From assembly GCF_000016985.1 (NCBI RefSeq), contig NC_009633.1:2585539-2649538 (forward strand): a stretch of 64,000 nt of DNA, read 5' to 3'. The translations under genes and the position numbers were made by a program. Below the pieces are notes generated by a model. That model made no database searches and was not told the DNA's origin. It worked only from the letters and a program-made list of their open reading frames with translations. This document shows positions 1 to 64,000 of this stretch, piece after piece. The stretch is from Alkaliphilus metalliredigens QYMF. GTDB taxonomy: Bacteria > Bacillota > Clostridia > Peptostreptococcales > Natronincolaceae. How positions within the stretch are numbered: the first letter of the stretch is position 1; every line of letters starts with the position of its first letter.

Positions 1-278
1 AAAGAAAAGGTTGTACTTAAATCCTGCAATGAGGAAATTTTGGAAGTACTATGGCGCATAAATGCTCGGTTCACATCATCACTGGAGATGCCGATACCGT
101 TATCGGTTACCCGAATGTACTTCTTACCACCCTCTTTTATTTCGAGAGTAATGGCAGTTCCCCCAGCATCTATTGCATTTTCAATTAGTTCCTTAACAAT
201 CGAATAAGGACCTTCAACCACCTCTCCAGCAGCAATTTTATTAATAGTTAAATTATCTAGCAGTTTAATCTGAGGCAT
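1..278 (-). CDS. mutL: DNA mismatch repair protein MutL, N-terminal part (cut by window edge)
   Basis: GHKL ATPase of methyl-independent mismatch repair, the partner of MutS. The visible 92 residues open with the MutL signature (IAAGEVVE near residue 16), then the ATP-binding motif I ([12 protein letters not shown]) and motif II (DNGIGI). The ATG at 278 is preceded by an AAGGAG-type RBS at about 285-292. It lies directly downstream of mutS with a gap of about 40 bp, so the two are probably cotranscribed. The 3' part lies outside the window. Confidence 0.95.
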
Positions 279-317
279 CTCTTTCACTCCTTAGTCTCTA
301 GGGTGGGTGTACAGGAA

Positions 318-2960
318 CTATAAGCTACTAATTCTTTTTTGCAGTTGGTATAAAAGATTCATTGCCGTCATCGGCGTGGTTTCCAATAGATTAAGAGAAC
401 GAATATCTTCAATAATTTCATTGTAAGAGAAGCTAGTTAAATCTAATTGTATACCGTTAGTATCTCTTGAATTTCCTTCTGACTCTCGAGATAACGCAAT
501 TTCTTCTTCAGCAGGAATTTTTATTTCATTATTCTTTTTCTCTAGATCACTTAATATTTCTTGAGCTCTTATAAGGGTGTTTAGTGGTAGGCCTGCTAGC
601 TTAGCTACTTGTATGCCATAGCTTTTACTGGTACTACCCGATACTACTTTTCGAAGAAACACAATTTCCTCTCCATCCTCTTCTACTAATATATTATAAT
701 TTTTAACACCCTGGATTTTCCCTTCCAGCTCTGTTAGTTCATGATAGTGGGTTGAAAAAAGTGTCTTACTTTTTTTATATTGCTGCATATACTCAATAAC
801 AGCCCAGGCGATGCTTAATCCATCAAAGGTACTTGTACCTCTTCCGATTTCATCTAGGATCACTAAACTGTTGGCAGTGGCGTTATTTAAAATATTAGCC
901 ATTTCACTCATTTCAACCATGAAGGTACTATGGCCCTGGGCAAGGTCATCGCTAGCGCCAATTCTTGTGAAAATCCGATCAACAATTCCAATAGATGCTT
1001 CAGATGCAGGCACAAATGAGCCTATTTGAGCCATTAATACAATCAATGCGACTTGCCGCATATAGGTTGACTTTCCTGCCATATTAGGACCTGTAATGAT
1101 AGACATAGAACAATCCCGATTATCCATATAAGTATCATTTGGGACAAAGGACTCTTTGTTGAAGGTTAATTCCACAACTGGATGTCTGCCTTCCACAATC
1201 TTAATTTCATTTGAAGTGTTTATATGTGGCTTAATAAAATTGTTTTCAGCAGCAATTTCAGCAAAGGAGTAGAGTACATCTAACTCAGCGATGGCTCTAG
1301 CAGTTTGCTGTATTCTTGTTATTTCGTGGGCAATTTTTTCCCTAACTTCTATAAATAAGTGATACTCCAGTAGGATGACCTTTTCCTCAGCACCTAATAT
1401 CTTTGACTCAATTTCCTTTAGTTCTGGTGTCACATAGCGTTCACAATTGGCTAATGTTTGTTTTCGGATATACTCGGTGGGAACCATAGATAGATTTGAT
1501 TTAGTGATTTCTATGTAATATCCAAAAATCTTGTTGTATTTAATTTTTAAAGATTTAATGCCACTGTTCACTCTTTCCTTTTGTTCTAGTTGAGCAATCC
1601 ATTGTCGTCCCTCTGTGGACGCATTTTTAAGCTCATCTACCTCTTTGTGGTAGCCCTCTTGGATGATTCCACCGTCCTTAGAAGAAAGAGGTGCATCCTC
1701 AAGAATGGACAGTTCCACAAGAGAATGAACTTCGTCTAAAGGATCAATGCTCTGTACTAAGCTTTGAAATGTTTCACCTTGAATTTTTTCCAACCCATTG
1801 ATAATGGAAGGTAAATATGAGAGGGAATTTTTTAAGGCAATTAAGTCACGGGGCGTCACTGAGCCATATGAAATTTTTCCTGCTAGACGTTCTAGATCAT
1901 ATATTTTTTTTAAGGACTCCTTAAGTTCTTGACGCAACTCTATTTGCTCCTTTAAAAGCTGGACAGCCTCTAGTCTCTTATTAATGATGACAGGATCAAT
2001 AAGGGGCGCCTCAATCCATTTTCTCAGCATTCTCCCCCCCATAGCCGTTGATGTTTTATCCAGAACACCTAATAAAGAACCTTTTTTACTCTTTGATCGT
2101 ATTGTTTCAGTCAACTCCAAGTTCTTTCTCGTGTTAATGTCTAATGTCATCTTTTCATGGATACTATAAACGTTAATGTGATTAATATGTTCTAGTGCTC
2201 GTTTTTGTGTTGTTTTTAAATAATGAAATAAGGCTCCTGCAGCATTAATTCCTAAATGTGAAGGGTGGAAACCTAAACCTTCCAGACTAACGACATTGAA
2301 GTGATCTTTAATTTGGTTTAAGGCAAAGGTGTCTTCATAGCTCCATTCCTCATAGCCATTGGTATAAAAATCAAATCTTTTTTTAATCATACTTATAATG
2401 GTTGGATCTTCTTTATCTGTTTCAATAAAGTACAGCAACTCTTGGGGTAAGACTCTACCCATTTCGTCAATCAGCATTTGAGGATGAATGTTTTCTTTAA
2501 TTTCTGTTGCAAAAAGATCGCCAGTGGAGATATCCACATAAGCCAGTCCAAATCCAGTACGAGAACCAAAGACAGACATTAAATAGTTATTCTTTTTATC
2601 ATCTAATAATTGGGTATCAATCAAAGTTCCAGGTGTAATGACTCTGACGACATCTCGTTTAACGATCCCCTTTGCTTGGGAGACATCTTCTATCTGTTCA
2701 CAAATTGCTACCTTGTAACCATTGCTTACAAGTCGATCTATGTATCCTGTAGCTGCGTGATGAGGGACACCACACATAGGCGCACGCTCCTCAAGACCAC
2801 AGGAACGCCCTGTTAGGGTGATCTCTAACTCTCTAGAGGCAGTTTCGGCATCTTGAAAGAACAATTCATAAAAGTCTCCCATTCGAAAAAATAAAAGTGA
2901 ATCTGGATACTGTTTTTTGATATCAAAATATTGTTGCATCATTGGTGTCAAATTAGCCAA
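318..2960 (-). CDS. mutS: DNA mismatch repair protein MutS
   Basis: 880 residues, normal for bacterial MutS. It recognises base mismatches and small loops and recruits MutL. The N-terminal mismatch-binding domain shows the Phe-Tyr-Glu wedge (FRMGDFYELF near residue 25). The C-terminal ABC-type ATPase has Walker A GPNMAGKST near residue 624, Walker B LVILDEIGRGTS and the FSTHYHEL switch. It sits between miaB and mutL, the usual clostridial order miaB-mutS-mutL. Because the prophage replaced the miaB promoter, transcription entering mutS may now start from phage DNA (inference). Confidence 0.98.
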   Translation of the reverse strand: MANLTPMMQQYFDIKKQYPDSLLFFRMGDFYELFFQDAETASRELEITLTGRSCGLEERAPMCGVPHHAATGYIDRLVSNGYKVAICEQIEDVSQAKGIVKRDVVRVITPGTLIDTQLLDDKKNNYLMSVFGSRTGFGLAYVDISTGDLFATEIKENIHPQMLIDEMGRVLPQELLYFIETDKEDPTIISMIKKRFDFYTNGYEEWSYEDTFALNQIKDHFNVVSLEGLGFHPSHLGINAAGALFHYLKTTQKRALEHINHINVYSIHEKMTLDINTRKNLELTETIRSKSKKGSLLGVLDKTSTAMGGRMLRKWIEAPLIDPVIINKRLEAVQLLKEQIELRQELKESLKKIYDLERLAGKISYGSVTPRDLIALKNSLSYLPSIINGLEKIQGETFQSLVQSIDPLDEVHSLVELSILEDAPLSSKDGGIIQEGYHKEVDELKNASTEGRQWIAQLEQKERVNSGIKSLKIKYNKIFGYYIEITKSNLSMVPTEYIRKQTLANCERYVTPELKEIESKILGAEEKVILLEYHLFIEVREKIAHEITRIQQTARAIAELDVLYSFAEIAAENNFIKPHINTSNEIKIVEGRHPVVELTFNKESFVPNDTYMDNRDCSMSIITGPNMAGKSTYMRQVALIVLMAQIGSFVPASEASIGIVDRIFTRIGASDDLAQGHSTFMVEMSEMANILNNATANSLVILDEIGRGTSTFDGLSIAWAVIEYMQQYKKSKTLFSTHYHELTELEGKIQGVKNYNILVEEDGEEIVFLRKVVSGSTSKSYGIQVAKLAGLPLNTLIRAQEILSDLEKKNNEIKIPAEEEIALSRESEGNSRDTNGIQLDLTSFSYNEIIEDIRSLNLLETTPMTAMNLLYQLQKRISSL

Positions 2961-3034
2961 TATATACGCCCTCCGATCTTTTCATCATATTTATATTATA
3001 ACAAAAGTCAAGACTCAAAACTATGACTCAACTC

Positions 3035-3070
3035 ATTAAAATAGAATGCTATTTAGCATTCTATTTTAAT
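3035..3070 (-). terminator. Candidate intrinsic terminator or attenuator between miaB and mutS
   Basis: A perfect 15-bp inverted repeat (3035-3049 / 3056-3070) with a 6-nt loop overlaps the miaB stop codon. It is AT-rich and its distal arm contains CUAUUUUAAU, so it could act as a weak, possibly bidirectional terminator or as an mRNA-stabilising hairpin. Whether miaB transcripts reach mutS depends on its strength. Confidence 0.55.
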
Positions 3071-4491
3071 AACTCTCCGTTTAAGGAAAAGGTCTTGGGC
3101 TCCGTAATTTTCACCCTAACAATTTGACCGATATCTTCTTTATTACCAGCAAAGTTGACCAACTTACTTTGTGGGGTTCTTCCCATTAATTTGGCGTCAT
3201 CGGTTTTACTTGTTCCTTCTACTAAAACTTCAACAACTTTATTTAAGTATGCTTTGTTTATTTCACCACTAATGCGATTTACAGCCTCTATTAAGCGATT
3301 AAATCTTTCGTGTTTTACATCGTCTGGGACATGGTTTTCCATCTTTGCTGCTGGAGTTTCCTGTCTCAGGGAATATAAATACGTATAGGCAGAGTTAAAT
3401 CTTGCTTTTTCAACGACATTCAATGTTTCTTTAAAATCATCCTCTGTTTCTCCAGGGAAACCGACAATAATATCCGTTGTCAGGGCAACATTTGGGACCT
3501 TAGACCTTACTTTTTCAACAAGCTCTAAGTATGCTTCTTTCGTATATTTACGATTCATTGCCTTAAGAATGTCATTACTTCCTGCTTGAAAAGGAAGATG
3601 TAAGTGTGCGCATACTTTAGTGCAAACAGTCATCGCACTAATGAGAGAATCTGATAAATCTTTAGGGTGGGAGGTCATAAAACGAATTCTCTCAATCCCC
3701 TCTATTTTATTTAGTACTTTTAATAGATTTCCAAAATCAGTTTCTTCTTCTAATGTCTTACCATATGAATTCACATTTTGTCCTAACAGGGTAATTTCTT
3801 TTGTACCATTTTTTGCCAGTTCTTCTACTTCATCTATAATTTCCTGAACTTCTCTGCTACGTTCTCGCCCCCGTGTATGGGGAACAATACAGTATGTACA
3901 AAAGTTATTACAACCGAACATAATGTTGATAAAGGCTTTTAATCCATACTTTCGCGTAACAGGCAGACCTTCTACAATATCACCTTCTTTGTCCCATACA
4001 TCAATGATCATATTATCGGACTCCATGCTTGTTGATAATAACTCAGGAAACTTATGTAGGTTATGTGTGCCAAAAACAAGATCTACATGGCGGTATTTTG
4101 ATTTAATTTCTTTTACAACATGGGGCTGTTGCATCATGCATCCACATACTGCAATGGTTAAATCATGTTTTTCCTTCTTTAGGTTTTTTAATGAACCGAT
4201 ATTTCCGTATACCTTTAACTCAGCGTTCTCTCGCACACAGCATGTATTATATATAATTAAGTTTGCTTCGTTCTTATCATTCGTCTCTATATAGCCTATG
4301 TTTTGCAAAATGCCCGCTAATTTTTCTGAATCATGCTCATTCATTTGGCAGCCGTAGGTTACAGTGAGATGTTTCTTTCTCTTGCCAGTCCTCTCGTACT
4401 CTGCATCGTTTATTTCCCTTAATTTATTTATGATTTCACGTTGTTTATTTAGATCTTCTTCTGAAATCTTAACTTCTTCTCGTTTACTCAT
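3061..4491 (-). CDS. miaB: tRNA-2-methylthio-N6-dimethylallyladenosine synthase MiaB (hybrid: phage-supplied 5' end)
   Basis: Radical-SAM methylthiotransferase that modifies A37 of tRNAs; 476 residues. The N-terminal domain carries the auxiliary-cluster cysteines C48 (YGCQMN), C84 and C118. The radical-SAM motif CxxxCxxC is at C194/C198/C201, followed by a C-terminal TRAM domain. The first ~48 codons appear to be prophage DNA: the homologous original host 5' end, with its own RBS and the same YGCQMN motif, lies 45,159 bp away at 49480-49632. The hybrid frame is intact, so MiaB activity is presumably kept. The ATG at 4491 has an AGAGGAGG-type RBS and a near-consensus promoter upstream. Confidence 0.97.
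4338..4372. other. attL: left prophage-host junction inside miaB
   Basis: The stretch TTCATTTG (4340-4347) recurs at attR (49499-49506), flanked by further homology because both copies encode YGCQMN. To the left, the sequence continues as host miaB. To the right, an arm CAGTGAGATGT (4362-4372) forms a dyad with ACATCTCGCTG at attR (10 of 11 bases) when attP is rebuilt. The dyad centre falls between 4349 and 4350, making TG (minus strand) of the Cys48 codon the likely 2-bp crossover. The exact crossover is inference; the repeated core and the arms are seen directly. Confidence 0.85.
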
Positions 4492-4521
4492 AGCAATTCC
4501 TCCTCTTAAATATCATTATAT

Positions 4522-4550
4522 ATTATACCAAAATTATTCAGTCTTGTTAA
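4522..4550 (-). promoter_or_regulatory. Phage-borne promoter driving hybrid miaB
   Basis: On the minus strand, a -35 box TTAACA (4545-4550, 5/6 to consensus), a 17-nt spacer and a perfect -10 TATAAT (4522-4527) with an extended -10 TGG just upstream. It lies about 30 bp before the miaB start and on the prophage side of attL. A strong terminator just upstream (4553-4582) blocks read-through from the phage lysis operon, so this promoter would set miaB expression in the lysogen. Confidence 0.8.
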
Positions 4551-4552
4551 AT

Positions 4553-4582
4553 AAAAAAAAGACCAGGATATTAACCCTGGTC
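4553..4582 (-). terminator. Intrinsic terminator of the phage late/lysis operon
   Basis: A 7-bp GC-rich stem (4561-4567 / 4576-4582) with an 8-nt loop is followed on the minus strand by eight U residues (4553-4560). It overlaps the end of the holin gene and separates the late operon from miaB. Confidence 0.9.
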
Positions 4583-4897
4583 AAATAACTCTTTTGGTTT
4601 ATTTATGACCTCTTCAACTACAGCATCGATTAGTATGCTTAGTTGATCCTCTGAAATATTGAAACCTTGATTCACGATGAAATCAATTACATATTCTTTT
4701 TTCAAATCGCCTTTTTGAGACTGCCCTTTGTAATATTTCTCCACAGCTAAAACAGCCACTTCGATCCAGAAGGTTAAATTGTCTCTTTGCTCCTTGGTGG
4801 TCTTTTCTTTTATCCATGGCACCAGGATATACGTTACCACCGCTCCAATAATAGGAATAATAATTTTAATAGCTATATCAATATTCATCTTGAACAT
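4571..4897 (-). CDS. Phage holin, LLH-like family
   Basis: 108 residues with one N-terminal hydrophobic segment (about residues 9-28) and a charged cytoplasmic C-terminal part rich in Lys and Glu. The VAVLAVEKYYKG region resembles LLH-type phage holins. It overlaps the end of the upstream membrane-protein gene by 20 bp and lies one gene downstream of the amidase, the usual lysis position. It would permeabilise the membrane so that the amidase reaches the wall. The family is assigned from pattern only. Confidence 0.75.
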   Translation of the reverse strand: MFKMNIDIAIKIIIPIIGAVVTYILVPWIKEKTTKEQRDNLTFWIEVAVLAVEKYYKGQSQKGDLKKEYVIDFIVNQGFNISEDQLSILIDAVVEEVINKPKELFDQG

Positions 4898-5150
4898 CTT
4901 CCTTTCTCACCTTAGATTTTTTAATGCTGGAAAGCATCCAGAGTTCTCCTGTTGTGAAAGCAAACCATGCAGCAATAAGAGTTGTTGGTTCATGCCCAAC
5001 ATTCTTGAATGTGTACAATACCGCCACCGTGAAGGTTGTGTTAAGCAATATAACCAGGGTCACCATAAACTTAGAGAACCGGTTTTTCTTTTTTTGTTTA
5101 CGCCTTTGTTTTATTAATTTCTCAAGCTCCTTGTCTGTTATATGGTCCAA
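4878..5150 (-). CDS. Small phage membrane protein of the lysis cassette
   Basis: 90 residues with a strongly basic N-terminal stretch (KQRRKQKKKNR), then two hydrophobic segments (about residues 27-47 and 54-75). The start is TTG at 5150 behind AAGGAGG. It lies between the amidase and holin genes and overlaps the holin start, suggesting translational coupling. It may be a second holin or antiholin; I do not recognise the family. Confidence 0.65.
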   Translation of the reverse strand: MDHITDKELEKLIKQRRKQKKKNRFSKFMVTLVILLNTTFTVAVLYTFKNVGHEPTTLIAAWFAFTTGELWMLSSIKKSKVRKEDVQDEY

Positions 5151-5163
5151 AACTTACACCTCC

Positions 5164-6132
5164 TTACTGTAGTATTAAATCATTCTTTTTCATCGCTGCA
5201 GTCACTTGGCCATTAGAACTTATAACCACCCTGTCTCCGCTTATATGCTGCACGTCATAAACTCTGGCATATACAAAACTGGCAAGGTTGCCTCCTGTAT
5301 ATGTTTTAGCTCCATTTCTAACCTTCACTCTGCTACCTTTTTTAATCGTTGCTGCACTGGATCCAGGAGAAACAGGTTCTCCAGATTGGGTAGTTATGAA
5401 AGTATCGAAACCTTTTGACTTTAGCTTTCTAGCTTGCGATTCTGCATTTGATTTATTGCTGTATGCACCTACTTGCACTTTATACAATCCGTCTACCTTG
5501 ACCATATAGGTGTCAAAACCTGCAGCTTCTACCCTTGCAGCTAAAGCGTCTGCATTCGCCCTGTTGCTAAAAGCACCTGTCTGGACTCTATACAGTACAT
5601 TTCCATTAGGTGGTTTTGTGGCGGGTCCGCTCAGCCTTTTGTTTACCTCATCTGCAATATAAGGAAACTTGCTTTCTAGGTATGGCCCAGGACAATTAGT
5701 TGCTGCAAACCATTTATGCATGGTTAGGTTGCCTCTTTCGTCTCCTGTAAAGTTCAGCTTTTCTATGCCGTTACGCTTACAGATATCTACACATAGCTCT
5801 ACTGTTTTTTCTAGAGCTACATCAGATACAGGCCAATTAGGGGCTCCGCCGCTGTTTGCCACTTCTATAGTAACCGCTTGGTTGTCATTTGCAGCACTTG
5901 AACTTGTCCATGCACGATTTTTTTCTTCTACGTACATTCCGACTCTACCTCTATTGTCTACCCCGTAGTTGGAGCTGGCCCTTCTACTTGATGGCTTAAA
6001 TATTTCGCCAACTCGCTCGACTGATAAATTACCAGCCACATGATGAATGGTGATTTTTCTTATTTTGTCTCGTCTTGGATTTGTGCTATTGGGTGAAATA
6101 TTGGTGTGATTTACTAATGGGCTGTTGCTCAT
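5164..6132 (-). CDS. N-acetylmuramoyl-L-alanine amidase endolysin with SPOR repeats
   Basis: 322 residues from the ATG at 6132, which has an AAGGAGG RBS; an upstream in-frame extension has none. The N-terminal amidase_2/PGRP domain shows zinc-ligand positions in ITIHHVAG and in MHKWFAATNCPG. Two SPOR-type repeats follow (YRVQTGAFSNRANADALA and YKVQVGAYSNKSNAES), then a C-terminal SH3-like segment (KKGSRVKVRNGAKTY). It cleaves the bond between MurNAc and the stem peptide at lysis. SPOR repeats bind denuded glycan strands, an unusual but known wall-targeting module for endolysins. Confidence 0.93.
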   Translation of the reverse strand: MSNSPLVNHTNISPNSTNPRRDKIRKITIHHVAGNLSVERVGEIFKPSSRRASSNYGVDNRGRVGMYVEEKNRAWTSSSAANDNQAVTIEVANSGGAPNWPVSDVALEKTVELCVDICKRNGIEKLNFTGDERGNLTMHKWFAATNCPGPYLESKFPYIADEVNKRLSGPATKPPNGNVLYRVQTGAFSNRANADALAARVEAAGFDTYMVKVDGLYKVQVGAYSNKSNAESQARKLKSKGFDTFITTQSGEPVSPGSSAATIKKGSRVKVRNGAKTYTGGNLASFVYARVYDVQHISGDRVVISSNGQVTAAMKKNDLILQ

Positions 6133-6146
6133 TGTCAATTCCTCCT

Positions 6147-6392
6147 TTACATATTTTGGATATACCAAACAAAAAAGCCTAACAACGTAGTAATCGTTAG
6201 ACCCATAGCCCACTTTATAGTGGTTACAAGTGACTTTATTTGCTCGCAAAGATTTTCTATTTTTGTTTCAGTGCGAGACTGATGTTGTTCGAGTTTATCA
6301 ATTCGCTCGGAATGATTGTTAAGTCTCTTGTCTTGAGTATTGAGCCTTTGTTCTATACTCCTGTGTTTTTCAACGCAAACCATGTTATCCAT
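6147..6392 (-). CDS. XhlA-like hemolysin/holin-accessory membrane protein
   Basis: 81 residues: an N-terminal coiled coil of heptads (residues about 10-55) and one C-terminal transmembrane helix (GLTITTLLGFFVWYI). This is the architecture of XhlA of Bacillus PBSX, which acts with a holin in lysis. AAGGAG RBS at the ATG. It lies 14 bp upstream of the amidase and just after the DGR reverse transcriptase. Confidence 0.85.
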   Translation of the reverse strand: MDNMVCVEKHRSIEQRLNTQDKRLNNHSERIDKLEQHQSRTETKIENLCEQIKSLVTTIKWAMGLTITTLLGFFVWYIQNM

Positions 6393-6461
6393 AAGCTAAC
6401 TCCTTTCACATTTTATAATAATGGATTAAATGTTTTGTCTGCCTCACCTCCCTTCTTTATC

Positions 6462-7544
6462 TTATGAACCTCTGATGAGGGTAAGGTTTTTCAATACGGA
6501 ACACTTCAAGTAGTAGCTGTCGCAATGTTGCAGTATGCCTAAATAGCTCTGCACGCAAGTGTTTACATCTTCAAAAGTTACATCGTTCCTGCCATAAGCT
6601 TTCTGCAGATATTTTAACCTTCTCTTCATTTTCTTGGCGGTTTTTTTCTTAAGTTTCATGTGTGTTGGCCATATTCTAAATCCAACAAACTCAATACCTA
6701 CAGGTGTGGGTCTTATACAAGTTTTTCTATTTAGGTGTAGTTCTAGTTCGCTATTCAGGAAGTTCTCTATTTCCACCTTTAACCTGTGCAAGTATTTCTT
6801 GTCATGATGCAAAACAATAAAGTCATCCATATATCTTATGAAATACTTTATTTGCAGCTTGTGTTTACAAAATTGATCTAATTCGTTGAGGTATATATTT
6901 GCTAGGAGTTGACTTGTAAGATTACCTATAGGCATACCCTTATCGTGGAGCCTCATATATTTAGGACAATCTCCCGGTTCCATACCTAACGGTAGCCCAA
7001 AGGCCATATCTTCGCTTTGAATTATCTCCTCCATCAACCAAAGTACGTCTTTGTCTTTTATCTTTTTTCTTAAAATTTTCAAGGCTATAGAATGATCTAC
7101 CCTGTAAAAATATTTAGATATATCCATCTTTAGGTAGTAATATTTTTGTGGCTTTCTGTCTATTTGCCTTAACCAATACTGCAACTTTTTAGCCGCTTGA
7201 TGAGTGCCTCTTCCTATTCTGCAAGCGTAGCTATGTTCTGTATAGGTTTTTTCAAACAAAGGGTTGAGAACCCTATAAATTGCCCACTGAACCACTCTAT
7301 CCTTAAATGGCAGAGCCATAATAAGTCTTTTTTTAGGTTCATGAACATAGAACTCTCTATACCTGCCAACTTTATATGCTTTCCAGATAAGCTCGTTTTG
7401 TATCTGGATTAGATTCTCTTCAAGATTCGCACTAAATTTAAGTATTTCATCCCTAAACCGTTTATCTTTTCTAGCCTCTAAATAAGCAAAATACAAATTC
7501 TCAAAGTCGTATATTTGTTCATACAAGTAGCCATATCTTTTCAT
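6462..7544 (-). CDS. DGR-type reverse transcriptase
   Basis: 360 residues. It copies TR RNA into adenine-mutagenised cDNA. Palm motifs are visible: KMDISKYF (catalytic D141), the DGR-diagnostic IGNLTSQ at 206-212 (group II intron RTs have QGxxxSP here) and RYMDDF with catalytic D240/D241. There is no maturase X or endonuclease domain, and the C-terminus is a short basic thumb, as in DGR RTs. An AAGGAAAGG stretch lies about 20 nt before the ATG, so the start is slightly uncertain. It is immediately downstream of the TR and upstream of the lysis cassette. Confidence 0.96.
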   Translation of the reverse strand: MKRYGYLYEQIYDFENLYFAYLEARKDKRFRDEILKFSANLEENLIQIQNELIWKAYKVGRYREFYVHEPKKRLIMALPFKDRVVQWAIYRVLNPLFEKTYTEHSYACRIGRGTHQAAKKLQYWLRQIDRKPQKYYYLKMDISKYFYRVDHSIALKILRKKIKDKDVLWLMEEIIQSEDMAFGLPLGMEPGDCPKYMRLHDKGMPIGNLTSQLLANIYLNELDQFCKHKLQIKYFIRYMDDFIVLHHDKKYLHRLKVEIENFLNSELELHLNRKTCIRPTPVGIEFVGFRIWPTHMKLKKKTAKKMKRRLKYLQKAYGRNDVTFEDVNTCVQSYLGILQHCDSYYLKCSVLKNLTLIRGS

Positions 7545-7729
7545 GTCTTTTCATATCTTGTCCTTTCCTTGTTGTAATTTGTGCTATGTGTAATACTCTT
7601 CGAGAATAAACCTACTAGCTATTTCCATAGCAATATATTTTTTTGCCTTTTAGGCAGGGAAATGGACCCCTTATTTTCCATGCACTGTGCAAGCTCCCTT
7701 GGGAATCTTGCCTTCTGGCGATGAAAATG

Positions 7730-7841
7730 AGCGGAGCGGAACCCAATGTTCGTACTCACGTTAGACCGAGGGTTGTTCAAGTTCACAGCGAACACCCCAG
7801 CATTGGACGTGTTGTTCCAGTTGCCACCGAAATACGGCAAC
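7730..7841 (-). repeat. DGR template repeat (TR), part of a non-coding template RNA
   Basis: 112 bp aligned without gaps to the VR at 8297-8408. The 11 mismatches (7749, 7750, 7762, 7776, 7777, 7782, 7812, 7813, 7816, 7821, 7822) are all T on the plus strand, that is A in the transcribed strand; 23 such A are present and none of the other 89 positions differ. The TR contains nine AAY (Asn) codons in the VR frame. The 19-bp invariant low-coordinate end (7730-7748) corresponds to the IMH-like end. A 185-nt spacer separates it from the RT start, comparable to the spacer used for cDNA priming in BPP-1. The frame is open here, but I do not call a protein. Confidence 0.97.
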
Positions 7842-7866
7842 GATGATCCATTCCCTATATTTATGT

Positions 7867-8208
7867 TTACTTGGCCGACTTCATCCAGCCTCCAAGCATT
7901 CTTCCTATTTCATTTAACATCTTGGACCAGTGTTCATACTTTCTTAAAGGCAGGTACCTTACCTTTAAATCTGCCGCAAGTCTTATTTGCATTCTAAGCC
8001 ACTCTAATTCGATATCTATTTCTTGCAGCGTTGTTTTCTTGTGATATTTTTTATTAGCTCTAATGATAAGGTGGGTTATTTCACTCATTGTTTTTCTTAT
8101 ATCTGCAGCCATAACATGCTTTTCGTGTTTTGGGAATTGTCGCAAGCATTCGTTCCCGTAGAGAATCATGTCATAAGTTTTTTGCAATATTTTAAAGTCT
8201 GCATTCAT
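7867..8208 (-). CDS. avd: Avd, DGR accessory variability determinant
   Basis: 113 residues, all-helical and basic, fitting the four-helix-bundle Avd family. Avd forms a barrel-shaped pentamer that binds the RT and template RNA and is required for mutagenic cDNA synthesis. It lies between the target gene and the TR, ending 25 bp before the TR, the same place as in BPP-1. A GGGAGA RBS precedes the ATG. Family assignment rests on size, helix pattern, basicity and context. Confidence 0.92.
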   Translation of the reverse strand: MNADFKILQKTYDMILYGNECLRQFPKHEKHVMAADIRKTMSEITHLIIRANKKYHKKTTLQEIDIELEWLRMQIRLAADLKVRYLPLRKYEHWSKMLNEIGRMLGGWMKSAK

Positions 8209-8237
8209 ATCAAATATCTCCCTATTTTTTAAATAAT

Positions 8238-8261
8238 AAAGGCCCGCTATCGCAGGCCTTT
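8238..8261 (-). terminator. Hairpin 36 bp downstream of the VR: terminator and/or DGR target cruciform
   Basis: A 7-bp stem AAAGGCC/GGCCTTT (8238-8244 / 8255-8261), then a C-A mismatch and two more GC pairs around a 4-nt loop. On the minus strand it is followed by AUUAUUU. It lies in the gap between the variable gene and avd. It may partly terminate late transcription before avd-TR-RT. DGRs of the BPP-1 type also need a hairpin/cruciform shortly downstream of the VR for efficient homing, and this is the only candidate. Confidence 0.7.
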
Positions 8262-8281
8262 CAGATTATCAGCTCCACAGA

Positions 8282-9340
8282 TTACAGATCTACATAAGCG
8301 GAGCGGAACCCAATGAGCGTACTCACGTGAGACCGAGGGTTGCCCAAGCTCACAGCGAACACCCCAGCATTGGACGTGAGGTCCCAGCGGCCACCGAAAT
8401 ACGGCAACCTTTCTCCTTCATTTCTCATGTAAACCCTGTCTTGGCCATGATCACTGTTGTCTTGAGGGAATAGTGCTAAAGTTTTTAGTATTTCTGGGAT
8501 GTCTACTCCACTTGCAGCACTTATAGTCTCAAATGTTTCGTTTGCAGAACTAGAACCTCCGGTAGGGTTCTGGATGCTTGTATTGATTCTAATGCCACTA
8601 GGGGAAGAAGTAGCTGCATCAAGTTTCAAAGTTCCCGTAGTGCCAGGATCTACAAATGAACCATCTGGCATAATAGCTTTCCAAAGAGTACTATTAACAC
8701 TTTGATTTACGTGCATTGCAGCATTGTTATAAGGGATAATTTGAATTTCTCCATCAACTAACCTGTATCCACCAAACCACTCCCAGACGTTTCCGTTAAG
8801 GTCATAAATTCCATCCGTAGTTCCATCGTGTGCCCAGCTTGCAGGTCCAGATCCAGTGGCTACTCTTTGTATTCTTCCAGAGCTGTCAAGACCTGTCGAT
8901 GCTATCCCTCTTTCATGAGCTGCAGAGTGATCACTTCCATAATTATTATTACCTCTTGGCATTGTTCCATTTTTCTTGGACCATAGAGCTAATGCAGCTC
9001 TTTCTGCATTAGTCATAAGATGCCAACCCATACCTTTGTTCTCGCAAAATTGTTTTGCCTGGTCAAAGTTCAATGAATGTCTTGGATCCATCAATGGAAG
9101 GCTATACGCTCTATCTCCTTTTACGATGTTTTGATATTTGGAAATATAAATATTATTTTTTTCCACACCATCAATAATCCATGCCGGATGAGTGTTTTGG
9201 GTAGCTCCTGCGACAACATCCGAATTTCTTAATCTAGGCACTCTTACCATAAAACTTGGCATTCCTCTATCGTCCAAGATGATAGTGTTTTTCCCACCAC
9301 TCAAGCCTTCTACAGCCAATTTCAACATATCGTAATTCAT
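8282..9340 (-). CDS. DGR-diversified tail-tip protein (FGE-sulfatase/C-type-lectin-like fold)
   Basis: 352 residues. The FGE-like fold is shown by WHLMTNAERAALALW (106-120) and DLNGNVWEW (180-188), the hallmark of DGR variable proteins built on the formylglycine-generating-enzyme scaffold. The C-terminal variable repeat covers about residues 312-348 and ends GFRSA. Residues 318, 320, 321, 331, 333, 338 and 342 (R, D, L, S, G, H, L) are all Asn in the TR. TAATG overlap with the upstream tail gene, with GGAGG before the ATG. Its position after the baseplate genes suggests a receptor-binding protein at the tail tip; the ligand is unknown. Confidence 0.95.
   Translation of the reverse strand: MNYDMLKLAVEGLSGGKNTIILDDRGMPSFMVRVPRLRNSDVVAGATQNTHPAWIIDGVEKNNIYISKYQNIVKGDRAYSLPLMDPRHSLNFDQAKQFCENKGMGWHLMTNAERAALALWSKKNGTMPRGNNNYGSDHSAAHERGIASTGLDSSGRIQRVATGSGPASWAHDGTTDGIYDLNGNVWEWFGGYRLVDGEIQIIPYNNAAMHVNQSVNSTLWKAIMPDGSFVDPGTTGTLKLDAATSSPSGIRINTSIQNPTGGSSSANETFETISAASGVDIPEILKTLALFPQDNSDHGQDRVYMRNEGERLPYFGGRWDLTSNAGVFAVSLGNPRSHVSTLIGFRSAYVDL
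8297..8408 (-). repeat. DGR variable repeat (VR)
   Basis: 112-bp homologue of the TR at the 3' end of the variable gene, ending 12 bp before the stop codon. Relative to the TR it carries A-to-T, A-to-G and A-to-C changes at 11 of 23 adenines and none elsewhere. All changes lie in seven AAC codons, so no stop codon can arise there. This is the footprint of at least one past mutagenic homing event. Confidence 0.97.
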
Positions 9341-9693
9341 TATCTAAGACCTCCTTCGTTTAATGCCCACAATGTCAAAGTTACATTATCCATAGAAAAA
9401 GGAACTGGTTCGAGTCTAAATGATTCTTCCTCGCCCTCAGTTCCTTCGCCTTCTACATCCTCTATAGGCACTTCTTTATATTCTCTTGCCGGAATGTCTA
9501 TTTGAGCTATATACCTTTGAGATACTCCAGTTGTTAATATTCCATCACTGTTCTCGCAGATATCAATCTGTACTGGATAATCTCTTTCGCACCTAGCTAG
9601 ATTTATAAATAACTCATCTCTAAAAGAGAGAAGGTTGTTCCCCTCTTGGAGATATTCAATCTTTTGTCCTTCGTTTTTTTCGATTATTTTCAT
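9340..9693 (-). CDS. Phage tail-tip-associated protein, unknown
   Basis: 117 residues from the ATG at 9693, which has a GGAGGG RBS. The middle contains an acidic linker (VEGEGTEGEEES). Beta-rich, no recognised domain. It ends TAATG, sharing its stop with the start of the variable protein, so the two are translationally coupled. It may connect the diversified protein to the baseplate (inference from position only). Confidence 0.7.
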   Translation of the reverse strand: MKIIEKNEGQKIEYLQEGNNLLSFRDELFINLARCERDYPVQIDICENSDGILTTGVSQRYIAQIDIPAREYKEVPIEDVEGEGTEGEEESFRLEPVPFSMDNVTLTLWALNEGGLR

Positions 9694-9695
9694 GC

Positions 9696-9857
9696 TTAAA
9701 CCCTCCAATTCCTTTTAATTTCCATCGTCTTTTCCGCTATATATTCAGCCTTTTCTTTAGCCTCTTTACTGGCGGTATTTGAGTTTTGGCCGAAGTCTTT
9801 AAGGATTTGCTCTTGCCTTTGTTTTCTTTCATTGTTCTTAACTATAAAATTAGACAT
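9696..9857 (-). CDS. Small helical phage protein, unknown
   Basis: 53 residues, very rich in Lys, Glu and Gln (KNNERKQRQEQ), probably one long helix. The ATG overlaps the stop of the upstream gene as TAATG, and the RBS AAGGAGG lies inside that gene. It overlaps the start region of the next gene by a few bases only. The tight packing supports a real gene. Its place in tail operons matches the short proteins found after tail-fibre genes; no function is known. Confidence 0.65.
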   Translation of the reverse strand: MSNFIVKNNERKQRQEQILKDFGQNSNTASKEAKEKAEYIAEKTMEIKRNWRV

Positions 9858-10300
9858 TATTGATACATACCTCCTTGAATATAATATTTAATTGTTATGT
9901 TAGTAGCACTGCCTGTAAAGGCAATCTTGAATCCGTTTAACTGTTTATCTGTAATTAAAATATTTCCTGCATTTCCGTTTGCAGATACTACCTCAGTATG
10001 AATTCTATAATCTGTTGTATCTCTAGGTTTATTCATGGCTACGGTTTTTATGGAGTTGTTAAAAGGGAACACATCTGTGTTTAAAAGAGAAATTTCGCCT
10101 ATCTCTCCCTCAAGATCCGCTAGTACTCTTTTTTGTTGAAGGTTCATTTGTGTCAACATGCATGACATTAAGCTAGATTCGTATATTCCGTCTTCCATTC
10201 GGTTCATATTTACTTCATCGTGGAGTGTGCCTTCTTGGAGGACGTTGTCGTGTTGGTCCAGCACCTCGTCTTGCCATTTTATGATATTGTAAGGGTTCAT
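9857..10300 (-). CDS. Phage tail fibre/baseplate-associated protein
   Basis: 147 residues. The N-terminal half begins NPYNIIKWQDEVLDQ and continues with a helical Met/Gln-rich stretch (LMSCMLTQMNLQQKR). The C-terminal half is beta-rich (NILITDKQLNGFKIAFTG). The N-terminus resembles short fibre-like proteins in clostridial tail modules. It lies between the tail protein I homologue and the DGR target. No catalytic motif is visible. Confidence 0.65.
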   Translation of the reverse strand: MNPYNIIKWQDEVLDQHDNVLQEGTLHDEVNMNRMEDGIYESSLMSCMLTQMNLQQKRVLADLEGEIGEISLLNTDVFPFNNSIKTVAMNKPRDTTDYRIHTEVVSANGNAGNILITDKQLNGFKIAFTGSATNITIKYYIQGGMYQ

Positions 10301-10301
10301 T

Positions 10302-10601
10302 CTATATCACCTCGCTATAAGTGTATTCAAAGCCAGTCATAAAACCTTGCCTTCTGGCTTTTTCAATTACATCTGTCTGTTCGTCAATTACAGAGCCTCT
10401 GTTGTCGATTAACTCTACTCTTGTTATTGTTTGAGGAACTTGAGCTGCAGGAATGTAGAATAATATCCTAATTGTCATTCCTTGTCTTTCTACTTTCCTA
10501 ATAGGGATTATTTCTTTAACACCATTAGAAAAAGTCACTCTTGCCTCTTTTGTCATGATTTCTATACTGTCTAAAAGTCTTTGTATCCCATAATTATTCA
10601 T
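10302..10601 (-). CDS. Tail module protein, unknown
   Basis: 99 residues with alternating beta strands and a Lys/Arg-rich centre (IIPIRKVERQGMTIRIL). No membrane segment, no known motif. It overlaps the stop of the baseplate gene upstream by one base and is followed 1 bp later by the next tail gene, so it belongs to the tail operon. Likely structural. Confidence 0.65.
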   Translation of the reverse strand: MNNYGIQRLLDSIEIMTKEARVTFSNGVKEIIPIRKVERQGMTIRILFYIPAAQVPQTITRVELIDNRGSVIDEQTDVIEKARRQGFMTGFEYTYSEVI

Positions 10602-11497
10602 TATACCACCTCTATTCTTGTGTATTTGAGGTTCTTGCTACATACTAATGGACTCGATGCACCTTTAGTGGAATTGACCTGTTGATCCAGTCCACTTTCG
10701 TCTAAAAAACCTTGAGTTTCATAAACTAAATCTTTGCTACAGGACAGTGGATGCGAAGTTCCACTGATGCTTTGTATCGAATTTTCAATTTGTCCTTCAC
10801 TTAAAAATCCTTCGGTTGTATAGATTAATTCTTTACTACATACCAAAGGATCTGATGTGCCACGTATTGTATTTTTCTCATATTTAATATCATCGGAAGT
10901 TCTATATCCTTTAGTTGCTATAAACTCAACATCTTCTTTGCTGCAGACAAATGTACCTATAGCATGTATTATTTTAGAAAAACCGTATACATCTTTTCTT
11001 TCTAGATTAAATCCTCTAGAGTACCGATTCCCTAAATAGAAACTTTCATGAGAGGGTTTAATTCTTTTGATTTCCCTGTATATGCTAAGGTAATCTATAC
11101 CACTCTTAGCTGTACCTATCGTTACCATGAATACATGAGGCTCTACATTCTCCAAAACCTCGACATATTCTGCAAAGTCTCCCGCAAGAGACTTAGTGAC
11201 ATTTGCTATCCTTGCCGGTGTCATTGGTGCTCTCAGTTTAATCCTGTACATAACCAATGCTCTTCTTCTTTCTATAGGGATTGAATTGTTTACCGGTATC
11301 TTTAAAAGCTCTTCCCAGTACCTCAGTCCCCACGTGGCTGTCTGTGGGAACAATTGCAGCAAAATATCATCTGTTATTTCATCTACATCGTCCCATTCGG
11401 TGCCAACGGATTGAAGAATAGCCTGCATTAACTTCGATTGATAATAGATAGGAGACACCGTTTTAAACATTTGTTTCGCCCTAGGAGAAGTCATCAT
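10601..11497 (-). CDS. Tail protein I-like baseplate protein (XkdU/DUF2313 family) with C-terminal CSK repeats
   Basis: 298 residues. The first ~150 fit the YmfQ/XkdU family of baseplate-to-fibre connectors (LLQLFPQTATWGLRYWE, RRRALVMYRIK). The C-terminal half holds four repeats of 33-35 residues, each with (V/S)CSK at 184-187, 219-222, 252-255 and 285-288, the last three preceded by G-(T/A)-S-x-PL. ATGA overlap with the upstream baseplate J gene. The repeats are an addition to the usual XkdU length and may form the attachment site for the downstream tail-tip proteins (inference). Confidence 0.85.
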   Translation of the reverse strand: MMTSPRAKQMFKTVSPIYYQSKLMQAILQSVGTEWDDVDEITDDILLQLFPQTATWGLRYWEELLKIPVNNSIPIERRRALVMYRIKLRAPMTPARIANVTKSLAGDFAEYVEVLENVEPHVFMVTIGTAKSGIDYLSIYREIKRIKPSHESFYLGNRYSRGFNLERKDVYGFSKIIHAIGTFVCSKEDVEFIATKGYRTSDDIKYEKNTIRGTSDPLVCSKELIYTTEGFLSEGQIENSIQSISGTSHPLSCSKDLVYETQGFLDESGLDQQVNSTKGASSPLVCSKNLKYTRIEVV

Positions 11498-12630
11498 AGA
11501 ATTTTCACCTCTCCCAATGCCGGAACTTCACCTATAGGTATTAATATTGGATCTGTTCCGCCATTAATAGTTAAGCTTTGTTCGCTATAAATTTTAATGC
11601 CAGGTGTGCTTAGTATGACGTGACCAACAGTTTCTCTGTATACATATTCTGTTCTTTCTTCGTCTGTTGTTATCTTTATACTGCCGAGATACTCTCTTAA
11701 ATTCGATTTCAATTCCTCTACCACTGTGGAAATTTCGTAATCATCTTTAAAAATTATACTAACAGATATATCTATAGCTATTATTTCTGGTGCTGCTACT
11801 ACAGCATTGGCATTAATGGGAGCGAGTCCGCCTCTATTTTTTTTAACTAATGGAGCAATATATTTTTGAACCTGCGATATTAATGTTTCGTTTGCTGGTT
11901 GTCCATTAGAATCCATAATTAAAATTTTGGTAGATCCCGTTCCAAAACCTTCCCACTCTGGTATAACATATACCTGGCCTACCCCAGGAACTTGTTTGGC
12001 CCATCTAATGTAATCCCCATCTGAACCACTTAAAGTTTCCTCATAGGCAGCCAAAACCCTTTCTCTGTATGCATCGTCACTTTCTTTCTCGGTGCCTCCT
12101 GTAAGGGGTTCTGCATTGGTTATTGATGTTATTCCTGGGATCGGCCTGTCTGGCAATGTTATTGTGTTTGCTGCTACGTTTCCTACCGTGCCAGGCTCCA
12201 AGCATTCTATAGGGACCATAGCCTCTCCCGATTCATTTATATCTGTAGACTCTAAAACTTTAAAGCCTATAGATGGAGTGTCGGTAGATTCAGTGTATAT
12301 TACTCTGTCTTTCGGCACATAAGATGCAGGGCTCCCGGTTACTTTTAGGTATCCGCTGGATTTGGTTGGAGGATTCCTTTTTTCATCCTTTATTTCTCCG
12401 TGTAGATCTAAAAACTCTTCATAGCTTGTTTGGGGGAAGGCGATTCTAAGCATGTTTTGTAGTTTCAACTGCAACAACTCTGCTTTTTCATCTGCAGTAG
12501 GCCTTGTGGTATCCCAGAACATATCTCCCTCTGCTAAATTGATATCCGGAGGAGCATTTTTAAGCATCCTAGCATGTATAGTTTCAGCATCTTCTTTTAG
12601 AAAATCTGGCATTGCTAAATCTTTGGGCAT
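11494..12630 (-). CDS. Baseplate J-like protein (XkdT family)
   Basis: 378 residues, typical for gpJ/XkdT wedge proteins of contractile tails. Hallmarks: ...EGDMFWDTTRPTADEKAEL near the N-terminus, the AEPLTGGTEKESDDAYRER motif and GSDGDYIRWAKQVPGVGQV in the centre. It forms the baseplate wedge joining the sheath-side hub and the fibre connector. It lies directly between the XkdS and XkdU homologues in the canonical order. Confidence 0.93.
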   Translation of the reverse strand: MPKDLAMPDFLKEDAETIHARMLKNAPPDINLAEGDMFWDTTRPTADEKAELLQLKLQNMLRIAFPQTSYEEFLDLHGEIKDEKRNPPTKSSGYLKVTGSPASYVPKDRVIYTESTDTPSIGFKVLESTDINESGEAMVPIECLEPGTVGNVAANTITLPDRPIPGITSITNAEPLTGGTEKESDDAYRERVLAAYEETLSGSDGDYIRWAKQVPGVGQVYVIPEWEGFGTGSTKILIMDSNGQPANETLISQVQKYIAPLVKKNRGGLAPINANAVVAAPEIIAIDISVSIIFKDDYEISTVVEELKSNLREYLGSIKITTDEERTEYVYRETVGHVILSTPGIKIYSEQSLTINGGTDPILIPIGEVPALGEVKIL

Positions 12631-12634
12631 TTTA

Positions 12635-13099
12635 TCACCTCATTTCTTCCGAATGTTCGAGGGTGAATAGCTCATCTAGTACCGTGATAACATCAAAGGA
12701 AAAATAAAGATATTCCTTGTTTTTATCCCATTTAAAAGAAAAGTTTTCTACCCTTCTTGTATAAGGGTGGACCATCAATGCCTCTCTAGTCATTCTATTT
12801 ACTTCTAATTCTATAGCCTCTTTGCTTATGTCTTGTCCAATCAAGGTATAGTACTCTTGTCCGTATATATTAGAATAAGAAAGATGCTTATTCCTCTTTG
12901 TACATAGAGCTTTTAGGCACCATTGCTTGTATGCCTCTAGTCTATTCACTAAAAGCACTTTTCCATCTGGCCCTCTTATAAACTCGCCTTTTTCGAAATC
13001 AAAAGCATAAGACTTTTTAAAGTTTTCTACATTATCACTTTCACTCTCAACCATTTCTGTTATTTCAAAATCCATATTTTCTGGAAATAAATCCGGCAT
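12635..13099 (-). CDS. Baseplate protein XkdS-like (DUF2634)
   Basis: 154 residues matching the DUF2634/XkdS pattern: SYAFDFEKGEFI, then ...VNRLEAYKQWCLKAL and the VHPYTRRVENFSF ending. It is the gp25-like baseplate component that starts sheath assembly in PBSX-type tails (family knowledge). Start adjacent to the XkdR stop, with a 1-base overlap. Confidence 0.88.
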   Translation of the reverse strand: MPDLFPENMDFEITEMVESESDNVENFKKSYAFDFEKGEFIRGPDGKVLLVNRLEAYKQWCLKALCTKRNKHLSYSNIYGQEYYTLIGQDISKEAIELEVNRMTREALMVHPYTRRVENFSFKWDKNKEYLYFSFDVITVLDELFTLEHSEEMR

Positions 13100-13509
13100 T
13101 ATACAACCCTCCCCACTATAACGTGATCAGAGCCTTTGTTTACTATTGCAACCAAGACTCTGTCTCCTGTTTTTAATGACTTTAGCGGCTCTGGTGTAAC
13201 TAGGTCATGAATATGATTTCCCTCTGATTCCGGGTGAGAATGTTGACCACTGCCTTGGTATTGACTATGCTCTCCACTGGGCCCGTGAGGATGACTTCCT
13301 TGTCCTTGAGCTGTTTTCTGCATATAAGGTTCATTGACCGTCAGATAATGGAGTAGCATGCAAGAAACTTCATGTTTGAAGTTATCTAGCTTTACTTTTT
13401 TATGTCCTGTCATTGTCCCTAGCACAAGGCCGGTATTAAATAACGCAGCTCTAAGAGTATTGTTTTGTTTTTTTTGTAACTCTCTGGCTATCTCATCAAG
13501 AACTTGCAT
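13099..13509 (-). CDS. Baseplate protein XkdR-like (DUF2577), His-rich
   Basis: 136 residues. The N-terminal half is LDEIARELQKKQNNTL; the C-terminus LKTGDRVLVAIVNKGSDHVIVGRVV is an OB-like barrel typical of DUF2577. A central stretch rich in His, Gly, Ser and Gln (residues about 70-100) could bind metal, as tail-spike apex domains do. Its start overlaps the end of the XkdQ homologue by 14 bp. Confidence 0.85.
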   Translation of the reverse strand: MQVLDEIARELQKKQNNTLRAALFNTGLVLGTMTGHKKVKLDNFKHEVSCMLLHYLTVNEPYMQKTAQGQGSHPHGPSGEHSQYQGSGQHSHPESEGNHIHDLVTPEPLKSLKTGDRVLVAIVNKGSDHVIVGRVV

Positions 13510-14449
13510 AATATTTCCTCCTTATCTGGGCCAATGATTCTAGGACTAGCTCCATAGAACCTGGTTCCCCTAGTTTATGGTTCACTCTGCTTACGTAAAC
13601 ATAAAACCCGTTTATCTTAACTTTATCTCCAGCTCTTATACCTGGGATATCAATTCCATTTGTGACAATCTGCCCTTCTCCTTTGGAGAATAAAGCATTC
13701 GCTTTCTGATTTGCAGTGCCCACATCTTGGATTTTTTCATCCTGGATAACTTTCTGCAGGGTACCTATTTGAGAAACATCTTTTTCGAATGTCCCCATAA
13801 CTGGAGATTTCTTATCATCTTCTTGCTTTCCAAGGACCTTTACCTTTGACACAGAACCTTCGAGAGTTCCAGTCTGGCCAATATGATCCAAAGAATTACT
13901 TATGTCGTACACTTGCTTGTTGCTACCTAATCGAATTAGATCAAGTTTATTTTGCATTCGATATTTAAAAAGACCGCCTCCTTTTTCAGCGGTCTCCTTA
14001 AGATCATCGAGCATCATTTCGTAAATAGTTTTAATTTTAGGAGGAGATTTAGAAAGTGGTATCTCTGTGTCTGCGAAATTCCCTGTAGGGATTCCCCAGT
14101 CTCCACACATCTGTCTGGCTCTTTGTGTCGCTGTGGTGCCAGCCTCGAACAAATACTCGTCCTCGCTCCTTTCAATGTAAATCGTCTTTTCCTTGCAAGT
14201 TATATTTCCTACTTTCGAGTGCTGTGCAGTTGTATTCTTAGTCCAGACTACACCCTTGAACACAGTTCCTTTTCCTGGGTTATTGTTTTTTATAATCTCT
14301 ATAGAATCTCCTTGCATTAATGAGAGCTCCTTAGGGATTACAAGTCTTATATCTGCGGTGTATGCTATGGAGTCAATGGACTCACCTAGGGATATTTGTA
14401 GTTTAAGATTGTCTAACCTTATATTACCTTTCAAAATAACCGTATACAT
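13496..14449 (-). CDS. Tail hub protein XkdQ-like (gpD/late control D family)
   Basis: 317 residues. Central tail-hub protein on which the tail tube is built. Shows the XkdQ pattern: an N-terminal beta domain, the segment RARQMCGDWGIPTGNFAD, GGGLFKYRMQ in the middle and AGDKVKINGFYVYVSRVNH at the C-terminus. Order XkdP-XkdQ-XkdR-XkdS is conserved. Confidence 0.9.
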   Translation of the reverse strand: MYTVILKGNIRLDNLKLQISLGESIDSIAYTADIRLVIPKELSLMQGDSIEIIKNNNPGKGTVFKGVVWTKNTTAQHSKVGNITCKEKTIYIERSEDEYLFEAGTTATQRARQMCGDWGIPTGNFADTEIPLSKSPPKIKTIYEMMLDDLKETAEKGGGLFKYRMQNKLDLIRLGSNKQVYDISNSLDHIGQTGTLEGSVSKVKVLGKQEDDKKSPVMGTFEKDVSQIGTLQKVIQDEKIQDVGTANQKANALFSKGEGQIVTNGIDIPGIRAGDKVKINGFYVYVSRVNHKLGEPGSMELVLESLAQIRRKYYASS

Positions 14450-14454
14450 TCACA

Positions 14455-15105
14455 TCACCCTGGTATAATAAATTTTTGACCGGGATAAATTAAATTAGGA
14501 TTATTTCCTATTACCCCTTTGTTTGCAGTGTATATTTCTTGGTATCTAGATCCATTGCCTAGCACTTTCTTTGCTATCTTAAACAAACTATCACCGCTTT
14601 TAACTACGTATAGTTTTTCTTGCTTCGGTTGAGTTCTATTTTCCTTTAGTTTTGGAGCCGGGGAAGGGGATGTACTTCTTTCTATCTTTATTAATTCAGT
14701 AGCATCTTCTCTCGCTACTCTAATGTCTAGAGAGATGTACTTGTCCCCTTGGTTTTCGCCAGTTCCATCAACTTGGTAATTTGCAATATTAACCATCTCA
14801 TTGAAACTGAAATCCGTGATGATCAGTCGGACCATGGCAGAGGATTCAGACCACCCAATGATTTTATTCAATGCCTGTTCCGGATCAGGTATATTTCTAT
14901 ACCTGCAGTAAGGCTCATATTCAGAGGGGAACATAGTGTCTAATGTCATGGTTCTAATCCTCTTGGCCTTCTCTGCAGGGAAATCTTTATCTCCTTGATA
15001 CAGAATGTCAAAGGTATCGTACCTTTTGCCACCGTTGATTGATACCGAGAATGGATTTACCGGAAAATGAAAGGTCTCTTCTTCTGTCTTAATATATACG
15101 TCCAT
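14455..15105 (-). CDS. XkdP-like tail protein with C-terminal LysM
   Basis: 216 residues. The N-terminal half is a beta domain typical of XkdP/YqbP tail-tip proteins. A Pro-rich linker at about 150-165 leads to a C-terminal LysM domain (VVKSGDSLFKIAKKVLG ... NLIYPGQKFIIPG). LysM binds GlcNAc polymers and probably positions the tail tip on peptidoglycan. It lies directly after the tape measure gene. Confidence 0.92.
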   Translation of the reverse strand: MDVYIKTEEETFHFPVNPFSVSINGGKRYDTFDILYQGDKDFPAEKAKRIRTMTLDTMFPSEYEPYCRYRNIPDPEQALNKIIGWSESSAMVRLIITDFSFNEMVNIANYQVDGTGENQGDKYISLDIRVAREDATELIKIERSTSPSPAPKLKENRTQPKQEKLYVVKSGDSLFKIAKKVLGNGSRYQEIYTANKGVIGNNPNLIYPGQKFIIPG

Positions 15106-15115
15106 GTTCCACCTC

Positions 15116-17497
15116 CTACTTTTTATCTTTTAATGCCTCAAGTAGTTTTCTTCCGAACTCCTCTTGAGCCGCTTGCACTACTTCGTGAATATCTTCACCA
15201 TCTCCATCTTTGCCAGAGCTAGATACATCTACATCCACATTGTCGATATTGATGTAGTAAGTTGCACCACCACCGCCAGCAACAGCTACTGGTTGAGCTT
15301 TTTTTGGTTTTTCTTCTCCTGTGACCTTCGAAATATTGGATCTTATCTCTTTTGTTTTTTCTATTACCTTCTGGAACATTGGCATTTCTTTTAGTTTTTC
15401 CGACTTTGGCAAGCTCATTTCTATAAAGCTTTTCAGAAGAGGCTCTTTAGTCGCCATCTCGTCATCGGTAACAACCTTGTGTACGTTATTGATTGCGGTC
15501 TGCAGTTGAGGTATTTTGTCTTTGATACCTACTGCAAGGCCTTCGGTTGTAAACTCTCCGTATTCCGTGGTAAGTTTTGAAGGCGAGTTGATTTTTAACC
15601 TGTCTTTTATTCCGCCGGCCACACTCGATGCTGCATTTCTAGCAGCTTTTACAGGAGCTGTTACCGCAGATTTAATACCGTTAGCAAGTCCTTTCATAAT
15701 ATTTTTACCTATTTCTAGCATTTGCCCCGGTATATCCGTAACTGCGTTTACAACTCCCTTCCCAACTTCTTTAGATGCGTTTACCGCAGAACTCATCAAG
15801 CTTACTATTCCATCTTTTAGAGATGTAAACATTTCTACACCTCTGTTAAACAATCGTCCAGGAAGTTCTTTGAACCATTCAACAGTTGCTGTCCAGCTCT
15901 CCTTGATCCAACTGCCAAGCTGAGATGCCTTTTCTTTAACTGTATCCCAGTTCTTCCAAAGAAGGACACCTGCTGTCACCAATGCTCCTATAGCTAGTGC
16001 TACCCATCCTACTGGTCCCATCAGTGCTAACAGCCCTTTTCCTAATCCTCCTGCAACTAAAGTCATTCCTTTTGCAGCTACTATAAAACCTTTTACGCTG
16101 GCTATAGCACCCGCTATTATGGTTCCAATCTTGAAGGCTGCAAAACCTGCAGCTATTCCTATCAGTACAGGCGAGAATTGTTTTAATAGACCAATCAACT
16201 TCTGAACATAAGGGTATGCTTTTGTTCCAAACTCAATAGTTCGGTCCACTAGTTCGACAATTTTTTCTGTAATGTCCGGTATTTTGGCAGTAAACCAGGT
16301 TACAAAATCTTTAGCATAGGGAGCTAGTCTTTCTCCGAGCTCTATTTTCATTCCTTCTACAGCTGATTTTAATATGGTGAACTGACCACTTAAGGAATCC
16401 AGTTTAATGTCAGCCATTTCTTTAGCTGCACCCTCAGCGTTTATTAAGCTTTGAGTATATTCGTCAAAATCTTCCGTGCTGGTATTTATTACGGCTAACA
16501 TGCCAGACATAGCCTCTTGGCCAAATATGCTTGCCATGGCTTGCTGTTGTTGTTCTTGAGTTAAGTCTGCCATAGACCCCCTCATGTCACCCATGATGTC
16601 ATTGAAAGGTCTCATGTTCCCGTCTGCATCTGCTACAGATACCCCTAGCTTGTCTAGCCATTTCTGCGATTCTTTTGTAGGCTTTGACAATCTTGTAAGG
16701 GCTCCTCTTAGAGATGTACCTGCTTGAGAGCCTTTTATACCTGCGTTGGCCATCATGGCTAGTGCAGCGGTTGTTTCTTCTGCCGACATACCAAATGCTG
16801 TAGCTGGAGCTGCAGCATATTTGAATGATTCACCCAACATCTCTACGTTTGTATTAGCAGTTGAGCTGGCCTTAGCCATTACATCTGCTAAATGGGTAGT
16901 TTCCTGGGCCGACATGCCGAAGGCGGTTAATGCGTCCGATACAATGTCAGCGGTCCTTCCTAAATCAGTTCCACTTGCAGCTGCTAGATCCAATAATCCT
17001 GGCATAGCCTCTATAATTTCATTTGTTTCAAACCCCGCCATGCCGAGGTAGTTCATTCCCTCGCTAGCCTCTTTAGCACTAAAAGCTGTGGTTTTGCCTA
17101 ATTCTTTAGCGGTGTCAGTTAGGATGGCCATTTCTTCTTCTGTGGCCATCGTTGTGGCTTGGACATTCTTCATTCCTTGCTCGAAATCTGCAAAAGTCTG
17201 AATGGTATTGCTCAATCCAAATCCGCCGATTAAAAGAGTACCAGCCATTGCTACTGCTGAAAATCTTTTTACTGCTTTTTTAGCAAAAGACCCTATTCTG
17301 CCTTCAACTTTTTTTAGAGGGGAGGATAATTTGTCGTTTAGCCTCACTGCTGGATTAGCATCCATTCTGTCTAGTTGTCGCATTCTGCTTTCGGATCTTT
17401 GAGTGTATTTATCCATTGCAGATAGCCTGTTCGTTGTTTCTCTGTCCCCAGATATGCCCACGTTGACTTCTAAGCGATAAATTTCCCTTTCTGACAA
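15116..17497 (-). CDS. Tail tape measure protein (TP901 family)
   Basis: 793 residues. Start TTG at 17497 immediately after the stop of the frameshifted chaperone. The N-terminal 390 residues contain the TP901 core (ATTMATEEEMAIL, GKTTAFSAKEASEGMNYL). A hydrophobic stretch lies near residues 440-505, followed by amphipathic helices and a Ser/Pro region (RLKINSPSKLT). It sets tail length, plugs the tube and is ejected before the DNA. By the usual ~1.5 angstrom per residue, the tail would be about 120 nm (inference). Confidence 0.95.
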   Translation of the reverse strand: MSEREIYRLEVNVGISGDRETTNRLSAMDKYTQRSESRMRQLDRMDANPAVRLNDKLSSPLKKVEGRIGSFAKKAVKRFSAVAMAGTLLIGGFGLSNTIQTFADFEQGMKNVQATTMATEEEMAILTDTAKELGKTTAFSAKEASEGMNYLGMAGFETNEIIEAMPGLLDLAAASGTDLGRTADIVSDALTAFGMSAQETTHLADVMAKASSTANTNVEMLGESFKYAAAPATAFGMSAEETTAALAMMANAGIKGSQAGTSLRGALTRLSKPTKESQKWLDKLGVSVADADGNMRPFNDIMGDMRGSMADLTQEQQQQAMASIFGQEAMSGMLAVINTSTEDFDEYTQSLINAEGAAKEMADIKLDSLSGQFTILKSAVEGMKIELGERLAPYAKDFVTWFTAKIPDITEKIVELVDRTIEFGTKAYPYVQKLIGLLKQFSPVLIGIAAGFAAFKIGTIIAGAIASVKGFIVAAKGMTLVAGGLGKGLLALMGPVGWVALAIGALVTAGVLLWKNWDTVKEKASQLGSWIKESWTATVEWFKELPGRLFNRGVEMFTSLKDGIVSLMSSAVNASKEVGKGVVNAVTDIPGQMLEIGKNIMKGLANGIKSAVTAPVKAARNAASSVAGGIKDRLKINSPSKLTTEYGEFTTEGLAVGIKDKIPQLQTAINNVHKVVTDDEMATKEPLLKSFIEMSLPKSEKLKEMPMFQKVIEKTKEIRSNISKVTGEEKPKKAQPVAVAGGGGATYYINIDNVDVDVSSSGKDGDGEDIHEVVQAAQEEFGRKLLEALKDKK

Positions 17498-17713
17498 TTA
17501 CCTCCCCCCTTTGCCTTTAAGCTTATTTTTACTATTCTTGTTGCCACCGTTAGGGGGGCTCTTCGCCTCCACCTCTACTTCATGGTCGATGAAGGCAAAT
17601 AAAAGCTTTCTTCCCATATCGGTTTTTGACATAACAAAGTCGGGATCCATGTTGTGTTTTACGAATAAATTATAAAACCTTGTTATCGTTGGAGCCCGAC
17701 CTATTAGTTTTTT
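17498..17713 (-). other. Programmed -1 frameshift site and gpGT-type extension of the tail assembly chaperone
   Basis: Canonical slippery heptamer A-AAA-AAC (17707-17713, minus strand) in the correct phase, directly before the zero-frame stop at 17704-17706. The -1 frame is then open for 69 codons to the TAA at 17498-17500, abutting the tape measure start. The extension contains a dense Gly/Lys/Asn tail and has no start codon or RBS of its own at its beginning. The fusion would be 218 residues. This is the conserved G/GT arrangement upstream of tape measure genes. Confidence 0.88.
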
Positions 17714-18153
17714 ATTTCTTCTAGCTCGTTATCAAAGCCAGATAATTCCATTACTTTATCTCCAAGAGCTACCATTTCTCCTGCTAGTAGCCTTCTCTTG
17801 ATGACTTCTCGGCCAGAAGATAGGCTCAAGCTTGAAAGAAGTCTTTTGTCGCTCCAATTTGGCTTGATTGTCGCTGACTCGATAAGTGCTGCATTGAACT
17901 CTTCTTCGTTTAATTCTTTAGTTCTGTTGCCACGGTGCTTTCTTTCTACAGTGCACTCTTTTCTGATTCTCTGAATTTCTCTTTCACTCAAACCCTTTAG
18001 AGTCACCTGGATTCCCAGCCTCTCTATTGCATAAGTTCTCTCTGGGGCATCTGATGGTTCCAAGAGTTTATTTATAATGTCATCCTCAGACATCTCAATC
18101 ATTTCTTCTTCTGTTAACTCTTCTTCTAGGATTGTGTTTTTTTCATCTAACAT
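17704..18153 (-). CDS. Tail assembly chaperone, XkdN-like (zero-frame product)
   Basis: 149 residues, acidic N-terminus (EEELTEEEMIEMSEDDIINK), then the XkdN core (YAIERLGIQVTLKGLSEREIQRIRKECT). It wraps the tape measure protein and recruits tube subunits; it is absent from mature virions in known phages. It ends in KN just before the stop, with the slippery site in its last codons, giving a longer minor product. Confidence 0.9.
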   Translation of the reverse strand: MLDEKNTILEEELTEEEMIEMSEDDIINKLLEPSDAPERTYAIERLGIQVTLKGLSEREIQRIRKECTVERKHRGNRTKELNEEEFNAALIESATIKPNWSDKRLLSSLSLSSGREVIKRRLLAGEMVALGDKVMELSGFDNELEEIKN

Positions 18154-18169
18154 GTTTTATTCTCCTCTC

Positions 18170-18580
18170 TTATTGTGCGGTAACTGCATCTAATAATTCA
18201 TAACCTTCGAAAGTAAACGGAGTCTCTTCTTCAATTATCTCTCCGCTAGTTACATTTGCTAATTGAATGCTATCAGCCATGCAATTCTTAAGTCTTACCC
18301 TCTCGTGGCCATAAGCCTCTGGATCCTCTAGAGATATGATGAGTTCAAATCTTTCAAATCCCTGCTCAATCATCTTTGACGTAACTTTGTAGCCAGAGAA
18401 AGTTCCAGATCCATTTTTTTGTCCTTTCTTGTACCTGGTCCAATCATCTCCCATTACGTTTAGTTCTCCTTTGGACATCTCTACTGTGGCCTCTACAGAG
18501 TTGGCATTGGTTTGCCACTCACCATCTAATAATAATTTAGAAAAAGAGCCATAAAAGGCTCTATCTGGATTAAATGACAT
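18170..18580 (-). CDS. Tail tube protein, XkdM-like
   Basis: 136 residues matching the XkdM/DUF2001 tube family: FNPDRAFYGSFSKLLLDGEW at the start, NVMGDDWTRYKKGQKNGSGT, and FTFEGYELLDAVTAQ at the end. It forms the inner tube through which DNA passes. Located between sheath and chaperone genes as in all PBSX-like modules. Confidence 0.93.
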   Translation of the reverse strand: MSFNPDRAFYGSFSKLLLDGEWQTNANSVEATVEMSKGELNVMGDDWTRYKKGQKNGSGTFSGYKVTSKMIEQGFERFELIISLEDPEAYGHERVRLKNCMADSIQLANVTSGEIIEEETPFTFEGYELLDAVTAQ

Positions 18581-18597
18581 TATCTATTCCTCCTTTT

Positions 18598-20010
18598 TTA
18601 TCGAATGTATCCTGTGCCCATGATTTTCTTCATTACGTTGATGTATTTAGCATCCCATCTCCAGAAGAATTCATCATTGGCGGCAGTTCCTTGTAGTTCT
18701 TCATCTATTTCTACTTTGAAATTTTCTATAAGCTGTCCAATTTGAAGTGTTTCGAAATACAACTTTAGAGCAGTCAAAAGTGCAATTTGGCCAGTCTCAC
18801 CATTCAAGACTTTTCCGACATACTGTCTATTTCCTGTTAATGAAGTATCCTCGTCAACCATGTCCATGAACTTTATCGCCCTTAGAAAGCCCCAGGTTTC
18901 GTTCTGGTCCTCGCCATATCTCTTAAGGGTGTTAACGTCATCTTCAATCACTACCGCACCATCGTCATGCCTTAAAACCATTGTCCCAGACAAAATAGAG
19001 CTTGTAATTTCTTCATCACTTAAGTGTGTTGTTACATCGTTGAATATTGTTACTTGGTTGCAAAGTGATGCTCTCATATCTTGCCCTTCACCAAGTGCAC
19101 AAACATACACAGCGACCTCTGCTGGAGTGTAAACCACCCCATCTAGAATCCCACCCGTAGAGCCAACATTATGAAAACCTTCGTAATTATGAGCTTTAGA
19201 TCTGTTGTTGGCATCGTTAATGTTTTCAGTCAATTCCCCGCCTACAAAAGCTCTTATTTTCTTGCCGTTCTTTCTATTCCTTTTTACCCAAGATCTAACG
19301 CTCGTGTGCAGAGCTGGGTCCGTCACTCCATCAAGAGTAAACCCATTAAACTTATGCCCTTCAAATTTGTCCATTGCATTGATGTAGTCCTCGTTTGTCA
19401 CTCCTGCAACACCGTCACTTCCTCCTGTTAGTGCTTGTGTTACAACATCTGCAAGAGGACCATTCGCCACCTTGGTAGCTTTTAGCCATTTATTATCCTC
19501 GTTTTCGTTGATAACCTCTACGATTTCTTCCATTGTTCCAGTTAATCCAGTGAATGTATATAAAAGCCTGGTTCCTTCGTGCAATACGATATCTTTCGCC
19601 TCTTCGTTGACAATACTAGGCCTAACCGTGACTTTAAACTCTCTGGTACTTGGATATTTTGTCTCAATCTTTAGTGCATTGGCATCTGATGTATTTTTCA
19701 GTGTCACCTCTGCCACCTTTTCACTTCCATCAGTTAATCTGTATAGTAATAACTGTCTTGGCCCACCCAATAAAGCAAGTCTACCAAGCCTATAGGCTGT
19801 GTAATTACTATCTGAACCGAAGTTATCCATCAATGATCTCTCTGATGTTATGGATACCACCTCTTTAGCTGGTCCCCAGTTTGCCTTTACAGGCATTGCT
19901 ACAATACCTCGGCGACCCATCTGGATTCTTGCCAGTGCCGCAGCTTTAAATCTGTTGTAAAACCCAGGCCTAATAGGTCTATCTGTTTCTGACCATGTTC
20001 CGCTCGCCAT
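18598..20010 (-). CDS. Contractile tail sheath protein, XkdK-like
   Basis: 470 residues, typical size. The N-terminus has RPIRPGFYNRFKAAALARIQ. The conserved C-terminal sheath domain includes FLRAIKFMDMVDEDTSL and GYIR at the end. It surrounds the tube and contracts on infection, placing this phage among contractile-tailed phages. GGAGG RBS before the ATG. Confidence 0.95.
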   Translation of the reverse strand: MASGTWSETDRPIRPGFYNRFKAAALARIQMGRRGIVAMPVKANWGPAKEVVSITSERSLMDNFGSDSNYTAYRLGRLALLGGPRQLLLYRLTDGSEKVAEVTLKNTSDANALKIETKYPSTREFKVTVRPSIVNEEAKDIVLHEGTRLLYTFTGLTGTMEEIVEVINENEDNKWLKATKVANGPLADVVTQALTGGSDGVAGVTNEDYINAMDKFEGHKFNGFTLDGVTDPALHTSVRSWVKRNRKNGKKIRAFVGGELTENINDANNRSKAHNYEGFHNVGSTGGILDGVVYTPAEVAVYVCALGEGQDMRASLCNQVTIFNDVTTHLSDEEITSSILSGTMVLRHDDGAVVIEDDVNTLKRYGEDQNETWGFLRAIKFMDMVDEDTSLTGNRQYVGKVLNGETGQIALLTALKLYFETLQIGQLIENFKVEIDEELQGTAANDEFFWRWDAKYINVMKKIMGTGYIR

Positions 20011-20012
20011 GA

Positions 20013-20243
20013 TTACTTAACCTCCTTTTTAGGTTGATTCACTTTCTTTTTTAAGAATTGATTTACCTTGGTCTTAAAATTTTCTTTGGACATTTCTTCT
20101 TCCTCGCAATTAAATAGAGCACCCGCAGCAATTTCAGTTCTGTATCCTGTAATAGTCTCGCTATTCAATATCAGTTCCTCAATTTTATACTTGTGCTCTG
20201 TAGGTTTTGGAGTTGGTTTTGTTGTTTTCTTGGTATCGCTCAT
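20013..20243 (-). CDS. Small phage protein between tail terminator and sheath, unknown
   Basis: 76 residues. Lys/Thr/Pro-rich N-terminus and Lys-rich C-terminus flank a short central beta region (YKIEELILNSETITGYR). GGAGG RBS. Ends 2 bp before the sheath start. Similar small proteins sit at this place in many PBSX-like operons, but I cannot name a function. Confidence 0.7.
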   Translation of the reverse strand: MSDTKKTTKPTPKPTEHKYKIEELILNSETITGYRTEIAAGALFNCEEEEMSKENFKTKVNQFLKKKVNQPKKEVK

Positions 20244-20254
20244 CTTATACCTCC

Positions 20255-21073
20255 TTAATTAATTTTGCCCCTTCCATAGATATGTTCTATAAAAGTACCT
20301 CCTCTTTCTATGCTATTTATCCTAGTCATTGTGACCGTAATTTGACCGGTACCCAACATGTCACTATCTCTGTTTTCTCTAATAGACTTTATTATTAAAT
20401 ATCTTCTGTCCTCTATGTCTAAAGGGATTTTGATAGCACTCATTAGAGATTGCTCTATAGTGTCTATAATTTGATTCCTTTCGTCTTTTTTATCACTTAC
20501 AACATGGATTCTAATCTCTCTATTCTCCCTGTAGGATGAATAGTTTATTTCTTCGGTGGCCTTGCTTATTGTTCGACACAAAACAGAAGGAACTTGGAAA
20601 TCTTCTCTCCAAGCTCCTTTGTATGATTTGACTCCGCTTACTTCTTCGATAAATTCTGCAGTTGACTTTTCCCATGTATCGCTAGAGGTGTCTGTTTCAT
20701 GCAAAGCTATGACTGAAAAATTCAAACCTCTTACAATGGCTTTCCACTCTTCATCCACCATGTCTTGTCCTATGGTTCCGTTGAAAGTAGCAGTGTATGA
20801 TAATCCTGTATTTGGATCAGTAAAAGTTTTTAGATCCAGAGACTCTATAGTTTCAATCATGAGATTGTCTAACGTCTGAAAAGAACCTAAATCAGCATAT
20901 ATCCACACCTCTAGAGCTCTCTGGAAACTTGTAGGGTCCTGTCTCGATGAGTCTGTTCCTTGCACCACCACTCCATAAGGTTTAGGAGTATTATGTTTAG
21001 GAACGTTAGGTTCATAGCAATCCTTTAGAGTTGTAACATTGTCTAGTATCTGTTTTCTCACTCCTGCCCTCAT
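20255..21073 (-). CDS. Tail completion/terminator-like protein with two similar halves
   Basis: 272 residues that look like two tandem tail-terminator-like units: residues about 1-140 (LEVWIYADLGSFQTLDNLM ... LNFSVIAL) and 160-265 (REIRIHVVSDKKDERNQIID ... GQITVTMTRI). Each has the pattern strand, helix with ID or DN, strand. It lies between a gp10-like protein and the sheath, where PBSX carries the tail-completion protein. The duplication reading is inference from pattern. Confidence 0.65.
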   Translation of the reverse strand: MRAGVRKQILDNVTTLKDCYEPNVPKHNTPKPYGVVVQGTDSSRQDPTSFQRALEVWIYADLGSFQTLDNLMIETIESLDLKTFTDPNTGLSYTATFNGTIGQDMVDEEWKAIVRGLNFSVIALHETDTSSDTWEKSTAEFIEEVSGVKSYKGAWREDFQVPSVLCRTISKATEEINYSSYRENREIRIHVVSDKKDERNQIIDTIEQSLMSAIKIPLDIEDRRYLIIKSIRENRDSDMLGTGQITVTMTRINSIERGGTFIEHIYGRGKIN

Positions 21074-21083
21074 CTAATCACTC

Positions 21084-21494
21084 CTATTCATTAGCCCACC
21101 AATCCGATACATTCTTCATGAGCCTATTCTTGTTGTTTTTTAATGTGTTTTCAAGCACCGGATGGGCTCGTGTACCTGGATGATTGACCATTTTCACAGG
21201 GTGAGCCGCCCCGCTCCAATATAATGCCTTTTTGTTCTTAGGCCTTATAATATGGGGTTGGCTCCCTTCTTCCAGGACGGCTCCGTATTTGACTCCATGA
21301 GCAAGATATATAGTTAAATCTCTTCCTCTCCCGTCAACACCAGAATGTATAGATTGCCTTGCATGACTGGTCCTATCTCTCCATGTAGCACCTCTTTTGG
21401 CCTCTGATGATAATATTCCAGCAAAATTTAGGAGGATCATATGGGTTCCTGCTAGCTTTCTATTGATGTATTCCGTTGACCTAGATGATACCAT
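21084..21494 (-). CDS. HK97 gp10-like head-tail joining/tail completion protein
   Basis: 136 residues. The features YLAHGVKYGAVLEEGSQPHII and HPGTRAHPVLENTL are typical of the HK97-gp10_like family. It follows the connector genes and precedes the tail terminator. It overlaps its upstream neighbour by one base. Confidence 0.85.
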   Translation of the reverse strand: MVSSRSTEYINRKLAGTHMILLNFAGILSSEAKRGATWRDRTSHARQSIHSGVDGRGRDLTIYLAHGVKYGAVLEEGSQPHIIRPKNKKALYWSGAAHPVKMVNHPGTRAHPVLENTLKNNKNRLMKNVSDWWANE

Positions 21495-21871
21495 TAGCTC
21501 ACCCTCTTCAATTCACATTGGTACCCGCAAATTTCACCTTTTACAATCTGCGGGTATATTGCCAGAACCTCCATTTTTCCATAAGGAGATTCAAATTCTA
21601 TTCTCTCTTCGGACAAATCCGTAAGGTCCGCATTATGATCTGCCAACATTCCATATTTTTTACTGGTGTCTGCAGTTCCTTTCGTATCGCTTATTACTGA
21701 AACTTCCGGATTCTTCTGTTGGAATATCCTCACCGTTAAAGTCTTGCTAGAATCGTCAATCGACCATGCACCATTGACTATTTTTCTGGTAGATACAGCT
21801 ATTGTTATCTCCATCGGATTTTGCTCAATGGTATTTATGATATCCTGTTTTCTTTCGTTTGCAGTTACCAT
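21494..21871 (-). CDS. Head closure-like protein (XkdH position)
   Basis: 125 residues, beta-rich, with an N-terminal helix and the paired Asp motif YGMLADHNADLTDL, then FESPYGKMEVLAIYPQI. Size, fold pattern and location between connector and gp10-like protein match head-closure/stopper proteins. No direct motif proof. Overlaps both neighbours by 1 bp. Confidence 0.68.
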   Translation of the reverse strand: MVTANERKQDIINTIEQNPMEITIAVSTRKIVNGAWSIDDSSKTLTVRIFQQKNPEVSVISDTKGTADTSKKYGMLADHNADLTDLSEERIEFESPYGKMEVLAIYPQIVKGEICGYQCELKRVS

Positions 21872-22191
21872 TAAGACCTCACCTCTGCATTCGTCCTTAA
21901 GATAAAACTGCCCGCATTGGTTCTACAGGTACACTTATCTTTGAAATATTCTGCATTGCTTAAGGCTGCCTTTATTTGGTCATTTATTCCGGCTTTTTCG
22001 TATGATTCTATGCCCACTGTGTACTTTTTGGTATCAGTCAGATTTAATCTAGTAGCAATTAAGCTCCAACCCTCCGATACAGCACAATATAGACACCCCG
22101 CCTCATCTAGCAGCATTTGTAGTTCCTCTGGAGAGAATATCTTCCCCTCTTTATCGTTTAAATAAAGTTGGAGTTTAGTTATGTCATTCAT
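21871..22191 (-). CDS. Head-tail connector (gp6-like adaptor)
   Basis: 106 residues, helical, beginning with TKLQLYLNDKEGKIFSPEELQ and containing DQIKAALSNAEYFKD. Length and place, directly after the capsid gene and before head closure, match DNA-packaging adaptor proteins. Four Cys are present (residues 33, 36, 87 and 89), including a CLYC pair, unusual for this family. AGGAGGG RBS. Confidence 0.65.
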   Translation of the reverse strand: MNDITKLQLYLNDKEGKIFSPEELQMLLDEAGCLYCAVSEGWSLIATRLNLTDTKKYTVGIESYEKAGINDQIKAALSNAEYFKDKCTCRTNAGSFILRTNAEVRS

Positions 22192-22211
22192 AAAATCCCT
22201 CCTAAAACAAA

Positions 22212-22238
22212 AGGATAATGCCTTAAAAGCATTATCCT
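22212..22238 (-). terminator. Terminator/attenuator after the major capsid gene
   Basis: A perfect 10-bp stem (22212-22221 / 22229-22238) with a 7-nt loop overlaps the capsid stop codon and is followed on the minus strand by UUUGUUUU. Partial termination here would give more capsid than tail mRNA, as expected for the most abundant virion protein. Confidence 0.8.
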
Positions 22239-23266
22239 AATGTGATTTCTTGAACATTCTCGTCAATTGCCGCAAACACACCTCTGTAGCAGTAAGCAAC
22301 AATTTGCTCTTCAACTAATCTTGAGACGTCTTTGTTTCCAGACTCCACAGTGTAGTCCCTTTTAACCAATTCTTTGAATCCTCTCTTCGGTCTGACTAAA
22401 TATGCTTTTCCTTGATCTACACCTTTGTACTCATGATGTTTCTTGCCTACTGTAACTTCCCATCCATCGTAGTAAACTACAGAGTTAATCCCAGAGATAG
22501 CTGGATATACGGTGCCATTAATTTGGTGACCACCTTTAAGGGCCATTTCAATGTCCATGGCATCTGCTGAATTAGCAAGTAAAACAGTTCCTGGTCTCTT
22601 TGCTGTTCTAGAAGTTTTGACAGCCTCCGCTATCGTCTTATACATTCCTAACCAAACTGGATCATCTTGTTCCCCCTTGAAGGCTGTTTTGTTTGCAGCC
22701 TTGTAACTGTAGTTAATAATAGGGAATAAGTGTAAATGGTTCAATAATGCATTGTATGCCTCTCCCATCGACTTATTTAATAACTCAACGTTGAACGTCT
22801 CGTTAAAATCAATCATTTTCTTTGTGTATTCAAACCCAGTAGTATAAGTTTTAATCCTTGCTGTAGGACCATGCTCTGCAGCGATGCTACCAAACTTAAC
22901 CTCGTCACCTTCCATATGCTCTAGGAACACACAGTTTCCGTGCATAGCCCATTTTGCATCTAACACCTCTGGGAAGTTAGGATCTGTTATATTGTCATAG
23001 ATTGGCTGGTAAAGTAATTGAACTTGCTCTTTTCCAAGCTCCACATCTAGAACCACTTTCCTAAGTAGGTCTTTAAGCTCCGAAACAGAACCGAAGTTGA
23101 TCATCTCTCCCAATGGTTTACCAAAGTCCAAAAGATCCATTTCTCCGTTTACGATTTTCTTTACTGCATAGTCAACTTCTCCGGCGACAACAAAAGGAAC
23201 TTTTTGCTCAATGCTTTGTTTTCTACGTTGTTCCAACAGTGTGTCTTGACTAAATACTTTAATCAT
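22232..23266 (-). CDS. Major capsid protein (HK97 fold, lambda gpE-like)
   Basis: 344 residues. Shows DAKWAMHGNCVFLEHM, a long spine helix region and the C-terminal AYLVRPKRGFKELVKRD. It lies after the decoration gene and before the connectors, with a strong AGGAGGG RBS. The N-terminus contains AGEV (28-31) and NGEM (40-43), resembling repeated GE motifs in the neighbouring protease/scaffold; these may be maturation cleavage sites (inference). Confidence 0.9.
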   Translation of the reverse strand: MIKVFSQDTLLEQRRKQSIEQKVPFVVAGEVDYAVKKIVNGEMDLLDFGKPLGEMINFGSVSELKDLLRKVVLDVELGKEQVQLLYQPIYDNITDPNFPEVLDAKWAMHGNCVFLEHMEGDEVKFGSIAAEHGPTARIKTYTTGFEYTKKMIDFNETFNVELLNKSMGEAYNALLNHLHLFPIINYSYKAANKTAFKGEQDDPVWLGMYKTIAEAVKTSRTAKRPGTVLLANSADAMDIEMALKGGHQINGTVYPAISGINSVVYYDGWEVTVGKKHHEYKGVDQGKAYLVRPKRGFKELVKRDYTVESGNKDVSRLVEEQIVAYCYRGVFAAIDENVQEITLG

Positions 23267-23277
23267 CTATATCCCTC

Positions 23278-23688
23278 CTATACTTGTTGTGGCAGCAAAA
23301 TAAAGTGAATTACATTGCTAGCATCTTTTTTATTGGTTACTTTGCCTACTAATCTGTTTGGTGTTTCTTCTGTTCCTGGGTTAGTTGTAAGTTTTTTAGT
23401 TGAGGCCTTGTAATAAACTAGGTCTCCTTTGTTGAATGCATCTGCAGCAGTAATTTGATCTGTTTCGTATTCTGCCTGCTCAATGTTCAAGCCAATAGCA
23501 GTAGTTTCGCCTGCTTCTGTTTTTGCACTTTCCATTGCAACTCCGAAGAACCCATCTAATAATACAAATGTTTGGGCTACTACAGTGGTGTTTTCTGGTA
23601 CGGTTACCTGCAAGCCTTTTCCGTCACTTATTTTAGCTCTGTTGATTGGTGTAATGGTGCTAGGTGTTGGTTGTCCTTTAAATGCCAT
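23278..23688 (-). CDS. Capsid decoration/cement protein (DUF2190)
   Basis: 136 residues with the DUF2190 pattern: a KGLQVTVPENTTVVAQTFVLLDGFFGVAM barrel start, here split by a Val-rich strand, and KGDLVYYKASTKKLTT near the middle. Members sit on the outer capsid surface and stabilise heads. It lies between scaffold/protease and capsid genes, the standard order. Confidence 0.87.
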   Translation of the reverse strand: MAFKGQPTPSTITPINRAKISDGKGLQVTVPENTTVVAQTFVLLDGFFGVAMESAKTEAGETTAIGLNIEQAEYETDQITAADAFNKGDLVYYKASTKKLTTNPGTEETPNRLVGKVTNKKDASNVIHFILLPQQV

Positions 23689-23706
23689 CGTTTATTCCTC
23701 CTCTAA

Positions 23707-25083
23707 TTAAATTTGTGCCCTTTTAGATTTCAATCCGCTTGTTGTAGATGCAGCAGATCCGATTCCAGGGCCTTGATCAATGTGTTTATCCGACAATACT
23801 TTTTTCATTAAATCATCTGCAAGGATCTTGTCGATTTCCCCTGCAATTACTTCCTCTGTGGCTCCATCTTCTACTTTAAGCATTTTCTTTACTAGGCCTT
23901 GAGCCATCTCGCCAGTTACTTTTTTCTCTACAACCTTGTCGATTGTTTTAGTGAAGTCTTTCTGACTTGATTCTTCCAGTGCCTTCTTGCTATTCTTAGC
24001 CACTTCAATTACATCCATCTCCCCTGTTACTCCAAGGGCCTCTTTTACCTTGCCAAGGGTTTCCTTAGCCTCTACCGCCTCCTTGATTTCTTCCATCTCC
24101 CCAGCTAGTTTATCTGGTGTGATGGCCATTTCTCCAAACACTTGGTTATATGTTACTTTACCAGTTTGGAGTAAACCGTTTAGGTTGCTAATTAACTCTT
24201 TGAAATCCATCTTTTTTCCTCCTTTATTCATTTCGCCTGCAGGTGTTGCAGGTTCATATATTTTCTTCTCCACTACCTCTGTCTTTTCCCCTAGTTTAAT
24301 CTCTTGGTTGTCTATGATGAACGGAATGCTATACAGTTTGGTGGGTTGGTTTTGTTGCTCGTATTCCATGATTGCTGTGTTGTTGTCATATCTAATACTT
24401 CTAACCCAAACATAATCATGTTCACCGATGGAGAAATACTCTTTAGCTGCAATTCTTAGGTCTTCTCTAAGCTTTTCAAATGTGCCGTCAAGCTGTTCTC
24501 CTGTTATGTCGTTCATTTCCATGCCGACAATCTTTGTTGGCATTCCTGGGCGATGTAACGGAGTCCAGTCTATAGATAATGGCTCATATCCCACTACATC
24601 CATTTCTCCGGTTGTTTGATTCTTTCTTAAATCCGGAAAGCCAAATATACTCACTTCTTGGATTCTTTTGGTTCTTATCCACCTTTTTAGGCTTTTTGCA
24701 TCCGCATCTACCAAGCCTCTAAAATAAGCTTTATCTCCTCTCATTTCTGCCCCTATCCAGTGTGTTGCTGGTGGAACGAACTCTGTCGATACATCCTCTG
24801 GCCTTTGATGCCCCAAAAACCCATTTAACGTATATTGCTTTGTATATTCCACAATGTCCTGCAAGCTTTTAGGAGTATAATTCCACCCTCTCTTACTCTT
24901 GCCTGCTGGAATTTCTACAACAACCTCTAGAGGATCCTCGTCCATTTGTTTCATTTGCTCAACATCTACATTTTGTGCTAATTGTATATCTCCTGGGGAA
25001 ATGCTTGTTGCCAAGATTGCACTAATGTTGTCCATCTCTCCATGCATGGCTTTTTGTTCGCCTGCCAATATCCTTGCTTTCAT
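23707..25083 (-). CDS. Prohead protease fused to scaffold (XkdF-like)
   Basis: 458 residues. The N-terminal half is a phage prohead serine protease: catalytic His in LGHQRPEDV (residue 92) and Ser in VSIFGFPDLR (residue 145). The C-terminal ~170 residues are charged, helical and scaffold-like. GE motifs of the type (T/A/H/F)GE(M/Q/I) occur ten times: residues 8, 15, 159, 195, 283, 317, 328, 354, 391 and 415 (position of G). They are spread through linkers and scaffold, suggesting self-processing sites. The catalytic reading is pattern-based. Confidence 0.88.
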   Translation of the reverse strand: MKARILAGEQKAMHGEMDNISAILATSISPGDIQLAQNVDVEQMKQMDEDPLEVVVEIPAGKSKRGWNYTPKSLQDIVEYTKQYTLNGFLGHQRPEDVSTEFVPPATHWIGAEMRGDKAYFRGLVDADAKSLKRWIRTKRIQEVSIFGFPDLRKNQTTGEMDVVGYEPLSIDWTPLHRPGMPTKIVGMEMNDITGEQLDGTFEKLREDLRIAAKEYFSIGEHDYVWVRSIRYDNNTAIMEYEQQNQPTKLYSIPFIIDNQEIKLGEKTEVVEKKIYEPATPAGEMNKGGKKMDFKELISNLNGLLQTGKVTYNQVFGEMAITPDKLAGEMEEIKEAVEAKETLGKVKEALGVTGEMDVIEVAKNSKKALEESSQKDFTKTIDKVVEKKVTGEMAQGLVKKMLKVEDGATEEVIAGEIDKILADDLMKKVLSDKHIDQGPGIGSAASTTSGLKSKRAQI

Positions 25084-25100
25084 ATTCTTGTTTCACCTCC

Positions 25101-26123
25101 TTACGCTGCATAGTTTTCTTGGTACCATCGCTCTAAATCTGGTTGCGATGATGGATTTTGTTCCCAAGCTCTCAACCTCGCTACCAATTCTTCTGGATCC
25201 TCATTAATAGTAGTCATAATGCATAGGCAGTTTGGGTGAAAAGGATAGAGCGGAGCTTTATCTAGGGGGTATCCTCCTGGCCCTAATCCGTAATCATCTG
25301 CCATAGTTATTGGATCGCAAATGTCATACTTTGGGTGGCTTGCAGATAGTATATATTTAATCCCTTTGGTAGCTGGGTTGAGATGGGCTGCTTTTGTAGT
25401 TCCCATACCATAAGCTGATGTCATTTCGGTTCTGGCTAATCTTAAAGCCTCATAACTAATATCCTCTGGTATTCTACCTGGCATTCTGGCCATCATATTA
25501 GGATAGTCTTTAGCAAATGATTTTTTTCCTTTTTTAACATAGTTTTCTATGCCTCTGGCCACAGTCAAGCAATCTTCTCCACTGGCCACTCCGGATGTTA
25601 GAATGTTATTAATGCTCTTTCGGTAATTTTGGTTCTTGTTCCATATCTGATCACTAAGCTTAAGGCCGTATCTGCTCCTGGACCACATGGCCTCTGCAGA
25701 ATCTATATTCATTCTGTAGAAAGTGTCTTTAACTATGCTTTTAGACACTCTTGTTATGCTGGCTCTGTCGATAAGATTCAGTGTTATTTTTTTAGAATAT
25801 CCGGAGCCTGCCTGGATATTTCTCTTGATGTAATTATCAAAATTGATTGTAAGCTGCCCATTTAAATCGTCTATTCTGGTTTTCATCTCTTGTTGAATTC
25901 GTCTTAGTCTAGCCTGGTCAAATGTGTTAAGGTTACCCTCCGCTACTTGAAGAGATATTCTCTTAGACATATTTTCGTAGATTTCTCTTATTTCCTGTTC
26001 CTGGTCTAGCCTTAGCTCCATAAATTCTTTCCTTTGCTGCAGTGCCCAAGAAACGTATGGTCCACTTTCTTCTATTAGCTTATCCACTCCTATGTTGGTG
26101 CCTATTTTATTACTCATCCTCAT
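25101..26123 (-). CDS. Minor head protein, SPP1 gp7/MuF-like
   Basis: About 340 residues. The C-terminal phage Mu protein F domain shows LARTEMTSAYGMG, SASHPKYDICDPI and the terminal FHPNCLC. It is involved in head morphogenesis and DNA delivery, next to the portal. The likely ATG is at 26123; a GTG at 26126 and an ATG at 26117 are alternatives. It overlaps the end of the portal gene by 14 bp. Confidence 0.9.
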   Translation of the reverse strand: MRMSNKIGTNIGVDKLIEESGPYVSWALQQRKEFMELRLDQEQEIREIYENMSKRISLQVAEGNLNTFDQARLRRIQQEMKTRIDDLNGQLTINFDNYIKRNIQAGSGYSKKITLNLIDRASITRVSKSIVKDTFYRMNIDSAEAMWSRSRYGLKLSDQIWNKNQNYRKSINNILTSGVASGEDCLTVARGIENYVKKGKKSFAKDYPNMMARMPGRIPEDISYEALRLARTEMTSAYGMGTTKAAHLNPATKGIKYILSASHPKYDICDPITMADDYGLGPGGYPLDKAPLYPFHPNCLCIMTTINEDPEELVARLRAWEQNPSSQPDLERWYQENYAA

Positions 26124-27606
26124 CACCTATCAAGGCCTCGTCTATTTTGGCAACTTCATCTACCCAGCCTTCATGGTCACGGAACCTGTTTCTTATTCTC
26201 CTGGTTCTCATGATCTTTTCTCTTTCTCCTGGAACCTCTGGATCAGTAGAGAGGTATTCTCCCATGGTATCTATATATTCTGATAAAAAGTTTACTGCAG
26301 CCTCTTCTGAAATGATGTTGGCATTTAGAGCCTCGTTTAATGCTGATGTTATATGCTTTAGTGTCTCGGCCATGGCTTTATCGTCTCTCGGATCCACTTC
26401 GTCCCATCCTAAGGACACGGTGTAATCTGAAAACTTGTAGCCTCTTACTTGGCTGGACATCGCTAATACCATTCTAGCTAACAGTTGCCATTGCTCCGCA
26501 AACTGTTCTCTTTTTCTCTTAATTTTATTTACCATTATAGGCATTTGCTCTTTGACACTAGCCAGTGCACTTGGAGTATGGACTCCGAATATGAATTCTG
26601 GTGTCTCTGAAATATCCACAATGCAATAGAAAATCATTTTTAGCAATTGCTTTGCATCACCAGTTGCACTCTTTACTTCAATAAACTGTGCATCCTCGTC
26701 TTGAGTGAAAAATAGAATTTCATGGCCATCTAGGTTGATGTTTCCTCCTTCTTTGGCAAACTTCACCGGATCCTCTATGCCGAAGTTGTTGGCCAGAAAA
26801 CCAGCTACATCCTTTAGCTTTAGTTTTAACTTTGGGGTGCTGTGCATTTTAGACCCTTTTAGAGCATGGAGCATTACATCATGGTATGCCTTTATATAGG
26901 GTTCTATAGGTTCGATATCACTCTGCCCAAACTTCATAGTTTCGTCTGGTTCGTTTTTAAAGTGGATGATAGGTATAAACCCCCAAGTGTTTGGAAAAGT
27001 CCCCGATTCAATGCCCTCTGGCTTGTCTCCTGTGATTTCTATCGTCCTCTCCTCGGCTGTAATGGTTTGTTTTATTGTCGCAGTCTTTTTAACATCGCTC
27101 AAGCCGGTCCATTCTTGCTTACTTTCAAGTATATAAGCTATAGGTTCCCTGGTGATTGGATCTAGTATGATGTCCTTTACTTCCTCCGGAGGGATTATGT
27201 TGTAAATAAGCCTTTCTTTTTTCTCTGGGTATAGAGGGTTGTTTCTTTTTTCTCTTGTGATCCACACATAACAATCCCCTAGTTTTAAGGCATTGCTGTG
27301 AGTTCTTATCATTTTAGATGTATTTTCAAGAGCGAAGTCATTCAATAGCTCCTGTGCATCCTCGTCCTCTGTGGTATAGTGAGGTACTCCCATGAATCCA
27401 ACAGTTGAGTTAATAACTGGCTTTATAAATGCAGAGCCAAGCTCATATTTCTTGTTTTTATTCTGATACAACTCTCTGGCCAATTGATATTCTACTTTAG
27501 AACTATCAAGGGTATAGGTGGTAAAAGACGTGCCTCTAACCCTCATCATTTCGCCAGATATTTTACTCCTTAACCAGTGATAAGGGTTAAAAAATTTCTT
27601 ACCCAT
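26110..27606 (-). CDS. Portal protein, SPP1 gp6-like
   Basis: 498 residues, right size for the gp6-like portal family. Characteristic pieces: KLGDCYVWITREKRNNPLYP, IIPPEEVKDIILDP and PIIHFKNEPDE. The dodecameric portal forms the DNA gate at one head vertex and docks the terminase. SGEM at 17-20 resembles the GE motifs of the protease/scaffold. Its start overlaps the end of terL by 8 bp. Confidence 0.95.
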   Translation of the reverse strand: MGKKFFNPYHWLRSKISGEMMRVRGTSFTTYTLDSSKVEYQLARELYQNKNKKYELGSAFIKPVINSTVGFMGVPHYTTEDEDAQELLNDFALENTSKMIRTHSNALKLGDCYVWITREKRNNPLYPEKKERLIYNIIPPEEVKDIILDPITREPIAYILESKQEWTGLSDVKKTATIKQTITAEERTIEITGDKPEGIESGTFPNTWGFIPIIHFKNEPDETMKFGQSDIEPIEPYIKAYHDVMLHALKGSKMHSTPKLKLKLKDVAGFLANNFGIEDPVKFAKEGGNINLDGHEILFFTQDEDAQFIEVKSATGDAKQLLKMIFYCIVDISETPEFIFGVHTPSALASVKEQMPIMVNKIKRKREQFAEQWQLLARMVLAMSSQVRGYKFSDYTVSLGWDEVDPRDDKAMAETLKHITSALNEALNANIISEEAAVNFLSEYIDTMGEYLSTDPEVPGEREKIMRTRRIRNRFRDHEGWVDEVAKIDEALIGDEDE

Positions 27607-29014
27607 ATATCTTCCCTCCTTTCAACATGGACAAGTCTGTATATCCATCGCTAGCAAATGAATATATAACTGCATCTGCCCGGTCTGGCGACTCTCCAAT
27701 TCGTCTTTTCATTTCGTCTTTACTCTCTAGTTCAATCCTGCCCTTGCTATCCACTTTGTATTTTCTGTTTGATAGTTGCTTGATTAAAATATCATCCTTA
27801 GGTAATTGAATGACCCCCGGTTCCCCTTGAAGGAATTTGGACAAGTTCTCGTCCAGGAGTTCTCGGATGTTGTCCCACATTTCTGCTGCTTTATTGTAAT
27901 AATGCTCTGGATCATCGGCTTTAGATCCATTCTTTATAGGTACTATGATGTATCCTAGACTTTGTTGCCTATTAATTTCTCTTAGCCTGTCAGTTACCCC
28001 GCCGCCTAGTCCATCATCATCTATTTTTATAACTATCTTGTTTATCTGCAGGTGCTGTGTCTTTAATCTGTCAACAGTCCTTAATATGTTTCCGGCTGTC
28101 TCCATAGTGTCTTTCTTTGAATACTGCTGCAGGTCTAGAACTCTATTGCCTATCCTAGGGGCAATGATGGTTTTGTCATCGCCAAATCTAGCAATATCGG
28201 CTCCTATGTTTAATGTATAGGCATTAGATATATCTACCACAGTTTCTGCCGCCTGCTCCGTAACCTCTAGAGAAATTAAACTATCTGCCTCTCCTTTTGG
28301 GAAGTCTCCTAAAACCCTCACTCGGAACACATCGCTATCTGCCCCGTATTTCTTCTTTAGCATTTCAATATTTTCTTTAGAGGTTCGTGGGCTATCCATA
28401 GATGATACTTTGTGGGATTTGTAAGTGTCTCTGTCCCTGTTGTGGCTATCATAAAAGGTCCCGCTTGTTTTGGTAGGGTTACCGCATAGCAAGAGCTTAT
28501 TTTCATATCCTGTCAAGGTTCCTAGTATTGCCTCCATGATTGGATCTGCGACCCCAGAGGCCTCATCTACCACGAATAACATATAGTCCTCATGGAACCC
28601 TTGCATGTTTTCTGGCCTTACTGCAGTTCTAGCTGTGGCCCACCATCTTTCCTCAAATCCATTCATGTAGATTTTGGTCTTGGTCCATCTAAGCAGTTTG
28701 TCTACCTTTGACTTTGAGAGCCACTTAGATATCTCTGCCCATAGAACGTCATATAGTTGCTGCCTTGTGGGTGCTGTGGCGATTACTTTCGGAAATGGCC
28801 TTGTGCATAGGTACCAGGTTATCGCAATGCTTTCTAATCCTGTTTTCCCTACTCCCTGGCCAGACCTAACGGATACTTTCGGGTGTTGTGCTAAGTCCAT
28901 TAATACTTTAGCTTGCCACGGGTCCGGATAGAATCCTAACATGTCCTCGGCAAACCAAACTGGATTATCCCAGTAATTGTCTAATAATGCTATAAGTGCT
29001 TTATCCATTTTCAT
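27599..29014 (-). CDS. terL: Terminase large subunit
   Basis: 471 residues from the ATG at 29014 (a GTG at 29017 and an ATG at 29008 are alternatives). The ATPase shows Walker A SGQGVGKT (51-58) and Walker B LFVVDEASG. The RNase-H-like nuclease shows GADIARFGDDKT and the second acidic cluster IKIDDDGLGGG. It packages DNA into the prohead. It overlaps terS upstream and the portal downstream. Confidence 0.96.
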   Translation of the reverse strand: MKMDKALIALLDNYWDNPVWFAEDMLGFYPDPWQAKVLMDLAQHPKVSVRSGQGVGKTGLESIAITWYLCTRPFPKVIATAPTRQQLYDVLWAEISKWLSKSKVDKLLRWTKTKIYMNGFEERWWATARTAVRPENMQGFHEDYMLFVVDEASGVADPIMEAILGTLTGYENKLLLCGNPTKTSGTFYDSHNRDRDTYKSHKVSSMDSPRTSKENIEMLKKKYGADSDVFRVRVLGDFPKGEADSLISLEVTEQAAETVVDISNAYTLNIGADIARFGDDKTIIAPRIGNRVLDLQQYSKKDTMETAGNILRTVDRLKTQHLQINKIVIKIDDDGLGGGVTDRLREINRQQSLGYIIVPIKNGSKADDPEHYYNKAAEMWDNIRELLDENLSKFLQGEPGVIQLPKDDILIKQLSNRKYKVDSKGRIELESKDEMKRRIGESPDRADAVIYSFASDGYTDLSMLKGGKIYG

Positions 29015-29855
29015 CACGTCTCTTTGCTGCTATTTGCTCTATTGCCCTCACCCAATCCTCTGTTTCTTTGCCAACTTCTTCGTCCTTCATATTGTCGATT
29101 TCAACCTGCAGCTTTTGTATTCTTAGCTCCTGCTCTTTAGTGGCCATTCCTCTATCTACAAGCTCGTTATAGGATTTAATTAGACTCCTTAACTCTCCCA
29201 TTGCTCTGGATTGTGCCTGGAGGAATGTTGCATATTTGTCCCAAGCGAATTGCAACTCCCACTCTTTTTCTTCTGTAAAGCTCATGCCTTTTATGACCTT
29301 ATGTTTCTTTAGGTGCTCCGTTATATCGTCCTGGTCTTTTACAAACATTATTGATTGAGCTCTTATAATTGCAGCATACTTCAATCTGATGCTATCCCAT
29401 AATAGGTCTAATTGGTTTATCTCTTCCAGTTCGTCAAACAGTTCCATTGTTTCATCCGGGAGGTGTTTCGAGTAAAAGCCATGTTTCTCTGCTCTCTTAT
29501 TGCCCTTTGGTGGCCTGTTACAGTTCCCTACAGCGTTTTTATTTCCAAGTTGACCTATTACTCTCTTAATGTTCTTCGTCTTGTTTTGGGAGTCTTTCTG
29601 GCCATTTTGAGCACATTCATTCCGGGTGCTGTCAGTGTCGTTGCCATTTGTTGCAACAGTGTTGCTTGTTGCGTCAGTTTGTGTCGCAACATTCTTAAGG
29701 AAATCGTCCCACTTTTCCCTGTTCTTTCTAGACCTTAAGGTTGAGGGTTTGATTTTGTATTTATCAGCTAATTCGGCTAATGATACTTTTTCTCCATCAA
29801 CAGTTCTTTTGAGGTATTCTTTTTTTATCTCTAGCCAGTTCGTTTCATTGCTCAT
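29001..29855 (-). CDS. terS: Terminase small subunit
   Basis: 284 residues from the ATG at 29855 behind GGAGGGAGGG; an upstream extension lacks an RBS. The N-terminal helix-turn-helix (VSLAELADKYKIKPSTLRSR) recognises the packaging site. A Thr/Asn/Ala-rich linker (about residues 55-75) separates it from the oligomerisation core. The C-terminus is charged. Partner of terL. Confidence 0.9.
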   Translation of the reverse strand: MSNETNWLEIKKEYLKRTVDGEKVSLAELADKYKIKPSTLRSRKNREKWDDFLKNVATQTDATSNTVATNGNDTDSTRNECAQNGQKDSQNKTKNIKRVIGQLGNKNAVGNCNRPPKGNKRAEKHGFYSKHLPDETMELFDELEEINQLDLLWDSIRLKYAAIIRAQSIMFVKDQDDITEHLKKHKVIKGMSFTEEKEWELQFAWDKYATFLQAQSRAMGELRSLIKSYNELVDRGMATKEQELRIQKLQVEIDNMKDEEVGKETEDWVRAIEQIAAKRRDENG

Positions 29856-29898
29856 CTCCCTCCCTCCAACTCTTTTAAACTCTTCTAATACATCATCG

Positions 29899-30090
29899 CT
29901 ATTCACAAAATAAGTTCAAGTAAGCTATTGCCGCCCTCACGTCTGGTTGTTTATGTTTCTTAACCTTCTTTACTTCTGTAGTGTTATCTTTTTTATTTGC
30001 CTTGATTTCACTCTCTTCATACTCGTATCCGGTGGCAGCCTTAAATATAGATTTCTCTATTTGCATAACGCTCTTTGCTCTATCCTCCAT
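29899..30090 (-). CDS. Short phage protein upstream of terS
   Basis: 63 residues from the ATG at 30090 (RBS AAAGGTGAT). The middle ATGYEYEESEIKANKKD and the end DVRAAIAYLNLFCE recall a segment found in some small terminase subunits (GYDYEE ... AQIFWLKN), but no HTH is present. Possibly a TerS accessory or a split terminase domain. The upstream extension of the frame would overlap the methyltransferase and is rejected. Confidence 0.6.
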   Translation of the reverse strand: MEDRAKSVMQIEKSIFKAATGYEYEESEIKANKKDNTTEVKKVKKHKQPDVRAAIAYLNLFCE

Positions 30091-30133
30091 ATTTATCACC
30101 TTTTTTCTGTATTTTAAAAAAGGGCTTTCGCCC

Positions 30134-31366
30134 TTAATTATTAGTATGAATTTCTTTATAATTAGTTTTTTCTCCACTTCTGATAAGGAAAACATCTTCG
30201 TCTGTGCCTGCGTATTCGATGTATCTTTTCACAATTACATCGGTGTATTTTTCATCAAGTTCTATAGAATAACAGATCCTACCCGTTTGCTCGCAAGCCA
30301 TTAAAGTCGAACCACTGCCCCCGAATGGGTCTAATATAATGCAATTACTCATACTACTGTTTTGTATCGGGTAAGCACATAGTTCCACCGGTTTCATAGT
30401 CGGGTGAAGGTCTGACTTGGTGGGCCTGTCAAAGTTCCATATAGTATTTTGCTTTCTGTCTGAATACCATCTATGTTTTCCGTCTTTTCTCCACCCAAAT
30501 AATATGGGCTCGTGTTTCCATTGGTACGGACTTCTACCAAGGACTATGCTTTGTTTTGCCCATATGCACACACCGGATAAATAAAACCCTGCGTCCACGA
30601 ATGATTTCCTAAAATTCAATCCCTCGGTATCTGCGTGGAATACATATATAGATGCATCCAATTCCATAGAACTGTGCATGTTCTTGAATGCCGCCAACAG
30701 AAAACTATAGAAGTCATCACTTTTCATGTCATCATTCTTTATCGTTCCTGCCTTTGCCTCATAAGCTACATTATATGGCGGATCGGTCACTACTAAATTC
30801 GCTTTCTTCCCATCCATCAATATCTTGTAGGTATCTTCCTTGGTACTGTCTCCGCAAATTAACCTGTGTCTCCCCAGGAGCCATACGTCCCCTTGTTTTG
30901 ATATAGCAGGCTCCTTTAATTCCTCTTCTACATCAAATTCATCTTCTTTTATTTCTTGGTCAGTCATAAGAACCTTATCTAGTTCGTCTAATTCGAACCC
31001 TGTTAGTTCTAAATCAAAGTCTAGCTCTTCCAATTCTCTTAACTCTGTTTCTAGCAGGTCAAAGTCCCACTCTGCAAATTCACTTGTTTTGTTGTCGGCA
31101 ATTCTAAAAGCTTTGATCTGTGCCTGAGTCAAATCATTGGCCTTTATTACTGGCACTTCTTTTATGCCTAGTTTCTTGGCCGCTTTGAGCCTTGTGTGCC
31201 CAGCGATTATTTCGTTGTCACTATCTATTATTATCGGGTTCTTGAACCCGAAACTTTCAATGCTGCTCGCTACCTTATCTACCGCATTATCATTCTCCCT
31301 GGGATTGTTTATGTAAGGTATTAGATCGTCTACATCCATATATTCAATGTTTAATCTTTTGTCCAC
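30134..31366 (-). CDS. ParB-domain DNA methyltransferase (beta-class N4-cytosine/N6-adenine)
   Basis: 410 residues from the GTG at 31366 (RBS AAAAGGAG; ATG 31420 is less likely). The N-terminal ParB/Srx-like domain includes IIAGHTRLKAAKKLG. The C-terminal methyltransferase has DPPY (195-198) followed by the SAM motif DPFGGSGST and ELDEKY, the beta-class order. Base specificity (N6-A or N4-C) cannot be told. Such enzymes next to terminase protect phage DNA from host restriction or regulate packaging; no cognate endonuclease is seen. Confidence 0.93.
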   Translation of the reverse strand: MDKRLNIEYMDVDDLIPYINNPRENDNAVDKVASSIESFGFKNPIIIDSDNEIIAGHTRLKAAKKLGIKEVPVIKANDLTQAQIKAFRIADNKTSEFAEWDFDLLETELRELEELDFDLELTGFELDELDKVLMTDQEIKEDEFDVEEELKEPAISKQGDVWLLGRHRLICGDSTKEDTYKILMDGKKANLVVTDPPYNVAYEAKAGTIKNDDMKSDDFYSFLLAAFKNMHSSMELDASIYVFHADTEGLNFRKSFVDAGFYLSGVCIWAKQSIVLGRSPYQWKHEPILFGWRKDGKHRWYSDRKQNTIWNFDRPTKSDLHPTMKPVELCAYPIQNSSMSNCIILDPFGGSGSTLMACEQTGRICYSIELDEKYTDVIVKRYIEYAGTDEDVFLIRSGEKTNYKEIHTNN

Positions 31367-31497
31367 AACAAGCCACTCCTTTTCTTGCAACAAAAAAGAT
31401 GTGTCCATCGACACACCCATCTTCGCTTTAAGTTCATATTATTCTGATACTACTATATTACCACTTTTAAATGATCCGTTGGTAAGCATTTCCTAGG

Positions 31498-31992
31498 TTA
31501 ATCGTCATGTTTTTGTCTAGTAACTGACTTATCCTGTTTTTTCCCGTTGATTGTGAATAATATCCTGTTGATACTTTCTTTCCTTTTCTCTTTGCACCAT
31601 CCTTCTGAATAGCATACTTTTCCAGCCACCTTATACCATTCTAAGTTTTCTATGTAGAACATGTTTATTATTGTTCTCTCGACATCTGATAGTGCGTCCA
31701 AGGCATTATCTACCATCTTTATTTTGTTGGTTTCAAGAGAAATCTTTCTTTCGAGGTCTCTCTTGATTCTATCTTTTCTCTCTATATTTTTCAAAGCATT
31801 ATTCTCTGTGGTCCTGTTTATTTTATTGGTTTTGGATGTTGGTTCTCCGTAGGATATTCCTTTCATTCCATCATCTATGTCAAACTCTAGCTCTAAATTT
31901 TCAAGCTTTAGTTTATAATTCTCGATAGAGGCTTTGATGATCTTGTAGTTGTAAAGTATTCCTTCGACTTGTCTATAATTCATTTCTTCCAT
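31498..31992 (-). CDS. Late transcription regulator, RinA/ArpU-like (sigma-70 region 4-like)
   Basis: 164 residues. An N-terminal coiled coil (residues about 10-95) is followed by a sigma-region-4-like domain (LSDVERTIINMFYIENLEW ... GWCKEKRKESINRIL). Proteins of this type (RinA, ArpU, DUF1492) activate late operons of Gram-positive phages. It sits just before the methyltransferase-terminase block, the usual location. AGGAGGGG RBS. Confidence 0.82.
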   Translation of the reverse strand: MEEMNYRQVEGILYNYKIIKASIENYKLKLENLELEFDIDDGMKGISYGEPTSKTNKINRTTENNALKNIERKDRIKRDLERKISLETNKIKMVDNALDALSDVERTIINMFYIENLEWYKVAGKVCYSEGWCKEKRKESINRILFTINGKKQDKSVTRQKHDD

Positions 31993-32002
31993 ACGACCCC
32001 TC

Positions 32003-32695
32003 CTAAGTTATATCTTTATGTGTCAGTCCCAGTTCCACCAGGGTTTCATTATCTATTATGATTCCGTATATCTTATATAAATTAAAAATGTCTTCCTCTC
32101 CCTCCTGGTGCACTTTGTTGTGCCAATCTCTAGAAAGGGCCATAAGTTTTAGCCCCTCATGACTCATTCTCTTTCTGTTCCTGCCCATTCCTACTCGTGA
32201 TCCTGTTACATGATGTATATCTGCATTCGGTTTTCCGGTTATGCAGCATTTTCTATATTTAACACATCCATAGAGGTACCTGTCGATGTCCTCTGTTCTA
32301 TTTAGAGCTTTGTCTGTTAATGGTATGTCCCATTTTAGAATAAAATCAATTATATGACTTATAAAATTCCTTGCAGTGGTTACACTACAATTGGAGAGGG
32401 AAAAATACTCCTCTCCAGTCGTTGCACAGTAATCATATTTTAAGTATTCCTTTAGGTACTCTGGATCATCTCCAATAAAAGCTGATATATCTCTCACTGT
32501 GGCATATACCTTTTTTCTCTGATCCACTGTTATAGTTCTACCATCGTTTATTCTTATTTCTGCATCGATACCGTCTTGGCCATCTATTTTGTATTTATAT
32601 ATCTGTCGCCCTAGTTTTTCGCCCGGAATAGTTACTATAAGGTCTGTGCCCTTTTCCGTCTCTCTTAATTTTGTTATTCTGGAGAAGTAATGCAT
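32003..32695 (-). CDS. Putative HNHc nuclease (phage recombination/replication)
   Basis: 230 residues from the ATG at 32695 with an AGGGGGTGGG RBS. The C-terminal HNH-like part reads CCITGKPNADIHHVTGSRVG ... LKLMALSRDWHNKVHQEG, with Cys and His metal-ligand positions. It matches the putative HNHc nuclease family of Firmicutes phages, located after ssb and before the late regulator. Likely a structure-specific nuclease, but the substrate is not known. Confidence 0.83.
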   Translation of the reverse strand: MHYFSRITKLRETEKGTDLIVTIPGEKLGRQIYKYKIDGQDGIDAEIRINDGRTITVDQRKKVYATVRDISAFIGDDPEYLKEYLKYDYCATTGEEYFSLSNCSVTTARNFISHIIDFILKWDIPLTDKALNRTEDIDRYLYGCVKYRKCCITGKPNADIHHVTGSRVGMGRNRKRMSHEGLKLMALSRDWHNKVHQEGEEDIFNLYKIYGIIIDNETLVELGLTHKDIT

Positions 32696-32757
32696 TTTAC
32701 CCACCCCCTCTTCCGCCTAAAATGCTTTTGCCTTTCTTTGATGTCTTCGAGCGGTTC

Positions 32758-33174
32758 CTAGAATGTAATCTCTTCATCATCATCTATTGCCGTAAAATCA
32801 TCATCTTTGTATTTGTTTTGATCCGACCCTCTATCTCCCCACTCTAGAAACTCCACATTACTAGCAATTATATCTGTCGAATACCTTGTCTCGCCAGATT
32901 GTGTTTTGTAGCTGCTGGTTGAAATCGAACCATTTATTGCTACCAATCTTCCTTTAGCAAGGAAGTTAGCACAGTTTTCTGCTTGTTTTCCCCATACTAT
33001 AATTCTAATAAAGTCTGCAGTTGACTGGCCTTTTTCTTCAAATTCTTTTTTCTTGTCCCTTGCAAGGTTCTTGTCTACTGCTAAAGTAAAATTGCAAACC
33101 GCTTTTCCTGTGCCTGCTATAAATCTTAACTCTGGGTCTCTAACTAACCTGCCAATTAAAACAACATTATTCAT
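32758..33174 (-). CDS. ssb: Single-stranded DNA-binding protein
   Basis: 138 residues from the ATG at 33174. OB fold with MNNVVLIGRLVRDPELRF, FIRIIVWGKQAENCANFL and YSTDIIASNVEFLEWG; acidic tail ending DDEEITF, the interaction tip of bacterial SSBs. It protects ssDNA during phage replication and Bet annealing. It lies in the replication block. Confidence 0.97.
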   Translation of the reverse strand: MNNVVLIGRLVRDPELRFIAGTGKAVCNFTLAVDKNLARDKKKEFEEKGQSTADFIRIIVWGKQAENCANFLAKGRLVAINGSISTSSYKTQSGETRYSTDIIASNVEFLEWGDRGSDQNKYKDDDFTAIDDDEEITF

Positions 33175-33202
33175 TTTGAGATTCGCCTCTTTCTTTTTAC
33201 TC

Positions 33203-33649
33203 TTATAGTTTACGCTCAACTTTTACACAAATTTCGTCTACGAAATCGTTGAATTGCCTGCAGAGTTGATTGATTTTATATAACCTATGTTCGTCTCCTC
33301 CCTGCGGAAAATCTAATATGCAAAGTACATCAGGATAAGTAAATGTTTCTTTGTTTACCTCCCAATATTCTTCTAAATTTGTAAACCAATACTCGTACAC
33401 TTTTGTAAATAAATCTAGGTCTTTCTCATCCTTTATAAGGAATAGTTTATATTCATGTTTATGTCTAAAGCTAAGCATCGAAGGGAAATTTGCTTGTGTC
33501 TCAATTCCTAGTTTTTTCTCAACTTCTTTTTCCATCTTTTCTTGCTCTTTTTCTTGCTCATAATATATACAATCATCTTCATCGGTAAATTCTTTGCCAT
33601 CATGAGCTATATATAAAGTCTTGGTTAATGTTCTAGTTATTTTTCTCAT
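33203..33649 (-). CDS. Early phage protein, unknown
   Basis: 148 residues, acidic, helical at residues 20-50 (repeated Glu/Lys/Gln), aromatic-rich in the middle (VYEYWFTNLEEYWE). No recognisable motif. GGAGAAAGCG before the ATG. Its start lies 17 bp inside the preceding small Cys-rich gene. Confidence 0.6.
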   Translation of the reverse strand: MRKITRTLTKTLYIAHDGKEFTDEDDCIYYEQEKEQEKMEKEVEKKLGIETQANFPSMLSFRHKHEYKLFLIKDEKDLDLFTKVYEYWFTNLEEYWEVNKETFTYPDVLCILDFPQGGDEHRLYKINQLCRQFNDFVDEICVKVERKL

Positions 33650-33797
33650 CGCTTTCTCCTTTCGTCATTCTTTCAAATTCTTCTCGATTAAAAGTTCTCA
33701 TTCTAGCACAAGTCATCATTTTAGATCCATAACAACTATCGTGTTGTATGCACTTCTTGCAGGTTAACGCATAAAATTTATTCTTGTCTATTCGCAT
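33633..33797 (-). CDS. Small Cys-rich phage protein
   Basis: 54 residues. Four Cys at 13, 16, 22 and 30 (LTCKKC ... DSC ... TC) suggest a small zinc knuckle. AGGAG RBS before the ATG at 33797; TAG at 33633. Overlaps the next gene by 17 bp. Function unknown; one of several mini zinc proteins in this early region. Confidence 0.65.
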   Translation of the reverse strand: MRIDKNKFYALTCKKCIQHDSCYGSKMMTCARMRTFNREEFERMTKGESDEKNN

Positions 33798-33814
33798 CGC
33801 TCATTCTCCTATTC

Positions 33815-34081
33815 TTAAAATCTTATAAAAATATCTTTTATCACTATTTCGGAATATTTTACTCTTTCGAGTTTCACATTTAAATCAATTCCAGTATTGG
33901 ACCTAAGTCTGAAATTAATCTCATTTTCTAGCAACTCTATATCTTTTTCTGTATTTAATTGATCTTTAAACGTTTCCTCGAATGTTTTTTTAATAATGCC
34001 GAGTATGCTTACTTTTTTTCTTTTATAATTTTCTTCAGCTATGATTTTTTGTATCTCACTATCAAGAAAATATTTTTTCAT
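33815..34081 (-). CDS. Small early phage protein, unknown
   Basis: 88 residues, Lys/Ile/Glu-rich, mixed helix and strand (NFRLRSNTGIDLNVKLERV). ATG at 34081 with GAGGGTG upstream; a GTG one codon earlier is possible. Overlaps the 3' end of the preceding mini-gene. No family recognised. Confidence 0.55.
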   Translation of the reverse strand: MKKYFLDSEIQKIIAEENYKRKKVSILGIIKKTFEETFKDQLNTEKDIELLENEINFRLRSNTGIDLNVKLERVKYSEIVIKDIFIRF

Positions 34082-34205
34082 CACTCACCCTCACTTTTCT
34101 TTTTTCTTCCTCCCACCAAAGAACCAACCAATACATATGTTTTAACCTTATTCTTTTTTCTTTGTTGCTTAAAAGATCTTTATAATCAATTACGTTGTTA
34201 TTCAT
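34062..34205 (-). CDS. Small early phage protein, unknown
   Basis: 47 residues, basic, with an aromatic centre (HMYWLVLWWEEEKRK). The ATG at 34205 overlaps the TGA of the upstream gene (ATGA), typical of translational coupling. Overlaps the following gene by 20 bp. Real-gene status rests on this coupling. Confidence 0.5.
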   Translation of the reverse strand: MNNNVIDYKDLLSNKEKRIRLKHMYWLVLWWEEEKRKVRVSDEKIFS

Positions 34206-34450
34206 TCGCTATCTCTTTCTGTGACTGCCTTAACTTCCCTGTACCCTTGCTTGATGCATTTGCTGGCATACTCTGCCATTTCTTCGGCATCATGACATTC
34301 TATCGTCATGTTGTTTGTTTGATTTTCGTCTTTAACATAAATCATGTATCTCATATGGCACCTCTTTTTCTTTTTTGCTTTTGAATATGCTTTTGCAAAT
34401 GTTTCGCAGTCGTATATTTTCTCACGTAGTAGGCTATTTCTTCTCATCAT
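34202..34450 (-). CDS. Small early phage protein, unknown
   Basis: 82 residues. Basic N-terminal third (KAYSKAKKKKRCHMRY), then a compact acidic domain (ECHDAEEMAEYASKCI). ATG overlaps the upstream stop. No family recognised. Confidence 0.6.
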   Translation of the reverse strand: MMRRNSLLREKIYDCETFAKAYSKAKKKKRCHMRYMIYVKDENQTNNMTIECHDAEEMAEYASKCIKQGYREVKAVTERDSE

Positions 34451-34977
34451 TCTTCGCCTTCTCCTATTATGATTTCGCCATAAGGATCAATCCCTAGCTG
34501 TCTGCATTTCTCTCTTGTCGATGTTCCACCGCCATGTCTAGTCCTACTAAGCAGCAGCCTTTGAACAATTTCAACATAACTATACCTAAACCTCGGTATC
34601 CCTTCTGTATGTTCTACATCCATAAACTCCATGTATTCCATCATGTGTGCGTGGACTTCTTCCATAAGTTGTATGCATTGTTCTACAATGTCTTTTTCCG
34701 AGTGGCTTGCAAGCTCAAGCTCTTTGATTTTGTCACTTACCGCCCCAGTAACTGCTGTCAATCCTTTTATGGCATCTTCGCTAAACTCAAAGTCTATAGG
34801 ATCTCTGTCTTTCCCGTGCTCTGTAAAGTATTCAACTTCTCCCAATACCACTAATGCCTTGATTAGACCACTTAAATAGCCTTGCTTGTAGTGCTGTGGG
34901 CTTTTATCCTCGTCAATCCAATCGATTAATTCTTGGTTGTTTAGTCTTTTTCTTAAAAGTTCGCTGTTAATTTTCAT
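34447..34977 (-). CDS. Early phage protein, helical, unknown
   Basis: 176 residues from the ATG at 34977 behind AGGAGG. Mostly helical, with a His/Met-rich stretch (EEVHAHMMEYMEFMDVEH) and a C-terminal RTRHGGGTSTREKCRQLG. No recognised catalytic motif. Confidence 0.65.
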   Translation of the reverse strand: MKINSELLRKRLNNQELIDWIDEDKSPQHYKQGYLSGLIKALVVLGEVEYFTEHGKDRDPIDFEFSEDAIKGLTAVTGAVSDKIKELELASHSEKDIVEQCIQLMEEVHAHMMEYMEFMDVEHTEGIPRFRYSYVEIVQRLLLSRTRHGGGTSTREKCRQLGIDPYGEIIIGEGEE

Positions 34978-34988
34978 TTTTGTTCCTC

Positions 34989-35171
34989 CTAGTCCATGAT
35001 CGATTTGCATCGCTGACATATCATAAAATCAACTCGTCCTACTTTTTGTGGATACAATTTATTTGCGTTTACTCCACACATCCCGCATTTTCCAGTTTTA
35101 TTTTTATTGCCTAGTTTTACTGGCGGCACTTCTTCTCTTAACAACTTTAGATATTGTTCTCTTTTATTCAT
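34989..35171 (-). CDS. Zinc-ribbon mini-protein
   Basis: 60 residues from the ATG at 35171 (GAGGAGG RBS). Two CxxC pairs, CGMCG and CQRC, about 24 residues apart define a zinc ribbon. Basic overall. Function unknown; may bind nucleic acid or host protein. Confidence 0.68.
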   Translation of the reverse strand: MNKREQYLKLLREEVPPVKLGNKNKTGKCGMCGVNANKLYPQKVGRVDFMICQRCKSIMD

Positions 35172-35404
35172 CACTCTGCCTCCTCTAGGTTTACTATGAA
35201 ACAAGCAGGATCACCCGCTTTGTTTCTCAGACAGTCTTTTGGGCAAATTGGAATTTCGTTAATGTAAATTCTTCTATTCTGTAGTGATTTAAATTCATTA
35301 ATTCTTTGCCTTTCCTTAGCACTTTGTAAGTATTCGCAAGAATTATGTCTTGAAAAAATCCCCTTGTTTATTCCGCTTATCTTTGCGTATTTGCACACTT
35401 TCAT
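35171..35404 (-). CDS. Cys-rich phage protein, unknown
   Basis: 77 residues with five Cys (4, 23, 54, 58, 68) and one His, in a CxxxC plus distant Cys arrangement (ICPKDCLRN). Possible metal-binding fold. Overlaps the next gene by one base. Confidence 0.6.
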   Translation of the reverse strand: MKVCKYAKISGINKGIFSRHNSCEYLQSAKERQRINEFKSLQNRRIYINEIPICPKDCLRNKAGDPACFIVNLEEAE

Positions 35405-35701
35405 CTACTCTATATCCACCTTTACCTCTTTGACATCTACATCCACTCCGCACTTGGCCATTAGGTATATAAAGTTCTCGACCGACATTTTCACCAACTC
35501 TATATCGTCTTTTAGATATGATATGCTCTCTGCTTTTAGTCCAGCTATACGTCTGTTATTGTTTTTTGGACTCTTGGGTCTTTTGTTTGTGAATGTTATA
35601 AATTCGATTCCAGCTTTTGGCATTGGGCCATTTGAATAGTTGTTCCAGATGTCCACTAGTTTTTTAGTTTTTGCTGGATAAGACTTTATCTCGACTTCCA
35701 T
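35405..35701 (-). CDS. Small early phage protein, unknown
   Basis: 98 residues from the ATG at 35701 (AAGGTGAC RBS; GTG 35710 is possible). Lys-rich, mixed alpha/beta, ending VDVDVKEVKVDIE. No family recognised. Directly abuts the next gene. Confidence 0.6.
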   Translation of the reverse strand: MEVEIKSYPAKTKKLVDIWNNYSNGPMPKAGIEFITFTNKRPKSPKNNNRRIAGLKAESISYLKDDIELVKMSVENFIYLMAKCGVDVDVKEVKVDIE

Positions 35702-35706
35702 TTTTG

Positions 35707-35919
35707 TCACCTTGGATCACTCTCCTTGTTTTTCATATGCTTTTCCCATGGTGTTACTATCATTCGCTCGTTCTCTTCATCTACCGTTAGATTATGGAAT
35801 GTTTTGCACTTTGGACAGCTCCCACTACCCATGTCTGGCATTCCAAACCCTTCCTGGAAGATTGATTTGCATGCCCAGAACTCATAGCCACATATAGGAC
35901 ATTTACAGCCTTTACTCAT
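35707..35919 (-). CDS. Zinc-ribbon mini-protein
   Basis: 70 residues. CPIC at 7-10 and CPKC near 35-38 form a rubredoxin-like knuckle pair; an extra Cys lies at 17. Similar in style to the zinc-ribbon genes at 34989 and 36446. Function unknown. Confidence 0.68.
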   Translation of the reverse strand: MSKGCKCPICGYEFWACKSIFQEGFGMPDMGSGSCPKCKTFHNLTVDEENERMIVTPWEKHMKNKESDPR

Positions 35920-35935
35920 TGTTTTTCCTACTTTC

Positions 35936-36430
35936 TTACTTAATCATTTTTAAATCACGTAGTATTCTCTTCCTAAGCTGTTCATCATCTTCTCCATCAT
36001 GCCTCTCCTGGTAAATCAATTCAGCTAAGCAATCCAATTCACGATCACGTGCTATTGTCAATTTATCTAGCATTCCTTTTTTAATTTCATCCGATTCTTC
36101 TATAATTGTGTGTAGTTTATAATTGTGTCTTTTGGTTGTATCCAATTCTCTTTTTAAGCCTTCAATTTCTTGCTCTCTAATCATTGCTAATTGCTTGTAT
36201 CGTTCGAGTTCGCTTGATAAGGTAGTTTTTTCAGCTGTTATTATGTTTAAATTCTCAATGAGTTTTTCTTCGTGATCTCTTAGTTGAGTGTTGCTAAGGG
36301 CAAGTTCTCTGATTCTTTCCTGTTGAGTGTTTATTCTATCTTCTTTATCCTTCATTTGAGTAAGATGTAAAAACGTGTTGATTTCTTCTGGCAGACCGGT
36401 AATTTCAAATTTATCATTTTTGTATTTCAC
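35936..36430 (-). CDS. Coiled-coil early phage protein
   Basis: 164 residues, almost wholly heptad-repeat coiled coil from residue 25 to 140 (QQERIRELALSNTQLRDHEE). Short N-terminal beta segment (KFEITGLPEEI). No catalytic motif. Possibly a scaffold or a regulator of DNA metabolism. Confidence 0.65.
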   Translation of the reverse strand: MKYKNDKFEITGLPEEINTFLHLTQMKDKEDRINTQQERIRELALSNTQLRDHEEKLIENLNIITAEKTTLSSELERYKQLAMIREQEIEGLKRELDTTKRHNYKLHTIIEESDEIKKGMLDKLTIARDRELDCLAELIYQERHDGEDDEQLRKRILRDLKMIK

Positions 36431-36445
36431 TTACTCCACCTCCTG

Positions 36446-36598
36446 TTAATTTACTTTCTTTTGGTACAGCCCTTTAAATATGCCCTCTTTGCTATAGATC
36501 CTACCGCAGTCTACACAAACTACGGCTTTATGCACCCGACCTTTCTTGTTTACTATAGTTACCTCCACCATATCTCCGTAACATCTATAACAATGCAT
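36446..36598 (-). CDS. Zinc-ribbon mini-protein
   Basis: 50 residues. CYRC at 3-6 and CVDC at 28-31 form a clean zinc ribbon. ATG at 36598 with AAGGGTGAT upstream; TAA at 36446. Third zinc ribbon in 1.7 kb. Confidence 0.68.
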   Translation of the reverse strand: MHCYRCYGDMVEVTIVNKKGRVHKAVVCVDCGRIYSKEGIFKGLYQKKVN

Positions 36599-36609
36599 CT
36601 AATCACCCT

Positions 36610-36714
36610 TTATTTTCGACCTCCGTATCTATCCATCATATAGTTGAGTATGAATGCCATGCTTACCCAACTAACAATCGACCCCAATAACATTCCCGCT
36701 ACAAAATTAACCAC
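36610..36714 (-). CDS. Single-TM phage micropeptide
   Basis: 34 residues from a GTG at 36714 with GGAGGGAG upstream. A hydrophobic helix (FVAGMLLGSIVSWVSMAFIL) then MMDRYGGRK, giving a positive-inside C-terminus. One of two adjacent membrane micropeptides. Too short for firm proof; the strong RBS supports it. Confidence 0.5.
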   Translation of the reverse strand: MVNFVAGMLLGSIVSWVSMAFILNYMMDRYGGRK

Positions 36715-36721
36715 TATATTA

Positions 36722-36844
36722 TCACTCCCTCCAGATTATCCACATGACGATTCTGCATAAAATAATTCCTGCCGACCCCACTGCTAGCATTAGCACAAAC
36801 ATTATCAATCCTAATTGTAGTAATCCTGCAATGCTAAATTCCAT
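36722..36844 (-). CDS. Single-TM phage micropeptide
   Basis: 40 residues from the ATG at 36844 with GGAGG upstream. One hydrophobic helix (LIMFVLMLAVGSAGIIL), then CRIVMWIIWRE. Starts 1 bp before the end of the MazG-like gene. Paired with the similar peptide at 36610. Confidence 0.52.
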   Translation of the reverse strand: MEFSIAGLLQLGLIMFVLMLAVGSAGIILCRIVMWIIWRE

Positions 36845-36845
36845 T

Positions 36846-37328
36846 TCACTGGTCCTCCAATCTTTCAGCCAACCTCTCTAGCTTATATATCTTGTTATCT
36901 CTTACCAGACCCTCTATTTCAAACAGAAGTTTCATCTGCTCCAACATTATCTCGACGTCCGCTATTTCTTCTGCTATGTTTCCAGTGACCTTCTCCCCTC
37001 TAAGCACCTTGCATAGTTCCTTTTGCAATTCAGCCATCTCTTCAAATACCATTGTTATTTGTGCCTCTTGGCCCCATGTCACTAAAGCTTTTTTATAAAC
37101 CTCTATTTTATTTATCAACCTCTCTTGTTTTAACCAGGCTATACACTCTTCTTCTGTTCTAAAATCTTCTGCCCATGCGTCTCCTGTCGAATTGTCTACC
37201 CCTACATAGCACATGGTACAATTTGTTTTGGTGCTATCTATTTTGATTCCAACTGCATAAAATAATCCTATGGGTTCTCTGTTATCTATAATTTCCGATA
37301 TATGTTTTAGTCGGACTTTCTTAATCAT
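36846..37328 (-). CDS. MazG-like nucleotide pyrophosphohydrolase domain protein
   Basis: 160 residues from the ATG at 37328 (GGAGG RBS). The C-terminal half has the MazG-type metal motif: MVFEEMAELQKELC ... NIAEEIADVEIML, that is EExxE plus ExxD. It hydrolyses (d)NTPs to NMP and PPi in known members; phage copies are proposed to blunt (p)ppGpp or damaged nucleotides. The N-terminal ~85 residues are a separate small domain with CTMCYVG. Confidence 0.83.
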   Translation of the reverse strand: MIKKVRLKHISEIIDNREPIGLFYAVGIKIDSTKTNCTMCYVGVDNSTGDAWAEDFRTEEECIAWLKQERLINKIEVYKKALVTWGQEAQITMVFEEMAELQKELCKVLRGEKVTGNIAEEIADVEIMLEQMKLLFEIEGLVRDNKIYKLERLAERLEDQ

Positions 37329-37360
37329 TCTCACAGCCTCCTTTATCCATTTCGAGTTTC

Positions 37361-37579
37361 CTACTTGTAATTTTTATTGGTCCGATTATCCTTCAGCTCT
37401 ATCCTGCATAGCAGCTCTAAATCTCTTTCTTTTAACATGTTTTTGATCTCCTGGATCGTGTCATGCACTTGTTTGTTTCTAGCTTTTTCATTAGCCTTTT
37501 CTGCTATATTTTCACTTTCTATAACCTTGGCTAAAGTCGGATCGTAGCACCCAGATGCATTCTTCCAATACTTTTCCAT
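37361..37579 (-). CDS. Small early phage protein, unknown
   Basis: 72 residues, helical, charged (ENIAEKANEKARNKQVHDTI). AGGAGGGG RBS. No family recognised. Confidence 0.58.
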   Translation of the reverse strand: MEKYWKNASGCYDPTLAKVIESENIAEKANEKARNKQVHDTIQEIKNMLKERDLELLCRIELKDNRTNKNYK

Positions 37580-37590
37580 GTCAACCCCTC

Positions 37591-38001
37591 CTACTTAACA
37601 ATTTTTAGATTCAGCTCTGGGTACATGTATTCAAATAGTTTTTGTTTTATTTTAAAGACTTGAGTCTCCACTCCTTTTACATCAACTACTTCTGTAGTGC
37701 CATCATTATTCACTATCACAAAGTCAGCCACATAATTTATTGACCTAAAAGTAGTACCGTTCTTTTTGAAAGTTGGCAACAACTCATACCTTTGCTGTAT
37801 TCCAAAGTCCTTTATTTCTCCTGCTTGCTTGAGTAATTTGAGTTGGTGGTAGTAATCCGCCTCTTTCTTGCTGTCAAATTCTATGGCATCAACAGTCGTC
37901 TTTTTATTGTTGTACTTGCTTTTTCTTTGACTTTGTGGTTCTATTGGTAGCCCTTTTTTCTTTTTCATGAACTCCTTGTACTGTTCTTCTGTCCATCTCA
38001 T
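37591..38001 (-). CDS. DUF1064 protein, PD-(D/E)XK nuclease-like
   Basis: 136 residues from the ATG at 38001 with GGGGGGAG. Pattern FDSKKEADYYHQLKLL, then Y(V)ADFVIVNNDGTTEVVDVKG ... KIKQKLFEYMYPEL: E, D and DxK positions match a PD-(D/E)XK active site. DUF1064 genes lie in the replication region of Gram-positive phages and may resolve junctions (inference). Confidence 0.83.
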   Translation of the reverse strand: MRWTEEQYKEFMKKKKGLPIEPQSQRKSKYNNKKTTVDAIEFDSKKEADYYHQLKLLKQAGEIKDFGIQQRYELLPTFKKNGTTFRSINYVADFVIVNNDGTTEVVDVKGVETQVFKIKQKLFEYMYPELNLKIVK

Positions 38002-38098
38002 CGTGCTCCCCCCTAGCTCTTTCCATTGCCTCATAATATTTCAATCCTGGATTAGTTCTAATTAATTCAGCTGCTCTTTCTATAATTTTATTGGCCAT
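37904..38098 (-). CDS. Small phage protein overlapping the DUF1064 gene
   Basis: 64 residues with ERAAELIRTNPGLKYYEAMERA, a recurrent small protein of clostridial phages in my recollection. GGCGGAAAAGCT before the ATG. The last 98 bp lie inside the DUF1064 gene in another frame; the basic C-terminus is probably a consequence of the overlap. Confidence 0.5.
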   Translation of the reverse strand: MANKIIERAAELIRTNPGLKYYEAMERARGEHDEMDRRTVQGVHEKEKRATNRTTKSKKKQVQQ

Positions 38099-38120
38099 AG
38101 CTTTTCCGCCCCTTTTTGAT

Positions 38121-38915
38121 CTATTCTTTTACCTTAGATTTTCTCTCGCTTATTTTAGAATAAATATCTGCTAATATGACTCCTGTTCTCGTTAGGTCAG
38201 CATCTGATTGTATTAAATTGTTTCTGTTCATTACCAATAATTGTTTTCTGGATACTAGGACTAAGTTACTTGTGTCAAAATTTCTTTTGTCTCCATCGCC
38301 AAATATCACTGCATGATTGTCCGGTACAGGTCCATTATGTTCTTCCCATATTAATACATGTTTTAATTTCCAATTCTTATTGAGGTGTCCATCTTGGATC
38401 TTTACGTAGATGTATCCGTCTTTTGAGTCAATCCTCTCGGTTCCTATCGGTACCCTGTTGTATGGTTTATTGCCTTTTTTAAACTGAGTTTCAGCTCCTC
38501 CTGTTACTACTCCCTTCAATCCTTTGTTCCAGGTTTTATGGCCTCTTTCAAACTTTCCGTCCAATCCGCTATTGATGCTGTTATTGCCATAGTGCGACTT
38601 TATTTGCTTGTGAGTGTAGCTTTTTCCAAAGGTTTTGTTTAGTAGCTCCGCCATATCTTTTGGTCCTACACCTGCATGGTTCTCATTGATAAATTTCCTT
38701 ATTTCCTCCGGATATAGCTTTGTAGGCCTTCCGGCTGGCAACCCGAGCGGTGTTCCGCTTTTTAATTTATGGTTTGATTTGTAAGACTTCATTTTTGATT
38801 CTGTAAAATCAGTTCCAAACTTAGCATTTACAAGTTCCACTAATTCTTTTGTAGTAGTTCCAGAAACATTGTTTTTGATAAATTCCTTCACTTCTTTGGG
38901 ATGCCTTTTCATCAT
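38121..38915 (-). CDS. HNH homing-type endonuclease
   Basis: 264 residues. Tandem N-terminal helical repeats (two copies of the KMKSYKSNHKL / QIKSHYGNNSI type) bind DNA. The C-terminal HNH_3-like domain shows GYIYVKIQDGHL, LKHVLIWEEHNGPVP, HAVIFGDGDKRNF and DTSNLVLVSR. Free-standing endonucleases of this kind spread by cutting related phages. Its ATG overlaps the upstream stop. Confidence 0.88.
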   Translation of the reverse strand: MMKRHPKEVKEFIKNNVSGTTTKELVELVNAKFGTDFTESKMKSYKSNHKLKSGTPLGLPAGRPTKLYPEEIRKFINENHAGVGPKDMAELLNKTFGKSYTHKQIKSHYGNNSINSGLDGKFERGHKTWNKGLKGVVTGGAETQFKKGNKPYNRVPIGTERIDSKDGYIYVKIQDGHLNKNWKLKHVLIWEEHNGPVPDNHAVIFGDGDKRNFDTSNLVLVSRKQLLVMNRNNLIQSDADLTRTGVILADIYSKISERKSKVKE

Positions 38916-39145
38916 TCCCCCTCCAGCATTTTAGGCAGGTTTTTATCCGCATCATAAGCATCTTTCATGAATTTCTGCCCTTGTAATACCAAGTTTGCAT
39001 TTTCAACAATCTTTGCCGCAACATCTGTAACTGCTTTCGCTCTTGTTATTTCCTCTTTTAGATCCTCGCCTTTTATATCCTCATCGCTTAACCTTTCTAG
39101 TTGAGCGAATAAATGGTCATTCAAATCTCCAAGTGTGTTTTTCAT
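38912..39145 (-). CDS. Small helical phage protein, unknown
   Basis: 77 residues from the ATG at 39145, all helix with AKAVTDVAAKIVENANLVLQ in the middle. Lies between the helicase loader and HNH endonuclease, overlapping both by 1-4 bp. This type is common in phage replication regions; no function is known. Confidence 0.65.
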   Translation of the reverse strand: MKNTLGDLNDHLFAQLERLSDEDIKGEDLKEEITRAKAVTDVAAKIVENANLVLQGQKFMKDAYDADKNLPKMLEGE

Positions 39146-40122
39146 CAAGATCGCTCCTTTCTTCTGTCTTTTCCGTTCATGGTTATTCCCATGGTCATTT
39201 CGTGGAGCCTGCTCACTATAGCTCCTGCAGTTTCGTAATTGCTTTTCCTGGCTAGCCTGTCCACTAGTTTTTCGTCATCGTAGTTTGTTGTTACTATGGT
39301 CGGCAGGCACCTTTCGTACCTGTCGTTTATAATGTCGTATAGCATCGTTGCCGCCCAATCGCTGCAATATTCTTTCCCTAAATCATCTATTACCAAGAGA
39401 TCTACCTCTTTATAAACCTGCAGTATTTGATATTCACTGACGTTCCTATCTTTGTCATACGTTTTTCTTATCTGTGCCAGCAAGTCTATTGCTGTCATGC
39501 ATATTACTGGAGTTCCTTTATTTATTAGGTCTAGTGCTATCGATACCGCAAGATGTGTTTTTCCTGTTCCAAATCCTCCAGAGAAATATATCCCTTCGCC
39601 TGTTTCTTTAAATCTCTGGAAGTTTTCTGCATAAAGTTTTGAGTTTCTATATGCATCTTTATTACCTTGATCTATCTCATAATTTTTAAAGGTTCTGTTT
39701 TGAAATCTCTTTTTGATTCCGCTGTTTCCTAGTAGCCTTTCTATTCTTTCTCTCTTTTTTCTACTCTCTTCTTCTAGTCGTTCTCTTTCCGCTATTTCCT
39801 TTTTTTTGTTGTCGTACCTTTCCCAGTAGTCCGTAGCTTTATTGCATGTGCACCTCTCGTGACTTATCCAGGCTACCACCCTGTCCATCATCGGCATTAC
39901 TACACCCTTCTGATATAAGTCTTTTCCGCAATATTTACATCGCTTTGGTGGTTCTGGATCCTTTGAATATTTGTAGCCTCTTTCCTGGATTTCTTTTGAT
40001 GTGAATATAGTGTCCTGGTTACTCTGTTTCTCCTGGGATTCTGAATCCTCGCATTCCGCTTGATTTATTTTGTGGTGTTGGTTCTGGTTGTACAGGCCTA
40101 TTATGTTGCTTATCGCCTCCAC
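39145..40122 (-). CDS. DnaC-like helicase loader (AAA+)
   Basis: 325 residues if started at the GTG at 40122 (AGGAG upstream), which overlaps the preceding gene by 104 bp. A zinc knuckle CKYC ... CTC near residues 60-95 precedes the AAA+ core: Walker A FGTGKTHLAV, Walker B LLVIDDLGKEY, sensor IVTTNY. It loads the replicative helicase on the phage origin together with the DnaD-like protein upstream. A later start is possible. Confidence 0.93.
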   Translation of the reverse strand: MEAISNIIGLYNQNQHHKINQAECEDSESQEKQSNQDTIFTSKEIQERGYKYSKDPEPPKRCKYCGKDLYQKGVVMPMMDRVVAWISHERCTCNKATDYWERYDNKKKEIAERERLEEESRKKRERIERLLGNSGIKKRFQNRTFKNYEIDQGNKDAYRNSKLYAENFQRFKETGEGIYFSGGFGTGKTHLAVSIALDLINKGTPVICMTAIDLLAQIRKTYDKDRNVSEYQILQVYKEVDLLVIDDLGKEYCSDWAATMLYDIINDRYERCLPTIVTTNYDDEKLVDRLARKSNYETAGAIVSRLHEMTMGITMNGKDRRKERS

Positions 40123-40822
40123 TCTTCATCATCTCCTCTCGCCTTTTTTCATTTTCCTGGTATTGCGTTAATGTTTTGATCCCATCGTTGAACCAGTTCC
40201 TCATGATGCCTTTCGCATATCTCCATTTGTCGGATGGTTTTTTGTTTTGCAGCTCCCTTTCAGAGATGTCTATGGCCTCCATGAGCAATTGATCTTCCAT
40301 TCCGTCATTAAGGTAAGTTTTTATGTTTTCTATGTCCATTGGACTTGGCATCATAATTAAGGTTTGCATTTTTCTATAAATGTTCATCTGCGGCAATTCT
40401 TCTTTTTGAGGTTTTGCATTTGGGGGGGTAGGGGTTTGTTTATCTGTATCTTCTGTATTGATATCTGGATCATCTAGTTGCTCTTCTACTTCCTCCGAGC
40501 AATAGTTTTCTACGAAAGGTATTATCCTGTATTGTGCTGCTTTGCTGCCTTTTCCAGGGAGCACCTCTATTCTCCCTAGCTTTACAAGTTTGTCTCTCGC
40601 AGCATATATTGCATCTCTTTTGAGCCCTGTTTTCGATTCTAATGTTGAGATTGGTGTTGATATCCACTTCACCCATCTAGCTGTACATGCTAGATGCATC
40701 AGTGTGTGCCACAACAATATCTCTTTTGCTTTTAGATGATTGGTCTCTTTCCAGATATAAAATTGTCCTATTTCGATTTCCACATTCAGTTTCTGCCTCT
40801 CTTGCATACCCTCAACCCCCAT
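40019..40822 (-). CDS. DnaD-like replication initiation protein
   Basis: 267 residues. The N-terminal winged helix (STPISTLESKTGLKRDAIY) is followed by a DnaB_2/DnaD-type domain with KWRYAKGIMRNWFNDG and a disordered tail. Start ATG at 40822 overlaps the upstream stop (TAATG); ATG 40807 has a similar RBS. It likely binds the phage origin and recruits the loader. Confidence 0.87.
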   Translation of the reverse strand: MGVEGMQERQKLNVEIEIGQFYIWKETNHLKAKEILLWHTLMHLACTARWVKWISTPISTLESKTGLKRDAIYAARDKLVKLGRIEVLPGKGSKAAQYRIIPFVENYCSEEVEEQLDDPDINTEDTDKQTPTPPNAKPQKEELPQMNIYRKMQTLIMMPSPMDIENIKTYLNDGMEDQLLMEAIDISERELQNKKPSDKWRYAKGIMRNWFNDGIKTLTQYQENEKRREEMMKSGGDKQHNRPVQPEPTPQNKSSGMRGFRIPGETE

Positions 40823-41562
40823 TAGAACACTTTCTTGCTGATATCTATTTCTAGTCCTTTACTTCCTATATAAACCGGCCTACCTGTAGACCTCTCTATT
40901 TCTTCTTTGAATAAATTCTTGTCACTGTTTTGGCTACTTAAGTGTATCAGTACAATATTTTTGGTATTGCTCAAGTCGCTACTTCTTAAAAATTCTTTTA
41001 CATTTTCTAGTTCAAAGTGAGATTTTGTTATTCTGTTTTTTAGACATTCCAGGACCAAGCCTTTTTCGATATTCTGTTGTAAGATTTCTTTTTTGTAGTT
41101 GCACTCGACCATTATATGGTCCAGTCCTTTAAATTTATACTTACAGTAGTAGGAGTCTGTTATAAATAATAACTTTCCCATGTCTTGATGCTGGATCAAG
41201 AACCCTAGCGGTTCCTCTGCATCGTGCTGTGTATCGAATGGGAGTATTGTAAATCCCCCCACCCTTATTTTTTCTTGTGCCTTTATAGCTTTTAATCTAT
41301 AGCTTTCTTTTAATCCTAGTGCTTGCATTGTTCCGTTGCTGGTGTACACATCTATCCCGTTTTTGTTTAGTTGTTCTATACTTTTGCTGTGATCCTTATG
41401 TTCGTGAGTTACAAGGCAACCCACGACTTTTATTGTTTCATAACCAAGGCCCTCCTGGATTTTCTTGAATGTCAATCCACATTCCAAGATTAACGTTTCC
41501 TCTTTATTTTCTAGCAAGTAGCAGTTTCCAGAGCTGCTACTTGCTATCACCTTGAGTCTCAT
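40822..41562 (-). CDS. Metallo-beta-lactamase-fold hydrolase (YycJ/WalJ-like)
   Basis: 246 residues. The metal-binding motif HEHKDH at 53-58, then DTQHDAEEPLGF, FITDS and a late HLS. The closest style is YycJ/WalJ-type proteins, thought to act on DNA ends. It lies between Bet and DnaD in a recombination block, suggesting a nuclease partner for annealing. Confidence 0.87.
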   Translation of the reverse strand: MRLKVIASSSSGNCYLLENKEETLILECGLTFKKIQEGLGYETIKVVGCLVTHEHKDHSKSIEQLNKNGIDVYTSNGTMQALGLKESYRLKAIKAQEKIRVGGFTILPFDTQHDAEEPLGFLIQHQDMGKLLFITDSYYCKYKFKGLDHIMVECNYKKEILQQNIEKGLVLECLKNRITKSHFELENVKEFLRSSDLSNTKNIVLIHLSSQNSDKNLFKEEIERSTGRPVYIGSKGLEIDISKKVF

Positions 41563-42357
41563 TTAAAATCCTGGATCCTCGTATAAGTCATTTGCACTTT
41601 GTTGCTTTCCGGTATTGTGCTGTCCTTGGTTTCTGTTTTGGGATCCAGATGTTGCTTTTTGGCTTTCGTCTTTTCTAGGTTGTTTTTGGTTCTTTTCTTC
41701 TGTTATTTCATCTTCTTCTATGTCGATTACCTGGTTATTGGCATTTTGTTGTATTTCTTCGGCCACTTCTACTTCTACCGTATTAGTTTCCTTTACGATT
41801 ACCTGCTCATCGTCAGTGTACATGGCTCCTAGGTTGTCCGGGAATGCCTCCCTTAATGCTTGTACAAGTGCTGTTTTTCTTATCATGGTCTTGGGCATGG
41901 CTTTCCAAGTTGCTTGCCCTTTATTGAATTCGTCTATGTTTATCTTCGTAATGTATGGGTATTTTTTGTCTTTCACATATACCTCTGCCCATCCTCCTAA
42001 AAGTTGGTCTCCTGGTAGGCTAAAGCTCCCCTCTAATTCTAAGGTTTCTTCTCCTCTTTGGACTATAATCCCGGCTTTTATTCCATCGAATTTTGGGTGA
42101 TCGAATGCCCTCTTCATGTATGCCTCTTTACTGGTGATTAGTTGTGCTGGTGCTCCCTTAAACTTTACTAGGTATGCCTCGTTTAAGAAGGGGTTTAGTT
42201 TTTGGTACTTACACAGGTTGATGAACATTACTATTTCCTGCTCCGATACCGTGTCGTTCCCTCTGGTGAGATAGTTTTTTACCATCCCACCTGTCAGTTT
42301 TACCTCTTGACCATTAACCTCGTAAACTACCGGTTTGTTTAAAATTTCATTCGACAT
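41563..42357 (-). CDS. bet: Bet/RecT-family single-strand annealing protein
   Basis: 264 residues. Core of the Bet family: YQKLNPFLNEAYLVKFKG, ITSKEAYMKRAFDHP, MIRKTALVQALREAFPD. The C-terminal ~70 residues are Gln/Asn/Glu-rich and disordered. It anneals complementary ssDNA during phage recombination. AAAGGAG RBS. Neighbours are an SbcC-like ATPase and an MBL-fold protein. Confidence 0.93.
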   Translation of the reverse strand: MSNEILNKPVVYEVNGQEVKLTGGMVKNYLTRGNDTVSEQEIVMFINLCKYQKLNPFLNEAYLVKFKGAPAQLITSKEAYMKRAFDHPKFDGIKAGIIVQRGEETLELEGSFSLPGDQLLGGWAEVYVKDKKYPYITKINIDEFNKGQATWKAMPKTMIRKTALVQALREAFPDNLGAMYTDDEQVIVKETNTVEVEVAEEIQQNANNQVIDIEEDEITEEKNQKQPRKDESQKATSGSQNRNQGQHNTGKQQSANDLYEDPGF

Positions 42358-42378
42358 ATCGCATTCTCCTTTTCTCTT

Positions 42379-42579
42379 TTATTGAGCTTTTCCCAAGCAC
42401 CCCTTGGCCACCTTGAATAACATGTCCATCTTTTTTTCCGCTGCAATCATAGCGTGTATAGCTATGTCGATTTCCCTTTCAGTTGCAGCGTGATCCATTC
42501 GGTTCTTGGCCAGCTCCATCTCTGCCTTTGCCTCTTCTATGCTGTCGGTTATATCTTTTCTAGTAATACTGGCTATCAC
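42379..42579 (-). CDS. Small helical phage protein
   Basis: 66 residues, two helices, with IDIAIHAMIAAEKKMDMLFK near the C-terminus, reminiscent of DUF2508/YaaL-like proteins. Lies between the ATPase and bet genes with short gaps. Function unknown. Confidence 0.6.
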   Translation of the reverse strand: MIASITRKDITDSIEEAKAEMELAKNRMDHAATEREIDIAIHAMIAAEKKMDMLFKVAKGCLGKAQ

Positions 42580-42593
42580 TTTTTGGCCTCCTT

Positions 42594-44546
42594 TTAGCTT
42601 TCAGCCTCTATCCTTAGTATTTTGTGTTTGGTTACTTTAAGTTTTATAATTTGCGAGTCGCTTGGTATGAAGTTATTGATTGACTCTGAATTATCAATAA
42701 AAATCGGTGTATAGGTGTCGTAGTGTCTGCATAGGCTGTTGATTACATCCAGTCCCGCATTGACTTGTCCTGCTGTGTTGGCATTGTCGAATGGTACTCC
42801 GTCTACTAGCACATCGCATGTTTCGTCTAGTGCTCCGTTTATCTGCTTTTTGAAGAGTCGGAAGGATACCTTTTCAAATTTCTCATTGATGCTTTGCTCT
42901 ATGATTTCTGCTTTGGTGTTGATGAATTGATCTGCTATACCCTCTTTCTTTTCGATTTCATTTATCTGTTGAGATAACCCCTTCTCTTCTTCCATTAAGA
43001 CTTTTATTTTTTCCTTGGTTTCCTGGTTAATCTCTTCCTGGTGCAGTTCTTTTTCTTTTTCCTTAAGCTGTATCTCCATTTCCTCTTTCTTTCTTCTTAG
43101 GTCTTTTATCGTAGTATCGTGATCTCTATTTTTTATTTCGTTTTCTATTTCGTTTATTTTTTTGATTAATTCTTGGTATTCTTGGTTGTCTGCAAGCAGG
43201 CTGTTGATGTCGGTTTTTTCTTTGGTACCTAGCAAGCTTTCTTTTTTTCTTATGGTGACGCTTAATCTCTCTGCTTGATTTTGCAGGTGGTCTAATTTTT
43301 CTTTAGCTTGCTCTAATTCTTCCTGGTACCCCTCTACTTCTTTGGATATGGACTGACCTTCCTCCCTTAGTTTTTTCAGTCTATCCACCTGGTGAGCTTT
43401 GAAGTTTTCTTCCATTTCAGTTATCTTGCTTTCTATTTCATCTTCTGGAAATGACCTTTTGCAAGTCGGGCATGCTTTTATGCTGTCGTCTATGTTTAAT
43501 TCTCTGGCCGCCTCTTCTTTGTAGTCAGTTCTTAGCTTTTCTAGAGTTTTTCTATTTTTATCAATGTTTTTTTCAAGCGACTCTATGATTCTAATTTCGC
43601 TATTGATTTCTGGCTGTAGCTCTCTTAGTTTTATCTGCAGTTCTTTTATTTCATCCTTGGTTTCTTGGTCCGGATCCTTTATTCCGCTCTGTAGTTCATG
43701 CTCTATTTCCTTTTTTCTGGTTTTTATCTCGAAGAGCTCGTCCTGTTTTTTTAATTGTTCTTCTCCTAGCTTGGTTGCATCTAGCATTTGTTCTTCTGTT
43801 GCCTTGATTCCGCTTTTGATAAAGTTTAATCTAAATTCTATGGCAGTTTTATCGATTTCTTTGATGGTCCCGTTCAGCGTTTCTATTTTTACAGGTATAT
43901 TTTCTCGTTGCTTGTTGAGTTCTCTCCTCTGGTAGCTTAGAGATTTTTTTAGCTCCTCTATTGTTTTATCTTCTAAGTCCTCTTCTATCGCCCTTAGGCT
44001 TGGGTTTGCTAAGAATACATTCTCGTTGGTTATGTCTCCTCCTGTTAGGGAAAATAGTGTACCTCTTCGCTCTTTCCAGCTTAGTTGCTGTGAAAAATAG
44101 TGTGGGTCTGTTAGTAGCTGGAATATTTTCTCGTCCACCAGCTGTCCAATTTTTTTCTCGTACTCCGATTTCTTGACTGGTATGTCGTTAATTACTCTTT
44201 CTATTTCGTGCCCAGTGAATGTCGGTTGATCCTCTCCTCTTTTTTTGGTCCATACTTCCTTGTAGGTCTTTTTTAGCTTTAGCGGCCTTCCGTCTATTTT
44301 AAAATAGCCTTCTACCGTGTGGTCTAATCCGTGGATCTGCTCACCATCTTCCAGCGTCTTGATTTCGAATTGTGACCTTCCCTTGCTATCCTTCTCGAAT
44401 AGTAGCCATGTGAATGCATCTACTACCGTTGTTTTTCCTGTTGCATTTTCTCCACAGATGGTTGTGGATATCGGGTTAAACTCGATGTCCTGTTCTCGGA
44501 TTCCCTTAAAATTCCTAATTTTCAATTTTTCTAAAATAAATTTCAT
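42594..44546 (-). CDS. SbcC/Rad50-like AAA ATPase with zinc hook
   Basis: 650 residues. N-terminal Walker A GENATGKTT (32-40); long antiparallel coiled coil from about 190 to 540; a zinc-hook CPTC at 359-362 at its apex; C-terminal Walker B region PIFIDNSESINNF. SMC-type DNA-end-processing ATPase. No SbcD nuclease is encoded; the MBL-fold protein at 40822 is a candidate partner (inference). Confidence 0.9.
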   Translation of the reverse strand: MKFILEKLKIRNFKGIREQDIEFNPISTTICGENATGKTTVVDAFTWLLFEKDSKGRSQFEIKTLEDGEQIHGLDHTVEGYFKIDGRPLKLKKTYKEVWTKKRGEDQPTFTGHEIERVINDIPVKKSEYEKKIGQLVDEKIFQLLTDPHYFSQQLSWKERRGTLFSLTGGDITNENVFLANPSLRAIEEDLEDKTIEELKKSLSYQRRELNKQRENIPVKIETLNGTIKEIDKTAIEFRLNFIKSGIKATEEQMLDATKLGEEQLKKQDELFEIKTRKKEIEHELQSGIKDPDQETKDEIKELQIKLRELQPEINSEIRIIESLEKNIDKNRKTLEKLRTDYKEEAARELNIDDSIKACPTCKRSFPEDEIESKITEMEENFKAHQVDRLKKLREEGQSISKEVEGYQEELEQAKEKLDHLQNQAERLSVTIRKKESLLGTKEKTDINSLLADNQEYQELIKKINEIENEIKNRDHDTTIKDLRRKKEEMEIQLKEKEKELHQEEINQETKEKIKVLMEEEKGLSQQINEIEKKEGIADQFINTKAEIIEQSINEKFEKVSFRLFKKQINGALDETCDVLVDGVPFDNANTAGQVNAGLDVINSLCRHYDTYTPIFIDNSESINNFIPSDSQIIKLKVTKHKILRIEAES

Positions 44547-44869
44547 GCTCTCAGCCTCCTTCTCGATATCGAATTAACGTACTCCTTAAATATGTTCTGC
44601 TCGTATATTTCAGCTGTAACTACCGCTAAATATCTTTTATCATAAGTCGTTTTACGCAATTTACTCTGCCATGTCAGTTTATGTTTTGCATAATCGTGTG
44701 CCTCTTTGTACCATTCTGGATCAACTTCGTATCCTAGTATCGCCTCTACTTTTTTTATTAGGTCGCTCTTTTCATTTTCAGCCACCTGTGATATAATGGC
44801 TGTATCAATATTTTTGCTTGTGGCCTTTAGCACCTCATCGTGCTTTGGGCCTTTTATTTTTTCTCCCAC
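44543..44869 (-). CDS. Early phage protein, unknown
   Basis: 108 residues from a GTG at 44869 with AAGGAGG. Charged helical N-terminal half; C-terminal half aromatic and basic (KRYLAVVTAEIYEQNIF ... SRRRLRA). Overlaps the start of the SbcC-like gene (ATGA-type). Confidence 0.62.
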   Translation of the reverse strand: MGEKIKGPKHDEVLKATSKNIDTAIISQVAENEKSDLIKKVEAILGYEVDPEWYKEAHDYAKHKLTWQSKLRKTTYDKRYLAVVTAEIYEQNIFKEYVNSISRRRLRA

Positions 44870-44987
44870 TCTTCGTCCTCCTTATTATTTTCTGTGTCGC
44901 TCTCAAATCTTACGAATTTTCCATCTTCACAAATGCTAATTATTCCGTATTGAGTATAAAGCTTTTCAGCTAGCTCCAAGTTGATCA
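44853..44987 (-). CDS. Small early phage protein
   Basis: 44 residues, acidic C-terminus (DTENNKEDEEWEKK). AGGAGGTG RBS before the ATG at 44987. Its 3' end overlaps the next gene by 17 bp and holds that gene's RBS. Function unknown. Confidence 0.58.
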
Positions 44988-45006
44988 TTTTGTTTTCACC
45001 TCCTTT

Positions 45007-45159
45007 CTATGCATCTCTTTTGTAATCAGCTACTGCTACTAATATGCCAGGGCTTATGTCGTCTGATATTTTCTTGATGTCGATTAATCTCACATTCGGT
45101 TTTACTTTAATCGCCCTAGGCTTGTCCACTTTTCTTGCCTTTCTTTTTCTTCTTGGCAC
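45007..45159 (-). CDS. Small basic phage protein
   Basis: 50 residues from a GTG at 45159 with GGAGGGG. Very basic N-terminus (RRKRKARKVDKPR), then a short beta domain. Probably nucleic-acid binding; family not recognised. Confidence 0.58.
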   Translation of the reverse strand: MPRRKRKARKVDKPRAIKVKPNVRLIDIKKISDDISPGILVAVADYKRDA

Positions 45160-45177
45160 GTTAACCCCTCCAATTAT

Positions 45178-45384
45178 TTAGTACCATTGCCCAGACGGTG
45201 TATAGTGGAGCCATTCTCCGTTTTTGAACACTACCTTTAGGTTTTCACCCAAGGGACTTACCTTGACAGGAGTCCACCCATCTTTGTAGTCTGTTCCAAC
45301 CCCCGCCTTGTGCTTAATATTTGTTCTAATCAAAATGTCTTGTTGCTCCTTTGTTAACTTATTGAACCCTTTCACACCTTTCAT
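45178..45384 (-). CDS. Small early phage protein
   Basis: 68 residues ending in a compact beta segment (GENLKVVFKNGEWLHYTPSG). ATG 45384 or GTG 45375 as start. Overlaps the gene upstream by up to 26 bp. No family recognised. Confidence 0.58.
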   Translation of the reverse strand: MKGVKGFNKLTKEQQDILIRTNIKHKAGVGTDYKDGWTPVKVSPLGENLKVVFKNGEWLHYTPSGQWY

Positions 45385-45520
45385 CCTTGATCAACTCCTT
45401 TTCGTAAAATTTATTTTTTAGTTCGTTGAGTTTTTCGTCTATATTGTGTGGTGTAATTCCAAATTCCTTTTCCATATATTCCGCCAGGTCTGTAGCCTGT
45501 TTTTTTATAGCTGCACTCAC
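45359..45520 (-). CDS. Small helical phage protein
   Basis: 53 residues from a GTG at 45520 with AAAGGGGG; a TTG at 45544 has no RBS. Two helices (AAIKKQATDLAEYMEKEFG). First gene after Cro in the early operon. Function unknown. Confidence 0.58.
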   Translation of the reverse strand: MSAAIKKQATDLAEYMEKEFGITPHNIDEKLNELKNKFYEKELIKDERCERVQ

Positions 45521-45554
45521 ACGCTTGTCCCCCTTTTGTTTCAAGTTTTAATCA

Positions 45555-45779
45555 TTATCCTTCCGTTGTTGCTGTTTCAGATACTTCGGTTTTAAAAAAA
45601 ATTTCTTCTATCGGTAGTCCTAAAAACTTCGCTATCTTTTCTGCCTCTTCTAGAGAAAATTTTATTGTTCCAGTTTCTTTCTTGTAGTAGGCAGCTGGTG
45701 TTTTTAACCCCAACATATTTGCCATTTCTAGAGCAGTTATACTCTTTTCATTCCTGATATTTCTTAATTTTTCGTACAT
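45555..45779 (-). CDS. Cro-like XRE-family regulator, first gene of the lytic operon
   Basis: 74 residues. One XRE helix-turn-helix (ALEMANMLGLKTPAAYYKK) and a short tail. Transcribed divergently from the CI-like repressor gene at 45979 across a 200-bp operator region. Expected to repress the lysogeny promoter during lytic growth. Confidence 0.88.
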   Translation of the reverse strand: MYEKLRNIRNEKSITALEMANMLGLKTPAAYYKKETGTIKFSLEEAEKIAKFLGLPIEEIFFKTEVSETATTEG

Positions 45780-45824
45780 CTTCTTGCCTCCTTCGGTTTC
45801 TGTTTTGGCAACCTTATGATTCTC

Positions 45825-45853
45825 ATTATAGTTTCTATTATGGATATTGTCAA
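45825..45853 (-). promoter_or_regulatory. Perfect consensus early lytic promoter
   Basis: On the minus strand, -35 TTGACA (45848-45853), exactly 17 nt, -10 TATAAT (45825-45830). An operator copy (45834-45847) fills the spacer, so bound repressor would block RNA polymerase. Drives cro and the early operon. Confidence 0.9.
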
Positions 45854-45912
45854 GAGAAATTTTAATATTTTTTTCTATTATGGATATTTTGTTTGTTTTC
45901 CATTATGGATAC
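45834..45912. promoter_or_regulatory. Three operator copies of the lysis-lysogeny switch
   Basis: Three near-identical 14-bp sites: 45834-45847, 45874-45887 (both TCTATTATGGATAT) and 45899-45912 (TCCATTATGGATAC). The third contains the perfect palindrome TCCATTATGGA. They lie between the two divergent XRE genes; the first sits in the lytic promoter spacer, the third between the -35 and -10 of the repressor promoter. Likely bound by CI-like and Cro-like proteins. Confidence 0.85.
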
Positions 45913-45920
45913 TATATAAT
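45893..45920 (+). promoter_or_regulatory. Repressor promoter
   Basis: TTGTTT (45893-45898), 16 nt, TATAAT (45915-45920), with an operator copy in the spacer, suggesting autoregulation of the repressor. Confidence 0.65.
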
Positions 45921-45978
45921 TATATTGGAGTATACTATCTGTTAGAAGGGTGTATCATTTAGAAAAGGAGGAAGTATT

Positions 45979-46341
45979 ATGAGAATAAGAGAATTGCGTC
46001 AAGAACTTGGAATGACACAAGAAGAGTTAGGTCGAAAGATCAATCAAACAAAATCAAATGTTTCAAAGTATGAAACTGGCACGTTAGAGCCGAATATCCA
46101 AACACTAAATTTGCTGTCAGATATTTTCGATGTGTCTATTGATTATTTAGTAGGTAAATCTAATATTAAGAAACAAGATGCTTGCATTGGTGCAGAAATG
46201 CACGAACTTATGAATAATCTTGGTAATCTTAGCGAGGAAAGCAAGAAAGAACTTGAAAAGTATGTCCAGCTTTTGAATATGAAAGATCAGCTGGATAAAA
46301 GCAAAGAAGAGCAGTCATCAGTTTTGGAGAAAGAAGCTTAA
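45979..46341 (+). CDS. CI-like phage repressor (XRE family)
   Basis: 120 residues. The N-terminal XRE HTH (TQEELGRKINQTKSNVSKYE) is followed by SDIFDVSIDYLVGKS, typical of small Gram-positive phage repressors, and a short helical oligomerisation tail. No S24 peptidase (LexA-like) domain, so induction must work differently from lambda. AAAGGAGG RBS. Confidence 0.9.
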   Translation: MRIRELRQELGMTQEELGRKINQTKSNVSKYETGTLEPNIQTLNLLSDIFDVSIDYLVGKSNIKKQDACIGAEMHELMNNLGNLSEESKKELEKYVQLLNMKDQLDKSKEEQSSVLEKEA

Positions 46342-46418
46342 TTGATTTGTTGAAAAACAAATATCGTAAGTGAAAGAGGTTATTCATGTAAAATTTAAAA
46401 TTTAGGGAGGTTTTAAGA

Positions 46419-46769
46419 ATGGGTGCAAAAAATAAAGTTATCGCAGGTGAGTACAAAGGAAAATCATTAGCAGCAGCTCTAGGGACCGTTATAATATCCA
46501 CCAGCTTTACTAAGTCATTGGTGCTAGACAATACTACTGTTGATGAAGTCGAAGTCGTTACTGACGAGCATAGAAAGAGTGCTGCAAGTGGCGTTGCTCG
46601 TGGATTAGTGGGAGGAACTCTCTTGGGTCCATTAGGAATGTTGGCGGGAGGTTTGTCTGCTAAAAGCAAAGGTACTTACACTCTTGTTATTCGTTTTAAA
46701 GATGGAAAAGAAAGTTTGGTCGAAGTTGATGATAAGATCTATAAAGCTCTTCTTCAAAAGTGTTTTTAA
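46419..46769 (+). CDS. Lysogeny-module protein with glycine-zipper segment, unknown
   Basis: 116 residues. Central Gly/Ala/Leu-rich segment (GLVGGTLLGPLGMLAGGL) resembling a glycine zipper that could insert in a membrane; the flanks are beta-rich. GGGAGG RBS. Transcribed with the repressor, so expressed in the lysogen. Candidate lysogenic-conversion or superinfection factor (inference). Confidence 0.65.
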   Translation: MGAKNKVIAGEYKGKSLAAALGTVIISTSFTKSLVLDNTTVDEVEVVTDEHRKSAASGVARGLVGGTLLGPLGMLAGGLSAKSKGTYTLVIRFKDGKESLVEVDDKIYKALLQKCF

Positions 46770-46790
46770 TCTTACTCGCCTTATCTATCT

Positions 46791-46831
46791 TATCTATCTA
46801 TCATTATATATATAAGATTAATAGATAGATA
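46791..46831. repeat. Inverted GATA microsatellite
   Basis: Perfect 11-bp arms TATCTATCTAT (46791-46801) and ATAGATAGATA (46821-46831) with a 19-nt AT-rich loop, just after the glycine-zipper gene. Possible terminator-like hairpin without a U-tract. Confidence 0.6.
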
Positions 46832-46851
46832 GATATATAAGTTCGGAGTTT

Positions 46852-47153
46852 GTGTGGGATTTGTGTCGGTATGAACGATACTAATATTATTAAGCCACTA
46901 TTACAAATTCAATGAAACCTTTGAAAACACTAGGTTTTACAGAGTGGAAATTCTAAAGAAGTAGCTTTATTTTGTGTGGGATTTGTGTCGGAGTTTGTGT
47001 GGGGGTGTTTTTTCTAGTGTCGGAGTTTGTGTCGGTATGAACGACACTAATGTTTTGTGTCGGAGTTTGTGTCGGTATGAACGACACTAATGTTATTGTA
47101 TTTTTATTTTGTATAGGGATTTGTGTCGGTATGAACGATACTAATATTATTAA
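46852..47153 (+). repeat. Array of 19-bp hairpin repeats GTGTCGGTATGAACGA(C/T)AC
   Basis: Four copies at 46863-46881, 47029-47047, 47069-47087 and 47123-47141, each GTGTCG, 7-nt loop, CGACAC (or CGATAC). Partial units GTGTCGGAGTTTGTGT lie between them. The two outer copies share about 40 bp of flanking sequence and both have the T variant. This fills the ~400-bp gap between the glycine-zipper gene and the lipoprotein-like gene; no coding region is called here. Confidence 0.85.
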
Positions 47154-47170
47154 AAAGGAGATGTTTTATT

Positions 47171-47677
47171 ATGAAAAAAGCATTAAAAATTTTATTAGGG
47201 ATTACTGCAGTTATAATTGTGATATCTTTTTTGGGAGGCAACTCTGATAATAATGACGAAGTGGATCCAGTTGATGATGTTGCTGCGATTGAGAACGCAC
47301 AGGAAGAAAAATCAATTAATCCTTACGAGGGTGAAAAAGCAGAGTTGTATGATTTAATTGCAGGCATCATCAATGAAGGTGGCTACTTAAATACTACCGT
47401 TAACGAGATAACTTTAAATAAGGACATGAACAGTGGCGAAGGTGGGTATATTCTTTTAGTTCGTGGGACTTTTGATATAAAAAACTCTCGTGAAAATGGC
47501 AATGATGTATTGAGAATGTATTCGAACGATCTAATGGGAACTCTGGCCAAAGAAGGTGTTGAGGATATAATAGAAAGTGCTATATTCTGGCATGACGATT
47601 ACAATGATAGAACTGTTAAATATTCTTATGAATACAAAGATGGCCAGTACGAAATGTACGATGTTATGGGAGAGTAA
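47171..47677 (+). CDS. Membrane-anchored lysogeny protein, unknown
   Basis: 168 residues. Basic N-terminus and one hydrophobic helix (ILLGITAVIIVISFLGG), then an acidic linker and a soluble domain facing outside. AAAGGAG RBS. Lies between repressor and integrase, expressed in the lysogen orientation, where superinfection-exclusion and other moron genes often sit. Function unproven. Confidence 0.72.
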   Translation: MKKALKILLGITAVIIVISFLGGNSDNNDEVDPVDDVAAIENAQEEKSINPYEGEKAELYDLIAGIINEGGYLNTTVNEITLNKDMNSGEGGYILLVRGTFDIKNSRENGNDVLRMYSNDLMGTLAKEGVEDIIESAIFWHDDYNDRTVKYSYEYKDGQYEMYDVMGE

Positions 47678-47699
47678 CTCTATGTACGAATAGTTTGTC

Positions 47700-47740
47700 G
47701 TGTCGCAAGTGACAATGCTTTATGTAGGTATAAGCGACAC
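47700..47740 (+). repeat. Degenerate copy of the 19-bp hairpin repeat upstream of the integrase
   Basis: GTGTCG (47700-47705) and CGACAC (47735-47740) arms, with the half-site GGTATAAGCGACACTA matching the array at 47.0 kb. It is followed by a U-rich stretch and then the integrase RBS. Confidence 0.7.
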
Positions 47741-47767
47741 TATTTTTATATTTGAGAGGTGATTTTA

Positions 47768-49468
47768 TTGGAGAAAGCAGCATTATACATTAGAGTGTCA
47801 ACGCACCACCAGATTGACAAAGACTCCCTTCCTTTTCAAAAAAAGGAACTTATCAATTATTCGAAATATGTGCTAGGTGTAGATGAATATGAAATATTTG
47901 AAGATGCTGGTTATTCTGGTAAGAATACAGATCGTCCAAAGTTCCAGGAGATGATGAGCAGGATTCGTGCTGGGGAATTCACTCATGTTTTAGTTTGGAA
48001 GATTGATCGTGTTTCTAGGAACCTTCGTGACTTCACAGAGATGTATGATGAAATAAAAAAATACAATGTTACTTTTATTTCTAAAAATGAACAGTTCGAT
48101 ACCTCTACCGCTATGGGCGAGGCTATGCTAAAAATTATCCTGGTATTTGCCGAGTTAGAGCGAAAGCTCACAGCCGAGAGGGTTTACTCGATTATGCTAT
48201 CAAGAGCTGAAAAAGGGTTATGGAATGGAGCTCCTGTGCCTTTAGGGTATGACTTTGATGAAGAATTAAAATTTGCTGTTGTAAACGAAGAAGAGGCCAA
48301 GATAGTAAAGTTTATTTTTGATACCTATGAGGAAGTAAAGTCTACCGGAGAAGTTAAGCACCGACTAGAGGCTAATGGTATTCGAACTAAAAGAAATGGC
48401 CACTGGACTACCAAAACTATATCAGACGTGATTAGAAACCCTTTCTATGTTGGTACTTATAGATACAACTACAGATACAGTCCTCATGGAAAGATAAGAC
48501 CAGAAGAAGAATGGGTGGTTGTGGAAGATAATCATCCTGCCATTGTATCTAAGGAGCAATATGAAAAGCTTAATAAAATAATGGATTCTAATGCTCACGG
48601 AAGAGGTACCGATAGAACAAAAGAAAATCATATCCATGTTTTTAAAGGTCTAATTAGCTGCAGTAAATGCAATAAAAATTATATTGCATCTACCGATCGC
48701 CCTAGGTCTGACGGATACAGGCCTTCTGTTTATCGGTGTTATAATTACGTCCATAACAAAAAGCAATACAGAACATGCAGCGGTGGTATTGGCGAGGTTA
48801 AACTCGGTCCATTTGTAATTAATTATATAGCTAACCTAATTAAATCAAATGAGTTTATTTCCACCTATGGATCCAAAGGAACTGAAAAAGAAGTTGAGAA
48901 AATATTATTAAAAGGATCCTCTTTTAAGGGTGTTGCTGGCATAATTGCCCAGGATCTAAAGCATACTTACGAGGTTTTGTTGAAAAATACTGGCGACATT
49001 CTTTTTGATAGTATCGAGGAACCAAAAGATATCGAACAGGATATGGAGCTTGAATCTTTGAAATCTGAAAAGAAGAAAATCGAAAGAGCTCTTCAAAGGT
49101 TAGAAGATTTATATCTATTTTCGGAAGATAGTATGTCTGAAAAGAATTACCTGGTGAAAAAACAAGAGCTTGAGAAGAGAATTAATTCTATAAACGACAA
49201 AATAAAAAAGAGGTCCCAGGAATACTCCAGGAACCTTCCAGGTCATGATTTAAGTTTTATAAAAAAGGCCACTCAATATCTTTTGGCCCATAATTTATAT
49301 AACGATCGAGCTATTAATTATAACAAGATTGTGAAAATGATAGATAAGAAATTGCTGCAAGATTTTATGCAATGTGTAGTTAAGAAAATAACAGTAGATG
49401 AGGATAAAACAATTTCATCTATTGAATTTGTTAATGGCCTTTCCCATAGGTTTATATACAGAAAATGA
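47768..49468 (+). CDS. int: Large serine recombinase (phage integrase)
   Basis: 566 residues from a TTG at 47768 (RBS GAGAGGTGA; a GTG at 47759 is inside the RBS). Catalytic domain: YIRVSTHHQ with Ser11, DRVSRN, ELERKLTAERV. The recombinase domain is followed by a zinc ribbon (CSKC ... YRC ... C) and a C-terminal coiled coil (about 415-480) typical of large serine integrases. It acts on the attB in miaB. It ends 18 bp before the attR dyad arm. Confidence 0.96.
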   Translation: MEKAALYIRVSTHHQIDKDSLPFQKKELINYSKYVLGVDEYEIFEDAGYSGKNTDRPKFQEMMSRIRAGEFTHVLVWKIDRVSRNLRDFTEMYDEIKKYNVTFISKNEQFDTSTAMGEAMLKIILVFAELERKLTAERVYSIMLSRAEKGLWNGAPVPLGYDFDEELKFAVVNEEEAKIVKFIFDTYEEVKSTGEVKHRLEANGIRTKRNGHWTTKTISDVIRNPFYVGTYRYNYRYSPHGKIRPEEEWVVVEDNHPAIVSKEQYEKLNKIMDSNAHGRGTDRTKENHIHVFKGLISCSKCNKNYIASTDRPRSDGYRPSVYRCYNYVHNKKQYRTCSGGIGEVKLGPFVINYIANLIKSNEFISTYGSKGTEKEVEKILLKGSSFKGVAGIIAQDLKHTYEVLLKNTGDILFDSIEEPKDIEQDMELESLKSEKKKIERALQRLEDLYLFSEDSMSEKNYLVKKQELEKRINSINDKIKKRSQEYSRNLPGHDLSFIKKATQYLLAHNLYNDRAINYNKIVKMIDKKLLQDFMQCVVKKITVDEDKTISSIEFVNGLSHRFIYRK

Positions 49469-49479
49469 TATGGTAAATA

Positions 49480-49632
49480 TTAAATACATCTCGCTGAGTT
49501 CATTTGACATCCATAAGTAATAATAATGTATTTTTTACCCTTACCATTATAATATACTTTTAATTCTTCCATAATCCGATGCTGTTTTTCTAATTCAGCA
49601 ATAGCGATTTCTGTATGTTTTCGTTCACCCAT
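49480..49632 (-). pseudogene. miaB: Displaced host miaB 5' end
   Basis: A 50-codon frame from the ATG at 49632 (RBS AGGAGG). The first 45 codons (MGERKHTEIAIAELEK ... ITYGCQMN) align with the N-terminus of MiaB at 4491. The frame then runs into phage sequence (SARCI) and stops. It is the original host start of miaB cut off by the prophage. Its promoter would now read antisense into the int gene. Confidence 0.93.
49486..49509. other. attR: right prophage-host junction
   Basis: Core TTCATTTG at 49499-49506, with the dyad arm ACATCTCGCTG at 49486-49496. The expected crossover bases TG (minus) lie at 49508-49509, equivalent to attL 4349-4350. The arm here is phage DNA next to int, as expected. 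Confidence 0.85.
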
Positions 49633-49672
49633 TTATTGGACCTCCTTAGTGGTTGTTTGCTCTACAATTATA

Positions 49673-49696
49673 GCATAATATACAATTATATTATGC
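49673..49696. promoter_or_regulatory. Palindrome in the original miaB promoter region
   Basis: 9-bp arms GCATAATAT / ATATTATGC with a 6-nt spacer, overlapped by a direct repeat TACAATTATA (49663-49672, 49681-49690). A minus-strand -10 TATAAT with TGC before it lies at about 49667-49672. Possible operator of the native miaB promoter; regulator unknown. Confidence 0.5.
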
Positions 49697-49834
49697 AAAA
49701 TAAGTTTTGTAAAATGTAATTATACAATCACATTTGATAAGTAGATCTGACTTGGAATCTTTTCCTGTCCCTTTAGTTTTATTTATGTTATCATATAATT
49801 GTGATTTATGTAAAAAAGAAATAGGAGGTATTTA

Positions 49835-51034
49835 ATGATGAATTTATCTAAAAGAATTACAAGTATGCAAGAATCTCCCATCAGAAAGTTGGTTCCTTAC
49901 GCTCAAGCTGCTAAAGCTAATGGGAAAAAGGTATATCATCTAAATATTGGACAACCAGACATCGAAACCCCTTCTTCTTTTATGGAAGCTATTCGTAATT
50001 TTGACGAAAAAGTGTTAGCCTATTCATTATCTCAAGGAATGCCTGAATTAATAGATTCAATGATTGATTATTACAAGAAATATGATATGCATTTTGAAAA
50101 TGACGAAATTTTAATCACTAATGGAGGTTCAGAAGCCTTATTATTTGCTATGATAGCTGTGGCTGATGCCGGTGATGAAGTTTTAGTTCCTGAACCATTT
50201 TATACAAATTACAATGGGTTCACTTCTGCTGTTGATGTAAAGGTTGTTCCAATTACATGTAAAGCCGAAGAAGGGTTTCATTTGCCAAATAGAAAGTCAA
50301 TTGAGGATATCATTAATCCTAAAACCAAGGCAATTATGTTATCTAATCCAGGAAACCCAACTGGCGTGGTCTATACAAAAGAAGAAATACATATGTTAGC
50401 AGACCTAGCTAAGGAATACAATCTATTTATTCTTGCAGATGAGGTTTATAGAGAATTTGTATATGATGGACTAGAATACACTAGCTTCGGTAATATAAAA
50501 GAAATTCAAGATCGTGTTGTTATTATAGATAGTGTTTCTAAAAGATATAGTGCTTGTGGAGCTAGAATTGGTTCCGTTGCATGTAAGAACAAAGAATTAA
50601 TTAAAGAAGTTTTAAAATTATGCCAAGGAAGACTATGTGTACCGACATTAGAGCAAGTAGGTGCAATCGAGTTATATAAAACGCCAGAAAGCTACTTCAA
50701 GACTGTAAACAAGGAGTATGAAAAACGTAGAGATATTGTATACACTGAACTAAATAAAATGCCAGGTGTTTTATGCAAAAAACCTACAGGCGCTTTTTAT
50801 GTAGCGGCTAAATTACCAGTAGATGATGCCGAAAAGTTTGTTATTTGGATGTTAAAAGACTTTGATATAGACGGGGAGACGCTGATGATGGCTCCAGCAG
50901 AAGGATTCTATGCCACCCCAGGTCTTGGCAAAGATGAGGTTCGAATTGCCTATGTACTGAATGAAGATGACTTAATGAAATCAATGAACTTATTAAAGGT
51001 TGCACTAGAGCTGTATCCTAATAAAACGATATAA
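49835..51034 (+). CDS. Class I/II PLP-dependent aminotransferase
   Basis: 399 residues, fold type I. LSNPGNPTGVVY, DEVYREFVYDG, and the PLP-binding Lys in DSVSKRYSACGARIG. Aspartate/aromatic-type aminotransferase; substrate not resolved. AGGAGG RBS, ATG at 49835 or 49838; a TATAAT-like -10 lies about 50 bp upstream. First host gene to the right of the prophage. Confidence 0.92.
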   Translation: MMNLSKRITSMQESPIRKLVPYAQAAKANGKKVYHLNIGQPDIETPSSFMEAIRNFDEKVLAYSLSQGMPELIDSMIDYYKKYDMHFENDEILITNGGSEALLFAMIAVADAGDEVLVPEPFYTNYNGFTSAVDVKVVPITCKAEEGFHLPNRKSIEDIINPKTKAIMLSNPGNPTGVVYTKEEIHMLADLAKEYNLFILADEVYREFVYDGLEYTSFGNIKEIQDRVVIIDSVSKRYSACGARIGSVACKNKELIKEVLKLCQGRLCVPTLEQVGAIELYKTPESYFKTVNKEYEKRRDIVYTELNKMPGVLCKKPTGAFYVAAKLPVDDAEKFVIWMLKDFDIDGETLMMAPAEGFYATPGLGKDEVRIAYVLNEDDLMKSMNLLKVALELYPNKTI

Positions 51035-51036
51035 CT

Positions 51037-51082
51037 AACAAAATAAGAAGCCTGGGAGGTTATCCAGGCTTCTTATTTTGTT
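51037..51082. terminator. Bidirectional terminator after the aminotransferase
   Basis: A perfect 19-bp stem (51037-51055 / 51064-51082), 8-nt loop, with U-rich ends in both directions. Separates the aminotransferase from the convergent MerR gene. Confidence 0.92.
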
Positions 51083-51206
51083 AAAAATCCCTTATTCCTT
51101 GTTTTAAAATCACAGTACCTCTAGATATATTTCATATGTACTAGGAAGACTGTTTATTATGAATCTATAATCCGAGGAATTTTAAATGGGTTATATAGAA
51201 GAAATA

Positions 51207-51872
51207 TTATGTAGTCGGTAATTTCTCTTCATCCTTTTTAGAGCTAAAAATTCGTGTGAAAAAAGGTAGGTTTTTATGCTGTTCTCTTTTAATACGGTCT
51301 TTTAATTCTGAAATTTCATAGGACTTTTCCTTGATTTTCATTTTCAATTTTGCATTTTCGCAAATTAATACATCCTGATCCTTACGTCCTAGTTCACTTG
51401 TTAATTCATCAACCTTCATTGTCAATTCTTCAATTTTCTCCTGATAATCCATACTTCTAAGCATAACAAGAAGTTCATTCTTCAATGATTGGAAGTCGTC
51501 ACTCACCTTATTTTTACCTTTAAATGAAGGAGAATTAGCGTCCATGGCTAATTGTTCTTCTATGGCAAGGGAATCAGGCTCAGCATTCACCTGACTCATA
51601 GCTACTTCAGGATTGCAGAAAGAGTTAAAATTATGATTATCTTGAGAAAGCAAGACCTCTTTTATTTTTTTATTGGACAAGCCTTGTTCTTGTAGGCTCT
51701 GGATTGTTAATAATTGGCTTAGCTCTGTATCGGTAAAATAGCGTCTGTTATTTGATGCACGAGGGATGTTTAGCTCGAATTCTTTTTCATAGAAGCGGAT
51801 CACATGTGGTTTGAACTTTGTTATTTGGGAAACGTCCTTCATTGAGTAGGTTTTATTCTCTTTTTCACTCAT
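51207..51872 (-). CDS. MerR-family transcriptional regulator
   Basis: 221 residues. N-terminal winged MerR HTH (YSMKDVSQITKFKPHVIRFY ... NNRRYFTD), then a linker and a C-terminal coiled coil (about 125-200). No Cys metal site. The coiled-coil tail recalls RacA-like chromosome-anchoring proteins as well as classical MerR regulators. A dyad lies just upstream. Confidence 0.85.
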   Translation of the reverse strand: MSEKENKTYSMKDVSQITKFKPHVIRFYEKEFELNIPRASNNRRYFTDTELSQLLTIQSLQEQGLSNKKIKEVLLSQDNHNFNSFCNPEVAMSQVNAEPDSLAIEEQLAMDANSPSFKGKNKVSDDFQSLKNELLVMLRSMDYQEKIEELTMKVDELTSELGRKDQDVLICENAKLKMKIKEKSYEISELKDRIKREQHKNLPFFTRIFSSKKDEEKLPTT

Positions 51873-51885
51873 TTAATCACCTCCA

Positions 51886-51915
51886 CTTGTACTACAGATT
51901 CAATACTAGTACAAG
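51886..51915 (-). promoter_or_regulatory. Dyad operator upstream of the MerR-family gene
   Basis: 9-bp arms CTTGTACTA / TAGTACAAG with a 12-bp spacer. It overlaps a possible -35 TTGTAC, suggesting autoregulation by the MerR protein. Confidence 0.6.
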
Positions 51916-52004
51916 ATTTTCCTGTCTATTAGAAGGACTTTCGTCATACAAATTTAGTCAAATTACAAACAAAACTGATTAAATTTATTATATTTAGACA
52001 AAAA

Positions 52005-52031
52005 AAGAGAAGAAGTTAAACTTCTTCTCTT
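52005..52031 (-). terminator. Intrinsic terminator of the M42 peptidase operon
   Basis: 11-bp stem (52005-52015 / 52021-52031) followed on the minus strand by seven U. Downstream of the M42 genes. Confidence 0.88.
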
Positions 52032-52047
52032 GGGTTTAGATATTAGG

Positions 52048-53052
52048 TTACGCTTCAGACCATTCATTTTCGAAAAGTGCTCTAGATAAAGAAATGATAT
52101 TTTCTACATCTGAAACAGAGGCCATTTCACAGTTACTATGAATATATCGTGATGGTACGGATAGTACGCCTGATGGTACCCCACTTCTCGTTAGATGGAT
52201 TGCACCAGAATCTGTTCCACCAAACTCCAGCACTTCTAATTGATATGGAATTCGAAATTTCTTTGCTGTTTTAATCATATGATTCTTTATCATGGGGTGG
52301 CAGAGAATCGAGTTATCTTTGATCTTGATTGCGGCACCAGCACCTAATTTTACTGCCATTTCCTTTGCCTTAGGTGTGTCTCCAGTAGCTGTTACATCAA
52401 AAGAGATAGCAAGGTCAGGTTCTATATGAAAAGCGGCTGTTTTTGCCCCTCTAGTACCTACTTCTTCCTGTACAGTGAAAACAAAGTAAAGGTCGTGTTT
52501 TATTTCCTTTAACTGCTTTAATACTTCTATCATGATAAAGCATCCTATTCGGTCATCTAATCCCTGGGAAATCACTTTTTTATCATCAATAATAGGTTCA
52601 CTATGATAAACGCATGTGTCTCCAATAGAAACCATGGTCTCCGCATCCTCCTGTGAAGAGGCACCGATATCAATAAACAATTTATCTAAAGTTAAATCTT
52701 TTAATGTATCAATTTTTTCACTACCAATGACTCCAATGACACCATTTTCGAAAATAACTCTCTGGGATAATGTGATTGCGGGAGAAAGACCACCGAGGTT
52801 AGAAAATCGTAAAAAACCTTCTTTATCAATATGGGTTGTCATAAGACCAATTTGATCCATATGTCCAGCTAACATAATTTTTTTACCGGGCCCTTTTTTA
52901 TGGGCAATCAAATTACCTAGGTTATCGGTATAGATTTCATCTACTAAGTCTTTGATCTCTTCTGAGATTAACTCAGCGACCTGCGCTTCATTCCCTGACG
53001 GCCCATAGACTAAAAGTAATTTTTTGAGCAATTCTGTGCTAAATTCTTTCAT
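52048..53052 (-). CDS. M42-family aminopeptidase (copy 1)
   Basis: 334 residues. Metal ligands: AGHMDQIGLM, GLDDRIGC, VQEEVGTRG, and the late DSGAIH. Dodecameric metalloaminopeptidases of this family trim peptides. Last of three tandem paralogues, overlapping the next by one base. Confidence 0.92.
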   Translation of the reverse strand: MKEFSTELLKKLLLVYGPSGNEAQVAELISEEIKDLVDEIYTDNLGNLIAHKKGPGKKIMLAGHMDQIGLMTTHIDKEGFLRFSNLGGLSPAITLSQRVIFENGVIGVIGSEKIDTLKDLTLDKLFIDIGASSQEDAETMVSIGDTCVYHSEPIIDDKKVISQGLDDRIGCFIMIEVLKQLKEIKHDLYFVFTVQEEVGTRGAKTAAFHIEPDLAISFDVTATGDTPKAKEMAVKLGAGAAIKIKDNSILCHPMIKNHMIKTAKKFRIPYQLEVLEFGGTDSGAIHLTRSGVPSGVLSVPSRYIHSNCEMASVSDVENIISLSRALFENEWSEA

Positions 53053-54074
53053 TATATAACGCCACCTTTACTTATTTTTTCAATAAACTTTACAGTTAAA
53101 TTTAATGTGTGTCTATAATCATCTAGACTCAATACAGAGGCCGGTGAATGAATATAACGACAAGGAACAGCTAAAGAAACGCAGGGAGTTCCTTCTTGGG
53201 CAAGGTGAAAGCTGCCAGCATCATTACCACCGAAGCTTGATCGTCTATATTGCCATGGAATATTGTTTTCCTTTGCGGTTTCAATTAACGAGTCTACTAG
53301 AGGGCGATTATAAATAGAAGTACGATCCATGATTGAAATGGCAGGACCACCATCTAAATTCGTCGCTTGAAAATGTGGTTCAATCCCTTTTACATCTGAA
53401 CATGTAGTTCCCTCAAGAACAATTGCCAGATCTCCTTTTATTTGATTGGCTGCAACTGCGGATCCTCTCAATCCAATTTCTTCTTGCACTGTAAAGATTC
53501 CAGTTATATTAACATTTAAATCCATTTTAAGCAACTCAATTAGTATCGCACAGCCTACACGGTTGTCTAAGGCTTTGGATTTCACTCTATTGTTAGCAAA
53601 CTCAACATAATCACTTTGGAAAGCAATGTAGTCTCCAATAGAAAGCAATTTTTCCGCTTCTTCTTTAGAACTCACACCAATATCTATGTACAAATCGTCA
53701 ATTGATAGCGCTTTTTTTCGCTCAGATGGTTTTTGCATGTGGATGGCTTTGGCTCCAATAATGCCAATGAGCTTGTTGTCACCAATGAGCACAATTTTAG
53801 AAACCAGTATTCTTGGATCAATACCACCAATTGGTGCAAATCGCAGGAGCCCACTCTCTTCAATACCCTTTACCATCAGGCCAATTTCATCCATATGGGC
53901 TGTGACGATGATTCGATAATCTGAGTTAACTGTGTTTTTTGTTGCAAATAGATTACCCATGCGATCAACTCGTAGCTGATCTACAGAATCATCTAGTTCA
54001 CCTTTTATTAGCTCTCGCACTTCTCCTTCATTTCCAGAGACTCCTAAGGCTTCAGTTAATTTTTTTAATAGCAT
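53052..54074 (-). CDS. M42-family aminopeptidase (copy 2)
   Basis: 340 residues. TAHMDEIGLMVKG, LDNRVGC, VQEEIGLRGS and GNDAGSFH. Second of three paralogues; start overlaps copy 3 by 10 bp. The differing motif GLRG versus GTRG suggests functional divergence. Confidence 0.92.
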   Translation of the reverse strand: MLLKKLTEALGVSGNEGEVRELIKGELDDSVDQLRVDRMGNLFATKNTVNSDYRIIVTAHMDEIGLMVKGIEESGLLRFAPIGGIDPRILVSKIVLIGDNKLIGIIGAKAIHMQKPSERKKALSIDDLYIDIGVSSKEEAEKLLSIGDYIAFQSDYVEFANNRVKSKALDNRVGCAILIELLKMDLNVNITGIFTVQEEIGLRGSAVAANQIKGDLAIVLEGTTCSDVKGIEPHFQATNLDGGPAISIMDRTSIYNRPLVDSLIETAKENNIPWQYRRSSFGGNDAGSFHLAQEGTPCVSLAVPCRYIHSPASVLSLDDYRHTLNLTVKFIEKISKGGVI

Positions 54075-55117
54075 AATAATGACTCCACCTCCTGAGTATT
54101 AAAGGAAACAATGAATTGTGATAGAAGCTTTCCTGTTTTTTCTATGTCGGATAAACAAATTGTCTCCACAGAGGTATGCATGTAACGTAGTGGAATTGAC
54201 AATAAACCTGTTGCAACACCTGAACGTGCAATTTGAATAGGCCAAGCATCTGTTCCTGTTGAACCTGGAGCGACTTCTACTTGATAATCAATATAATTTT
54301 CTTGAGCCACTGTCTTTAAATGTTTAAAGATTAATGGGTTGATGTTGGGGCCCATGGTAATGGCAGGTCCCTTTCCCATTTCGATTGTATCAAAACGATT
54401 TAACTCTGGTGTTCTTCCAAATCCCACATCAATGGCAATACCAATATCAGGGTTAATCTGATAAGCGGAGGTCGTAGCACCCCGTGTACCGACTTCTTCC
54501 TGTACAGTGGCCACGCAATAAACATCTATGTCATGATAGGAATCTTGTAGTAATCGGAGACATTGGTACAACACAGCAACTCCAGCACGGTCATCTAAGG
54601 CCTTGCCTGCAAGCCATCCATTCTGCAAAGTAGAAACCGCTCTTTTAACAGTAATGACATCGCCAATTTGGATTTTTCCCTCTAGGGCTTGCTTTGAAAA
54701 ACCAGTATCAATCACCAAGTCTTCAATTGATAAAGCATTCTCTCTTTCACTTGCATCTGTGAGGTGAGGTGGTTTTGCGCCAATAATACCGTAGGTTTCC
54801 TCAGAACCATGAATCAATACTTCTTGACATAGGAGCGTCCGCTGATCGACACCACCAATGTTTGTAAATGAAATAAAGCCTTTATCATCTATATCTTTGA
54901 CCATTAAGCCTATTTCATCCATATGAGCTGCTAGCATAATTTTTTTTCCGCCACTATTTCTGCCTTTTTTAATCATAATTAAATTTCCTAAGGCATCTTT
55001 TTTGATTTCATCAACATAGTCTGCAAATATACTGGTAATAACTTGAGAAACTTTCTCTTCATGACCGGATACACCGGAAGCTTCCGATAATTCAATGATT
55101 ACTTCGCGTAAATTCAT
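54065..55117 (-). CDS. M42-family aminopeptidase (copy 3)
   Basis: 350 residues. AAHMDEIGLMVKD, LDDRAGV, VQEEVGTRGA and GTDAWPIQ. First gene of the tandem operon. M42 enzymes can form mixed oligomers of two or three subunits (as in Lactococcus/Streptococcus PepA or archaeal TET); these three may do the same (inference). Confidence 0.92.
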   Translation of the reverse strand: MNLREVIIELSEASGVSGHEEKVSQVITSIFADYVDEIKKDALGNLIMIKKGRNSGGKKIMLAAHMDEIGLMVKDIDDKGFISFTNIGGVDQRTLLCQEVLIHGSEETYGIIGAKPPHLTDASERENALSIEDLVIDTGFSKQALEGKIQIGDVITVKRAVSTLQNGWLAGKALDDRAGVAVLYQCLRLLQDSYHDIDVYCVATVQEEVGTRGATTSAYQINPDIGIAIDVGFGRTPELNRFDTIEMGKGPAITMGPNINPLIFKHLKTVAQENYIDYQVEVAPGSTGTDAWPIQIARSGVATGLLSIPLRYMHTSVETICLSDIEKTGKLLSQFIVSFNTQEVESLLCY

Positions 55118-55222
55118 ATATTGGCCTCCTTTCTAATAAAAAAATATATTACCAACATTACTTAGTATATCAATTTTCCTGTCATTTCTAAACATTGGAA
55201 ATAAAATAATATTAAAGTAAAA

Positions 55223-55252
55223 AAAATATAGGAGAAATGCCTCCTATATTTT
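55223..55252 (-). terminator. Terminator of cheR
   Basis: 12-bp stem (55223-55234 / 55241-55252), 6-nt loop, U-rich tail on the minus strand. Confidence 0.85.
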
Positions 55253-55259
55253 CTCCTAT

Positions 55260-56036
55260 TTATCGATTACTTTTTTGATAGAAAAAAGTTTTAAGAGGTG
55301 AGAGATTGTATCTATGGGGCAATATAATTTGTTCAGTACTACCCACAAACAAAATACCATCGCTACCTAAAGCGTCATGGAACTTTTGATACATCTTACT
55401 CTTGGTTTCTTCAGTAAAGTAAATCATGACATTTCTACATAGTATTAAATCACAGTCACTAGGATAAGCATCCTCAATTAGGTTGAGTTTTTTAAAACGC
55501 ACACGATTCTTAATGTCTCCACTTATCATAAAACGCTCACTTTGCAAGGTAAAGAAGCGTTCGATAAACTCATTAGGCAAGTTTTCAACACTTTTAGGTG
55601 TATACACACCTAGCTGTGCCTTAGTTATAGCACCTTCGTCAATATCCGTGGCTAATACTTCAATGTCTTTTAGTGGATAAAACTTACTTAAAGCCATCAC
55701 TAATGAGTAACATTCCTCACCAGTTGAACAAGCAGAACTCCATATCTTTAACTTTTTCCTTGTTTTTAATAAGTTAGGAATGATTTCTGAATTTAGAATT
55801 TCCCACTGTTGTGGATTACGATAAAACTCCGACACATTTATTGTTAGATAGTTGATAAATTCATCTAGCAGTTTTTTGTCTTGGTTAATTGCATTATAGT
55901 ACAAGTCGTATGTAGGGAAATTATTTCTTGTAATCAATGATTCAATTCGTCTTTTCATTTGTCTTTCCTTGTAAGAAGATAAATCGATCCCTGTTTTTTT
56001 ATAAACCTTTGTTATAAAAAGCTGGTATCCTTCCAT
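55260..56036 (-). CDS. cheR: CheR chemoreceptor glutamate methyltransferase
   Basis: 258 residues. N-terminal helical CheR_N (GYQLFITKVYKKTGIDLSSY), then the SAM-binding domain with WSSACSTGEECYSLVM and CDLILCRNVMIYF. Methylates chemoreceptors for adaptation. Separate from any chemotaxis cluster here. Confidence 0.93.
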   Translation of the reverse strand: MEGYQLFITKVYKKTGIDLSSYKERQMKRRIESLITRNNFPTYDLYYNAINQDKKLLDEFINYLTINVSEFYRNPQQWEILNSEIIPNLLKTRKKLKIWSSACSTGEECYSLVMALSKFYPLKDIEVLATDIDEGAITKAQLGVYTPKSVENLPNEFIERFFTLQSERFMISGDIKNRVRFKKLNLIEDAYPSDCDLILCRNVMIYFTEETKSKMYQKFHDALGSDGILFVGSTEQIILPHRYNLSPLKTFFYQKSNR

Positions 56037-56078
56037 ATAGTAAATCCCCCTTAATATTTAAGCGTCATACTGTAAGTT

Positions 56079-56111
56079 AAAAAATAAAGAGTCAAAGACT
56101 CTTTATTTTTT
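56079..56111 (-). terminator. Terminator of the rpsA operon
   Basis: Perfect 15-bp stem (56079-56093 / 56097-56111), 3-nt loop, U-rich 3' arm; overlaps the rpsA stop region. Confidence 0.85.
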
Positions 56112-57254
56112 ATCATTCATGTCTATTATATCTCCTATTGTTACATTATTATCTTCATCAGTATATTCTGTGGGTTCATTTTCTGTTGAATCCTCTTGTG
56201 CAGCTGTCATACTCAAGCTAATCCGTTTCCCATCTATATTGATGTCTAATACTTTAACGTTGACATTCTGTCCAACATGAAGCTCTTCTGAAGGCTTTGC
56301 AATATGAGCTTCACTAATTTGAGAAATATGAACAAGACCATCTAGTCCAGGCATCAACTCTACAAAAGCACCAAAGTCGACAAGTCTAACAACTTTTCCT
56401 TCTAGGATATCTCCTGCCTTAAATTTATCAGCGATTAATGTCCATGGTTCTGGCTGGGTCTGCTTAATACTTAAAGAAACCTTTCCAGTGGTTTCATCAA
56501 AGTCGATTACTTTAACTTCAACTTGATCCTCAACACTAACGACTTCAGAAGGGTTTTTCACTCTTCCCCAAGATAGTTCAGATATATGGACTAAACCATC
56601 AATTCCGCCAATATCAACAAAAGCACCAAAGTTTGTCAGACGTTTAACTTCACCTCGGATTTGCATACCCTTCTCCAACTTTGCAAAAACATCAGCCTTC
56701 TTTTCTTTATTTTCCTGTTGGAGTACTTCTTTTCTAGATAAGACAGCCTTGTTTTTTTGTCTATCAATTTCAATTACTTTGGCATTGAAGCTCTTACCTA
56801 CAAATGTTTTAAGGTCATCCACATATCGATCGGATAATTGACTAGCGGGTATAAAGCATCTAATTCCTCTAGCAATGGCAATCACGCCACCTTTAACTGA
56901 TTCCACAACCTTGGATTCAACTAATGATTCTGTATCATGGATTTTTTCTAGGTCTTCCCATCCTTTTGTGTGTTCAACACGTTTTGTAGATAATAGAACG
57001 TTTCCTTCTCCATCATCAGTCTTGATTATATAAACACTAATTTCATCATCTGCCTTTGCCACATCTTGAGGTGTGATAGTAGGATCATTAGAAATTTCAT
57101 CCCTAGGGACGATTCCATCGGCCTTATATCCTATATTTACCGTAATACCTTTATCAGAAACTTGAATTACCTTTCCTGTAACAACTTCTCCTCTTTTAGG
57201 TCTGATTAGTGATTTTTCTATTTCTTCCATTAATTCTTCCATATCGTGACTCAT
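56103..57254 (-). CDS. rpsA: 30S ribosomal protein S1-like, four S1 domains
   Basis: 383 residues, the short Firmicutes form with four S1 repeats (for example GEVKRLTNFGAFVDIGGIDG and EGKVVRLVDFGAFVELMPG). Acidic tail. Binds mRNA and affects translation. In the conserved cluster cmk-plsC-ispH-rpsA. Confidence 0.93.
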   Translation of the reverse strand: MSHDMEELMEEIEKSLIRPKRGEVVTGKVIQVSDKGITVNIGYKADGIVPRDEISNDPTITPQDVAKADDEISVYIIKTDDGEGNVLLSTKRVEHTKGWEDLEKIHDTESLVESKVVESVKGGVIAIARGIRCFIPASQLSDRYVDDLKTFVGKSFNAKVIEIDRQKNKAVLSRKEVLQQENKEKKADVFAKLEKGMQIRGEVKRLTNFGAFVDIGGIDGLVHISELSWGRVKNPSEVVSVEDQVEVKVIDFDETTGKVSLSIKQTQPEPWTLIADKFKAGDILEGKVVRLVDFGAFVELMPGLDGLVHISQISEAHIAKPSEELHVGQNVNVKVLDINIDGKRISLSMTAAQEDSTENEPTEYTDEDNNVTIGDIIDMNDKK

Positions 57255-57296
57255 ATAATTACCTCCTAAGAATTTTGTTAATAAAATGATGATTTA

Positions 57297-58139
57297 TTAT
57301 AGGTTACGTAAGGATTTAACAACTTCATCAACAATCCATATTGGCGTAGATGCACCAGCTGTTATACCTATACGGTTATAATTTTGCAACGCCTCTAAAT
57401 CAAGATCTACCACTGTTTCAATATGATAAGTATCAAGTGGCTTTTCTTCTTTACAGATGGCTACTAATTTTTGTGTGTTAGAGCTATGATAACCACCAAT
57501 TACGATCATTGCATCAACTTCTTGTGATACTAATTTAGCCGACTCTTGCCTTTCTTTAGTCGCATGACAAATTGTGTTAAATTGTTCAACCTGATTGGAT
57601 TTTGTCGAGATTAGAGTACTTAATTCCTCATATTGGACAATTGGCATTGTTGTTTGTACCACAATACAAACTTTATCTAATTTAGGAATTAAATCGACAT
57701 CAGTTATCTGTTGAACAGTATACGCTTCATTATTACACCATCCGTTAATGCCAATTACCTCAGGATGCTCTGGATTACCTATGATGGCAATTTTATAGCC
57801 TTTATTAAAGTACTCTTCGACGATGTTTTGAATCTTCTTTACAAAAGGACAAGTAGCGTCAATGATGTTTAGGTTTTTTTCCTCTGCTAAACCATACGTT
57901 GCCTTTGAAACACCATGAGATCTAATAATAACGCTTCCATCATCGATTTCAGAGATACTATCCTTGGTATATACACCGTGGCTTTCTAAGCTACTCACTA
58001 CTTGATTGTTATGAATTAGAGGACCTAATGTATAAATTGAATTGTTTTTCTGATTGTTTTTAATTTCTTTAAAGGCAGTATTAATTGCTTTTTCTACTCC
58101 AAAACAAAATCCTGCATGTTTTGCAATTACTAATTCCAT
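57297..58139 (-). CDS. ispH: 4-hydroxy-3-methylbut-2-enyl diphosphate reductase IspH
   Basis: 280 residues. Fe-S cysteines in [21 protein letters not shown] and [10 protein letters not shown]; substrate motifs HNNQVV and HPEVIG. Last step of the MEP isoprenoid pathway. Confidence 0.96.
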
Positions 58140-58253
58140 ATTAAACCTCCTAAATTAAAGAAATGAAAGCATCGTAAGATGAAATTAGAATCTATTAATG
58201 ATTCGATAAAATATTTGAAATTCCTTCTTATTTTGTAGTATTTCCATATTATT

Positions 58254-58835
58254 TTAATTCATTAATTCTTGTATGGTATCTAATATGTTCTGGCTTATTT
58301 GTTGGTACTCATCTGTTGTTAATTTTTCATCGTAATAATCACTTAAATCCATGGGATCACCCACAATTACTTTTAATTCATTAAAAAGCTTATAATTACT
58401 TATGATAGCGATAGGGATGACAGGAGAACGGGATTTAATGGCAATCATTGCAATACCAGGCATAGCTTCTTTCATTTTTCCAGTTTTGCTACGGGTTCCC
58501 TCAGGAAACATTCCTAAGCTATTGCCTTCTTTCAATATTTTCAAAGCAGTCTTAATGGCTCCAATATCGCTTGTACCTCTTTTAACGGGGAAAACCCCTA
58601 AATTCTTTATTATCAAACTCATTAATGGATTAGAGAAAAGTTCTTCTTTAGCCATATAATGAACTTTTCTTGGCAAGGATGTGCCGATCACCAATGGATC
58701 CCATAGGTTAAAATGATTTGAACAAATGATGGCTTTTCCAGTAGTGGGGATTTTCTCAACATGAGTAAGTTCTAGCTTATATAAAAGACGGAGAAGGATG
58801 TTTACCACTCTTTTTATAATTCGATAAAATAACAT
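58254..58835 (-). CDS. plsC: 1-acyl-sn-glycerol-3-phosphate acyltransferase (PlsC-like)
   Basis: 193 residues. NHFNLWDP (a variant of the usual HxxxxD: the His of SNHFNLWD is present) and FPEGTRSKTGKM motifs of the PlsC family. Makes phosphatidic acid for membranes. One base upstream of cmk. Confidence 0.9.
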   Translation of the reverse strand: MLFYRIIKRVVNILLRLLYKLELTHVEKIPTTGKAIICSNHFNLWDPLVIGTSLPRKVHYMAKEELFSNPLMSLIIKNLGVFPVKRGTSDIGAIKTALKILKEGNSLGMFPEGTRSKTGKMKEAMPGIAMIAIKSRSPVIPIAIISNYKLFNELKVIVGDPMDLSDYYDEKLTTDEYQQISQNILDTIQELMN

Positions 58836-59498
58836 TTACCCTCGTTCCTTCCCATTAAAAATACGTAAAACTTCCTCAACAATGGCATCAATTGACTTGC
58901 CAGTTGAGTCGATTACAACCGCATCATCGGCCTGTGTTAAGGGTGCGTATTGGCGCTTACTATCCATCTGATCTCTTTGAATAATTCCTTGTTCAACCTC
59001 CATTAAGGAAGTCTGTATTCCCTTTTCAACCAACTCTATATATCTTCGTTGTGCACGCTCTTGAGTTGAAGCCGTTAAAAATACTTTAATGTCTGCATCA
59101 GGTAAAACATGGGTACCAATATCTCTACCATCCATAATCACATTTTGAGACAGAGCAATACATTTTTGAAGAGAAACCAAATGCTTTCTCACTTCAGGTA
59201 TTTTGGCAATATGAGAGACATTGTTATTAACTTCTGGACTGCGAATTTCAGTATTTACGATTTGATTGTTGACTGCAATATCTTGGTTAATAAAGGTAAT
59301 ATGTATAGAAGTACATAGGTTAACAATGGCCTCAACATTATGTATGTTAATATCATTCTTCAAAGCCCAGTATGTTAGTGCACGATACATAGCCCCTGAA
59401 TCAACGTAGGTATACCCTAACAATGCGGCTAATTTTTTTGCAACAGTACTCTTGCCTGCACCAGCTGGTCCATCAATTGCAATTTGTTTGAATGTCAT
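58836..59498 (-). CDS. cmk: Cytidylate kinase
   Basis: 220 residues from the ATG at 59498 (AAAGGAGGG RBS). P-loop GPAGAGKSTVAKKLA, MDGRDIGT, and YVDSGAMYRALT. Phosphorylates CMP/dCMP. First gene of the cluster. Confidence 0.95.
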   Translation of the reverse strand: MTFKQIAIDGPAGAGKSTVAKKLAALLGYTYVDSGAMYRALTYWALKNDINIHNVEAIVNLCTSIHITFINQDIAVNNQIVNTEIRSPEVNNNVSHIAKIPEVRKHLVSLQKCIALSQNVIMDGRDIGTHVLPDADIKVFLTASTQERAQRRYIELVEKGIQTSLMEVEQGIIQRDQMDSKRQYAPLTQADDAVVIDSTGKSIDAIVEEVLRIFNGKERG

Positions 59499-59759
59499 TT
59501 CATCCCTCCTTTGACATAGTGAAACCACCAATCCATGGTGGTTACTTTATACACAAATCAGGTCTAAGTTATTTTACACTCTTAGCTAAACATGGGGTAA
59601 TCTCTTTATATTTATTGCACCAGCTCATATGTCCATTGCATAATGATAATTGGACAACTTTCAGAAACTGTAGTAGAACTACGAATTCCCCTAACCAACA
59701 TCATATGCCCCTTGCATATTAAAAATTATACATTAATTCTTTCAAATACTCAAGTATAT

Positions 59760-60197
59760 TTAAATTTGAATCCCACTCAGTATTTGAATATCACCATTTA
59801 TGTTAATTTGTCCGTCATAAAGAATCAATTTAACATTTTCACTTACTTCCACAATATGAACTGTAATCAAATCATCATACATTTGACCATTCATTTGTAT
59901 CAAATCCTTATCAAAAACCTGTAAAACTAATCTGTTTTCATCATTAAAAGTAGCGTAAACTTCACCATTTACTAAAACTTCTAGTTCAGGATATGTTGTA
60001 TAATGACTTAATTCAATGGTAATAGAACCACTAGATACTAGTGGCTCACTTAATATTGCATGTGAATCCCCATCAACAGATTGAATGTAGTGGTGATAAT
60101 TTGTGAATATAATGACTAGAATGAGCATACTGAAAAAAAGAATCGTAAATCTAGTCAACACATCTTCTATTATTTCAACAGCTTTATTAAAGTTCAC
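59760..60197 (-). CDS. Membrane-anchored protein with NusG II-like domain
   Basis: 145 residues. One N-terminal transmembrane helix (FTILFFSMLILVIIFTN), then an external beta domain similar in layout to NusG_II/DUF5667-type modules. Function unknown. About 260 bp to cmk, which hold a small hairpin (59523-59543) without a U-tract and no other feature I can support. Confidence 0.65.
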   Translation of the reverse strand: MNFNKAVEIIEDVLTRFTILFFSMLILVIIFTNYHHYIQSVDGDSHAILSEPLVSSGSITIELSHYTTYPELEVLVNGEVYATFNDENRLVLQVFDKDLIQMNGQMYDDLITVHIVEVSENVKLILYDGQININGDIQILSGIQI

Positions 60198-60216
60198 AGA
60201 TTAATAACCCCTCCTG

Positions 60217-61455
60217 TTAAGTTGAACTCCCAGCTAAAAAACCAGTAGAGAATGCAATTTGCAGGTTGAATCCTCCAGTTAAGGCATCTACATCTAGTAT
60301 TTCTCCTGCAAAATATAACCCTTTAAGTAATTTAGACTCCATTGTACTTGGGTCTACTTCCTTGATATCGATCCCACCAGATGTAATAATGGCTTCATTA
60401 ATACTTCTCATTTGCTTTATAGTGAATATCATTCCCTTGAGGGATTGAATAATTATATTTCTGTCCACCTTAGATAGTTGACTTAAGAGTATGTCCTCAT
60501 TTATTTGTAATGTCTTTAAAAGACCCAATACAAAATTTTTAGGTAGTAAGCTTTGTAGAAATCCTCTAATTGTTTTTGAATGTCCTTTTACGTTCCGAGA
60601 AAGAAGTTTTTCTAATAATACATGTTCTGTCATATTGGGTAAAAAATCTACTGACATAGGAGATGTACCCTCTTGCAAATATCTGGCGATGTAGGCCGAA
60701 AGTTTTAAAATAACAGGACCTGAGCACCCATAATGAGTGAACAGTATGGAATCTCTAAGTGAGATCCGTTTCTTTCCCTCTACCTCATAGGAAACAATCA
60801 CATCTTCTAAAGAAATTCCCATGAGGGTCTTCACCCAACTCTCATTTAGTTCCAGGGAGACTAGACTTGGTCGTAGTTTGATAATACGATGGCCTATTTG
60901 TTTAGCCAGTTTGAAACCATCACCAGTACTTCCTGTATGAGGATAGGACATGCCACCAGTAGAGAGAATCACCTTTTGAGTATAGATGGATTCATTATTG
61001 TTTAATTGAACGCCTAGAACCTTCCCATTTGAAGTCAAAATGCTTTTAACCGTAGCGTTATAGCGTATTTTCACATTGTGTTTTTTCAATAAATTTTCAA
61101 ATAATGAAATGACATCAGCAGACCTATTACTTTGGGGGAAGACTTTATTGTCTTTTTCAATTTTTGTCTCTACATCATGACTACATAAGAAATCAATTAA
61201 ATCATAAGGAGTGAAGGTATTTATTGCCTTATATAGAAATTTTCCATTAACCATGGTATTAACTATGATATCAGAAGGATCACAGTAATTTGTAACATTA
61301 CACCGGCCACCACCTGTGATAGCTAACTTTTTTCCCACTTGCATATTTTTTTCCAATAGGATCACAGATTTGCCCTTTTGTGCAGCCATTAGGGCAGCCA
61401 TCATACCTGCAGGACCTCCACCAATAACAACAACAGAATTATTCATGTTCATCAC
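60217..61455 (-). CDS. BaiN-like NAD(P)/FAD-dependent oxidoreductase (HI0933 family)
   Basis: 412 residues. N-terminal GGGPAGMMAALMAA and KKLAITGGGRCNVTN, C-terminal ILDVDALTGGFNLQIAFSTG. Flavoprotein of the BaiN/HI0933 family; substrate not known. Overlaps the phosphatase gene by 17 bp. ATG at 61455 or 61452. Confidence 0.92.
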   Translation of the reverse strand: MMNMNNSVVVIGGGPAGMMAALMAAQKGKSVILLEKNMQVGKKLAITGGGRCNVTNYCDPSDIIVNTMVNGKFLYKAINTFTPYDLIDFLCSHDVETKIEKDNKVFPQSNRSADVISLFENLLKKHNVKIRYNATVKSILTSNGKVLGVQLNNNESIYTQKVILSTGGMSYPHTGSTGDGFKLAKQIGHRIIKLRPSLVSLELNESWVKTLMGISLEDVIVSYEVEGKKRISLRDSILFTHYGCSGPVILKLSAYIARYLQEGTSPMSVDFLPNMTEHVLLEKLLSRNVKGHSKTIRGFLQSLLPKNFVLGLLKTLQINEDILLSQLSKVDRNIIIQSLKGMIFTIKQMRSINEAIITSGGIDIKEVDPSTMESKLLKGLYFAGEILDVDALTGGFNLQIAFSTGFLAGSST

Positions 61456-62080
61456 CTACTGACAGTATATCCAAGTGAGACAGGTCATTATACTTTACCA
61501 GTACAGGACCACATTCTTTATACTCAATTAAGTTGATGGCACAATTATTCTGCTTTAAACGATAAAAATTGCTTAAGGGCATTCCTAATACATGCAGTAA
61601 GTACAATTTTATGACTGCACCATGACTAACTAAAACAAGTCTATCTTTCTTTGATTGAATCATTATATTCTCAATAGCCTCAACGATGCGTTTCTGAGCA
61701 TTTTTCAGATTTTCTCCCTTGGGAATAAGGGTTAGATGCGGTGTGTCACGCCAGCATGAAAAGTCATCAACGTAATTAGACTCAATTTCTTTAATTGTTA
61801 GTCCTTCCCATTCCCCAAAATTCATTTCCGATAATCCATGATCGTAGTGACAGGGAATGCCTAACTGTTCTTTAATTATCATGGCTGTAGATTTGGCTCT
61901 ATTAAGATTACTGGAATAGATAACCTGTATTTTATTATTCATTAATTTTTGACCAGCTAACTCAGCTTGTTGAAGACCACCAGGAGTGAGCCTGGAATCT
62001 CTCCTACCTTGGGTTCTACCCTCTAGATTCCAATTTGTCTCACCATGGCGTAATAAAAAAAGTTGTTTCATATTAATCAA
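61439..62080 (-). CDS. Histidine phosphatase family protein
   Basis: 213 residues. Catalytic LLRHGETNWN near the start, YSSNLNRAKSTA and LVSHGAVIKL. Phosphoglycerate-mutase-like phosphatase, perhaps CobC-like. Coupled to the flavoprotein. Confidence 0.92.
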   Translation of the reverse strand: MINMKQLFLLRHGETNWNLEGRTQGRRDSRLTPGGLQQAELAGQKLMNNKIQVIYSSNLNRAKSTAMIIKEQLGIPCHYDHGLSEMNFGEWEGLTIKEIESNYVDDFSCWRDTPHLTLIPKGENLKNAQKRIVEAIENIMIQSKKDRLVLVSHGAVIKLYLLHVLGMPLSNFYRLKQNNCAINLIEYKECGPVLVKYNDLSHLDILSVGDEHE

Positions 62081-62141
62081 TCCAATCTGTATGGTTTATT
62101 AGAAGCTACGTTGAGAAAATTATACTACTTAATTGACAAAA

Positions 62142-62171
62142 ACGAAAGACGATCTAATGATCGTCTTTCGT
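62142..62171 (-). terminator. Terminator of the RpiR-family gene
   Basis: Perfect 13-bp stem (62142-62154 / 62159-62171), 4-nt loop, UUUUUG tail on the minus strand. Confidence 0.9.
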
Positions 62172-62204
62172 AGATTTATGATGTGGGTGAGTCGTATCTA
62201 AATA

Positions 62205-63071
62205 TTAACCTTGTCGATCATATATATTATATTTTTCCCAAATTTCTTCTAGTTTATTAAAATAATCCGTAACCTCTTCTTTTTCCCGCATACCAACTGC
62301 AACAATGATGGCATTGATTAAGCTTAGGGGTGCAACTAAAGAATCTACAAAGGATAACATATTACTTTTAGCCGTTAGAGAATGGTCTGCTATGTCAGCT
62401 AATGGAGATAATAAACTATCTGTAATACCAACGATTGGAACCCCTTGTTCCTTAGCATATTTTACAGTTTGTAAAGTTCTATTAGAGTATCTTGGAAAAC
62501 TGATAGCAATCACCAGGTCTTTGTCAGACACCCTTAGCATTTGTTCAAAGAGATCACTGATCCCATAGCTAATAATTTTCACATTATCTAAAACTAGATT
62601 CAAATAAAAGCCTAAGTATTCAGCCAGTGCAGTTGAACTTCTCAATCCGATTATGTAAATTTTATCGGCTTTAAAGATAAGATCAATTACTTCTAGAAAT
62701 ACTTCATGGTCAATGCTGTCTAATGTTGAACGGATGTTATCCATATCAGATTTCAAAACTTTTTTAAGGGCTTCTATCTCATCAGGGTACTCTCGAGCCA
62801 TTTCTACTCTTTGTACCGTTGTTAATTTGGTCTTAATGATCTCCTGTAAACCCCTTTGCAATTGCGGATATCCCTCGAAATCCATTGCATTGGCAAATCT
62901 GACCACAGTAGACTCACTGACACCAACTTTGTCCCCTAATTTTGAGGCAGTCATGAAAGCTGCCTTGTCATAATTGTCAATTATATATTGAGCTATCAGT
63001 TTTTGCCCTTTACTTAATTTCGAAAACCGCTTTTGTATTTCCATAATAAGATTTCGGTTGTCTTCAACCAT
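62205..63071 (-). CDS. MurR/RpiR-family transcriptional regulator
   Basis: 288 residues. N-terminal HTH_6 (KLGDKVGVSESTVVRFAN), C-terminal SIS domain (DKIYIIGLRSSTALAEYLG ... VIAISFPRYSNRT). Senses phosphosugars in known members; target genes not seen. Confidence 0.93.
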   Translation of the reverse strand: MVEDNRNLIMEIQKRFSKLSKGQKLIAQYIIDNYDKAAFMTASKLGDKVGVSESTVVRFANAMDFEGYPQLQRGLQEIIKTKLTTVQRVEMAREYPDEIEALKKVLKSDMDNIRSTLDSIDHEVFLEVIDLIFKADKIYIIGLRSSTALAEYLGFYLNLVLDNVKIISYGISDLFEQMLRVSDKDLVIAISFPRYSNRTLQTVKYAKEQGVPIVGITDSLLSPLADIADHSLTAKSNMLSFVDSLVAPLSLINAIIVAVGMREKEEVTDYFNKLEEIWEKYNIYDRQG

Positions 63072-63090
63072 GTGTCATCATCCTAATTAA

Positions 63091-63630
63091 TTATTTGTTT
63101 TTTACTAATTCATATCCTTCTAGTAGTGCTTTTTTATTTAACTCCTCAGTTCCTCTAGGAACACGATGTAGTACTGCCTTCTCTAAAGAATCTTTCGTGA
63201 CGATATCTGTTAACTGCTGAATGACACCGAGGGCTACGATGTTTCCCACCATGGGTTTGTTTATTTTTATATTAGCTGTATCCAATATAGGTACACGAAC
63301 GACATTAGTAGGAAGTACTAAATCGTCTGTACATATGGTACTATCAATAATGAGCATACCATCAGGATGAAGACCACCTATGTACTTTTTGCAAGCCTGC
63401 TTAGTAAGTACAAGTAGTAAATCTGCTTGTTCAACCTTTGGATAATCAATTTCATCTTCACTGATAATTACTTCTGCTTTGCTTGCACCACCTCTAGCTT
63501 CTGGACCATATGACTGAGACTGAATCGCATTTTTATTATCCATAATAGCGGCTTCAGCCAAAATAATGCCAGCTAGTATTAATCCTTGACCCCCTGCACC
63601 ACCAAGACGTATTTCAAATCTGCTATCCAT
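63091..63630 (-). CDS. 2-oxoacid:ferredoxin oxidoreductase gamma subunit
   Basis: 179 residues with GGAGGQGLILAGIILAEAA at the N-terminus and SYGPEARGGASKAEV, the POR/KOR gamma pattern. Works with the beta subunit upstream in oxidative decarboxylation with ferredoxin. Confidence 0.94.
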   Translation of the reverse strand: MDSRFEIRLGGAGGQGLILAGIILAEAAIMDNKNAIQSQSYGPEARGGASKAEVIISEDEIDYPKVEQADLLLVLTKQACKKYIGGLHPDGMLIIDSTICTDDLVLPTNVVRVPILDTANIKINKPMVGNIVALGVIQQLTDIVTKDSLEKAVLHRVPRGTEELNKKALLEGYELVKNK

Positions 63631-63631
63631 A

Positions 63632-64000
63632 TTATCTCCCCTTTTGAAGTTTCTCGATAATTTTTAAATATTCAGCAGCATACTCTGGTTCTGTTGTGTT
63701 TTTCAGTATACCTGTCAATATCTTATCTTTTTTCTTTTCAGGAGGTACTTTATCCACGACCTTCACATCAATAGTCGCATCCTTTAAAGCATTCAACATT
63801 TCAAAAGCTGAACCCTTATTATTTTTTCGTCCATAATAGGTGGGACAGGTACTAATGGCATCAACCAGTGAAAATCCAGTATGGTCAATGGCCTGCTCAA
63901 TAAGCTTACTTAGCTGGATTGCATGATAAGCAGTCCCTCTTCCTACGAAAGTAGCGCCAGCTGCATCTACAAGTTTGCATATATCAAAGGGCTGGTCGAT
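63632..64000 (-). CDS. 2-oxoacid:ferredoxin oxidoreductase beta subunit, C-terminal part
   Basis: 122 residues at the window edge (no start visible). FVGRGTAYHAIQLSKLIEQA and STCPTYYGRKN match the end of the TPP-binding beta subunit. TAATATG junction with the gamma subunit. Confidence 0.9.
   Translation of the reverse strand: MDQPFDICKLVDAAGATFVGRGTAYHAIQLSKLIEQAIDHTGFSLVDAISTCPTYYGRKNNKGSAFEMLNALKDATIDVKVVDKVPPEKKKDKILTGILKNTTEPEYAAEYLKIIEKLQKGR

Follow-up and report, generated by a model that had tools for sequence, protein, structure and literature searches.

A complete phage diversity-generating retroelement (DGR) lies within a 64,000-nucleotide stretch of Alkaliphilus metalliredigens QYMF DNA (hereafter the window), and its variable repeat (VR) differs from the template repeat (TR) only at template adenines. 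In the reading that we favor, at roughly three chances in four, TR RNA would be copied into adenine-mutated cDNA that replaces VR in a C-type-lectin-type tail-region protein, and a set of four CTG triplets together with a DNA hairpin would likely mark the site of replacement. As a kind, such elements are already known. The first-pass annotation had identified the DGR, and that part is supported, but it was incomplete and overlooked the spacer RNA, the hairpin after VR and the CTG tetrad. The parts of the element are as follows.

6462..7544, minus strand: DGR reverse transcriptase (RT), 360 residues, with IGNLTSQ and YMDD motifs (PF00078, E = 1.7e-23)
7545..7729, minus strand: TR-RT spacer (Sp), 185 nt from TR end to RT start, predicted to form the structured portion of template RNA
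7584..7731, minus strand: Rfam RT-14 RNA (RF02921), 65.4 bits (gathering score 48.1)
7730..7841, minus strand: TR, 112 nt with 23 A
7867..8208, minus strand: Avd accessory protein, 113 residues (bAvd PF22296, E = 7e-33; NCBIfam NF033474, DivGenRetAVD, 132.7 bits against a cut-off of 80; phrog_3206)
8238..8261, minus strand: DNA hairpin after VR, with a stem of 10 pairs (6 G-C) and the loop GATA (GRNA)
8262..8287, minus strand: CTG tetrad, units 8287-8285, 8280-8278, 8272-8270 and 8264-8262, spacing 7, 8, 8
8282..9340, minus strand: target protein, 352 residues, C-type-lectin/FGE-sulfatase type (PF03781)
8297..8408, minus strand: VR, 112 nt, encoding the last part of the target, with 7 of 8 AAC codons changed

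The element runs target-avd-TR-RT, all on the minus strand, which is the order in the BPP-1 record (where avd is annotated bbp7) and bears out the arrangement first proposed. Its assignment to a contractile-tailed prophage likewise held, given genes for the sheath, tail tube, TAC, a phage minor tail protein of the tape-measure type, sheath initiator, baseplate J and a Mu Gp48-like protein. A search for long attachment repeats at the prophage ends found none above 11 nt.

The RT belongs with DGR enzymes. Both signature motifs claimed for it are legible in the translation, and its best solved relative by PDB sequence match is the 328-residue RT of 8ub7 (E = 2e-49), which we take to be the BPP-1 enzyme. 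Group II intron RTs in the PDB gave a weaker match (E = 1.9e-23), and others also fell behind 8ub7. In a 41-row tree, the window RT was found among 33 RTs of TR/VR loci, including BPP-1 (a 184-residue piece), apart from 8 group II-like RTs with support of 100/100; the label of this outgroup rests on absent TR/VR, frame length and tree position. The tree repeats an earlier one of 118 rows, in which some rows (BPP-1, L005) were poorly extracted. A group II intron RT was rejected on its place across the tree and on a score of 143 bits against a cut-off of 300 for NCBIfam group_II_RT_mat. A retron was rejected at 43.8 bits against a cut-off of 235 for St85, the sole retron model among the matches listed.

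TR and VR are offset by 567 nt, and recomputation gave the differences originally reported over 112 bp: 11 of the 23 A in the TR coding strand and 0 of the 89 other bases, a pattern with a chance probability of 2.6e-9. Searching the genome itself with TR returned no match besides TR and VR, so no second target was found. When the window VR was compared with the VRs of Clostridium formicaceticum (L004), L015 and L029, 31 of 57 shared template adenines differed, versus 0 of 203 other shared sites. This three-relative comparison is a fairer test than batch totals, with the repeat ends still set by an A-tolerant score. The totals for one 75-locus batch (940/1788 A, 26/6551 others) lean towards A through the pair filter, which in three batches required a minimum of 5 A changes per pair and allowed up to 2 others (up to 3 in the third batch). 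Some relatives are not A-only: L030 has 17 A and 8 non-A differences, and there are 10 non-A differences in L205, 7 in L249, 4 in L286 and 7 in L295. At the level of sequence, the A-only differences within the window and between VRs support adenine-specific mutagenesis, and with it the mutagenic retrohoming claimed in the first-pass annotation, as past activity. Both refutation checks proposed there, on non-adenine differences and on RT grouping, turned out in favor of that claim.

Alternatively, the element could be decayed, its repeats recording past activity only; the window is one sequence. We consider decay distinctly unlikely, because the RT, Avd and target frames are open, residues invariant among relatives are retained in RT and target, TR and VR have accumulated zero non-A differences, and A sites vary between the VRs of closely related elements.

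The target protein matches Thermus aquaticus TaqVP (5vf4) both by sequence (E = 3.4e-69) and in its predicted fold (E = 5e-36, TM 0.87, 38% identity). Sequence and model both support a TaqVP-like C-type-lectin fold, in which VR spans about residues 311-348 of 352, at the C-terminal end. The two proteins differ in their inserts and in which stretch is variable.

The CTG tetrad sits between VR and the hairpin; unit 1 is the last codon of the target gene, and the other units lie past the stop. A scan of the window for this exact spacing gave a single occurrence, against 0 in 100 shuffles. We found no mention of a CTG tetrad in the texts that were searched. A coding explanation was rejected, as the units occupy all three frames relative to the target gene.

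We surveyed 158 loci: 25 hand-picked (the window, L004-L006, L015-L018 and 17 of L029-L051) together with 75 of 81, 49 of 54 and 9 of 10 from three batches. This set contains near-copies (L152 and L094, for example, are one contig). It leaves out L001-L003, which are the window itself, the near-copies L032 and L047, the distant loci L023-L025, and every locus that yielded no pair. Non-redundant (NR) sets were drawn in two ways: a cut at 85% ungapped identity between target flanks retained 62 of 82 targets, and shared RT 4-mers reduced the 150 loci with an RT found to 118.

The 62 NR targets carry a mean of 3.35 CTG, compared to 0.46 in shuffles, and 139 of the 148 intervals between them are 7 (93) or 8 nt (46). 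The remaining nine, of 14 (4), 15 (3) and 22 (2), are consistent with skipped units, and there are zero intervals of 6 or 9. A full tetrad is present in 41 of the 62, with a first interval of 7 in 41/41, versus 0 of 31,000 shuffles. Of the 158 loci, 100 have a chain of at least three YTG after VR and 0 have one after TR, and such chains arise in 36 of 3160 shuffles. By the NR count, a chain of three follows VR in 75 of 118 loci and is missing in 43. Among these 43 are BPP-1, which has two units in register, and most of the elements related to it; three distant DGRs with TR/VR (L023-L025) had no 7-8-nt chain of three. Units within a locus resemble one another (0.510 versus 0.297 permuted), and TTG versions of units occur. 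CTG is retained across RTs 44-93% identical to the window RT while most bases between are freer, and an A two bases ahead of CTG is also favored in 3 of the 4 units.

The hairpin lies 35 nt after VR, just beyond the published range of 4-34 bp for DGRs. Folded as single-stranded DNA, region 8230-8300 gave a z of -4.73, and terminator scoring also rates the hairpin as intrinsic-terminator-like. A GRNA loop was found in 56 of the 62 NR targets by a search that accepted any 4-nt loop. For the 118 loci NR by RT, we counted as a GRNA hairpin one within 90 nt that has a 4-nt loop and a minimum of 6 pairs, 4 or more of them G-C, and scored other loop types as none. Such a hairpin follows VR in 84 and TR in 1, and 16 of the 118 have an array without it. 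This criterion overlooked ANMV-1 (L195), for which PMC4372165 gives an inverted repeat.

These data could also describe an ordinary DGR whose array has no role in homing. The array would then be a run passed on by descent downstream of the target gene, or would act on the target mRNA as a leader to a terminator. The terminator-like score of the hairpin, the location of most units past the stop codon and the AATCTG microsatellites present elsewhere in viral contigs would suit this explanation. We regard it as unlikely, since CTG is kept where the intervening bases are mostly freer, the A before it is favored in 3 of the 4 units, the 148 intervals include zero of 6 or 9 nt, the units fall in all three frames, and TR is followed by such a chain in 0 of 158 loci.

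The spacer RNA is the other part missed initially. In an alignment of 15 sequences, both partners change in a compensatory way in 26 of the 36 pairs predicted, and the covariation score is 0.615 versus 0.277 shuffled; the window spacer alone, in a single-sequence fold, scored no better than shuffles (z -1.25). RT-14 is present in 14 of 36 related loci and in 3 of a further 20, of which 16 are without it, some of these array-bearing; BPP-1, one of the 20, has Rfam Phage_DGR at the same place. In L019, RT-14 is present, but the sequence ahead of the RT gave no CTG run and the listed matches contained no TR/VR pair. RT-14 and the CTG array co-occur loosely, with exceptions both ways. All matches to RT-14, RT-9, RT-17 and Phage_DGR lie directly before a DGR-type RT, and after TR where TR was found. 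The Rfam copy used calls Phage_DGR alone a DGR RNA and describes the RT-14 entry just as "RT-14 RNA"; our results link RT-14 to DGR template RNA.

In the mechanism that we favor, the spacer RNA would, as in BPP-1, recruit RT-Avd and prime cDNA synthesis. TR RNA would be copied to adenine-mutated cDNA, which would replace VR in the target gene, and the CTG tetrad would mark VR as recipient, possibly as a generalized form of the BPP-1 IMH. We propose the RT-Avd-RNA particle as the reader, most probably through its Avd ring, which would bind the sense strand while single-stranded at a replication fork. The 7-8-nt period of the units differs from the period of B-DNA. TR and VR have a GC-rich 3' end in common and then diverge immediately, TR having no copy of the tetrad (the ends compared for an IMH in VR and its nearly identical IMH* in TR). 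Past this end, the recipient continues into the tetrad and hairpin, and the donor enters the spacer RNA at its first stem; these differing continuations would set the direction from TR to VR. The retrohoming step is described as incompletely understood in PMC12875486. A strictly spaced element found after VR in 75 of 118 NR loci and never after TR (0/158) offers a concrete, removable feature for the question of VR/TR discrimination.

Avd is present in 75 of 75 array-bearing NR loci. The 10 NR loci without Avd include none with an array and none with a GRNA hairpin, and 33 of the 108 with Avd lack a chain of at least three units. Avd and array are confounded by ancestry, as the homogeneous array class switches only about 2 times on the RT tree (two independent pairs). 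Many RT and Avd residues track array class (41 TCTG and 17 ACTG loci), with Avd supplying 19 of the best 30 listed, over about 2 class changes on the tree; because the class changes only about twice, no reading residue can be inferred. A more general proposal is possible but doubtful: Avd-type DGRs could truly recognize their targets by a code of four (Y)TG triplets, one per 7-8 nt of the sense strand. Avd ring subunits would read the code in single-stranded DNA, in a manner similar to that of TRAP with its spaced triplets, and the BPP-1 IMH would be a worn-down version. If true, the tetrad code would tell recipient from donor, and new DGR targets would be findable without a TR.

BPP-1 is alike in its structured TR-RT spacer, its A-only TR/VR differences over 119 nt (17/23 A) and its GRNA-loop hairpin after VR, which PMC3240598 also describes. 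In contrast, its VR-hairpin spacer is 4 bp, its annotated VR end (IMH region) has CTG and TTG in register, along with a GTG, and no CTG tetrad, the TR copy is without that CTG, its spacer RNA belongs to a different Rfam family (Phage_DGR), and its target Mtd is only distantly alike. PMC3240598 also reports that in BPP-1 the 4 bp nearest the hairpin could be changed without loss, which counts against a role for the tetrad.

Alternatively, host primase might start at the clustered units on the lagging-strand template, and the short primer made there, once extended, would join the cDNA. According to PMC5204125, primases of E. coli and other gammaproteobacteria prime on 5'-d(CTG). PMC12875486 reports a preference of BPP-1 editing for targets oriented co-directionally with replication, an orientation in which the strand complementary to the cDNA serves as lagging template. 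GC skew on the plus strand of the window, negative in 8 of 8 blocks of 8 kb, fits co-direction, and coding bias could also cause it. This origin is nevertheless very unlikely. According to the same papers, CTG was not an effective template for a Clostridium difficile primase, other Firmicutes primases used CTA and TTA (PMC5204125), and a DnaG change left BPP-1 editing unaltered, a result its authors call inconclusive (PMC12875486). Yet C. formicaceticum (L004) carries the tetrad, and a Bacillus phage (L052) carries three of the units; TTG versions of units exist, and in our judgement a primase would not need a fixed 7-8-nt period.

Recognition by the template RNA, through pairing of the units with CAG-type spacer bases (CCAGAAG, CAGTGC), is the least probable of these explanations and hardly credible. 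CAGA and CAGT/CAGC-type stretches do occur in most of the 15 aligned spacers, but pairing would amount to 3-4 bp per unit. By eye, targets with TTG units (L162-L164) still have CAGAAG in the spacer, and the spacers of ACTG-unit loci are mixed (CAGAAG in L097 and L100, CAGTAG in L086) with no consistent matching change. Such pairing was not supported by this comparison by eye.

Two further DGRs resemble that of the window. That of C. formicaceticum (L004) has an RT 92-93% identical, the tetrad, the same hairpin and RT-14; of 21 template adenines in common, 12 differ between the two VRs. The Bacillus phage BalMu-1 DGR has an RT 59% identical, TR/VR, CTG spacing of 7 and 8, and a GRNA hairpin; unlike the window, it carries three CTG units, and its annotation names the RT alone of the DGR parts. 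Together, tetrad and hairpin form a TR-independent signature for DGR targets. In an RT-independent pattern scan of at least 120 stretches, 35 of 86 NR matches, among the matches listed, reach a GRNA hairpin within 8 nt, compared to 23 of 24,200 random positions.

The diversity-generating retroelement (DGR) was found on the minus strand with the target gene, avd, template repeat (TR) and reverse transcriptase (RT) in the order claimed by the first-pass annotation. Its features are as follows.

8282-9340, minus strand: target gene, first in order
8297-8408, minus strand: variable repeat (VR), 112 nt, offset 567 from the TR
7867-8208, minus strand: avd, second in order
7730-7841, minus strand: TR, 112 nt
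7545-7729, minus strand: spacer between TR and RT
6462-7544, minus strand: RT, last in order
7584-7731: Rfam RT-14 match, beginning at the end of TR/VR homology

The TR/VR figures of that annotation were borne out: the repeats differ at 11 positions, comprising 11 of 23 adenines and 0 of 89 other bases, and the probability that all 11 mismatches fall at adenines by chance is 2.6e-9. Seven of the eight AAC codons are altered in the VR, in each case to an NNC codon other than AAC. No additional copy of either repeat was found in the genome (4,929,566 bases, one contig). The RT matches PF00078, and the solved structure closest to it by sequence is 8ub7 (E 2e-49), which we take to be the RT of BPP-1, the Bordetella phage reference system; group II intron RTs come next, from E 1.9e-23. 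Set against group II-like RTs in a 41-row tree, it fell on the DGR side of a 100/100 split. The tree held 33 RTs of TR/VR-bearing loci (BPP-1 as a 184-aa piece) and eight outgroup RTs, labeled group II-like on frame length, TR/VR absence and place in the tree. Avd matches bAvd (PF22296) at E 7e-33 and exceeds the cut-off of NCBIfam DivGenRetAVD. The sole PDB match to the target protein by sequence is TaqVP (5vf4; E 3.4e-69), and its predicted fold (mean pLDDT 79.8, 33 sequences) also matches TaqVP (TM 0.87), with Mtd variants next, weakly.

Comparison with relatives pointed the same way. The nearest RT (92-93% identical) is from Clostridium formicaceticum (L004), whose TR is identical to the window TR at 97 of 112 positions, while the two VRs differ at 12 of 21 shared template adenines and at 0 of 76 other shared sites. 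Over L004, L015 and L029 together, each compared with the window, VRs differ at 31 of 57 shared template adenines and 0 of 203 other shared sites, in keeping with the adenine-specific retrohoming proposed at first pass. Such adenine-limited divergence is expected if conserved templates drive repeated adenine mutagenesis. Wider relatives were less clean: L030 has 17 adenine and 8 non-adenine differences, and L205, L249, L286 and L295 have 4-10 non-adenine differences each. From its sequence, the element is complete and of a known DGR kind, and it probably works; the original reading was correct.

Among 36 related loci scanned for the spacer RNA, RT-14 was found in 14, RT-17 in 6, RT-9 in 1 and none of these in 15. 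Twenty further loci gave RT-14 in 3, Phage_DGR in BPP-1 (directly after the annotated TR) and neither in 16, some of these 16 being array-bearing. RT-14 occurred in 5 of 198 relative genomes, the window's own counted; its score passed the cut-off in 4 of these 5, and none of the 14 control genomes had it. In 15 aligned sequences, 26 of 36 predicted spacer pairs showed two-sided changes that kept pairing, and the covariation score was 0.615 versus 0.277 when shuffled and at most 0.196 when slid. The first covarying stem starts a few bases from the TR end; a weaker helix, in which a GGG-rich stretch pairs with the 3' end of the TR, lacked two-sided changes. The window spacer alone folded no better than shuffles (z -1.25). 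Because the BPP-1 spacer recruits RT-Avd and primes cDNA (PMC12875486), we infer that the window spacer plays the same role. RT-9 and RT-17, like RT-14, directly precede DGR-type RTs (L006, 2526-2618; L044, L046-L050) and stand after the TR wherever one was found; L048 and L050 yielded no TR/VR pair. A Hammerhead type II ribozyme lies downstream of the DGR of a viral contig (L162, 7919-7984).

Past the VR, the window carries a hairpin of 10 pairs with loop GATA, 35 nt away. The hairpins described for phage DGRs combine a GC-rich stem of 7-10 bp with a sense-strand GRNA loop and lie 4-34 bp from the VR (PMC3240598). Hairpins with 4-nt loops lay within 90 nt in 82 of 100 TR/VR loci, and the loop was GRNA in 56 of 62 non-redundant targets in a search that permitted any loop. 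The stretch between VR and hairpin (8262-8287) reads CTG-TAAT-CTG-TGGAG-CTG-ATAAT-CTG. In the 62 targets, CTG occurred four times in 38 stretches, three in 14, two in 6, once in 2 and not at all in 2, a mean of 3.35 versus 0.46 in shuffles. The 148 intervals were 7 (93), 8 (46), 14 (4), 15 (3) and 22 (2), never 6 or 9; the long ones fit skipped units. With slightly wider margins, the full tetrad was present in 41 of 62 targets and 0 of 31,000 shuffles, its first interval being 7 in 41 of 41. AATCTG is preferred at units 1, 2 and 4 and ACTG at unit 3; units fall in all three frames, mostly past the stop codon. Some phages have TTG units with the period unchanged. Chains of at least three YTG at 7-8 nt followed the VR in 100 of 158 loci (75 of 118 non-redundant by RT), the TR in 0 of 158, and occurred in 36 of 3160 shuffles. 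Units within a locus resembled one another (0.510 versus 0.297 by chance; maximum of 2000 permutations 0.359; 74 loci), as if read by a single factor. In Faecalibacterium phage Mushu (L200, from about 5252) the VR is in a Hoc-like gene, and five in-register YTG units lie within coding sequence. A distant DGR (L023, 2212-2260) has YTG runs after the VR at 9, 9, 6 and 12, outside the register.

We also scanned viral contigs with the tetrad pattern alone, ignoring RTs, and obtained at least 120 stretches, 86 of them non-redundant among the matches listed. A GRNA hairpin followed within 8 nt in 35 of these 86 (random positions, 23 of 24,200), a TR/VR pair lay upstream in 33, and 45 had one or both. 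Among the other 41 listed matches are microsatellites, hits that resemble coding sequence and some ends that look like a VR but lack a qualifying hairpin. AATCTG-type microsatellites mimic the tetrad in viral contigs L213, L244, L290 and L321. A shorter pattern gave 9 matches in the window's own genome versus 5 for the reversed control, overlapping only at the DGR site.

In the 118-locus set, all 75 array loci have Avd, 74 by profile and phage VHML by a tblastn Avd-like stretch. Neither array nor GRNA hairpin was found in the 10 loci without Avd, one of which, ANMV-1, has a published inverted repeat outside our hairpin definition (PMC4372165). Another 33 loci, including BPP-1 and most of its kin, have Avd and fewer than three in-register units; descent accounts for the association as well as function does. 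At the BPP-1 VR end, GTG, CTG and TTG follow one another at intervals of 8 and 7 nt; the TR copy has lost the CTG. We infer that the tetrad is a fuller form of the BPP-1 IMH element. Other IMH motifs, TGGGGT versus TGGAAT, are described for an archaeal DGR (PMC4372165). Word searches of the main text found 'CTG' 0 times in PMC3240598, PMC10743442, PMC8144416, PMC6642488, PMC4372165 and PMC11792537, and a literature search turned up no paper on a CTG array, a weak indication that the array is undescribed. The tetrad appears to be an element of the target site, widespread among the Avd-type phage DGRs we examined, for which we found no earlier description, and it makes DGR target recognition testable.

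In the mechanism we consider likely, RT-Avd would bind TR RNA and spacer, cDNA synthesis would make errors opposite adenines, the shared GC-rich end would bring cDNA to the VR, and tetrad and hairpin would label the VR copy, not the TR, as recipient. The Avd of BPP-1 is a pentameric ring, and TRAP reads spaced triplets. A 7-8 nt period is unsuited to one B-DNA face and suits single-stranded DNA wound on a ring, and our candidate tetrad reader is an Avd ring on single-stranded DNA. BPP-1 editing favors targets in which the strand complementary to the cDNA serves as lagging-strand template (PMC12875486), so a reader may meet the sense strand as single-stranded DNA. The prophage encodes RecT (41566-42357), which could help cDNA annealing; at 40825-42357 this RecT-family gene adjoins one for a metallo-beta-lactamase-fold protein. 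The prophage likely spans 4571-49468, and the genes bordering its start, recognized by eye, are presumably miaB (3061-4491) and mutS (318-2960). No attachment repeat longer than 11 nt was found at its ends; a serine recombinase gene (47759-49468) lies at the far end. In another locus (L019, 5979-6576), large direct repeats offset by 219 bp lie downstream of the RT.
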